In this document: positions 1 to 29,545 of the stretch, one piece after another
Numbering within the stretch: position 1 is the first letter of the stretch
How the letters are laid out: each line of letters begins with the position of its first letter
From: a virus
Direction: 5' to 3' (one strand)
Length of the DNA stretch: 29,545 bases
IMG/VR virus record: IMGVR_UViG_3300047483_000048
Location: 1 to 29,545 of that record
Made by a program: the position numbers and the translations under genes
The notes under the pieces: model-generated
What the model was told of the DNA's origin: nothing
Seen by the model: the letters and a program-made list of their open reading frames with translations, nothing else
Database searches by the model: none

Positions 1-14
1 GTACGGCAACACGA

Positions 15-209
15 ATGAGCGTACTCGTATTGAACTTCGAAACAACTGCAACTACTTGCACAACGTACTACGAACTTTTAACCGAAGAAGGTAAGTGCTT
101 AAAGGCGGACAACTACACTTTAACCGAGGAGCAGTTCGCAGCTTGGGGACAAGACAACAACGTAGTAAACGAGTATGTAGCTGATGCTATCGGGGTTACA
201 ATTTTGTAA
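15..209 (+). CDS. Small hypothetical protein, possibly 5'-truncated
   Basis: A 64-residue acidic, Thr-rich protein of unknown function. The reading frame stays open from the ATG back to the left window edge, so the real start may lie outside the window. The ATG overlaps the end of an AACACGAA motif (bases 8-15), a word that recurs throughout this genome. It is the first of three short consecutive genes leading into the tail block, so a small head-tail connector or virion role is possible, but that is inference from position only. No domain is recognisable. Confidence 0.6.
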   Translation: MSVLVLNFETTATTCTTYYELLTEEGKCLKADNYTLTEEQFAAWGQDNNVVNEYVADAIGVTIL

Positions 210-220
210 AAACACGAACT

Positions 221-358
221 ATGATAACGTTAAATGAAGAACAAGTAAAGCAGTTAGAAGCAATCCTCGCAGAAATGCCGATGAAATTTGGAGTGCCTGT
301 ATTAAACATTTTGAACGCTGCTGCTAAGGCGGAGGAAAACACGGATGCAGAAGACTGA
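221..358 (+). CDS. 45-aa hypothetical protein
   Basis: A short ORF starting at ATG 221 (MITLNEEQVKQLEAIL) and ending at TGA 356-358, overlapping the next start at 345. It is predicted helical (LNEEQVKQLEAILAEMP) with an acidic tail. An AACACGAA word lies at 211-218, just before the start, and an AACACGGA word spans the overlap with the next gene. The tight overlap and the filling of the gap between two genes support it as real. Function unknown; the position suggests the neck/tail module. Confidence 0.6.
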   Translation: MITLNEEQVKQLEAILAEMPMKFGVPVLNILNAAAKAEENTDAED

Positions 359-866
359 AGTACAAAAGGAGTTAGAGAAGTTTAGAGACTATGTAATTAG
401 TCAGTCAAGACGCAATTTGTCAAGGCTGAAAAAGAACTCATCTAAACGCTTGTATCAGTCTATTAAAGGCGATGTGAAAGCAATGCCTAACTCTATGTCG
501 ATTCAGTTTTCAATGGAAGACTATGGAGTCTTTCAAGATGCAGGGGTGTCAGGTAAGAAGAAGAAGTACAATACTCCTTACTCCTATAAATCCAAGATGC
601 CCCCACCTAAAGCATTTGACAAATGGATTGTGCGAAAAGGATTATCTCCAAGAACATCAGGAGGTCAGTTTAAAAGCCGCAAAGGTTTGTCTTATGCTAT
701 TGCTCGTAGTGTGTTTATGAACGGCATCAAACCGAGTTTGTTTTTTACTAAGCCATTCGAAGCTGCGTATAAAAGATTACCTGAGGAACTCGTAGAAAAA
801 TACGGATTAGATGCGCTAAAATTATTCAACCAACAAGTAGACCAAATAATAAAACAAAATGGCTAA
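345..866 (+). CDS. Putative tail completion / neck protein (HK97 gp10-like)
   Basis: A 173-residue basic protein with an N-terminal helix of Lys/Arg-rich sequence (about 1-45), a β-rich centre containing YGVFQDAGVSGKKKKY, and a segment PPPKAFDKWIVRKGLSPRT followed by GLSYAIARSVFMNGIKPSLFF. This arrangement (an FxDxGVxG loop, an FxxW helix, then a helix ending in 'G.. .. FF') resembles HK97 gp10-type tail-completion/neck proteins as found in Bacteroidota phages. The assignment is family resemblance plus its position ahead of the tail-tip genes, not a motif proof. It overlaps the upstream gene by 14 bp and the downstream gene by 8 bp, so it sits in a translationally coupled set. Confidence 0.55.
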   Translation: MQKTEVQKELEKFRDYVISQSRRNLSRLKKNSSKRLYQSIKGDVKAMPNSMSIQFSMEDYGVFQDAGVSGKKKKYNTPYSYKSKMPPPKAFDKWIVRKGLSPRTSGGQFKSRKGLSYAIARSVFMNGIKPSLFFTKPFEAAYKRLPEELVEKYGLDALKLFNQQVDQIIKQNG

Positions 867-1908
867 CATAAATGCAAGGAGTCCATACATCGTAACAATA
901 AACGAAACAGGGCAAATAGAAACGAAATTAGAAATCTATCTTTGGAATGGTACAGGCTCAATGCCTGCCTCACCTCAATACACGCTTTCTAAGCTCATTC
1001 CGTCTTCAAATAACCCTGCAACATATTATGATGTTTCTCCGTTCATTAGAGAGTATATTTCACACGCTGCCCTTCAGACTATCGTAACCACGATTACCGC
1101 AACCCCGAGTGCGCAATGGTGCAATGTTGGCTTGAAGCTCTTTAAGAAAGTGACTACCTCATTCATTCAGGTAGGCTCAACTCAAACGCATTTTGGTTTG
1201 GATGGCTACGGATTTTACTTAGACGGAGCTAATCCTGCTTTGGGTAACTATTTACTCAGTCCATCAACGTATACTTACAATTACGATTTATCAGGTGAGT
1301 ACGGATGGTTGACGTTATACACAGGCAGCGGCAACTCGGTCAAATACACGAACCTTTCAACGGGTGCAACTCAAACCACAGGATTGACTAACAACGTATG
1401 GCGAGACGTTCCAAGAGTATACACAACTTACGGAGCAGTTGGCAACAAGTTAGAAATCATTACAGGAGCAGGAGCAGTTTTATACACGGCTAACTTTGTA
1501 CCTAAATCAGAATGCAAATACACACCTGTTCAGATTGACTTCGTAAACAAGTTTGGTGCTTGGCAACGTGAATGGTTTTTTAAAGCATCTTACAACGGAT
1601 TGAGCGTAGAAAACACGGAGTACAATCTGATGCCTTTAACCTACCCTGCATACGATACAAAAGAAGGTCAGAGAAAGGTCTTTAATGCTAACGGAAAGGA
1701 AACTATCCGAGTGAACACCGATTGGGTGTCTGAGAGCTTCAATGAGGTCATTAAACAAATGATGTTAAGCGAAAGAATACTGATTGATAAGAAAGCTGCC
1801 AAGCTAAACACGAAATCCGTAGACCTTAAAAAATCTATCAACTCGTCTTTGATTAGCTACGAAATGGAATTTGAATACGCATTTGACACCATCAATTCAG
1901 TATCGTAA
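859..1908 (+). CDS. Virion structural protein, probable tail/tail-tip
   Basis: A 349-residue protein, Ser/Thr/Tyr/Asn-rich and predicted mostly β, with no catalytic motif. The C-terminal part contains KFGAWQREWFF, NTDWVSESFNEVIKQMML and SERILIDKK, features I associate with tail-tip-adjacent proteins of Bacteroidota siphophages (moderate confidence). Its stop shares a base with the start of the 756-aa tail gene (TAATG at 1906-1910), arguing for coupled expression. It could be a distal tail or baseplate-hub-like component; a receptor-binding role cannot be excluded. Confidence 0.5.
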   Translation: MANINARSPYIVTINETGQIETKLEIYLWNGTGSMPASPQYTLSKLIPSSNNPATYYDVSPFIREYISHAALQTIVTTITATPSAQWCNVGLKLFKKVTTSFIQVGSTQTHFGLDGYGFYLDGANPALGNYLLSPSTYTYNYDLSGEYGWLTLYTGSGNSVKYTNLSTGATQTTGLTNNVWRDVPRVYTTYGAVGNKLEIITGAGAVLYTANFVPKSECKYTPVQIDFVNKFGAWQREWFFKASYNGLSVENTEYNLMPLTYPAYDTKEGQRKVFNANGKETIRVNTDWVSESFNEVIKQMMLSERILIDKKAAKLNTKSVDLKKSINSSLISYEMEFEYAFDTINSVS

Positions 1909-4178
1909 TGAATAGAAGCGTAACAATATACATCGAAGGTCAGCGCATTGAACTCTTCAACGATGAGACTATTAACGTAACATCGTCAATTCAGAACGTT
2001 CAGGACTTATCTAAAACTTACACGGACTTTTCGCAAGGATTTACCGTTCCTGCAAGTTCGCACAACAACGCAATCTTCGAGCATTGGTATCAGTCAGATG
2101 TCAACGCAACTACTGACCCGAATCTAAGAAAAGACGGGTACATTGAAATAGACTTATTTACCTTTCGTAAGGGTAAACTACAATTAGACGGAGCAGTAAT
2201 CACCAACGGCAAACCATCGGCTTACAAAATCACGTTCTTTGGAGAAGGTGTAACGCTTAAAGATTTGTTTGGAGAAGATTTACTATCGGATTTAGACTAT
2301 ACGGCACTATCGCACAATTTTACTTCTGCGCAGGTTATTACCCGCATCCAAGACAATACCAATGCTTACGATGTAAAGTATCCGCTAATCACGTCTAATC
2401 GCATTTGGGAGTATCAGAGTACACCTGTAAACGTTCCTTTTCCAAATTGGCTTGTAAACGTCTTAACTCAAAATGATATTCACACCACTTCAGGAGCGAT
2501 AAATAAAGATGAGTTGTTTCCTGCAGTTCGGGTAACTAAGATTCTCGAAGCTATAGAGACAAAATACGGAATCACATTTAACGGAACATTCCTAACTGAT
2601 GAGCGATTTACTAAATTGTTCTTATGGTTTAAGGGTAAGGAAACGCTTGTAAAAACTTCTTACGGATATGACTTAACTTCGACTACGGTTGTTCCTACGT
2701 TTGTTAATTACGATTTAACGCAAACTTACACGGCAGCAACTAACACAATTCACGTTCAGGAGCTATCGGGTGTAATTACGCACCGCTTGATTTACAACGT
2801 TACGTCAACTACAAGCTCGGCTGATTACTACATTGACGTATATCAAAACGGAAACTTATTCAATACAATTGTAGGTTTTGGAACAGGTACTTACACTTTA
2901 GATAATATTAATCAGGTGATTGGATTAGATGCGTTATACACTATAAAAATACGCACGGCAGGCACTAACACAATAGGGTCAAACTTGGTTTATGAAGTTG
3001 ACTACGTTACAACAGGCTCGGTAAACACGGACTATCTTACGGTAACTTATTCGTCTTTGGCTACGGCTTTAAGTATAGACCTTTCGGCTAATGCTCCTAA
3101 TATAAAAGTAGGCGAGTTCTTGAAGGGAATTATGCTGATGTTCAATATGACCATTTACTCGCTTGTAGAAAACGAATATTGGCTTGAGCCGTTAGATGAT
3201 TGGTATTCCAAAGGCGCACTTGTAGACATCTCTCAACACACGGACGTAACTACTATAGAAATGGAGCGAATGCCGCTTTACAAAAAGATTCAGTTTAAGT
3301 TTCAAGATTCCGAGTGCTTCCTAAACAAGAACTTTTCTCAGACCTATAATCGCAGCTACGGAGACACGACTTATCAATACAATTACGATGGTGGCGAGTT
3401 TACTATCGAAGTTCCTTTCGAGAATCTACTACAAACCAAGTACAACGGCACGCAAGACTTACAACTCGGCTACTCTTTGAACGGGGAGTTTTCTCCGTAC
3501 ATTCCTAAGCCTGTTTTATTGTATCAATACGACAACCAAGTCACGGATTTTAAGTTTGTCAACGATGGAGGTGGTCACTCAACAATCACAACTTACACTC
3601 CTTTTGGGCAGGACTTAGAATTTAACAACTCAGACATTACGCTAAACTTTGCGCCTGAGACGTCAACGCTTTTGGAGTACCCAATTCAAAACACGCAGTT
3701 CAGTCAATACTATTTTAGTTACTTGTACAACCTTTACAACCTCAAACAACGATTGGTCAACGTAAAGACGAACCTACCAACAAGCCTACTAACAAACCTT
3801 CAGCTCAACGATAGGCTAATCATACGAGACAAGCGATACATCATAAACGAAATGAAGAGCAACTTGAACACGGGAGATGTAGACTTCCAACTAATAATGG
3901 ATTTCAGACCCGTAATCAATTCAACTATACCTATTCCAAAAGCTGCTACGGCAGGTGGCGATGTGAACTATCCTGTGAACTTACCTAACGGAGCTTATCA
4001 GGCTGATTTAGCCTGTGAAAACTCGGATGTAACTTTCTCGGTAAATCCTGTGGAGAGTTCTCAGATTATTCAAATAGGCATTCCTTCAGGTTCAGCAGGT
4101 ACGGTTTATACAATCCGCATCACTTATAGTTATTTAGATGGTACAACGAGTCAAGAATACTTTAACATATTCCAATGA
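1908..4178 (+). CDS. Large tail-tip / distal tail protein
   Basis: A 756-residue protein. The N-terminus (SVTIYIEGQRIELFNDETI, then SKTYTDFSQGFTVPASSHNN) matches a recurring N-terminal pattern of large Bacteroidota phage tail proteins. The rest is β-rich with many Thr/Tyr/Asn residues, and residues from about 690 on look like an Ig/β-sandwich terminal domain. There are no enzymatic motifs. Its length and position next to the tape measure are consistent with a tail-tip or tail-fibre-hub protein. The gene lies before the tape-measure gene, not after it as in lambda-type maps. Exact role is inferred. Confidence 0.55.
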   Translation: MNRSVTIYIEGQRIELFNDETINVTSSIQNVQDLSKTYTDFSQGFTVPASSHNNAIFEHWYQSDVNATTDPNLRKDGYIEIDLFTFRKGKLQLDGAVITNGKPSAYKITFFGEGVTLKDLFGEDLLSDLDYTALSHNFTSAQVITRIQDNTNAYDVKYPLITSNRIWEYQSTPVNVPFPNWLVNVLTQNDIHTTSGAINKDELFPAVRVTKILEAIETKYGITFNGTFLTDERFTKLFLWFKGKETLVKTSYGYDLTSTTVVPTFVNYDLTQTYTAATNTIHVQELSGVITHRLIYNVTSTTSSADYYIDVYQNGNLFNTIVGFGTGTYTLDNINQVIGLDALYTIKIRTAGTNTIGSNLVYEVDYVTTGSVNTDYLTVTYSSLATALSIDLSANAPNIKVGEFLKGIMLMFNMTIYSLVENEYWLEPLDDWYSKGALVDISQHTDVTTIEMERMPLYKKIQFKFQDSECFLNKNFSQTYNRSYGDTTYQYNYDGGEFTIEVPFENLLQTKYNGTQDLQLGYSLNGEFSPYIPKPVLLYQYDNQVTDFKFVNDGGGHSTITTYTPFGQDLEFNNSDITLNFAPETSTLLEYPIQNTQFSQYYFSYLYNLYNLKQRLVNVKTNLPTSLLTNLQLNDRLIIRDKRYIINEMKSNLNTGDVDFQLIMDFRPVINSTIPIPKAATAGGDVNYPVNLPNGAYQADLACENSDVTFSVNPVESSQIIQIGIPSGSAGTVYTIRITYSYLDGTTSQEYFNIFQ

Positions 4179-4336
4179 TACAACAAATAGTCACAATGCT
4201 GCAGTTAGATGACTTCTACGGAAACACGGAAGCCATAGACATCGCCAAAGGAAAATACAAGCTACACACGTCTCTGAAGAAAGCAATTAAACAAGCAAAA
4301 CGTGAACTTATAAACAAACAAAATGGCAGAGGTTAA
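4175..4336 (+). CDS. 53-aa basic protein between tail-tip and tape-measure genes
   Basis: Starts at ATG 4175 inside an ATGA overlap with the preceding stop and ends at TAA 4334-4336, 14 bp inside the tape-measure gene. The sequence begins MIQQIVTMLQLDDFYG and ends in a Lys/Arg-rich helix (LKKAIKQAKRELINKQ). It occupies the slot where many siphophages carry a tail-assembly chaperone, but it is far too short for a GpG/GpT pair, so I make no such call. An AACACGGA word falls inside it. Confidence 0.6.
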   Translation: MIQQIVTMLQLDDFYGNTEAIDIAKGKYKLHTSLKKAIKQAKRELINKQNGRG

Positions 4337-6101
4337 AAACATACAAATAAACGTAGATACCAAACAAGCTACAAAGGCGATGGACGACCTCGCCAAAGCT
4401 ACTCACGATGTCTCTGCAAGTTTTGAAGAAGTATATGGCGATTTACAACCGCTCACAACTCGTATGGGCGAGGCAGAAGACCGCTTGTATGAGTTAGCCA
4501 ACGCAGGACAAACCGCAACACAAGAATACCAAGACTTATTAAAGACAGTAGGTAACTACCGCAAGGTTCAGATTCAAACGGATATGGCAGTTGATGCTGC
4601 TGCTACTACAATGACTCAAAAACTCGGTGGCGCATTAAATGGTGTTACTGCAGGGTTCAGTTTGGCTCAGGGTGTAATGGGTACGTTTGGTGCGGAATCA
4701 GAGCAAATAGAAAAGGCTTTGCTCAAGGTTCAGTCAGCAATGGCTATTCAGCAAGGTATTCAAGGATTCAGAGAGGCAGTTCCGTCATTTAAAGCGTTAA
4801 AAACTGCAGTTGTATCAGGTTTCACGGGTATGACTACGGCATCTAAAATCTTTATGACCACAGGTGTACTTGCTTTGGTTGGTGCGTTAGCATATTTACT
4901 GACTAATGTAAAAGTTGTTACTCGTGCTTTTGAGGATTTTACGGATTGGTTAGGTATAACTGACAACGCTGCTAAAAGAAATGCTAAAGCCATTGAAGAT
5001 AATGCCAAAAGAGTAACTGCCGCCAATAATATGGCAATGGAGTCTTCCAAGAAAAGAGCTGATGCAATAGCCGCAAGTTATGACCACGAAATCAAAATGG
5101 CTGAAATCAATGGCAAGAATACTACTAAACTTGAGATTGAACGCAGTCAGAACTTATCTCAGAAGGCAAGAGAGCGTTACAACATAGCATTAAAAGAATA
5201 CAACGATTTACAGGGTATCAATAAGGCTTATGCTATAGAAAGACGAAGAGAGCTAAAGGATATTTTAGACGCTGAAAGGTCAACAATACAATCAGAAAGA
5301 TTTGCAAGAGAAGAAGCAAGAGCGCAAGACAAGAAGGATAGAAGTGAGGACTATGCAGAACAAAAAGAAGAAAGACTTAAGCAAGCTCGTGAGCGTTATG
5401 AAGCGGCAACAAAAGAATTAGCCGAAATTCGAGACAAAGAACTAAAACCTATAGAACTTGAAAAGATAAAAATACGTCAAGAGGGACTAAGTGTTTTGCA
5501 AGGTCAACTCAATGAGGAGGCTGAGATGAAACGCAAAGCCAACGAGCAAGAACTATTAGAACTTCAAGTAAAGGGTCAACGTGCGGCAAAGATTGCAGAG
5601 CAAGCAAACTCATTCCAAGTTAAAGCAACGTTAGATGGGTTATCTGCAATTGCTTCAATTAGTGAATTGTTTGCAGGTAAATCAGAGAAGGCTGCAAAAC
5701 GTGCGTTTCAAGTTCAAAAGGCTGCTAACATAGCAACTGCTTTAATTACAACTTATCAGAATGCAACAAGTGCTTACGCTTCTCAGTTTACACCAATACC
5801 AACTCCTGACTCTCCTATTCGTGGTGGTATCGCAGCAGGTATTGCAGTAGCTTCAGGTTTAGCTAATGTAGCTAAAATATCTCAACAAAAGTTTGAAGGT
5901 GGAACTCCTGTATCAGATGGCGGTGGCGGTGGCGGAGGCTCTATTCCGTCAATGTCTCCATCGTTTAACGTAGTAGGTAACTCAGGATTTAATCAACTCG
6001 CACAAATTCAGCAGACACCTGTCCAAGCATTCGTAGTTTCAGGAGAGGTAACATCTGCTCAGGCACTTGACCGCAACCGAATCAAAAACGCAACATTGTA
6101 A
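4323..6101 (+). CDS. Tape measure protein
   Basis: A 592-residue protein that sets tail length and probably helps DNA exit. Residues 1-100 and about 205-425 are long, Ala/Glu/Lys-rich coiled coils. A hydrophobic segment lies at about 176-196 (IFMTTGVLALVGALAYLL), typical of tape measures. A second Ala-rich amphipathic part lies at about 430-510, then a Gly-rich linker (GGGGGGGS) near 532 and a low-complexity C-terminus. Being short for the family, it would specify a rather short tail if the usual residue-to-length relation holds. It follows the tail-tip genes and directly precedes the prohead protease, an unusual position. No AACACGRA word occurs inside this gene. Confidence 0.85.
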   Translation: MAEVKNIQINVDTKQATKAMDDLAKATHDVSASFEEVYGDLQPLTTRMGEAEDRLYELANAGQTATQEYQDLLKTVGNYRKVQIQTDMAVDAAATTMTQKLGGALNGVTAGFSLAQGVMGTFGAESEQIEKALLKVQSAMAIQQGIQGFREAVPSFKALKTAVVSGFTGMTTASKIFMTTGVLALVGALAYLLTNVKVVTRAFEDFTDWLGITDNAAKRNAKAIEDNAKRVTAANNMAMESSKKRADAIAASYDHEIKMAEINGKNTTKLEIERSQNLSQKARERYNIALKEYNDLQGINKAYAIERRRELKDILDAERSTIQSERFAREEARAQDKKDRSEDYAEQKEERLKQARERYEAATKELAEIRDKELKPIELEKIKIRQEGLSVLQGQLNEEAEMKRKANEQELLELQVKGQRAAKIAEQANSFQVKATLDGLSAIASISELFAGKSEKAAKRAFQVQKAANIATALITTYQNATSAYASQFTPIPTPDSPIRGGIAAGIAVASGLANVAKISQQKFEGGTPVSDGGGGGGGSIPSMSPSFNVVGNSGFNQLAQIQQTPVQAFVVSGEVTSAQALDRNRIKNATL

Positions 6102-6121
6102 CAATTAAAAGTTGAATAGAT

Positions 6122-6706
6122 ATGCAAGTAATTGAATTAATCATAGACGAAAAAGATGCACAAAGCGGAATTGATGCCGTGAGTGTAGTCGAATCTCCTG
6201 CCATTGAGGAGAACTTTATTGCACTATCAAAACACGAAGTAGAACTTAAAGAGGTAAGCGCAGAGAAGCGTATTTTAATGGGTGCTGCTCTTATTCCTAA
6301 CAAGAAAATCTATCGTGTAAACGCAAAGAAAGAGGAGTACTACATCTACTTTTCGGAAGACACCGTGCGTCAAGCTATGGAGTTATTCTTCAAGAACGGA
6401 AACCAATCCAACGCAACATACGAACACAAGGACGCAGTCAAAGGAATGACCGTGGTAGAATCTTGGTTAATTGAGGATAGTAAATCGGATAAATCCCAAT
6501 TATATGGCTTCAATTTGCCAAAAGGAACGTGGATGATTTCTATGAAAGTGGATAATGATGAGGTATGGCAGGACGTGAAAGCTGGCAAGGTTAAAGGCTT
6601 CTCAATTGAGGGGTACTTCGCTGACAAGTTAGAAATGTCTTTAGAGCAACAAAAGAAAAATGAAATTATTGAACAACTTAAAAACTTACTTAATGAGCAA
6701 ATTTAA
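6122..6706 (+). CDS. XkdF-like prohead (capsid maturation) protease
   Basis: A 194-residue protein resembling the XkdF-like phage serine proteases that process scaffold and capsid inside the prohead. Visible blocks: GAALIPNKKIYR (about 54-65), a candidate catalytic His in TYEHKD (His102), an invariant-looking ESWLIEDSKSDK, GTWMISMKV (135-143) and the nucleophile block GFSIEGYF (Ser161). A short helical tail follows. The neighbours (scaffold-like gene and major capsid gene downstream) fit the role. The sequence SKHEVEL near residue 36 contains an AACACGAA DNA word. Assignment is by motif order and context; the catalytic residues are inferred. Confidence 0.8.
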   Translation: MQVIELIIDEKDAQSGIDAVSVVESPAIEENFIALSKHEVELKEVSAEKRILMGAALIPNKKIYRVNAKKEEYYIYFSEDTVRQAMELFFKNGNQSNATYEHKDAVKGMTVVESWLIEDSKSDKSQLYGFNLPKGTWMISMKVDNDEVWQDVKAGKVKGFSIEGYFADKLEMSLEQQKKNEIIEQLKNLLNEQI

Positions 6707-6899
6707 AACACCAAGCAAAGCAAGTCCTCGTGCTGGTAGCAAAAGAGGCTGCCTATGTGAAGACGGAACATACTCAACCAAGTGTTGTGACGGAAGTTTA
6801 CAAGCACAAGGCATCGGTAAAACTGCTGAAGTCAACGAACCTGCTCCTACTCAAACTGAGGTTAACGGAGTAAGGACTATCGTACGTCAAAACGGATAA
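6693..6899 (+). CDS. Small Cys-rich conserved head-region protein
   Basis: I chose ATG 6693 (MSKFKTPSKASPRAGSKRGC), 14 bp inside the protease gene, rather than the in-frame ATG at 6660, because the shorter product begins with the pattern I recognise from Bacteroidota phages. The 68-aa product has a basic N-terminus and a cysteine cluster CLCEDGTYSTKCCDG that could bind a metal ion or form disulfides. Function unknown. The position between protease and scaffold suggests a virion or assembly role. Confidence 0.65.
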   Translation: MSKFKTPSKASPRAGSKRGCLCEDGTYSTKCCDGSLQAQGIGKTAEVNEPAPTQTEVNGVRTIVRQNG

Positions 6900-6935
6900 A
6901 AATAAAACAAATATAAATCTAAAAATTGTTTAAGT

Positions 6936-7307
6936 ATGAACACTACAAAATCAGTTTACAATCGTTTGTTCGCAGAGGACAAGGTTGAGTTAGAAAAACA
7001 CGAAGTTGAGTTAGCAAGTGCTACTGACTTACCTAAATTGTATGCCAATGCTTTATCTATGGCAAATGTTTTATTAGGTGAAATGGGTGGTAAAGTAGCT
7101 ACACTAAAAGCTATTTTAAAACAAAAAGAAACCGAAGGTCTTAAAATGATTTCTGATTTGGATGGTGCAATGATAGATTTTGCAAAAAAGGCAAAAGAAT
7201 TAGGAATTGACCCTAAAACTGCTCCTCTTTACGCAGACGCAAAAACTGAATTAGACGCATTATACAAAGGAGTGAAATATGTCCAAGGTATTATTGGCAA
7301 ACTTTAA
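6936..7307 (+). CDS. Hypothetical helical head-module protein
   Basis: A 123-residue protein, almost entirely predicted α-helical (for example ATLKAILKQKETEGLKMISDL), with no transmembrane segment or catalytic motif. It lies between the Cys-rich small protein and the scaffold-like protein, so an assembly or minor capsid role is plausible but unproven. The upstream leader (6900-6935) is A/T-rich without a Shine-Dalgarno, as usual for Bacteroidota. It contains LEKHEVELAS, the third of the KHE stretches in this genome that are encoded by the AACACGAA DNA word. Confidence 0.65.
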   Translation: MNTTKSVYNRLFAEDKVELEKHEVELASATDLPKLYANALSMANVLLGEMGGKVATLKAILKQKETEGLKMISDLDGAMIDFAKKAKELGIDPKTAPLYADAKTELDALYKGVKYVQGIIGKL

Positions 7308-7317
7308 CCAAAAACAA

Positions 7318-7914
7318 ATGAACGAAAAATCAATCTTAAACAAAGTCCGCACACTTTTAGGTTTAGAAGTGAAGTTGGAAACTATGCGTCTATCTGATGG
7401 CGTCTCTATGCTCGAAGCAGAAATGTTCGAAGCAGGTCAACCGGTGTTCATCCTAACGGAAGACGAACAAAGAATCCCTGTTCCTGTAGGAGAGTACGAA
7501 TTAGAGGATATGCGTATCCTTGTAGTTACCGAAGAGGGTGTTATTGCCGAAGTTCGTGAAGCTGCAGAAGTGGAAGAAGAAGTAGAAGTAGAAGCTCCTG
7601 CCGTAGAGGAAGAAGTAGAAGCTGCTACCGAGACTGCTCCACAAGCTAAAAAAATCGTTGAGTCTATCGTTAAAGAATCTTTCTTCAGCGAAATCGAAGC
7701 ACTTAAAAAAGAGAACGAAGAATTGAAAGCGAAACTTTCAGCACAAACTACTGAAGTTGCAGAAGAAGTTGCACCAGTTGAATTGAGCGAAGAGCCTAAG
7801 CCTATTTCTTTCAATCCTGAAAACACACAAGCTACCGATGTATTCAAGTTTGCGACTAAAAGAAACGCAACCACTATGGACACGGTATTATCAAGAATTT
7901 CAAACATTAAATAA
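7318..7914 (+). CDS. Scaffold-like / capsid assembly protein
   Basis: I chose ATG 7318 (MNEKSILNKVRTLLGLEVKLE) over the in-frame 7279 start, which would overlap the preceding gene. The 198-residue product has an N-terminal region with a β-rich part, VFILTEDEQRIPVPVGEYEL. Then comes an extremely acidic Glu/Val/Ala repeat tract (about 82-118), then a coiled coil (SFFSEIEALKKENEELKAKL), and a short basic tail. Acidic plus coiled-coil composition, modest size and a position between protease and major capsid gene fit a scaffold removed or cleaved during maturation. Sequence alone does not distinguish scaffold from another internal head protein. Confidence 0.65.
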   Translation: MNEKSILNKVRTLLGLEVKLETMRLSDGVSMLEAEMFEAGQPVFILTEDEQRIPVPVGEYELEDMRILVVTEEGVIAEVREAAEVEEEVEVEAPAVEEEVEAATETAPQAKKIVESIVKESFFSEIEALKKENEELKAKLSAQTTEVAEEVAPVELSEEPKPISFNPENTQATDVFKFATKRNATTMDTVLSRISNIK

Positions 7915-7939
7915 TTAACTAATTAAAAACCAATAAGTT

Positions 7940-8890
7940 ATGCCTACGAGCACTTCAATCACTACTACATATGCTGGCGAGTTTGCCGGTAAGTACATCG
8001 CTGCAGCTTTATTGTCTGCACCAACTTTAGACAAAGGCGGTATCACCGTTATGCCTAATGTTAAGTACAAGCAAGTTATCAAACGAGTTGCTACTGATGA
8101 TATCATCAAGAATGCTACTTGTGATTTTGACCCTACGTCTACTATCACTTTGACTGAGCGTATTCTTCAACCTGAGTCTTTCCAAGTAAACTTACAATTG
8201 TGTAAGTCTGACTTCCGTTCAGATTGGGATGCTATCCAAATGGGTTACTCTGCATTTGACGTTCTTCCTAAGTCTTTCGCTGACTTTTTAATCGCACACG
8301 CTGCTGAGAAAGTTGCTGCAGGTATGGAAACTTCAATTTGGAGAGGTGTTAACGCAACTGCAGGTGAGTTCGCAGGTATTATGACGCAATTGACTACTGA
8401 TGCTTCTTTGCCATCAGCTCAAGAAGTTGCAGGTACTACTGTTACTGCTGCTAACGTTATTACTGAGCTTGGTAAAATCGTTGACGCTTGTCCTGCTGCT
8501 CTTTACGGAAAAGAAGATTTGACTCTTTACGTTTCTTCTAACATCTATCGTGCTTATGTTCGTGCATTGGGTGGCTTCGCTGCTTCAGGTGTAGGTGCTA
8601 ACGGTTACGATAACAAAGGTACAAACCAACAACTTGGTGATGTATTCTTTGATGGTGTTCGTGTATTCATGGCTAACGGTCTTGCTAACAACACAGCTCT
8701 TCTTGCTCAAAAATCTAACTTGTACTTCGCAACTGGTCTTTTGAATGACATGAACGAAGTTAAAGTTTTGGATATGGCTGACATTGATGGTTCACAGAAC
8801 GTCCGCGTGGTTCTCAGATTTTCGGCAGATGCTAAATACGGCTTTGCTTCTGATGTTGTTACTTACGGAATCACAAACTCTGCTAACTAG
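7940..8890 (+). CDS. Major capsid protein
   Basis: A 316-residue protein beginning MPTSTSITTTYAGEFAGKY, with ALLSAPTLDKGGITVMPNV, a conserved-looking CKSDFRSDWDAIQMGYSAFD segment, and a C-terminal half with alternating β-strands ending RVVLRFSADAKYGFASDVV. This resembles HK97-fold major capsid proteins of Bacteroidota siphophages. Expected high expression is supported by codon bias: GCT, GTT and CGT codons dominate, unlike the surrounding genes, and the gene is followed by a strong intrinsic terminator. No AACACGRA words occur here. The capsid identity rests on context (protease, scaffold-like gene, then this gene) and composition. Confidence 0.8.
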   Translation: MPTSTSITTTYAGEFAGKYIAAALLSAPTLDKGGITVMPNVKYKQVIKRVATDDIIKNATCDFDPTSTITLTERILQPESFQVNLQLCKSDFRSDWDAIQMGYSAFDVLPKSFADFLIAHAAEKVAAGMETSIWRGVNATAGEFAGIMTQLTTDASLPSAQEVAGTTVTAANVITELGKIVDACPAALYGKEDLTLYVSSNIYRAYVRALGGFAASGVGANGYDNKGTNQQLGDVFFDGVRVFMANGLANNTALLAQKSNLYFATGLLNDMNEVKVLDMADIDGSQNVRVVLRFSADAKYGFASDVVTYGITNSAN

Positions 8891-8913
8891 TCTTAGCTAA
8901 ACTTAAATAATCG

Positions 8914-8946
8914 GGGAGGGCGGTAAAAAACTTCCCTCCCTTTTTT
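8914..8946 (+). terminator. Intrinsic terminator after major capsid gene
   Basis: Arms GGGAGGG (8914-8920) and CCCTCCC (8934-8940) with a 13-nt loop, followed by six T. A strong factor-independent terminator 24 bp after the capsid stop, probably partial so that the tail genes are transcribed at a lower level. Confidence 0.9.
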
Positions 8947-8968
8947 ATAACATTAAAAACTTAAAAAT

Positions 8969-9532
8969 ATGTCTTGTGATTTAGCAAATGGACGCTTAGA
9001 AGTATGTAAGGACGCTATCGGTGGTATCGATGCGGTTTACTTCATTAACTATGGCGACTTTAATCCTGAAACTGACGTTGCATATGTGGCAGGTACTGAT
9101 ACCATCGACACTATCGCTAACGTTACTTCTCTTTACAAATACGAACTCAAAGGGACAAACTCTTTCGAGCAAGTTGTAACTTCTTCTCGTGAAAACGGAA
9201 CTACATTCGTTGAGCAAACTTTAACAATGACTTTGAAAAAGCAAGATGCTACTACTCACAAGTCTGTTAAATTGCTTGCTTACGGACGTCCTCAAATCGT
9301 AGTTCGCAACCGCAACAATCAATTCTTCTTGATGGGTCTTGAACACGGTGCTGAGTTGACTACTGCAAACGTGTCAAATGGTACTGCAATGGGAGACCTC
9401 GTAGGTTATACCTTGACTTTTGTAGCGACTGAGACTTTGCTCGCCAATCTTCTTGATTGTACTAATGAGGCAGGTCTTGCAGGTGGCGCAGGCGACGTGT
9501 TTGGTGCTACTACCACTATCGTTACTGCATAA
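8969..9532 (+). CDS. Probable major tail (tube) protein
   Basis: A 187-residue protein beginning MSCDLANGRLEVCKDAIGG, followed by an alternating β pattern (FINYGDF, YKYELKGTNSFEQVV, TFVEQTLTMTLKK, HKSVKLLAYGRPQIVVR, NNQFFLMGLEHGAEL) and a Gly/Ala-rich end. This is consistent with a major tail protein of a siphophage. It lies immediately after the major capsid gene, between two intrinsic terminators, and shows the same high-expression codon pattern as the capsid gene, as expected for an abundant virion protein. The alternative is a capsid decoration or head-tail protein; homology was not tested. Confidence 0.65.
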   Translation: MSCDLANGRLEVCKDAIGGIDAVYFINYGDFNPETDVAYVAGTDTIDTIANVTSLYKYELKGTNSFEQVVTSSRENGTTFVEQTLTMTLKKQDATTHKSVKLLAYGRPQIVVRNRNNQFFLMGLEHGAELTTANVSNGTAMGDLVGYTLTFVATETLLANLLDCTNEAGLAGGAGDVFGATTTIVTA

Positions 9533-9553
9533 TCGTTTTCTTCATAGCGTGTG

Positions 9554-9580
9554 AAAAGGGTGGCATTAGCTGCCCTTTTT
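9554..9580 (+). terminator. Intrinsic terminator after the tail tube gene
   Basis: An 11-bp stem (AAAAGGGTGGC 9554-9564 with GCTGCCCTTTT 9569-9579, two G-T wobbles), ATTA loop, T-run. It would isolate the capsid/tail-tube mRNA. A theoretical upstream GTG start at 9551 would run through this hairpin and is not used here. Confidence 0.85.
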
Positions 9581-9619
9581 GCTTTTAAAACAAATCGGTA
9601 TCACATTAGTTACTTTAGT

Positions 9620-9949
9620 ATGATTGTACTTACAACATCTACATCAGCTCAGACGTTCTCGTTTATTCCAAGAGATACACCTACATCAATGGTTTTGACT
9701 GATGACCAAACCAATGTACCGGTAACAATAGCTATCACATCTCAAACAAGCGGTAATTACGTTAACACGTTGACGGCTACATTCGCTTTAGAAGAAGGAC
9801 ATTTCTACGATTTGGTATTGTACAAAAACACGGACATCGTTTACAAAGATAGAATCTTTTGTACTGACCAAAACATCGTTACATTCTCCGTAAACAACGG
9901 AGAGTATACATCTAACACTACATCAAATACGTTCATAGTTTATGAGTAA
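9620..9949 (+). CDS. 109-aa β-rich hypothetical virion protein
   Basis: I chose ATG 9620 (MIVLTTSTSAQTFSFIPRD), since the longer frame would begin inside the terminator hairpin. The product is Thr-rich with regular β-strands (AITSQTSGNYVNTLTATFAL, FYDLVLYKNTDIVYKDRIF) and no motifs. The fold looks like a small β-sandwich. The gene overlaps the portal gene by 8 bp. Possible roles are tail-associated or head decoration; neither can be proved here. Confidence 0.65.
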   Translation: MIVLTTSTSAQTFSFIPRDTPTSMVLTDDQTNVPVTIAITSQTSGNYVNTLTATFALEEGHFYDLVLYKNTDIVYKDRIFCTDQNIVTFSVNNGEYTSNTTSNTFIVYE

Positions 9950-11720
9950 TAACGTACACGTCTTAAACCTATCGGCATACACTACTCCCGTCATTCAGGA
10001 GAGTAAGCGTGATGCGTGGGTTGACTTTGGAGAAGACAACAATTACTATCAATTCCTATTGGATAGATACACGAACTCCACCACTAACAACGCAATCATC
10101 AATAACATCTCACGTTTGGTTTACGGACGTGGCTTGTCTGCAGTAGATGCTTCTCGCAAGCCTAATGAGTACGCTCAGGCAATGGCTATGTTTTCGAAAG
10201 AGTGTTTGCGTAAGATTGCAATTGATAGAAAGATGCTTGGTCAGTTCGCTATTCAGGTACACTACAACGACAAGCACGATAGAATCCTCAAGGCTTTCCA
10301 TATGCCTGTTAATCTTCTTAGAGCTGAAAAGTGTAACAAAGACGGAGAAATCGAAGCGTACTACTACTCGGATGATTGGACTGACGTAAAGAAATATCCT
10401 CCTACAAGAATTCCTGCTTACGGCTATTCTAAAGACAAGATTGAGATTCTATTCTCAAAGCCTTACGCAGTAGGTATGAAGTATTACGCTTATCCTGACT
10501 ATCAGGGAGCAGTACCTTACGCACTATTAGAAGAGGAGATAGCTGATTATCTAATTAACGAGGTTCAAAACGGATTCTCAGGTACTAAGGTTGTCAACTT
10601 CAACAACGGAGTACCAACTGAAGAGCAGCAATCTATCATCACAAATAAAGTCTTAGGCAAACTTACAGGCTCTAAAGGTCAAAAAGTGATTGTTGCGTTC
10701 AATGATAATATGGACACGAAAACAACGGTAGACGATTTGCCTTTGAATGATGCTCCTGAACACTACACATACTTATCAGAGGAGTGTATGCGTAAGATTA
10801 TGCTCGGACACAACGTTACTTCACCGCTACTTTTCGGGATTGCAGGTGCAAACGGATTCTCTTCGAATGCTGATGAATTGCAAAACTCGTTTATATTATT
10901 TAACAATATGGTGATTAAACCCCTTCAGGATGAAATACTTGAAGCCTTAGACACTATCTTATCATTTAACAGTATATCACTTAACTTATTCTTTAAGACG
11001 CTCAAACCGCTTGAATTTACGGATTTAGAAAACGCACAAAACACGGAGCAAGTCGCAGAGGAAACAGGAACTGAGTTAAGCAAACACGAACACGTTAGCT
11101 CAGACGTTGCAAAAGCATTGATTGAACTTGGAGAAGAGCCTTCTGAAAATTGGCTTCTAATAGACGAATTCCCTGTTGACTATGACTTGGACGACTCAGA
11201 GAACGAACTGCTCTCTAAAGAGCCTAAAAAGAGCTTATTTAGCAAGTTAGTTGAGTTGGTAAGCACAGGCGATGCACGTCCAAACCTACGAGATAAACAA
11301 GACAAGGTAATTGACGGAGTTAAATTCGTCACTCGCTACGTTTACGCAGGTTCAGAGCCAAGAGATAAGTCAAGAGATTTCTGCAATGCAATGATGCGTG
11401 CTAAGAAAATCTATAGAAAAGAGGATATCATCAAGATGGGCGCACAAGCGGTTAACAAAGGATGGGGTCCTAAAGGAGCTGATACTTACTCAATTTGGCT
11501 TTACAAAGGTGGAGGCAACTGCCATCATCGTTGGAATAAACAAGTATACGCATCATTTGAAGGCAAGGCTTTGGACATTCCTAACGCTAAACAAATCGCA
11601 CAAGCAAAAGCAGCTAAGTTTGGCTACACAATAAAGAATGAGGCTTTGGTTTCTCAAAGACCTGTTGATATGCCTCACAACGGCTTTTTACCTACTAACC
11701 CAATTTACGGAAATCAATAA
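9942..11720 (+). CDS. Portal protein with C-terminal extension
   Basis: A 592-residue protein. Residues 1 to about 370 look like a phage portal: WVDFGEDNNYYQFLLDRYTN, INNISRLVYGRG, long helical stem elements, and VTSPLLFGIAGANGFSSNADEL, then NNMVIKPLQDEILEAL. The portal forms the dodecameric DNA gate at one capsid vertex. From about 430 to the end is an extra domain (FVTRYVYAGSEPRDKSRDFC, YRKEDIIKMGAQ, YSIWLYKGGGNCHHRW), with Cys and His residues in NCHHRW; I cannot name this domain. The linker between the two contains two long acidic stretches and one AACACGAA word. The gene lies after the major capsid gene rather than before the protease. Confidence 0.75.
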   Translation: MSNNVHVLNLSAYTTPVIQESKRDAWVDFGEDNNYYQFLLDRYTNSTTNNAIINNISRLVYGRGLSAVDASRKPNEYAQAMAMFSKECLRKIAIDRKMLGQFAIQVHYNDKHDRILKAFHMPVNLLRAEKCNKDGEIEAYYYSDDWTDVKKYPPTRIPAYGYSKDKIEILFSKPYAVGMKYYAYPDYQGAVPYALLEEEIADYLINEVQNGFSGTKVVNFNNGVPTEEQQSIITNKVLGKLTGSKGQKVIVAFNDNMDTKTTVDDLPLNDAPEHYTYLSEECMRKIMLGHNVTSPLLFGIAGANGFSSNADELQNSFILFNNMVIKPLQDEILEALDTILSFNSISLNLFFKTLKPLEFTDLENAQNTEQVAEETGTELSKHEHVSSDVAKALIELGEEPSENWLLIDEFPVDYDLDDSENELLSKEPKKSLFSKLVELVSTGDARPNLRDKQDKVIDGVKFVTRYVYAGSEPRDKSRDFCNAMMRAKKIYRKEDIIKMGAQAVNKGWGPKGADTYSIWLYKGGGNCHHRWNKQVYASFEGKALDIPNAKQIAQAKAAKFGYTIKNEALVSQRPVDMPHNGFLPTNPIYGNQ

Positions 11721-12220
11721 TGGCAACTGCACTACTCATAACACGAGACGATTTAGTTAGGTTTACTGCCGTTAATGGCAACGTAGACACGGATAAATTT
11801 ATTCAGTTCGTTAAAATCGCTCAGGACATTCACATTCAAAACTACTTAGGCACGAAACTCTTGCAAAAGATTCAGGCGGATATTATCGCAGGTACGCTTT
11901 CAGGCAATTACGAAACGCTTGTAGAGACGTATGTAAAGCCTATGCTGATACATTGGAGTCTCGTAGAATACTTGCCTTTCGCTGCTTACACAATTGCTAA
12001 CAAGGGAGTCTATAAGCACTCATCTGAGAACTCTGAGAACGTAGAGAAAAACGAAGTAGACTTCTTAATTGAGAAAGAACGTCAAATCGCACAACACTAC
12101 ACGGAGCGTTTCATTGACTACATTTGTTTTAACAATGCTTTATTCCCTGAGTACACACTAAATTCAAACGGGGATATGTATCCTGATACGGCAAATAACT
12201 ATACAGGTTGGTACATATGA
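11720..12220 (+). CDS. Putative head-tail connector/adaptor (DUF6712-like)
   Basis: A 166-residue mostly helical protein: IQFVKIAQDIHIQNYLGTKL, LQKIQADIIAGT, VKPMLIHWSLVEYLPFAAY, IANKGVYKHSS, then a long helix (VDFLIEKERQIAQHYTERF). The 'NYLGTKL ... LVEYLPF ... NKGV' arrangement recalls the Bacteroidota phage adaptor-type family I know as DUF6712, but the accession is from memory. Position directly after the portal gene fits a head-completion adaptor that docks to the portal. The start shares a base with the portal stop (TAATG). Confidence 0.5.
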   Translation: MATALLITRDDLVRFTAVNGNVDTDKFIQFVKIAQDIHIQNYLGTKLLQKIQADIIAGTLSGNYETLVETYVKPMLIHWSLVEYLPFAAYTIANKGVYKHSSENSENVEKNEVDFLIEKERQIAQHYTERFIDYICFNNALFPEYTLNSNGDMYPDTANNYTGWYI

Positions 12221-12315
12221 GAACACGAACTAAGGTAGGAACATACAAACCAAAAGAAGAAAACATTGAGAAACTTCGTGTTTTTCTAACTAAACTTAAC
12301 AAAGATGGCAAATAG
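12217..12315 (+). CDS. 32-aa basic mini-ORF
   Basis: Starts at ATG 12217 in an ATGA overlap with the preceding stop, ends at TAG 12313-12315 inside the next gene. Sequence begins MRTRTKVGTYKPKEE and is strongly basic. It fills the only gap between two genes and contains an AACACGAA word at codons 3-4. It may be a real small protein, or simply a bridge that lets ribosomes reinitiate at 12305. Function unknown. Confidence 0.45.
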   Translation: MRTRTKVGTYKPKEENIEKLRVFLTKLNKDGK

Positions 12316-13186
12316 CAACGGATGGGGAGACGGAGCGGCTAACAACTCAATAGGTTGGGGTCAAGGCGCAAACAATAACATCGGGTGGGGAGACATTCAC
12401 GCTGACTCTTGGGCAGGTGCTACTGATATAGTAGGTATAGATGCAGACGCTCAGGCATTTATTACTGCTGCTGCTATAACTGACCCTGTTCAAATCAACG
12501 CAATCAACACGCTTGTAGAGGGGATAAAGACTGACGGCATTTGGACTAAAATGAAAGCCATTTACCCTTTTGTAGGAGGTACTGCATCAACTCACAAATG
12601 GAACTTAAAAGACCCTCGTGATTTAGACGCTGCCTTTAGATTAGTATTCAACGGAGGATGGACGCATTCAAGTAATGGTGCTACTCCTAATGGAACTAAT
12701 GGGTATGCTGATACGAAGTTAGTGCCATCGTCCGTGTTGCAGTTGAATAGTGCTTCTCATTCAGTTTATTCAAGAAGTTTATCTCCTGTTGGCATTATGG
12801 GAGGTGTTAATGATGTTACTAACTATATGATTTTAAACAATCCAACATCTACAACTATAACTTCACAAATAAATTCTCTTGGCGCAGATTTTATAACGGG
12901 TACAATTACAAATTCTCAAGGTTTGTTAATGGTAAACAGGATTAGTTCTACAACTATAAATGCTTGGAGAAACTCAACAAAAATTGCAACTGATACAAAA
13001 AATAGCACATTTAGACCTGCTATAAATTATTATGTAGGAGCAAGAAATAATGGAGGTTCGCCCTCAGGTTATGATGCTAAACAATATGGCTTTTATCACA
13101 TAGGCGACGGCTTAACAGACACCGAAGCAGCAAACCTTTACACACGAGTACAAGCATTCCAAACCGCATTAAATCGCCAAGTATGA
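12305..13186 (+). CDS. Putative receptor-binding / tail appendage protein with WG repeats
   Basis: A 293-residue protein. Its N-terminus holds three Trp-Gly units (NGWGDGAANN, IGWGQGANNN, IGWGDIHADSW), a possible virion-attachment peptide. Then follow a helical linker (AQAFITAAAITDPVQINAI), a conserved-looking KMKAIYPFVGGTASTHKWNL segment and PRDLDAAFRLVFNGGWTHSS. The rest is a β-rich domain that resembles concanavalin-like/jelly-roll adhesin folds (inference). The same IYPFVGGTA/HKWNLKDPRDLDAAFRL arrangement is familiar from phage appendage proteins. The later part has AT-rich, rare-looking codons, which could mean it was swapped in as a host-range module. Confidence 0.5.
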   Translation: MANSNGWGDGAANNSIGWGQGANNNIGWGDIHADSWAGATDIVGIDADAQAFITAAAITDPVQINAINTLVEGIKTDGIWTKMKAIYPFVGGTASTHKWNLKDPRDLDAAFRLVFNGGWTHSSNGATPNGTNGYADTKLVPSSVLQLNSASHSVYSRSLSPVGIMGGVNDVTNYMILNNPTSTTITSQINSLGADFITGTITNSQGLLMVNRISSTTINAWRNSTKIATDTKNSTFRPAINYYVGARNNGGSPSGYDAKQYGFYHIGDGLTDTEAANLYTRVQAFQTALNRQV

Positions 13187-13440
13187 TAACTTACAACACA
13201 AAAGATTTAACTGACATTGACGTAACAACCTTAGTAGGTTTGTTGACTGAGGTACAAAAAGACGAATTACAAGGTCAATGGTACGCACCTGACTCGTTCT
13301 ATAACAGCATCCAAGATTTGAACGATAACTGGATAATTTCAGTAGATGAGATTGCAAACACTATCAATCCTGCAACTGAGTGGGTGAAAGATTTGCCTTT
13401 GACTATTTACATTCCTAAACCTACACCAAGTCCGTTCTAA
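13183..13440 (+). CDS. 85-aa hypothetical protein downstream of appendage gene
   Basis: Starts at ATG 13183 in a 4-bp overlap with the appendage gene stop (ATGA). It is predicted mixed α/β and acidic: ITYNTKDLTDIDVTTLVGLL then PDSFYNSIQDLNDNWIISVD and a Pro-rich end (YIPKPTPSPF). A small gene directly after a receptor-binding candidate is often a chaperone or accessory tip protein, but there is no sequence evidence for that. Confidence 0.6.
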   Translation: MITYNTKDLTDIDVTTLVGLLTEVQKDELQGQWYAPDSFYNSIQDLNDNWIISVDEIANTINPATEWVKDLPLTIYIPKPTPSPF

Positions 13441-13598
13441 TGAGACATAAAGACGCAATCGGTTCAATGTACTTTCTTTGTGGTTACGCAACGGCTATTG
13501 CGCTAATCGTAGAAGGCGAACATCTATATCATAAACTATTTGCTGCTTGTATGGCGTTTTACTTTACTTGGCACGTTATCGAAAACTATGAAAACTAA
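13440..13598 (+). CDS. 52-aa small membrane protein, holin partner candidate
   Basis: Starts at ATG 13440 (shared base with the preceding TAA) and ends at TAA 13596-13598, overlapping the holin start by 11 bp. The sequence MRHKDAIGSMYFLCGYATAI then ALIVEG and HKLFAACMAFYFTWHVIENY gives two hydrophobic helices separated by a short charged turn. Position immediately before the holin and the overlapping start suggest a lysis role (antiholin or second holin), but this is inferred from topology and neighbours. Confidence 0.6.
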   Translation: MRHKDAIGSMYFLCGYATAIALIVEGEHLYHKLFAACMAFYFTWHVIENYEN

Positions 13599-14010
13599 AT
13601 CTCTACTCTTTGTTTCTTTATTGTCCGTGTTAGCGCCAGTTCAGCCGATGGTATTGATGGCTATCTTCTCAATCATTTTAGATACTGCTTTCGGCATTTG
13701 GCGAAGCGTAAAGAAAAACGGATGGAAATCAATTCGCTCTCGTAGGCTATCAAATACGATTTCTAAGAGCCTTTTATATAGCGGTGCAATAGTATTTATC
13801 TTTTTACTTGAAAAGTTCGTCTTAGCTGATTTATTAGGCTACTTCATTTCGGTAGATTTACTACTCACTAAAGCCTTTACTGCGTTCTGCGTATTCACGG
13901 AAGTAAAGTCAATCAACGAGAGCTACTATTCAGTCACAGGTATCAACGTTTGGGACAAGTTTATAGCCTTTGTTAAACGTAGCAAAGAGCAAGTTGACGA
14001 ATTGAAATAA
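13588..14010 (+). CDS. Phage holin (holin_4_1-like)
   Basis: I chose ATG 13588 (MKTKSLLFVSLLSVLAP), since the longer frame from 13540 would run deep into the preceding gene. The 140-residue product has three hydrophobic segments: about 5-32 (including VLMAIFSIILDTAFGIW), 55-72 (SGAIVFIFLLEKFVLADLL) and 78-100. A basic loop GWKSIRSRRLSN lies between the first and second, and a KSINESYYSVTG end follows. The LDTAFGIW..K element, RS.R.S, and TEVKSINE fit the toxin-secretion/phage-lysis holin_4_1 family. It forms the membrane hole that releases the endolysin encoded 108 bp downstream. Confidence 0.75.
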   Translation: MKTKSLLFVSLLSVLAPVQPMVLMAIFSIILDTAFGIWRSVKKNGWKSIRSRRLSNTISKSLLYSGAIVFIFLLEKFVLADLLGYFISVDLLLTKAFTAFCVFTEVKSINESYYSVTGINVWDKFIAFVKRSKEQVDELK

Positions 14011-14015
14011 CATCA

Positions 14016-14062
14016 CTTGGTGTAAACCAAGCACCCCTCAGCGATACTGTTGTTGAGGGTTT
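14016..14062 (+). terminator. Two hairpins after holin, probable terminator
   Basis: Hairpin 1: CTTGGT/ACCAAG (14016-14021, 14026-14031) with a GTAA (GNRA-type) tetraloop. Hairpin 2: CCCTCA/TGAGGG (14035-14040, 14054-14059) followed by only a short TTT run. Together they probably terminate or attenuate transcription between the structural block and the lysin; the T-tract is weak, so confidence is moderate. Confidence 0.5.
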
Positions 14063-14064
14063 AT

Positions 14065-14103
14065 AATGTCCATTAAAACGGGCGAAAAACTGGACATTTG
14101 TCC
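14065..14103 (+). promoter_or_regulatory. Inverted repeats upstream of the endolysin gene
   Basis: AATGTCCA (14065-14072) is complementary to TGGACATT (14091-14098), an 8-bp stem with an 18-nt loop. The same right arm overlaps a second palindrome GGACATTTGTCC (14092-14103). The element ends 15 bp before the endolysin ATG. Candidate operator or RNA switch for lysin expression; not assigned to a known family. Confidence 0.35.
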
Positions 14104-14118
14104 TTTTAATTACAAGTT

Positions 14119-14682
14119 ATGGAGATAATAGAGAAATACATCAAGTTCGTTAAAAAGTGGGAAGGCGGTCTCAGCAGAGACAAGAACGATTCTGCTTCGT
14201 CTTTTCCTTGTCCTACACCATATAACGGCAAAACAGGGTGGCACACTAACGCAGGTATAACTTACGCTGCTTGGGTTAAGTTCTACGGAAACACGAAAGA
14301 TGCAGACTTTTATCGTATGCCTTCCGATATGTGGTTTCAAATATTCAAAAAAGGCTATTGGGATAAAGTTAAAGGAGACGCATACAATTCACAAAACATT
14401 GCAGCATTTGTGACAGGTATGGCTTGGGGTTCAGGTGCTAAACAAGCAGGTATCTCTTTACAACGAGTGCTTAACTTACTCGGTAAAAAAGTAGCGATAG
14501 ACGGAGTAATTGGAAACCAAACTATTTTAGCAGCTAATTCAATACCTCCAAGAGAACTATTCGATGCCTTAGCTAACGAGCGTGAGCGTTTCTTGTATGC
14601 TATTGGAGTAGGTAAAAATGCAAAGTTTCTAAAAGGGTGGCTAAACCGCTTAGAAGACTACAAAAAGACTTTTCGTCCGTAA
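14119..14682 (+). CDS. Endolysin, GH108-like muramidase with peptidoglycan-binding domain
   Basis: A 187-residue protein. The N-terminal catalytic domain shows a helix then WEGGLSRD (Glu15 likely catalytic) and TGWHTNAGITYAAWVKFYG, as in glycoside hydrolase family 108 (EGG then N-x-G-I-T). The C-terminal part (about 110-187) has LQRVLNLLGKKVAIDGVIGN, the pattern of the predicted peptidoglycan-binding domain PG_binding_3. It would cut the glycan backbone of the host wall after the holin opens the membrane. No signal peptide is visible, consistent with holin-dependent export. A lone Cys in the FPCPTPYNG insertion is unusual. Confidence 0.85.
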   Translation: MEIIEKYIKFVKKWEGGLSRDKNDSASSFPCPTPYNGKTGWHTNAGITYAAWVKFYGNTKDADFYRMPSDMWFQIFKKGYWDKVKGDAYNSQNIAAFVTGMAWGSGAKQAGISLQRVLNLLGKKVAIDGVIGNQTILAANSIPPRELFDALANERERFLYAIGVGKNAKFLKGWLNRLEDYKKTFRP

Positions 14683-14685
14683 GCC

Positions 14686-14759
14686 TATAACCTTAAAAAG
14701 TATATGTTATAACCTTAAAAAACTATTATTTTTAGTATATTTGTAAGGATAAAACCTTA
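14686..14759 (+). promoter_or_regulatory. Promoter with repeated CCTTA operators
   Basis: TATAACCTTAAAAA occurs at 14686-14699 and again at 14708-14721 (22 bp apart, about two helical turns). A -7 box TATATTTG lies at 14736-14743 (Bacteroidota TAnnTTTG type; no clear -33). Directly after it is an inverted repeat TAAGG-ATAAAA-CCTTA (14744-14759), ending 6 bp before ATG 14766. The downstream protein carries a helix-turn-helix, so autoregulation is plausible (inference). Confidence 0.6.
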
Positions 14760-14765
14760 TAAAAT

Positions 14766-15239
14766 ATGATATACTTAATTTCACATCAAAACGAATACTT
14801 AAAAATTGGATATACTAAAAACATTCGCAAAAGACTTTCGCAACTACAAGTGTCAAGCCCTGTTAAATTAGAGGTGCTGCATCTTATAAAAGGTGATTTT
14901 AATTTGGAGAAAGAACTGCATTTATTGTTTAAAGAATATAGCTCAAATGGTGAATGGTTTTATTACAATGACGAAATAATAAACTATTTTAGAAGTCAAG
15001 AATGTTTAATGTGGGAAAATGGATTTACTGATTATGAAAAACCCCCTGTAATTGGGTATATAAAAAATGAAAGGCTAAAGAGAAATATGTCGCTTCAACA
15101 AGTTGCTGAAATGTACGGGTGTACTGCGCAATCAATGCTTGAAATAGAAAAAAGAGAAATGCAAGGAGGTTTGACGCTATCCATACTTTACAAAATAGCA
15201 AAACTCTATAATAAGAAATTTGAATATAGAATGGTATGA
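14766..15239 (+). CDS. GIY-YIG-superfamily (T5orf172/MUG113) + XRE HTH fusion
   Basis: A 157-residue protein. Residues 1-75 (MIYLISHQNEYLKIGYTKNI, RKRLSQLQ, FNLEKELHLLF and GEWFYYND) match the T5orf172/MUG113 branch of the GIY-YIG nuclease superfamily: a YLI...KIGYT pair, an Arg-rich helix, E-x-x-LH and an EWF tail. Residues from about 97 to the end (GYIKNERLKRNMSLQQVAEM, then LTLSILYKIAKLYN) are an XRE/cro-type helix-turn-helix. The gene is AT-richer than its neighbours, sits between lysin and spanin, has its own promoter with repeated operators, and lacks the AACACGRA word. These point to an inserted selfish or defence-type gene. Whether it cuts DNA is unproven. Confidence 0.75.
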   Translation: MIYLISHQNEYLKIGYTKNIRKRLSQLQVSSPVKLEVLHLIKGDFNLEKELHLLFKEYSSNGEWFYYNDEIINYFRSQECLMWENGFTDYEKPPVIGYIKNERLKRNMSLQQVAEMYGCTAQSMLEIEKREMQGGLTLSILYKIAKLYNKKFEYRMV

Positions 15240-15667
15240 AAAAAATAATTTTGATTTTGTCGCTAATATTGGTGATTTTTGCGACAGGATGTTCCGCTAA
15301 CTATCACATCCGTAGAGCAATGAAAAAAGGATTTAGCGTGGGGGAGTCCGCTGATACAATCCGCATTTCTACGATAGACTCAATTCCGCACGTTTTAAGA
15401 GACTCAATTTATTGGGAGAAGGTATTAGTCCAAAAAGATACAATCGTTCGTTACAAACGCTTAGAAGTGCCTAAAACACGCTTTGAGACTCGTATTGAAT
15501 ATAAGTTAAAACGAGATACCCTGCGAATGATTGAAAAAGTTGAGGTTGTCAAGTGGAAAACGGAGAAGAATAAAAACAAGAAACCAAATCTTTGGTTGTT
15601 TATCATAGGCTTTGTTGCAGGATTTGCTGCGAACTGGCTTATGAAGTTTGCTAAATACACTTTATGA
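15236..15667 (+). CDS. Unimolecular spanin (u-spanin) candidate
   Basis: A 143-residue protein with classic u-spanin topology. There is an N-terminal lipoprotein signal with lipobox ATGC (Cys19 in VIFATGCSANYH), a periplasmic β-rich stretch (about 20-117, for example DTIVRYKRLEVPKTRFETRI), and a C-terminal transmembrane helix (about 119-136, LWLFIIGFVAGFAANWLM). Such a protein anchors in the outer membrane by its lipid and in the inner membrane by its helix, fusing the two at the final step of lysis (known for T1 gp11). Holin and endolysin lie close upstream. It overlaps the HTH gene by 4 bp. Identification is by topology; homology was not tested. Confidence 0.75.
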   Translation: MKKIILILSLILVIFATGCSANYHIRRAMKKGFSVGESADTIRISTIDSIPHVLRDSIYWEKVLVQKDTIVRYKRLEVPKTRFETRIEYKLKRDTLRMIEKVEVVKWKTEKNKNKKPNLWLFIIGFVAGFAANWLMKFAKYTL

Positions 15668-16698
15668 AGATACCAAGAATACGCTTGAAGCAAGATGAGT
15701 TTGAAATCATTGAGCAATATAGAGCGATTAAAGAGCAGTCTAACGGACTTGGCTTGAATGATGCTGACGTAAAACACGGATGGCTAAAATCAAAGAAGGC
15801 GTCATTGTTCTTCAAAAATCCGAACTTTAAGGAATCAGAAGAACAGAACTATGAGAAGATTCGTGCTAGTATTTTAGATGAGATTCGTGTTTATGCACCG
15901 AAATACCCTACAATAACACGGACTCCAAGCAAAGACGGACACTTATTAGTCATAGACCCTGCTGACATCCACATTGGTAAGCTCTGCGATGCTTTCGAGG
16001 TAGGAGAGGTATATAACAACCAAATTGCAGTACAACGTGTCTTAGAGGGGGTGCAGGGCATTTTAGACAAAGCAAGCGGATTCAACATTGATAAGATTCT
16101 ATTCATTGGTGGAAACGACATTCTACACATTGATACTCCAAGACGGACTACTACGTCAGGAACACCACAAGATACCGATGGAATGTGGTACTCTAATTTC
16201 TTAATTGCTAAAAAACTCTACGTTGAAATTCTTGAAAAACTTATTGGGATTGCTGATGTTCATTTCACTTTCAATCCCTCAAATCACGATTATACTCACG
16301 GCTTCTTTCTTGCTGACGTTATTCAAACTTGGTTTAAAGACTGCTCAAACATTACTTTTGACTGCTCTATTGCACATCGAAAAGGCTTCCAATACGGAAA
16401 GAACCTTATCGGCACGACTCACGGAGATGGAGCGAAACACGGAGACCTCCCTTTATTGATGGCAACCGAGTTTCCTTTAGAGTGGAGTCAAACCAAACAC
16501 AGGTACGTTTACACGCATCACGTTCACCACAAAACTTCAAAGGACTATATTGGTGTTACGGTAGAATCACTCAGGTCACCATCAGGCACGGACTCTTGGC
16601 ATCATCGTAACGGCTACACAGGTGTTCCGAAAGCAGTCGAAGGCTTTATCCATCACAAAGAATTTGGTCAGGTAGCACGTTTAGTTCATACATTTTAG
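15664..16698 (+). CDS. Calcineurin-like metallophosphoesterase
   Basis: A 344-residue protein. Motifs in order: DIHIGK (about 101-106), GGND (149-152), NPSNHD (204-209), THGDGAKHGD (252-261) and a THHVHH cluster (284-289). These are the metal-binding blocks of the calcineurin/Mre11-type phosphoesterase superfamily (D-x-H, GGND, GNH[DE], GH-type). Residues 1-90 are a separate helical N-terminal part with Lys-rich stretches, possibly DNA binding. Substrate unknown: a DNA end-processing (SbcD-like) role is possible given the recombination genes, but no such signature is clear. It is the last gene of this block; the stop is directly followed by a TATATTTG box. Confidence 0.85.
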   Translation: MKIPRIRLKQDEFEIIEQYRAIKEQSNGLGLNDADVKHGWLKSKKASLFFKNPNFKESEEQNYEKIRASILDEIRVYAPKYPTITRTPSKDGHLLVIDPADIHIGKLCDAFEVGEVYNNQIAVQRVLEGVQGILDKASGFNIDKILFIGGNDILHIDTPRRTTTSGTPQDTDGMWYSNFLIAKKLYVEILEKLIGIADVHFTFNPSNHDYTHGFFLADVIQTWFKDCSNITFDCSIAHRKGFQYGKNLIGTTHGDGAKHGDLPLLMATEFPLEWSQTKHRYVYTHHVHHKTSKDYIGVTVESLRSPSGTDSWHHRNGYTGVPKAVEGFIHHKEFGQVARLVHTF

Positions 16699-16706
16699 TA
16701 TATTTG
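16699..16706 (+). promoter_or_regulatory. -7 box TATATTTG
   Basis: Part of an exact 16-nt repeat (TTTTAGTATATTTGTA at 16693-16708 and again at 14730-14745). It overlaps the stop codon of the phosphoesterase gene. No clear -33. An RNA started here would meet a terminator after about 50 nt. Confidence 0.4.
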
Positions 16707-16735
16707 TACACCTAACCACTACTACATAGCGTAAG

Positions 16736-16761
16736 AGCCTCCTTAATCGGGGGCTTTTTTT
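16736..16761 (+). terminator. Intrinsic terminator
   Basis: AGCCTCC (16736-16742) pairs with GGGGGCT (16749-16755, one wobble), loop TTAATC, seven T. Probably ends the late transcript after the phosphoesterase gene. Confidence 0.85.
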
Positions 16762-16802
16762 GTTTTCGTGACATTTTTATGGGTGTATTTGTTACGAGAA
16801 TT

Positions 16803-16862
16803 GCACCTCATCAGGTATAAAACGCACGGATGTGTTTACTTTAGCACCCTATCAGGTATAAA
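16803..16862 (+). repeat. Direct repeats in the control region
   Basis: GCACCTCATCAGGTATAAA (16803-16821) and GCACCCTATCAGGTATAAA (16844-16862), identical in 17 of 19 positions. Their starts are 41 bp apart, about four helical turns, consistent with two binding sites on the same DNA face for a regulator or replication initiator. Confidence 0.6.
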
Positions 16863-16941
16863 TTACATCTCTTGAAAGCCTTGTAAACACTACAAATTTT
16901 AAATTTAACAAAAAAAATGTTAAAAAAATATGTTAATAAAC

Positions 16942-16973
16942 TTGCGTATGTTGATATAAGGATATAATTTTAC
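16942..16973 (+). promoter_or_regulatory. Candidate early promoter
   Basis: TTG (16942-16944) followed after 20 bp by TAATTTTA (16965-16972), a near match to the Bacteroidota -33/-7 pattern (TTG, TAnnTTTG with the last base changed). It lies about 30 bp before ATG 17003, downstream of the TGTTAA palindromes and the direct repeats. Confidence 0.4.
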
Positions 16974-17002
16974 ACTCGTAATCAATTAAATAATTAAACG
17001 CT

Positions 17003-17179
17003 ATGAACAAAGAACAAATTTTAGACCTTATCCGCAGTAAAGAAAAAGAGTTGTATGACGAGCTTTTAGATATGCGCTCATCATTCGGAGCAAATGACCG
17101 TGGAACGCTACACACCCAAGCGCAATGGGGTGCATTAGTTAACTTACTTGATACAATCGAAGAAAATGAAAACAATTAA
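17003..17179 (+). CDS. 58-aa hypothetical protein, first early gene
   Basis: Starts at ATG 17003 (MNKEQILDLIRSKEKELYDE) after an AAACGCT leader similar to the one before the ERF gene at 22624. Ends at TAA 17177-17179, overlapping the next start at 17166. Predicted helical, acidic, no motifs. As the first gene after the control region it may be expressed immediately after infection and act on host functions, but function is unknown. Confidence 0.6.
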   Translation: MNKEQILDLIRSKEKELYDELLDMRSSFGANDRGTLHTQAQWGALVNLLDTIEENENN

Positions 17180-17393
17180 AAACTTAGACCAATACCAACG
17201 TGATACTTTAGGCGGTGGCATTATAATGATTTTAGGGCTCGTGTTTTTGTACTGGCTTGCTTCAACAAATAGCTACCCTGTATTAGATGCCAAAACACGG
17301 AATCATCAAACGTACAAAAAGCAAAGCTACGAACTGCCTGCATCTTTTAATAAATACTCAAACCACGTGTACAATGACAAATACGGAAAATAA
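17166..17393 (+). CDS. 75-aa single-span membrane protein
   Basis: I chose ATG 17166 (MKTIKNLDQYQRDTLGGG) over an upstream in-frame non-ATG start. A hydrophobic helix at about 18-35 (GIIMILGLVFLYWLAST) is followed by a basic, Tyr/Asn-rich tail of about 40 residues. Early small membrane proteins often modify the host envelope or block superinfection; no such function is demonstrable here. An AACACGGA word lies at about 17293 inside the gene. Confidence 0.55.
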   Translation: MKTIKNLDQYQRDTLGGGIIMILGLVFLYWLASTNSYPVLDAKTRNHQTYKKQSYELPASFNKYSNHVYNDKYGK

Positions 17394-17688
17394 ATATTGG
17401 TTTTCAGAGCAAAGCAATGACGCTTACTCAAGAATTTTAACGGCAGATGTTTACTCTCGTTACGACGATGAGCACGTTGCCACAATAGACATAATGTATC
17501 ACTTTAATCCCATTGACGAAAATGAATCTTGGACAATCGAATCAGCAGAATGGAGCAAAGAGCTCACAATTGCAGAGGCAGAAAATGTATTCGCAGAACT
17601 TACTCACGGAGCTTCCGACCACTTCCACGAGTTCGCATACCAGTGCTATCACTTTGACCCATTCGACGAAGATAGTTGGTTTATTTAA
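17374..17688 (+). CDS. 104-aa acidic hypothetical protein
   Basis: I chose ATG 17374 (MTNTENKYWFSEQSNDAYSR), which overlaps the preceding gene by 20 bp; a longer frame starting at 17287 would overlap it almost fully. The product is acidic and aromatic-rich, mixed α/β (VYSRYDDEHVATIDIMYHFN, ELTIAEAENVFAELTHG) and ends HFDPFDEDSWFI. Its strong negative charge could mimic DNA, as some phage inhibitor proteins do, but this is speculation. No known domain. Confidence 0.6.
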   Translation: MTNTENKYWFSEQSNDAYSRILTADVYSRYDDEHVATIDIMYHFNPIDENESWTIESAEWSKELTIAEAENVFAELTHGASDHFHEFAYQCYHFDPFDEDSWFI

Positions 17689-17698
17689 CCGACAACAA

Positions 17699-17773
17699 AT
17701 GGAGCATTTTTGGACTAATTTTAATTACGATTTATACAACCGCATTTGCGAAATAAAATATTCAGAGTTATGA
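17699..17773 (+). CDS. 24-aa mini-ORF
   Basis: ATG 17699 to TGA 17771-17773, product MEHFWTNFNYDLYNRICEIK plus four residues. Its stop overlaps the next start at 17770 (ATGA). It is otherwise only supported by the tight spacing. Could be a leader peptide or a bridge between genes. Confidence 0.3.
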   Translation: MEHFWTNFNYDLYNRICEIKYSEL

Positions 17774-17925
17774 GATACAAACTAACATACCAAGTCGGAC
17801 TCGCAGTAGTCCAAGAGTGGATACTCACTTCACAATCTTTAGCATACTGGAAGAAGATGGACTTACTTGAATCAGGTAGATACAACGACGGCAAATTTAT
17901 TGTCATACCAATAGAATCAATATGA
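17770..17925 (+). CDS. 51-aa hypothetical protein
   Basis: Starts at ATG 17770 (MRYKLTYQVGLAVVQEWILT) and ends at TGA 17923-17925, 4 bp into the DnaA-like gene. It ends in KFIVIPIESI. Mixed α/β, no motif, too small for a confident fold. Supported by ATGA overlaps on both sides. Confidence 0.5.
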   Translation: MRYKLTYQVGLAVVQEWILTSQSLAYWKKMDLLESGRYNDGKFIVIPIESI

Positions 17926-18335
17926 CAAGACTTGAACTCATAGAGCAACTCATAGAGCAACACGGACTCAAGACACCTAATAGAAGTCGCAACTATCTTT
18001 ACAAGCGTTACTACCTTTACAACGAGCTGCGTAAACTCGAATACACTTTGGAGGAAATAGGCAATATGTTTGGCAGAGACTACTCAACGGTAATTCACGG
18101 ACTACGGCAACACGAAGACTTACACCGATTTGGATACGAGGACTACAAGATAGCTACAAAGCAAATAGATGAAGTCTTACACGGCTCAACGCTTCCTTAC
18201 TACGATGATGAGCCTGATTTAGTAAAAGACGTTCTGAAGGCAAAAACTTACTCGCAGTTTAAAAAGATTCAGCGGCATATAAAGCTCGGTAAATATGATG
18301 AAGTTTCAAACGAATGCAACTTTATTGAAAGTTAA
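17922..18335 (+). CDS. DnaA domain IV-like DNA-binding protein
   Basis: A 137-residue protein. Residues about 24-66 contain YTLEEIGNMFGRDYSTVIHG, which closely resembles the signature of the DNA-binding domain IV of bacterial DnaA (IG..FGRDHSTVIHA), with the same helix-turn-helix spacing. It has no AAA+ ATPase domain, so it cannot be a full initiator. It might recognise DnaA-box-like sites for replication, titrate host DnaA, or repress transcription. I saw no obvious TTATCCACA boxes nearby. The C-terminal half is helical with Lys-rich ends (VKDVLKAKTYSQFKKIQRHI). Confidence 0.75.
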   Translation: MTRLELIEQLIEQHGLKTPNRSRNYLYKRYYLYNELRKLEYTLEEIGNMFGRDYSTVIHGLRQHEDLHRFGYEDYKIATKQIDEVLHGSTLPYYDDEPDLVKDVLKAKTYSQFKKIQRHIKLGKYDEVSNECNFIES

Positions 18336-18339
18336 ACGT

Positions 18340-18347
18340 TATATTTG
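18340..18347 (+). promoter_or_regulatory. -7 box TATATTTG before the HNH leader
   Basis: TAnnTTTG-type box right after the DnaA-like gene. No clear -33 at the usual spacing. An RNA from here would begin near 18353, exactly where the folded leader begins. Confidence 0.5.
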
Positions 18348-18352
18348 TAAGC

Positions 18353-18442
18353 GGTTCGGTCTCACACCATAGAACCAAAAGGAATTATTGAAGCCTTATA
18401 ATGAAATCGAAGTGAGACCCGATGGATTTATGAGGCTTTTTT
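18353..18442 (+). ncRNA. Structured leader RNA with loop-loop complementarity and terminator
   Basis: Hairpin 1: GGTTC (18353-18357) with GAACC (18372-18376). Hairpin 2, a terminator: AAGCCTTATAA (18391-18401) with TTATGAGGCTT (18428-18438), followed by TTTT (18439-18442). GGTCTCAC (18358-18365), in loop 1, is perfectly complementary over 8 nt to GTGAGACC (18412-18419), in loop 2. The two hairpins can therefore form a kissing-loop/pseudoknot, or loop-loop pairing may oppose terminator formation. It ends 20 bp before the HNH gene start. A TTG-started frame runs through it but is not believed. Could be an attenuator or a small stable RNA. Family not recognised. Confidence 0.55.
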
Positions 18443-18462
18443 GTTACTTAAAAATTAATAAA

Positions 18463-18945
18463 ATGGAAGAAATTTGGAAAGACGTGCCTGACTACGAAGG
18501 ATTGTATCAGGTGAGTAATTTAGGTAGAGTAAAAAGTTTTAAATGGGGTAAAGAAAAAATTTTGAAAGGAAGTTTAAATAATGGAGGTTATATTACATTT
18601 GGTTTGCATTCGGAAAAATTCAGGACATATTTCGCACATCAATTAGTGGCTATGGCTTTTTTAGGTCATAAACCTAATGGTTATAATTTGGTTGTTGACC
18701 ATATAAATGATGATAAGTTAGACAATAGAGTGGAAAATTTACAACTTGTAACGAACAGATTTAATGTTTATAAAACACAAGGAGACTACTCAAGCCAATA
18801 CAAGGGAGTTTATTGGGATAAACAATGTAACAAATGGATATCCAATATTAAAATAAATAAAAAGAAACATTATTTGGGTTTATTTGAAAACGAATACGAT
18901 GCTCATTTAGCTTATCAAAACGCACTTCAAAATTTAGAGCAATGA
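18463..18945 (+). CDS. NUMOD4-HNH-AP2 homing-type endonuclease
   Basis: A 160-residue protein from ATG 18463 (MEEIWKDVPDYEGLYQVSNL), not from the TTG at 18388 inside the leader. Domains: NUMOD4 (1 to about 45, EIWKDVPDYEGLYQVSNLGR), HNH nuclease with VVDHINDDKLDNRVENLQLV (about 75-100), and an AP2-type DNA-binding domain (about 113-158, YKGVYWDKQCNKW then HYLGLFENEYDAHLAYQN). This is the usual architecture of free-standing phage homing endonucleases, which cut related genomes to spread their gene. It is AT-richer than its neighbours and lies between two replication genes. No intron boundaries are evident. Confidence 0.9.
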   Translation: MEEIWKDVPDYEGLYQVSNLGRVKSFKWGKEKILKGSLNNGGYITFGLHSEKFRTYFAHQLVAMAFLGHKPNGYNLVVDHINDDKLDNRVENLQLVTNRFNVYKTQGDYSSQYKGVYWDKQCNKWISNIKINKKKHYLGLFENEYDAHLAYQNALQNLEQ

Positions 18946-19610
18946 GTAAAGAACTTCCCTTCTTTAAGTTTAACGCTACCGAGTGGATTACTGGCAACAT
19001 TAGTTACGAGCCATTTGAATTGCAAGGTGCATTTATCAGCGTATGTGCTGAATACTGGAATAGGAATAACTGCCTGACTATTGCAGAAGCAAAGCTCCGT
19101 TTACGCAATTCCGATTTGATAGATAAGTTAATTGAAAAAAAATATTTAAAGACGAAAAAAGAAAAACTTGTAATTTTATTTCTTGATAATGAGCGTGAAG
19201 AAATATCGGCTAAACGATTGAAACTCAGCGAGTCAGGACGTAAGGGTGGCTTAAGCAAGGCTAAAGCGACGCTAAAGCAAGGCTATAGCATAAAAGAAGA
19301 AGATAAAGAAGAAGAAATAGATATAGATTTAAAGCCCAAGCCTTCGGCTAAATATAGTTTTTTAGCTTCGCTTCTTGACAATGGATTTGATGAAAAGTTA
19401 TCTCGTGAATGGATGGAAGTTCGTAAGCAAAAGAAAGCCGTAAACACTCAGACTGCATTTGATGATTTTATGACTCAGGTAAAAAAACACGGAGGTGACC
19501 GAAACAAAATCTTGCGTAAATGCGTAGAGCGTTCTTGGAAAGGATTTAATCACACTTGGTTAGAGAAAGAAAATGACACATTGTTAAACGCATTAAACCG
19601 AACAAGATGA
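18942..19610 (+). CDS. Replisome organizer / replication initiation protein (DnaD-like)
   Basis: A 222-residue protein. N-terminus MSKELPFFKFNATEWITGNI resembles the DUF1376/DUF4373 or Lin1244-type N-domain of phage replication initiators (a winged helix with K.P.F.F....W). A Lys/Glu-rich variable linker lies at about 95-135. The C-terminal part WMEVRKQKKAVNTQTAFDDF ... KILRKCVERSWKGFNHTWL is a recurring end of phage replication proteins. It probably helps load the helicase-like ATPase encoded 4 bp overlapping downstream. Starts by ATGA overlap with the HNH gene. Confidence 0.7.
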   Translation: MSKELPFFKFNATEWITGNISYEPFELQGAFISVCAEYWNRNNCLTIAEAKLRLRNSDLIDKLIEKKYLKTKKEKLVILFLDNEREEISAKRLKLSESGRKGGLSKAKATLKQGYSIKEEDKEEEIDIDLKPKPSAKYSFLASLLDNGFDEKLSREWMEVRKQKKAVNTQTAFDDFMTQVKKHGGDRNKILRKCVERSWKGFNHTWLEKENDTLLNALNRTR

Positions 19611-20545
19611 TACTAAAACAAGGAGATTCACTTCAGTACCTACTTGATGTCAGAGATGGTAAAATCAAACAAGGTCTTGGACTTGATTGTCAATTAGACG
19701 AATACTTACGATTCAAACCAAAGCAACTAAACATCATTTTAGGACACGACAATGTTGGTAAGACGTATTGGATAAATTGGTACTTCTTAGCACTTGCACT
19801 AAAACACGGACTAACATTCTGCATTTGGTCAGGAGAGAATCAGAAAGGACAAATCTTACGAGATATGATTCAGATGTACAGAGGTAAGCACTTTAGTAAA
19901 CTAAGTCATTCTCAAATCAGCGGAGACTTGGCGTACTTGGAGCAGTTCTTTACTTTCATTGACAACTCGAAGCTCTACAAACCTGACGATATTTTAGCCT
20001 TGTTTAAAGAAAGCGGAGCGAAAGTGGGATTGATAGACCCGTTTACAGGACTTGACCGAGAGATGAGTTTTACAGGTAACTACGAATTTATGAACCGAGC
20101 AAGACAATTTGCTAATCAAACGGGAATGACGATATACATTAACACGCACCCAAACACGGAGAGTGGCAGAACAGGTAACTTGTATCCTGACGGAGATTTA
20201 AAAGGACATCTTAAAGCACCTTTAAAAGACCACATAGAAGGCGGTAAGGCTTTCTTAAACCGATGTGATGATATGATTGTAGTACATCGTCTAATTAAAC
20301 ATCCCGAGCATAAATACAAAACTTGGATTCAAGTCGAGAAAGTCAAGGATATGGAAACAGGCGGAAAGCACACGGCAATTGATGACCCTGTTATCTGCGA
20401 TTTTAACAACGGAATCGGCTTTGAGATTTACGGAGTAGACCCACTTAAAGACCTCAGGCCAAAAGAAATACAAAAATCAATTGATGGAGAATTGATGTCA
20501 ACAAGCGAGAAACTCCGTAGATTAGCAAACCAAACACCTTTCTAA
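19607..20545 (+). CDS. DnaB/RecA-fold replicative ATPase
   Basis: A 312-residue protein. Walker A GHDNVGKT (46-53), Walker B VGLIDP (140-145), and the downstream INTHP (about 179-182) with His in the DnaB/RecA H-motif position. Thus a RecA/DnaB-like hexameric ATPase, probably the replicative helicase or a RepA-like motor. It is short for DnaB (typically over 400 aa) because the primase-binding N-domain is missing; this fits compact phage forms. Gene order organizer then ATPase is standard for phage replication modules. Overlap with the preceding gene is 4 bp. Confidence 0.8.
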   Translation: MILKQGDSLQYLLDVRDGKIKQGLGLDCQLDEYLRFKPKQLNIILGHDNVGKTYWINWYFLALALKHGLTFCIWSGENQKGQILRDMIQMYRGKHFSKLSHSQISGDLAYLEQFFTFIDNSKLYKPDDILALFKESGAKVGLIDPFTGLDREMSFTGNYEFMNRARQFANQTGMTIYINTHPNTESGRTGNLYPDGDLKGHLKAPLKDHIEGGKAFLNRCDDMIVVHRLIKHPEHKYKTWIQVEKVKDMETGGKHTAIDDPVICDFNNGIGFEIYGVDPLKDLRPKEIQKSIDGELMSTSEKLRRLANQTPF

Positions 20546-20546
20546 A

Positions 20547-20849
20547 ATGGATATCGGACTACAAAAAATCAAAACAGGAGTCAACCTGTGGGCTATCAAA
20601 AGACGGATTCAAAACGCCCGTGAGAACATCTTAAAAACAAGACCTGATGCAACTGACTACATCAAAGGAGCAGAGCAATCAGAGCAGGAGTTATTAGAGG
20701 CTATCAGCTTTCTTACCAACTTGTATGAACACGCAATCTCATTGAGCCGAGAGAATACGATTTTAGCCAATCGAAACATTGAGCTGACACGAATAAAACA
20801 CGAATTAGAACAACAAATTAAGTATAACAAAATTGAGAATGAGTTATGA
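20547..20849 (+). CDS. 100-aa coiled-coil hypothetical protein
   Basis: Starts one base after the ATPase stop. Two helical segments: INLWAIKRRIQNARENIL-like near the N-terminus and a long C-terminal coiled coil (about 45-100, including EQELLEAISFLTNLYEHA and ELTRIKHELEQQIKYN). No catalytic motif. Two AACACGAA words lie near its end. Could be a helicase partner or regulator; unknown. Confidence 0.6.
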   Translation: MDIGLQKIKTGVNLWAIKRRIQNARENILKTRPDATDYIKGAEQSEQELLEAISFLTNLYEHAISLSRENTILANRNIELTRIKHELEQQIKYNKIENEL

Positions 20850-21043
20850 AAAATAAAAAACTAAAAACATTTGAATTAACCACAGAGGGAGAAATACACA
20901 ACATAACATTTAATATTCAAGATAATACCTTCATTGAAAAACAAAAAGAAATCTATAAACTATTAACTGAAAACGTGAGAACTGAATACTACATAGTAGA
21001 TAAAGACGGAAATTACATATTATTAAATAAAGATAACTTATGA
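20846..21043 (+). CDS. 65-aa hypothetical protein
   Basis: ATGA overlap with the preceding gene. Begins with basic residues (MKNKKLKTFELTTEGEIHNI), β-strand-rich, ends DKDGNYILLNKDNL. No motif. Small accessory protein of the replication block; function unknown. Confidence 0.55.
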   Translation: MKNKKLKTFELTTEGEIHNITFNIQDNTFIEKQKEIYKLLTENVRTEYYIVDKDGNYILLNKDNL

Positions 21044-21297
21044 AAAAAGAAAAGAAATTAGTAGCATTGACCGCCTTCCTTCCGGTGTTGGCAGATTTCA
21101 TTGAGGATTTAAATGACCAGTATGTCTTCAAGCAGAATTTAAAACGCAAAGCAAACATCCTTGCGGAGGAAATTCAGAAGGTGGATAGAGACATCCTACG
21201 AATAGACGGAGAGAACGCAGGTAAGATATTTGACGAGCAGATTCAATTGCAGATTTTGTTTCGCCAATGGATTGAAGAAGTAATTGAAATAGACTAA
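21040..21297 (+). CDS. 85-aa helical hypothetical protein
   Basis: ATGA overlap with the preceding gene. Predicted all-helical (LVALTAFLPVLADFIEDLND, ILAEEIQKVDRDILRI, ending VIEID). Slightly acidic. No family recognised. It lies just before the methyltransferase gene, 11 bp upstream. Confidence 0.55.
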   Translation: MKKEKKLVALTAFLPVLADFIEDLNDQYVFKQNLKRKANILAEEIQKVDRDILRIDGENAGKIFDEQIQLQILFRQWIEEVIEID

Positions 21298-21308
21298 AAA
21301 AACACGTT

Positions 21309-21977
21309 ATGAAGATTTTAAACTTATACGCTTGCCTGGGAGGTAACCGATACAAATGGGATGAGGTTGCTGACAATTTAGAAATAACTGCGGTAGAGCT
21401 TGACCCTGAAGCAGCACGTTTATACCAAGAGAGATTCCCAAATGATACAGTAATTGTAGCCGATGCGCACCAATACTTGTTAGACCATTACAAAGAATTC
21501 GATATAATTTGGAGTTCTCCTCCTTGTCCGAGTCATTCAAGAGCCAGGTATTGGAACAGTTCAAACTATGATACATCAGTTAACGCAATTTATCCGGATT
21601 TAAAACTTTACGAAGAAATCTTGTTTTTGCAGCACTATTTTAAGACAGGAAAGTATATAGTTGAAAACGTCATTCCATATTACGAGCCTTTAATACCTGC
21701 ACAAAAAAGAGGTCGACATTTGTATTGGACAAACTTTGTTTTACCAAATGATTTACAAGATAGACGTTTTGCAATAACCCAAGCAAAAAACGAATTAAAA
21801 GGATTATGTGAATTCCACGATTATGATTTTAAACAATACAAAGGAGAGCAAAGCGTTGTTAAAATGGCTCGTAACCTGGTAGATTATGACGCAGGTAAAA
21901 CAATACTTGAAACCGCTTTAAACATAGTTAAGAAATCAAATACAAACCAAACAAGCATTTTTGATTATGATATGTAA
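21309..21977 (+). CDS. Compact C5 cytosine DNA methyltransferase
   Basis: A 222-residue protein. Motif I variant NLYACLGGNRYKW (about 5-17), motif IV WSSPPCPSHSRAR with catalytic Cys73 in PPC, motif VI VENV (about 118-121), motif VIII-like QKRGRHLYWTN (132-142) and motif X-like KMARNLVDYDAGKTIL. It has no clear variable target-recognition domain and is much shorter than usual Dcm-type enzymes (over 300 aa). It would methylate cytosine in phage DNA, possibly against host restriction. No restriction enzyme gene is nearby, so it is a solitary enzyme. Target sequence unknown. Confidence 0.85.
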   Translation: MKILNLYACLGGNRYKWDEVADNLEITAVELDPEAARLYQERFPNDTVIVADAHQYLLDHYKEFDIIWSSPPCPSHSRARYWNSSNYDTSVNAIYPDLKLYEEILFLQHYFKTGKYIVENVIPYYEPLIPAQKRGRHLYWTNFVLPNDLQDRRFAITQAKNELKGLCEFHDYDFKQYKGEQSVVKMARNLVDYDAGKTILETALNIVKKSNTNQTSIFDYDM

Positions 21978-22104
21978 ACACGGATTTTATACTTGTATAA
22001 ATTGCCTTAAAGAAATTGAATCAATGTGTGATACTTGTGAAAATGGAGATAACTACGAAATAAATGAAGATTATGAGGTGCAAGAACTGCAAGGAGAAGT
22101 TTGA
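21967..22104 (+). CDS. 45-aa zinc-knuckle miniprotein
   Basis: ATG 21967 lies 11 bp inside the methyltransferase end; stop TGA 22102-22104 is inside the NinG gene. The sequence MICKHGFYTCINCLKEIESM CDTC... has Cys pairs C-x-x-C at positions about 10-13 and 21-24, plus Cys3/His5, fitting a small zinc ribbon or two knuckles. The overlaps on both sides and Cys spacing support reality. May be a small regulator or an accessory to NinG (also Cys-rich); unproven. Confidence 0.5.
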   Translation: MICKHGFYTCINCLKEIESMCDTCENGDNYEINEDYEVQELQGEV

Positions 22105-22588
22105 GCCAATCCGCTTCAATCATAAATATTGTCTAAAAGACGAATGTGTCCGTGCTTTTGTAGCTGAAGCCAAAGAGAAGATGTGGAAGCAGACTAAAGT
22201 CAAGATGAAGAACGACATAAAGACGAACTCTGATTGGCTAAAAGAAGCTCAAGTAGTATTCAACCGATACATCCGTGAACGTGATAAAGGACTAAACTGC
22301 ATCAGTTGCGGAAAGAAACCTCTGAAAAAAAATTGCGGTCACTTCTACAGTCAAGGTGGACACGCTAATGTTCGATTTGATGAAGACAACTGCCATCTTC
22401 AATGTGAGCATTGCAATACTTTCCTGAGTGGTAATCTACTAAACTACCGAGAAGGTCTCTTAAAACGCATCGGAGAGGCTAAATTGGACGCTTTAAGTCA
22501 ACGTGCTAACGAAACACGGAAGTACACAAACGATGAACTGCAAGAATTGATAAAAAAATATAAAAAAAAGATTACTGAATTGAATTAA
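22064..22588 (+). CDS. ninG: NinG (Rap) recombination protein
   Basis: A 174-residue protein matching the NinG/Rap family of recombination endonucleases that act on branched DNA. N-terminal zinc ligands CKNC (about 6-9), YCLKDEC; central RYIRERDKGLNCISCGKKPL, CGHFYSQGGHANVRFDEDN, CHLQCEHCNTFLSGN, then YREGLLKRIGEAK. This is the known layout of lambda NinG: Cys-rich N-terminus, HNH-like core and basic end. It pairs functionally with ERF and the YqaJ-type exonuclease downstream. An alternative start is the ATG at 22073. An AACACGGA word lies at about 22514. Confidence 0.9.
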   Translation: MKIMRCKNCKEKFEPIRFNHKYCLKDECVRAFVAEAKEKMWKQTKVKMKNDIKTNSDWLKEAQVVFNRYIRERDKGLNCISCGKKPLKKNCGHFYSQGGHANVRFDEDNCHLQCEHCNTFLSGNLLNYREGLLKRIGEAKLDALSQRANETRKYTNDELQELIKKYKKKITELN

Positions 22589-22592
22589 TTTA

Positions 22593-22600
22593 TATCTTTG
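22593..22600 (+). promoter_or_regulatory. -7 box TATCTTTG before the ERF gene
   Basis: TAnnTTTG box 24 bp before the ERF start, in an A/T-rich leader of 35 bp that ends in ACGCT-ATG like the first early gene. A -33 TTG at the usual spacing was not seen. Candidate internal promoter for the recombination operon. Confidence 0.4.
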
Positions 22601-22623
22601 TCTAAACTTTTAATTTTTACGCT

Positions 22624-23151
22624 ATGAAGAATCTATTTAAATCGTTGGCATCGTTCCAACAAGAAGTGCCTGTCATTCACAAGGCAACGCAAGGTTACGG
22701 TTACTCTTATGCAGACCTACCTAAAATCTTTGAAGTAATCAATCCGCTTTTAGCTAAACACGGACTTGGCTTCACTCAAAACATCTTTACAAAGGATGGA
22801 GAGACTCGCTTAGAAACAATGATTTTCCACGTTGAGACAGGAGAGAATATGACAAGCGCAGTAGCTATTCCTTACGTTCAGTTGAAAGGTATGAATGATT
22901 TTCAGTCCTTCGGTTCGGGCGTGACCTACTACCGCAGGTATGCCATCTCGGCTGCTCTTTCGCTTGTGACGGATAAAGATACCGATGCTGCCGGTGAGCA
23001 AGTTAAAACTGAGAAAGCTAAACCTGCCATAGACCAAAAGCGTTTTAGCGCAGCAGTACAAGCCATTGCCAAAGGCGAATACACTCGTGAGAAGCTCGAA
23101 GCATCGTTTGCATTAACTGAAGGTCAAATAGATATTCTTAACGCACTATGA
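22624..23151 (+). CDS. ERF-family single-strand annealing protein
   Basis: A 175-residue protein. Visible: ATQGYGYSYADLPKIFEVIN, a core β-sheet with LAKHGLGFTQNIF, and the diagnostic GSGVTYYRRYAISAALSLVT (about 97-116), followed by a variable Lys/Ala-rich C-terminus. These are hallmarks of the ERF family (P22 Erf-like) of ring-forming annealases that pair single strands in phage recombination. It overlaps the exonuclease gene by 4 bp, forming the usual annealase-exonuclease pair. Confidence 0.9.
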   Translation: MKNLFKSLASFQQEVPVIHKATQGYGYSYADLPKIFEVINPLLAKHGLGFTQNIFTKDGETRLETMIFHVETGENMTSAVAIPYVQLKGMNDFQSFGSGVTYYRRYAISAALSLVTDKDTDAAGEQVKTEKAKPAIDQKRFSAAVQAIAKGEYTREKLEASFALTEGQIDILNAL

Positions 23152-23828
23152 AGGCTCTCAAAATTAGGTGTTCTGCCATCGGGAAACTAATGGCTACACC
23201 TCGCTCTAAAAGCGAACTACTAAGCCAAACTGCAAAGACATACATTCACGAGTTAGTATTAGAACATAAATACGGTATCCGTAAGGAGTTTTCAAGCCGT
23301 TACACGGACAAAGGATTGCAAGTTGAAGATGAATCTATCTCGTTGGTCAATGATGTCTTAGACGTTAAATTTATTTACAAGAATGAAGAGTATTTTGAGA
23401 ACGATTGGATAACAGGAACACCTGACGTAAACACGGAAGATGTATTATTAGACGTGAAAAGCTCTTGGGATGCTACTACTTTTCCGTTTTTTGATACCGA
23501 GATACCTAACAAAGACTACTTTTATCAGCTTCAAGGATATATGTGGCTCACAGGAAAACAACAGTCAATGCTTTGTTACTGCCTTGTAGATACTCCTATC
23601 GAAATGGTAGAGGATGAAATCAGACGTGCGCATTGGAAGCTACACAAACTTGACGAGGATATGGATTTGCGTGAAGAAGTAGAGAGTAAGCATCAGTTTT
23701 CACACATACCAAAGAACCGAAGAGTCAAAGTTTTCTACGTACAAAAAGACGAACAAGTAATCGAGCAGATAAAATCTAAAATAGAAGATGCTCGTGAGTA
23801 TTACAACGCACTAATTCAAATGCTATGA
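23148..23828 (+). CDS. YqaJ-type PD-(D/E)XK exonuclease
   Basis: A 226-residue protein. Active-site elements of lambda-exonuclease/YqaJ-like nucleases: GLQVEDESISL (Glu60), ITGTPDV (Asp93) and VLLDVKSSW (Asp102-x-Lys104), then DYFYQLQGYMWLTG, a conserved QLQGY helix. It would resect DNA ends 5'-to-3' to make the single strands that ERF anneals. Length is slightly short for YqaJ. Overlaps the ERF gene by 4 bp and the next gene by 4 bp. Confidence 0.85.
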   Translation: MKALKIRCSAIGKLMATPRSKSELLSQTAKTYIHELVLEHKYGIRKEFSSRYTDKGLQVEDESISLVNDVLDVKFIYKNEEYFENDWITGTPDVNTEDVLLDVKSSWDATTFPFFDTEIPNKDYFYQLQGYMWLTGKQQSMLCYCLVDTPIEMVEDEIRRAHWKLHKLDEDMDLREEVESKHQFSHIPKNRRVKVFYVQKDEQVIEQIKSKIEDAREYYNALIQML

Positions 23829-24016
23829 AAGAATTTATGGTAAAGGAACTTCTTGATAGATACGAGAAGTCAATACAGGAAGCCACATACTACAAAGCAA
23901 GGGTAAATAGACACGAAGACGATTTACGAAAGGCTAATAGAGAAGCTCAGCAATTAAGAGTAAACATTCATTTGCTTGAAGCTAAGATTGAGGAACTACA
24001 AAAAGACGAACAATGA
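23825..24016 (+). CDS. 63-aa coiled-coil protein
   Basis: ATGA overlap with the exonuclease gene. Entire protein is an amphipathic, charged coiled coil (ELLDRYEKSIQEATYYKARV, AQQLRVNIHLLEAKIEELQK). Probably a small accessory factor of the recombination module; no function known. Contains one AACACGAA-like word (GACACGAA). Confidence 0.6.
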   Translation: MKEFMVKELLDRYEKSIQEATYYKARVNRHEDDLRKANREAQQLRVNIHLLEAKIEELQKDEQ

Positions 24017-24222
24017 AAATAGAACTAACAACAAAAGAGCTTCAATCAATGGTAAGGGGAAGGTCTCCTTATTATGACGCATTTAATCATCCATTAGTTA
24101 AGAAAGCAGGTCATTCATTTTGTGAACCTTATGGTAGCACGAGTTGGAGTAATTTAGATAATCTTACTGATGAGGAACTTTACGAATTGTATTTAATAAA
24201 TAAAAATAGTTGGAAAAGATGA
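24013..24222 (+). CDS. 69-aa hypothetical protein
   Basis: ATGA overlap with the preceding gene. Begins MKIELTTKELQSMVRGRSPY, then AFNHPLVKKAGHSFCEP and a helical end LTDEELYELYLINKNSWKR. No membrane segment. Function unknown; the spacing of conserved aromatic/Gly residues looks like a small folded domain. Confidence 0.55.
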   Translation: MKIELTTKELQSMVRGRSPYYDAFNHPLVKKAGHSFCEPYGSTSWSNLDNLTDEELYELYLINKNSWKR

Positions 24223-24521
24223 ACCAAGAAGTAAAAGACCAAGTAGTTTTAGCCGTGATGGCGAAATATGCTGAACGCTCTGCAACAGGATTACGAAAAT
24301 ACGGAACTACATTAGACCGAGAAGACCTAACTATCTTTGATTGGATAAATCACGCTCAGGAGGAGGCTATGGATTTCACTTTGTACCTTGAAAGAATTCG
24401 TAAAGAGATAAGCCTTGAGAAAGTTAAGAGCTTCAGCGAAGGCTACCGAGAAGCAATTAACAACCAAAAAGGCTGCGCGTGCTATGGCAGTAACTCAATG
24501 CACGAATGCAATTGTAAATAA
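24219..24521 (+). CDS. MazG-like nucleotide pyrophosphohydrolase candidate
   Basis: I chose ATG 24219 (MNQEVKDQVVLAVMAKYAER), in ATGA overlap, over the TTG at 24210. The 100-residue product is helical with SATGLRKYGTTLDREDL, DWINHAQEEAMDFTLYLERI containing an EExxD element typical of all-alpha NTP pyrophosphohydrolases. A Cys-rich tail (CACYGSNSMHECNC) follows. Phage proteins with KYG-TLDR-DL-W--H--EE--D usually belong to that superfamily. The Cys tail is unusual. Could sanitize dNTP pools or interfere with ppGpp signalling; not demonstrated. Confidence 0.5.
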   Translation: MNQEVKDQVVLAVMAKYAERSATGLRKYGTTLDREDLTIFDWINHAQEEAMDFTLYLERIRKEISLEKVKSFSEGYREAINNQKGCACYGSNSMHECNCK

Positions 24522-24553
24522 ACACGAACTAAATAAATCAGAATAAGATGGAA
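24520..24553 (+). repeat. 34-nt exact repeat, copy A (intergenic)
   Basis: Identical over 34 nt to 25165-25198. Starts with AAACACGAAC and ends in the AAATCAGAATAAG-ATGG start region of the next gene. In this copy nearly all of it is non-coding: it follows the TAA stop at 24519-24521. Confidence 0.85.
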
Positions 24554-24745
24554 CTATTCAAAAGTAAATGGGGTCAATGGATAGACCTATCAACTGCGGG
24601 GTATATGGGGTATAAGTATTTGCTTCAAGCAAGAAGACATAAAGACGGAAGAATACAATACAGAGTAGAAAAAAGTCAAGATAGTTACACTTGCAACATC
24701 CCAACACTTGAACAATTACAAAAAGTAACCTTTAAATCAAAATAA
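24548..24745 (+). CDS. 65-aa hypothetical protein
   Basis: First gene of the linker-punctuated array. Sequence MELFKSKWGQWIDLSTAGYM, β-rich with aromatic residues, then YRVEKSQDSYTCNIPTLEQL and a Lys end FKSK formed by the linker sequence. No membrane segment, no motif. Function unknown. Confidence 0.55.
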   Translation: MELFKSKWGQWIDLSTAGYMGYKYLLQARRHKDGRIQYRVEKSQDSYTCNIPTLEQLQKVTFKSK

Positions 24746-24749
24746 AATT

Positions 24750-24953
24750 ATGAGTTGGATAGAAGATAATTTAGATTGGAAAATTTTAGAAGATTATATG
24801 AACCCAAAAGAAGAAATCATAGAAGATGTTACAAAAAAAGAAATATTAGATGTTTTATATGAAATAAGCACATTAGTTTCAGATGACATAGAATTTTCTA
24901 AAGAACTTAATGAAAAGTTTAAAAGAGTTGAAAAATATTTAGAATCAGAATAA
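24750..24953 (+). CDS. 67-aa acidic hypothetical protein
   Basis: Starts with linker ATG 24750 (MSWIEDNLDWKILEDYMNPK). Strongly acidic, all-helical (EEIIEDVTKKEILDVLYEI), ends YLESE where the next linker provides its last codons. AT-rich codons. No known domain; acidic charge could imply protein or DNA mimicry but this is speculative. Confidence 0.55.
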   Translation: MSWIEDNLDWKILEDYMNPKEEIIEDVTKKEILDVLYEISTLVSDDIEFSKELNEKFKRVEKYLESE

Positions 24954-24954
24954 G

Positions 24955-25191
24955 ATGAACAAATGGGATAAATTAAACAAAGAATTTGATGAGGCTTTGG
25001 ATTCTATGACTTCAGAAGATTGGAAGAGTTGGTATGAAAGATTCAAACAAAAACAAATAAATAAAAATAAGATGGGACTAATCAAAGATAAAGCCGATAG
25101 CCTAAAAAATGAACCTTATCATAAGAGGTTAAGAAGGTGGCTAAAGTTTAAACTATGGGTATGGAAACACGAACTAAATAAATCAGAATAA
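24955..25191 (+). CDS. 78-aa basic helical hypothetical protein
   Basis: ATG 24955 follows linker copy 3. Acidic N-terminus (KWDKLNKEFDEALDSMTSED), then a basic helical part (GLIKDKADSLKNEP, KRLRRWLKFKLWVWKHELNK). The last codons KHELNKSE and the stop are encoded by repeat copy B, so part of the repeat is translated here. Function unknown. Confidence 0.5.
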   Translation: MNKWDKLNKEFDEALDSMTSEDWKSWYERFKQKQINKNKMGLIKDKADSLKNEPYHKRLRRWLKFKLWVWKHELNKSE

Positions 25192-25198
25192 GATGGAA
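25165..25198 (+). repeat. 34-nt exact repeat, copy B (mostly coding)
   Basis: Identical to 24520-24553. Here the first 27 nt encode the C-terminal KHELNKSE and stop of the preceding gene; in copy A the same DNA is not translated. This points to recent duplication or selection on the nucleotide sequence. Confidence 0.85.
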
Positions 25199-25423
25199 AA
25201 AGAATTAACAGCAGTAGAATGGTTTGCAAAGCAAGTATTAAGTGCAAGGCAACTTGGTTTTATTTCAAATGAAAAGTTCAATGAACTTCTTGACCAAGCC
25301 AAAAAAATGGAGAAGCAAGATAAATTTAAGGAGTACGATGAAGGATATGACCTTGGATTAAATCACGGCAGACAAATTCATCGTGGAGGATTTAGAGGTG
25401 CAGATGGACCAATACTAAAGTAA
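25193..25423 (+). CDS. 76-aa hypothetical protein
   Basis: Starts with linker ATG 25193 (MEKELTAVEWFAKQVLSARQ). Helical N-terminus with FISNEKFNELLDQAKKMEKQ, then YDLGLNHGRQIHRGGFRGAD, a Gly/Arg/His-rich end. Phages of Bacteroidota often carry small proteins starting MTAVEWF.QQL, but no function is known to me. Confidence 0.55.
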   Translation: MEKELTAVEWFAKQVLSARQLGFISNEKFNELLDQAKKMEKQDKFKEYDEGYDLGLNHGRQIHRGGFRGADGPILK

Positions 25424-25446
25424 AGAATTATATAAATTACAAAAAG

Positions 25447-25536
25447 ATGGAAGTAGATATATTTTTGCTACCGATAATTATGTTTTCAGGTGGTGTTTTA
25501 GTAGGTATTATGATAGGAACAAATAAACCAAAATAA
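25447..25536 (+). CDS. 29-aa membrane mini-protein
   Basis: ATG 25447 to TAA 25534-25536. Product MEVDIFLLPIIMFSGGVLVG plus IMIGTNKPK is one hydrophobic helix with a short basic tail, the typical layout of a single-span phage microprotein. AT-rich with an A-rich leader (AAAAAG-ATGG). No linker copy precedes it. Confidence 0.45.
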   Translation: MEVDIFLLPIIMFSGGVLVGIMIGTNKPK

Positions 25537-25537
25537 T

Positions 25538-25648
25538 ATGAAATATACATTTTTAATATTACCTCTTTTTGCTTTTAGCAAGTACAATGATGGCTCAAAA
25601 GAAATAACTTTTGGGTGGTTTAAAAAGACTTGGACTTTAAAATTCTAA
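25538..25648 (+). CDS. 36-aa small basic protein
   Basis: ATG 25538 directly after the preceding stop. MKYTFLILPLFAFSKYNDGS has a hydrophobic N-terminus resembling a signal or membrane anchor, followed by a basic, aromatic end (GWFKKTWTLKF). Followed by linker copy 5. Supported by array context only. Confidence 0.4.
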   Translation: MKYTFLILPLFAFSKYNDGSKEITFGWFKKTWTLKF

Positions 25649-25666
25649 CCTTTAAATCAGAATAAA

Positions 25667-25756
25667 ATGGAAAGAAACTATATTATCAAAGTAAGTGGTC
25701 AATATGTGGTTTTAACAGAAGGTCAGTATGAACAGTATTTAATTTATGGTATTTAA
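25667..25756 (+). CDS. 29-aa mini-protein
   Basis: ATG 25667 within linker copy 5, stop TAA 25754-25756 within linker copy 6. MERNYIIKVSGQYVVLTEGQ plus YEQYLIYGI is a β-hairpin-like Tyr-rich peptide. It is bounded on both sides by linkers, which supports it as an array unit. Confidence 0.45.
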   Translation: MERNYIIKVSGQYVVLTEGQYEQYLIYGI

Positions 25757-25767
25757 ATCAGAATAAG

Positions 25768-26013
25768 ATGACACCAAAAGAAAAAGCAAAACAAATACAC
25801 AGCACGCATTATTATGCAATATCTTCAGATGGTTCGTACTCATTTGAAATAGCAAAAGAATGTGCATTGATTTCAGTTAATGAGATAATGAAAGCACCGT
25901 TTGAAAATAGTTACTTGGAATTAGTTCCAGATGACGCACCAGATTCTGATTGGTATTGGGATAAATTCAGAGAATATTGGGAGGAAGTAAAATACGAAAT
26001 AAATAACCTTTAA
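25768..26013 (+). CDS. 81-aa hypothetical protein, conserved-looking in Bacteroidota phages
   Basis: Starts at linker ATG 25768: MTPKEKAKQIHSTHYYAISS, then EIAKECALISVNEIMKAP and a Trp/Tyr/Asp-rich end (DDAPDSDWYWDKFREYWEEV). The layout 'KEKAKQ...AKECALISVNEI...FREYWEEVK' is a pattern I associate with small phage proteins of this host group. Function unknown. Confidence 0.6.
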   Translation: MTPKEKAKQIHSTHYYAISSDGSYSFEIAKECALISVNEIMKAPFENSYLELVPDDAPDSDWYWDKFREYWEEVKYEINNL

Positions 26014-26024
26014 ATCAGAATAAG

Positions 26025-26252
26025 ATGAAAGTAACCATAGAATACGATGACAAAGACGAAGCAATCCAAGCGTTAAACGCTGAGAAATGGCAAGGTGCAA
26101 TGTGGAAGCTTGACCAAGAGTTGCGAGGGATATTAAAACACGGATACATCGGAAACCAAGAAGCTACCGACTGCGAGTTTTTAGTGTACACCAAATGCCG
26201 TAAGATGTTACGTGAAGCAATGGAAGACAACGACATAACCTTTGACATATGA
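26025..26252 (+). CDS. 75-aa hypothetical protein
   Basis: Starts at linker ATG 26025: MKVTIEYDDKDEAIQALNAE, a β-strand then helices (WKLDQELRGILKHGYI, CRKMLREAMEDNDITFDI). Such small α/β proteins are frequent next to recombination genes in phages. Ends with an ATGA overlap with the next gene. AACACGGA word at about 26139 (coding KHG). Confidence 0.6.
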   Translation: MKVTIEYDDKDEAIQALNAEKWQGAMWKLDQELRGILKHGYIGNQEATDCEFLVYTKCRKMLREAMEDNDITFDI

Positions 26253-26350
26253 AACAAGACGACAACGAATACCTTGCAGCAATCAGCACGATGATACTGG
26301 TAACAGCTATCGCAATTATTTTAGTAATCAATTTAATCTATAATTTATAA
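26249..26350 (+). CDS. 33-aa single-span membrane mini-protein
   Basis: ATG 26249 (ATGA overlap), stop TAA 26348-26350 overlapping the next ATG. Product MKQDDNEYLAAISTMILVTA plus IAIILVINLIYNL: charged N-terminus and one hydrophobic helix. Overlaps on both sides support it. Function unknown. Confidence 0.5.
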   Translation: MKQDDNEYLAAISTMILVTAIAIILVINLIYNL

Positions 26351-26586
26351 TGGAAACAAAGAACAACGCGGGTGCAATCTTTAAGAACACGAACAAGAAA
26401 GCTGACAACCATCCTGACTACAAAGGAAAGGTAAACGTAAACGGAAAAGAGATGGAAGTAGCTCTTTGGGTAAAGCAAGGCAAAGCAGGTAGTTTCTTCT
26501 CAGCATCATTCAGCGAGCCGTATGTAGCACCGACTGAAGAGAGAAGACCGATTGGAGATAGTATTGATTACGACCTTCCTTTTTAG
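26350..26586 (+). CDS. Small protein with SSB-like acidic C-terminal tip
   Basis: A 78-residue protein. The middle is a small β domain: NAGAIFKNTNKKADNHPDYK, GKVNVNGKEMEVALWVKQGK, FFSASFSEPYVAP, resembling the short all-β nucleic-acid-associated proteins (DUF736/SSB-like) of phages. The C-terminus is ...GDSIDYDLPF, which matches the acidic tip of bacterial single-strand DNA-binding proteins (DDLPF in Bacteroidota) that recruits partner proteins. Thus an SSB-like role or mimicry of the SSB tip is likely; it is much shorter than usual SSB. Start shares a base with the preceding TAA. Confidence 0.6.
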   Translation: METKNNAGAIFKNTNKKADNHPDYKGKVNVNGKEMEVALWVKQGKAGSFFSASFSEPYVAPTEERRPIGDSIDYDLPF

Positions 26587-26587
26587 T

Positions 26588-26809
26588 ATGTACATTGACG
26601 ATGATACACTCCGAAAGCAACTGAATAGGATATTGTATACAAAAACACGAAACCAAATAGTCCAAGAGATAAAAGCCAAAGGACTAAAGATGCACCAGTT
26701 TCAGTTAAACAACTTCCTACAAGGTAAAGACGTAACCTTATCAACCTTACACAAGATAGATAACTACGTCACGAGAGAGATTTACTTAAACAACTTAGAG
26801 CCACTTTAA
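26588..26809 (+). CDS. 73-aa HTH-like hypothetical protein
   Basis: I chose ATG 26588 (MYIDDDTLRKQLNRILYTKT), just after the preceding stop, not the upstream in-frame ATG at 26552. QIVQEIKAKGLKMHQFQLNN, FLQGKDVTLSTLHKIDNYVT fits an XRE-like four-helix DNA-binding fold, though the recognition helix is only loosely matched. Possibly a repressor or regulator of late genes. Its stop codon lies inside the terminator loop. Confidence 0.6.
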   Translation: MYIDDDTLRKQLNRILYTKTRNQIVQEIKAKGLKMHQFQLNNFLQGKDVTLSTLHKIDNYVTREIYLNNLEPL

Positions 26810-26823
26810 CAGGTGGCTTTTTT
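26799..26823 (+). terminator. Intrinsic terminator of the early gene block
   Basis: AGCCAC (26799-26804) pairs with GTGGCT (26813-26818), loop of 8 nt containing the TAA stop, six T. It ends the long early operon just before the sigma gene. Confidence 0.85.
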
Positions 26824-26829
26824 AATTTA

Positions 26830-26860
26830 TTTGTGTGATTAGAAATTAGTCTTATATTTG
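26830..26860 (+). promoter_or_regulatory. Bacteroidota-type promoter for the sigma gene
   Basis: -33 TTTG (26830-26833), 19-bp spacer, -7 TATATTTG (26853-26860); matches the known σABfr consensus of Bacteroidota (TTTG, TAnnTTTG). 15 bp upstream of ATG 26876. Host RNA polymerase should start here. Confidence 0.85.
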
Positions 26861-26875
26861 TTTAGAATTTAACCA

Positions 26876-27403
26876 ATGGATGCACTCAAAATATTAGCAG
26901 ACCACCACAAAGAATGGGTAAAGATTGTCCGTTCATTTGGAGAGCAAGACCTTGCAGAAGATGTAGTGCAAGACGTTTACCTCAGAATAGTCAAGTACAA
27001 CTACGAGGAGAAGATACTCAAAGACGGAAAGCCAAACATTGCATTGATGTGGATGATGCTTCGCAACCGAGCATTCGAAATAAACAAAACGGGCAGCGTT
27101 CAGTTTCTATCTTTAGACGAAGTAAGAGGAGTAGCAGATGCGGAGTCAGAGTTAGAAAAACACGAAGCCTTAGAACGCATACATTTAAAGATACAGGAAG
27201 AGATGGATAATTGGCATTGGTACGATTCAATGTTGTTTAAAGTCTACAAGGAAGGTAACGCATCAATGAGAGACATAGCTAAAGACTCAGGCATCTCACT
27301 CACTTCGATTTTTAACACGCTAAAGAACTGCAAGGAAAGATTGAAGGAAGAAGTCGGAGAAGACTATACTGATTTTACAAACCAAGATTACGATTTAATA
27401 TAA
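26876..27403 (+). CDS. Phage-encoded RNA polymerase sigma factor (ECF-like)
   Basis: A 175-residue protein. Region 2-like part: FGEQDLAEDVVQDVYLRIVK (about 21-40) with AEDVVQDVYLR as in region 2.2, then WMMLRNRAFEINKTG; region 4-like part: GNASMRDIAKDSGISLTSIF followed by NTLKNCKERL (about 127-156), a helix-turn-helix. Short linker between, hence ECF-like. It probably redirects the host polymerase to late promoters for head/tail/lysis genes. It is expressed from a host-type promoter and lies upstream of the terminase genes, an arrangement typical of a late switch. LEKHEALER overlaps an AACACGAA word. Confidence 0.8.
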   Translation: MDALKILADHHKEWVKIVRSFGEQDLAEDVVQDVYLRIVKYNYEEKILKDGKPNIALMWMMLRNRAFEINKTGSVQFLSLDEVRGVADAESELEKHEALERIHLKIQEEMDNWHWYDSMLFKVYKEGNASMRDIAKDSGISLTSIFNTLKNCKERLKEEVGEDYTDFTNQDYDLI

Positions 27404-27408
27404 CTAAA

Positions 27409-27783
27409 ATGGCAAAAACACGAACACCAAGAAAAAAAGCAGAAGGCTTAGGAGATACAGTAGCAAATGTATTAGAAGCAACAGGAATAGCTAAGGTAGC
27501 TAAATTCGTATTAGGCGAAGATTGTAACTGCGAAGAGCGCAAGCAGAAACTCAACGAGTGGTTTCCATACCGCAAACCTGAGTGCCTAACTGAAGAGGAA
27601 TACAACTGGCTTACGGAAACACGAATCCTTGAAAAAGACGATTTCAAAATGATGGAAGTAACAAGAGTAAGAGAAATCTACTCAAGAGTAATGAAGATAC
27701 GTTTAGAGCCGTCATCTTGCGCTTCTTGCTTTAGAGAGATTGTATTTAACCTAAGAAAGATTTACCAAGCATACGAAGCCTAA
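27409..27783 (+). CDS. Conserved Cys-containing hypothetical protein
   Basis: A 124-residue protein. Basic N-terminus (MAKTRTPRKKAEGLGDTVAN), then LGEDCNCEERKQKLNEWFPY, PECLTEEEYNWL, and SSCASCFREIVFNLRKIYQA. Cysteine pairs C-x-C and C-x-x-C could bind zinc. I recognise the layout 'DC.C..RK.KLN..FPY..P.CL...EY' from Bacteroidota phages, always unassigned. It lies between sigma and terminase genes, so a transcription or packaging accessory role is possible. The second and fourth-sixth codons overlap an AACACGAA word. Confidence 0.65.
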   Translation: MAKTRTPRKKAEGLGDTVANVLEATGIAKVAKFVLGEDCNCEERKQKLNEWFPYRKPECLTEEEYNWLTETRILEKDDFKMMEVTRVREIYSRVMKIRLEPSSCASCFREIVFNLRKIYQAYEA

Positions 27784-27799
27784 CTAAACACGGACACCA

Positions 27800-28255
27800 A
27801 TGGCAAAAGTAGGAAGACCAAGAAACGTAGAAACACCTGAAGAAATGTACAAACTATTCAAGGAGTATAAAACATACGTCAAAGACAATCCAAGATACAA
27901 GTACACACTAAACCAAAGAAGCGGAGAAATGGTTGCAGAACCTCTCGAAGTCCCTTTGTCACTCGAAGGCTTTGAGGTCTACATCTATCAAAAGAAAGGC
28001 TTTTTTATTGAGCAGTATTTTAAGAATCAAGGAGAGATTTACAATGAGTTTGTTCCTATCTGCTCATATATAAAGCGAGAAATACGCACCGACCAAATCA
28101 ACGGAGGTATGGTAGGTCAGTACAACGCATCAATCACACAACGTTTAAACGGACTAACTGAGAAGACTGAAACGACTGTCACAATGGAGATGCCTTTATT
28201 CCCTGACGAACCAAAAGCAATAGACGCAGATGTTCAAACGAACTACCTCGATTAA
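27800..28255 (+). CDS. terS: Small terminase subunit
   Basis: A 151-residue protein: MAKVGRPRNVETPEEMYKLF, N-terminal helix-turn-helix region about 50-75 (VPLSLEGFEVYIYQKKGFFI), then YNEFVPICSYIKREIRTDQI, GGMVGQYNASITQRLNGLTE. Layout 'PLSLEGF...Y...F......I...I...Q...GG..GQYN..I...RLNGL' is that of small terminases, which recognise the packaging site. Its start follows an AACACGGA word at 27785-27792. It overlaps the large subunit by 26 bp, as in many pac/cos phages. DNA site not identified. Confidence 0.75.
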   Translation: MAKVGRPRNVETPEEMYKLFKEYKTYVKDNPRYKYTLNQRSGEMVAEPLEVPLSLEGFEVYIYQKKGFFIEQYFKNQGEIYNEFVPICSYIKREIRTDQINGGMVGQYNASITQRLNGLTEKTETTVTMEMPLFPDEPKAIDADVQTNYLD

Positions 28256-29390
28256 CAAAATACTGTCGTTAAAAAGACGGATAAAAATCATTCAAGGCGG
28301 AACTTCCGCAGGGAAGACGTTTGGCATCCTTCCGATACTGATAGACAAGTGTGCTAAAGAAAAGGGCTTAGAAGTCTCCGTAGTAGCTGAGACGATACCT
28401 CACTTGAGAAGGGGTGCGTTAAAAGACTTCCTAAAGATAATGCGTTGGACTAATCGCTACTTTGACGATAGGTTCAATAAGACCTTACTTAGATACGATT
28501 TTGCTAACGGCTCATCAATAGAGTTCTTCTCAGCAGACGATGCGTCTAAACTTCGTGGTGCGAGACGTGACATCTTGTACATTAACGAGTGTAACAATGT
28601 GACGTTTGAGGCTTACAATGAGCTGGCAATCCGTACCAAGCGAGAGGTGTATTTGGACTTTAACCCTGCCAATGAGTTTTGGGTACACAAGGAACTCAAA
28701 GACGAACCGGACACGGACTTTATAATCTTAACCTATAAAGACAACGAAGCATTAGACGAATCAATCGTAAGTCAGATAGAGAAGAACCGAGAGAAAGCAG
28801 AGACGAGTTCGTATTGGGCAAATTGGTGGAGAGTTTACGGACTTGGAGAGGTAGGTAGTCTTGAAGGAGTAGTCTTTAACAATTGGAAAGAGATTGACAC
28901 AATACCAAGCGATGCTAAGTTAGTAGGCATAGGATTGGACTTCGGATACACGAATGACCCAACGGCAGCGATAGAGGTTTACAATTGGAACGGAAAACGA
29001 ATAGTAAACGAACTTGTTTACCGCACAGGAATGGTCAACTCTGACATTGCTAAAATCCTTCCGAGCAATGTAGTGATTTACGCTGATAGTTCCGAACCTA
29101 AGTCAATCGAAGAAATCAAACGTCAAGGAAAGACGATTAAAGGAGTGACGAAGGGTACTGACTCAATCAACTACGGTATTGACGTAATGCAAAGACAGGA
29201 GTATTTAGTGACCAAGCAAAGCACGAACCTAATCAAAGAGCTAAGGTCTTATTGTTGGGATACTGACAAGCAAGGTCAACGTATGAGAAAGCCGATAGAC
29301 CATTACAATCACGCTATTGACGCGCTAAGATACCACGAGATGGAAGCACTCGGACTAAAATCAAACTATGGACAATACAACATCCGATGA
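28230..29390 (+). CDS. terL: Large terminase subunit
   Basis: A 386-residue motor protein. ATPase: Walker A GGTSAGKT (about 23-30), Walker B ILYINE (about 115-120, Glu120 catalytic), coupling region FIILTYKDNEAL. Nuclease: GLDFGYTNDPTA (Asp237), YADSSEP (Asp286) and HYNHAIDALRYH (Asp364). This is a PBSX/terminase_3-like large terminase that translocates and cuts DNA during packaging. The family ends at about 400-450 aa, so this one is compact. Overlaps the next gene by 23 bp. Confidence 0.95.
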   Translation: MFKRTTSINKILSLKRRIKIIQGGTSAGKTFGILPILIDKCAKEKGLEVSVVAETIPHLRRGALKDFLKIMRWTNRYFDDRFNKTLLRYDFANGSSIEFFSADDASKLRGARRDILYINECNNVTFEAYNELAIRTKREVYLDFNPANEFWVHKELKDEPDTDFIILTYKDNEALDESIVSQIEKNREKAETSSYWANWWRVYGLGEVGSLEGVVFNNWKEIDTIPSDAKLVGIGLDFGYTNDPTAAIEVYNWNGKRIVNELVYRTGMVNSDIAKILPSNVVIYADSSEPKSIEEIKRQGKTIKGVTKGTDSINYGIDVMQRQEYLVTKQSTNLIKELRSYCWDTDKQGQRMRKPIDHYNHAIDALRYHEMEALGLKSNYGQYNIR

Positions 29391-29545
29391 ACTGCCTAAA
29401 ATGATTAGGGTGGTTGAACAGTACATCAAGGATAAGACCGGCAGAAAGGTGCATATTGTGTTCAACGATGTGTTCAACGTTAGAAGACACTCTCAGATGT
29501 TAGCTCAGGCTTATGCGTGTGTGTTACAAAAAGACGAATCACAAG
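29368..29545 (+). CDS. Truncated hypothetical protein at right window edge
   Basis: ATG 29368, overlapping the large terminase end by 23 bp. Only the first 59 residues are visible: MDNTTSDELPKMIRVVEQYI then DKTGRKVHIVFNDVFNVRRH. α/β, no motif. In many phages the gene after terL encodes the portal, but the portal here is at 9942, so this is something else. Continues beyond the window. Confidence 0.6.
   Translation, partial: MDNTTSDELPKMIRVVEQYIKDKTGRKVHIVFNDVFNVRRHSQMLAQAYACVLQKDESQ

Follow-up and report, generated by a model that had tools for sequence, protein, structure and literature searches.

A repeated stop–start linker before phage mini-genes, a candidate gene-boundary adaptor for cassette exchange

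Phage mosaicism has been modelled with short conserved boundary sequences as recombination sites; published accounts leave open whether mosaics form by homologous recombination at such sites or by random joining on which selection then acts, chiefly because most junctions have no boundary sequence that can be found (PMC3233612, PMC3029335). That question is raised by a 29,545-nucleotide (nt) stretch of viral DNA (IMG/VR record IMGVR_UViG_3300047483_000048; hereafter, the window), in which a short linker containing stop and start codons recurs before a run of small genes. An original prediction, made from the window alone, read the linker as a modular gene boundary at which accessory mini-genes could be gained, lost or shuffled. 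Our comparison supports that reading: linkers are shared among relatives, and in comparisons of related phages gain and loss breakpoints are far commoner at linkers than at neighbouring non-linker starts.

Linker copies and mini-genes in the window

The pattern AAATCAGAATAAGATG, with up to 3 mismatches, matches 10 times in the window against 0.75 expected, a count reached by 0 of 100 shuffles. All 10 matches are on the + strand between 24535 and 26027, with none elsewhere in the window. They comprise the seven copies originally predicted, at the ATGs named for them, and three decayed copies (Table 1), so that a linker or its remnant stands at nearly every gene start from 24548 to 26025. Four of the seven cores are exact, two have one mismatch and the core before ATG 24750 is diverged (AAATCAAAATAAAATTATG). 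Conservation reaches 5′ of the 16-mer first recognized: 34 identical nt are shared by 24520–24553 and 25165–25198, and AACCTTTAAATCA(G/A)AATAA(A/G) is present at 24727, 25647 and 26005. Chance repetition is ruled out by the shuffles and by a reversed-pattern control in 40 whole contigs, where approximately 117 matches to the linker (at most 3 mismatches) compare with a single match to the reversed pattern; the linkers in these contigs are clustered, mainly on a single strand within each contig.

One decayed linker, 83% identical to copies 1 and 4 over 23 nt, is translated through in the sole stop-free frame (KQINKNKM), and the open reading frame (ORF) around it appears to be two mini-genes fused via a read-through linker. 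The ERF, exonuclease and NinG genes that had been predicted are indeed encoded, adjoining the array. No Rfam family or structured RNA was found in the window at gathering thresholds.

Table 1. Linker copies, mini-genes and neighbouring genes (coordinates in the window; ORF lengths in amino acids, aa)
Feature	Coordinates	Strand	Remarks
NinG/Rap family endonuclease	22064..22588	+	PF05766, 2.5e-40
ERF single-strand annealing protein	22624..23151	+	PF04404, 4.7e-29
Recombination exonuclease	23148..23828	+	phrog_5715, 3.7e-62; left flank of variable region
Gene f1	24219..24521	+	in siblings, type A linkers then 11 different gene families
Linker copy 1 (AACACGAACTAAATAAATCAGAATAAGATG)	24521..24550	+	exact core, 34 nt identical to copy 4; start codon 24548
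Mini-gene cassette ORF, 65 aa	24548..24745	+	no Pfam or PHROG match
Linker copy 2, diverged (AACCTTTAAATCAAAATAAAATTATG)	24727..24752	+	start codon 24750
Mini-gene cassette ORF, 67 aa	24750..24953	+	no Pfam match
Linker copy 3 (GAATCAGAATAAGATG)	24942..24957	+	1 mismatch; start codon 24955
Mini-gene cassette ORF, 78 aa	24955..25191	+	apparently two fused cassettes
Decayed linker within ORF 24955–25191	25052..25074	+	2 mismatches; before ATG 25072
Linker copy 4	25166..25195	+	exact core; start codon 25193; upstream ORF ends KHELNKSE-stop
TAVEW(L/F) family mini-gene	25193..25423	+	most frequent cassette family
Decayed linker	25434..25449	+	3 mismatches; before ATG 25447
Decayed linker	25525..25540	+	3 mismatches; before ATG 25538
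Linker copy 5 (AACCTTTAAATCAGAATAAAATG)	25647..25669	+	1 mismatch; start codon 25667
Mini-gene cassette ORF, 29 aa	25667..25756	+	
Linker copy 6	25754..25770	+	exact core; start codon 25768; upstream ORF stop is linker TTTAA
Family f8 mini-gene, function unknown	25768..26013	+	phrog_21441, 5.8e-9
Linker copy 7 (AACCTTTAAATCAGAATAAGATG)	26005..26027	+	exact core; start codon 26025; upstream ORF stop is linker TTTAA
Family f4 mini-gene	26025..26252	+	in siblings, preceded by type A, type B or no linker
SSB-like gene	26350..26586	+	phrog_18154, 1.3e-13; right flank of variable region

Two dialects, their phages and their codons

Linkers come in at least two main dialects, A (TTTAAATCAGAATAAGATG) and B (TTTAAACAACAAGAACAATG), each present in at least 120 IMG/VR stretches, type A often with 2–10 copies per contig. 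The search of other phages proposed with the original prediction finds the linker in relatives and in unrelated phages. Among 50,697 isolate phage records, the 40-mer A form has no match and type B matches only two Enterococcus records (E = 0.7). The exact 22-mer is found in 3 of 84,980 genomes, one copy each and preceding cellular-looking genes, and the 16-mer in 2 of 200 Flavobacteriaceae genomes, approximately the chance level. These counts rule out a bacterial signal, and by these searches the linker is virus-specific; its users are probably a large, mostly uncultured group of Bacteroidota phages. Among isolates, the Flavobacterium elemo phages possess a TAVEW gene with the C-terminus YYNEKFKK-stop, and also an ERF/exonuclease neighbourhood, without any linker array, which rules them out as a model of the system. 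We found no earlier description of the linker in the open-licence papers searched.

In sibling phages, the type B linker occupies the same locus, between the recombination exonuclease gene and the SSB gene. The 95 allelic loci (67 distinct regions) are 322 to 3489 bp long and hold 0–6 type A linkers, all within the exonuclease–SSB interval; locus length correlates with linker number (rho 0.71). The same gene families stand behind both dialects in siblings, and dialects are mixed in only 20 of 127 arrays; judged by sequence, there are at least two main dialects and arrays are mostly single-dialect. Dialect switched at least 5 times on the tree and partly follows lineage, so linkers are also inherited. 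Dozens of unrelated gene families precede and follow linkers, in differing frames. In some arrays a tRNA-like element stands between linkers, and the ATG there opens no real ORF; ARAGORN called no tRNA by default in L009, L081 and L101 and called one in the cassette when an intron was allowed, and we treat this element as tRNA-like only.

In both dialects, two of the three frames are closed by stop codons, which end nearly every ORF arriving from upstream. The upstream stop lies at −4 in 130, −14 in 45 and −21 in 17 of 247 A linkers (6 readthroughs), and at +1 in 154 and −15 in 55 of 333 B linkers (9 readthroughs). In the window, upstream stop positions bear out the predicted variation in the linker's frame relative to the upstream gene: the stop is the linker TAA near −4 for ATGs 24750, 24955 and 25193 and the TTTAA near −14 for ATGs 25768 and 26025, and the upstream gene ends before the core for ATGs 24548 and 25667. 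An ORF of at least 25 aa is opened by 92–93% of linker ATGs, against 40% of random ATGs. The Shine–Dalgarno motif AGGAG is absent from the linker. Instead, it has the Bacteroidota Kozak-like pattern of A at −3, −6, −12 and −13, measured determinants of translation in F. johnsoniae (PMC6847099), in 99–100% of copies of both dialects as compared with 45–62% of other starts. The second linker type, the near-exclusion of the stop-free frame and this start-site match go beyond the original prediction, as does the cross-phage cassette pool proposed below.

Gene neighbours change at linkers

We compared the neighbours of genes at least 97% identical, as family means, with non-linker starts within 800 bp as the control. 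At A and B linker starts the upstream neighbour differs in 45% and 65%, respectively, and at the control starts in 7%; the downstream neighbour differs in 54% at linkers against 4% at controls. Permuting labels within loci gave a largest difference of 0.27, compared with 0.47 observed (0 of 300). Within the allelic loci alone, neighbours change at rates of 0.33–0.51 at linkers and 0.12–0.28 at non-linker starts. The identity plateau coincides with the linker core (−14 to ATG), with background levels past the core on both sides; the core is common and the arms, conserved out to approximately −40, travel with the upstream gene. When a gene behind linker A is paired with its counterpart behind linker B, the similarity covers the gene but not the linker.

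Individual cassettes can be followed as well. Empty sites occur in 15 of 173 linker pairs and 131 of 8922 other start pairs (odds ratio 6.4); the automatically found examples are all type B, and L167/L217, the type A example, was recognized by alignment. A difference of one or two cassettes, between flanks that are 91–100% identical, separates the members of the pairs L167/L217, L144/L241 and L228/L161, of which the first two are clean one-cassette gains or losses. In all, 33 linker-to-linker cassette pairs, nearly all at least approximately 90% identical, have different neighbours on both sides. Some exchanges, such as that between L069 and the window at 26025, have a linker on a single side. 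Linker-poor accessory regions also occur and show that there are other routes of gene gain.

Selection might instead have kept the linker solely as an optimal start region for the host, with gene swapping incidental. Its position abutting start codons, its near-invariant A residues and the lack of a stable fold (fold z-scores −0.61 to 1.04) agree with such a role. However, non-linker starts in the same loci function without it, the two dialects differ between the conserved A positions yet serve the same families in siblings, and Flavobacteriaceae genomes hold the linker no more often than chance would give. Nor does a start signal predict conserved arms, linkers around the tRNA-like element or the raised break rates. 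Because these rates are raised relative to other starts, a translation signal can be only part of the function, and we regard it as an unlikely full explanation.

Slightly less probable still is a dedicated site-specific or mobile-cassette system, integron-like, with a recombinase that recognizes the linker. Single cassettes do move with precise boundaries, and dialect-pure arrays could reflect recombinase specificity, but the arms remain attached to the upstream gene and only the core is held in common, as homology predicts, and the arrays are co-oriented. A scan of ORFs in the window, which may be a fragment, found no tyrosine integrase or other integrase and no transposase. The linker has no inverted repeat (one weak inverted pair is unrelated) and no attC-like folded recombination site; the absence of a stable fold and an inverted repeat also rules out a hairpin or inverted-repeat element.

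It is highly improbable that linkers are copies of a decayed gene family, the TAVEW 3′ end (...YYNETFK) plus the next start, multiplied by tandem duplication. The long arm encodes EQYYNETFKSE-stop or ...FKQQEQ-stop, the C-terminus of many TAVEW genes in either dialect, and the related ending in the array-free elemo phages fits such a descent; linkers nevertheless bound unrelated families by the dozen, in varying frames, and the TAVEW 3′ end is plausible as the linker's origin, not as its present use. Misjoining of metagenome contigs at short repeats, just as improbable, would suit linker-bearing phage data that are all metagenomic and an arms-plus-core length of approximately 40 bp, close to the smaller word sizes used in assembly, but 56 linker junctions recur in other loci (118 locus pairs) with both flanks 80–99.5% identical and have thus been inherited and diverged, neighbour breaks are also seen at 80–97% identity, and the L167/L217 locus is seen filled in two contigs and empty in two (L167/L168; L216/L217).

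A probable gene-boundary adaptor and its relation to known systems

The linker is probably a gene-boundary adaptor that combines a two-frame stop, a non-Shine–Dalgarno start and crossover homology for mini-gene cassettes. In a phrase of approximately 17–40 nt, three functions would be superimposed: the stops would terminate almost any upstream ORF, the A-patterned start region would initiate any following ORF, presumably with efficient translation, and the identical direct repeat would act as a crossover site for deletion, insertion or exchange of single cassettes, inside one array or between phages. Arrays occupy accessory regions, in the window the one between the exonuclease and SSB genes. 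We infer that recombination proceeds by homologous annealing, carried out by the ERF-type protein and exonuclease of these phages. Reported substrates are diverged sequence for ERF-class recombinases and short shared stretches for the Rad52-like ones (PMC3945230); the core, approximately 17 bp, is short for classical homologous recombination. Fewer than half of the linker contigs have a recognizable ERF relative in the DNA retrieved, and at least one general recombination function is recognized in approximately half of the linker contigs other than the window; where found, recombination genes lie within 3 kb of a linker in 85–93% of cases.

More broadly, we see roughly even chances that Bacteroidota phages draw on a global pool of single-gene cassettes with a common plug-in format, integron-like but without an integrase, in which the boundary would be terminator codon, initiation region and recombination site at once and competing dialects would partly restrict exchange partners. 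For the origin of mosaics, the system offers a readable boundary phrase, countable across hundreds of contigs, for which non-linker starts of the same genomes serve as the comparison, and breakpoints concentrate there. Accessory mini-genes of uncultured phages can easily be located by scanning for linkers, and in Bacteroidota hosts, which do without Shine–Dalgarno sites, the linker is a candidate part for joining genes.

Integron cassettes are single-gene units with a common boundary (attC) that are added, lost and reordered in arrays. Linker arrays likewise gain, lose and reorder single-gene units, but with no integrase or folded site found, and their boundary adds stop and start signals.

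The start-associated sequences (SAS) of cluster K mycobacteriophages are 13 bp long, with a Shine–Dalgarno core 3–7 bp from the start, and about half are accompanied by 17-bp inverted repeats (ESAS; PMC3203893). Like them, the linker is repeated many times right before the starts of unrelated non-structural genes, in one orientation, and is absent from hosts; an SAS also sometimes contains the upstream stop codon, and the ESAS consensus varies by subcluster much as the dialects do. The linker differs in that it lacks both a GGGATAGGAGCCC-type sequence with Shine–Dalgarno pairing and a 17-bp upstream inverted repeat, and in its two-frame stop and the cassette exchange measured at it.

The promoter early stem-loops (PeSLs) of T4-like phages, cited as mediating gene shuffling (PMC4503421), are likewise repeated intergenic elements at which related phages shuffle genes. 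A PeSL is a promoter plus stem-loop; the linker is unstructured and overlaps stop and start codons. In Island3/Brujita, a single gene was gained or lost by recombination between short repeats encoding a common C-terminus (PMC3029335). That is one event, whereas the linker system recurs in hundreds of contigs.

A close parallel lies in the short conserved boundary sequences proposed for phage mosaicism, among them the 'linkers' of lambdoid phages. Both involve short conserved intergenic DNA, proposed homologous module swapping, coinciding breakpoints and phage recombination genes, and our linker is conserved at gene boundaries, has more breakpoints than other boundaries and is accompanied by recombination functions. 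Unlike in those cases, one phrase here recurs in many copies per array, in phages of very different contig size, and is at the same time a two-frame stop and a start, in two dialects.

Anatomy of the linker in the window

The linker, a short stop-start phrase before small genes, has 10 consensus matches in the window at up to 3 mismatches, all on the plus strand; the chance expectation is 0.75, and 0 of 100 shuffles equalled the observed number. Our mismatch scan recovered all seven linker-preceded starts of the original prediction, and three decayed copies lie before further ATGs (Table). Copies 1 and 4 are identical over 34 nucleotides, AACCTTTAAATCA is common to copies 2, 5 and 7, and the upstream ORF indeed enters the linker in different frames from copy to copy.

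Coordinates of the linker array and of related features
Locus	Position	Strand	Feature
Window	21309-21977		222-aa ORF, probably a partial or fused methylase
Window	24535-26027	+	consensus linker matches
Window	24955-25191		ORF, apparently two fused mini-genes
Window	25052-25074		decayed linker copy in open frame
Window	25072, 25447, 25538		ATGs after decayed linker copies
Window	25193-25423		TAVEW gene
L125	95-120		A-then-B junction
L131	near fifth gene start		A-then-B junction
L009		-	tRNA-like element
L081	92-292		tRNA-like element
L101	2396-2596		tRNA-like element

In the window's form of the linker (type A, AACC-TTTAAATCAGAATAAG-ATG), TTTAA provides a stop in one frame and AATAA in another, the latter giving a C-terminus TFKSE before the stop, and the third frame is open. 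The stopped frames are those used by upstream ORFs, with readthroughs at 6 of 247 type A linkers and 9 of 333 linkers of type B, a second form in sibling phages. Because one decayed copy in the window is read through in the open frame, the ORF containing it looks like two mini-genes, or cassettes, apparently fused. ORFs of at least 25 aa are opened by 92-93% of linker ATGs, compared with 40% of random ATGs, and A occupies positions -3, -6, -12 and -13 at 99-100% of linker ATGs versus 45-62% elsewhere; the same four positions have been reported as favourable to translation in Flavobacterium johnsoniae (PMC6847099). Structure prediction on the linker sequence returned it as unstructured.

Distribution and dialects

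The exact 17-mer of linker A is found in at least 120 IMG/VR stretches, and single loci among the matches listed have as many as four exact copies. Across 40 whole contigs (4-373 kb), approximately 117 matches at up to 3 mismatches, clustered and mostly on one strand, compare with 1 for the reversed pattern. An exact 22-mer matches 3 of 84,980 prokaryote genomes; a 16-mer turns up in 2 of 200 Flavobacteriaceae genomes, which is near chance, and a search of 50,697 isolate phage records gave no match to a 40-mer form. Among isolates, the closest terminases belong to Flavobacterium psychrophilum phages (54%), and on this basis a bacteroidete host is probable.

Relatives fetched with two anchors, the exonuclease and a downstream gene, gave 95 allelic loci (67 distinct regions), in which the exonuclease-SSB interval spans 322 to 3489 bp and holds every one of the 0 to 6 type A linkers per locus. 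The largest such region, that of L202 with 3489 bp, carries about ten type B linkers and about 13 mini-genes, with certain families present twice. Type B, TTTAAACAACAAGAACAATG, plays the same role in most relatives with few or zero A copies and occurs in at least 120 stretches. Types A and B stand far above all other repeated pre-ATG words in a count across loci, the majority of which had been fetched with A or B phrases. Arrays are mostly pure (20 of 127 mixed, 82 expected), and dialect is clustered on the exonuclease tree, yet at least five switches are required. Where contigs were retrieved with the TAVEW gene, which belongs to the commonest cassette family, the most frequent repeated word is a TAG variant of A, AAATCAGAATAGAATG; it is repeated in ten of these contigs (within L366-L446) and is a possible third dialect.

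Gene-neighbour breaks and cassette exchange

For homologous genes in two of 299 non-redundant loci, we asked whether homology extended to the gene on the other side of the start boundary. Where the genes were at least 97% identical, family means for a differing upstream neighbour were 45% (A) and 65% (B); the corresponding values were 7% at non-linker starts no more than 800 bp away and 9% at far starts, so that breaks concentrate at linkers, as originally predicted; the mirror test downstream gave 54% versus 4%. Within allelic loci alone the contrast was weaker but kept (0.33-0.51 versus 0.12-0.28), and permuting linker labels among starts within a locus gave a largest difference of 0.27 in 300 permutations, against 0.47 observed. 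Identity stays at approximately 1.0 between -14 and the ATG and is down to background beyond the linker core, on the upstream side in one test and on the downstream side in its mirror. No gene pair of 97% identity or more follows A in the one phage and B in the other; at 70-90% many do.

A search for empty sites, predicted as the joined flanks of two linkers, succeeded for 15 of 173 same-type linker pairs versus 131 of 8922 non-linker pairs. L167 and L217 differ by one extra 221-bp cassette between flanks 98% and 91-97% identical, L144 and L241 by one type B cassette, and L212 and L069 at a linker. Thirty-three linker-to-linker cassettes are common to two loci with unlike neighbours on either side. 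Among them are a TAVEW cassette that four loci share in identical or nearly identical form and an MSSEDIG cassette of L029, L064, L067 and L101; the source contigs are very unlike in size (for example, 31 kb for L029 and 106 kb for L064).

In L125 and L131, a type B end, ATGAAACAACAAGAACAATGA, directly follows linker A. The peptide there is MKQQEQ, and the junction resembles a scar left by deletion of a gene with A at its start and B at its end. In three loci, two type A linkers flank a tRNA-like element (about 150 nt) with GTCAGG...CCTGAC ends, a GGTTCGAATCC arm and a T-run; the linker ATG there opens only ATGAAATAG, ARAGORN calls a tRNA solely with an intron allowed, and kin occur in other contexts in L126, L309, L324 and L357.

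Proposed recombination route and known systems

ERF, NinG, exonuclease and SSB genes surround the array, the first three already named in the original prediction. ERF and kindred annealing proteins reportedly surpass RecA in recombining diverged sequences, and Rad52-like proteins surpass it on regions with only short homology (PMC3945230). Given this tolerance and the ERF encoded in the window, we infer annealing at the linker as the simplest route by which the pattern would arise. A site-specific recombinase acting at the linker is improbable, none having been found among the window ORFs scanned. Chimeric joins of metagenomic assembly, conceivable in that the linker data are metagenomic, are less probable still, because they would not give diverged recurrent junctions, whereas 56 junctions are seen again, with both flanks 80-99.5% identical, in 118 locus pairs (one of which, L127/L129, is a chance bacterial match with no phage linker; overall recurrence is 241 of 659, in part due to contigs fetched twice). 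Elsewhere in the window, the first 81 residues of the 222-aa ORF match a C-5 cytosine methylase N-terminus (PF00145, 3.7e-8).

The isolates elemoE and elemoA (L448, L449), Flavobacterium phages with a TAVEW gene (ending YYNEKFKK before the stop), ERF and exonuclease, have no linker array; AAATAAGATATG stands three times before ATG in them, and they are a possible culture-ready outgroup.

In its working, the linker is like the boundary sequences that have long been put forward to account for phage mosaicism. It resembles the SAS of cluster K mycobacteriophages in placement, but its absent Shine-Dalgarno and inverted repeat rule out that identity. It is also like the PeSLs of T4-like phages in working but differs in having no stem-loop, which excludes it from that class. 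We file the linker as a new form of boundary-sequence recombination, with predicted translation signals built in.
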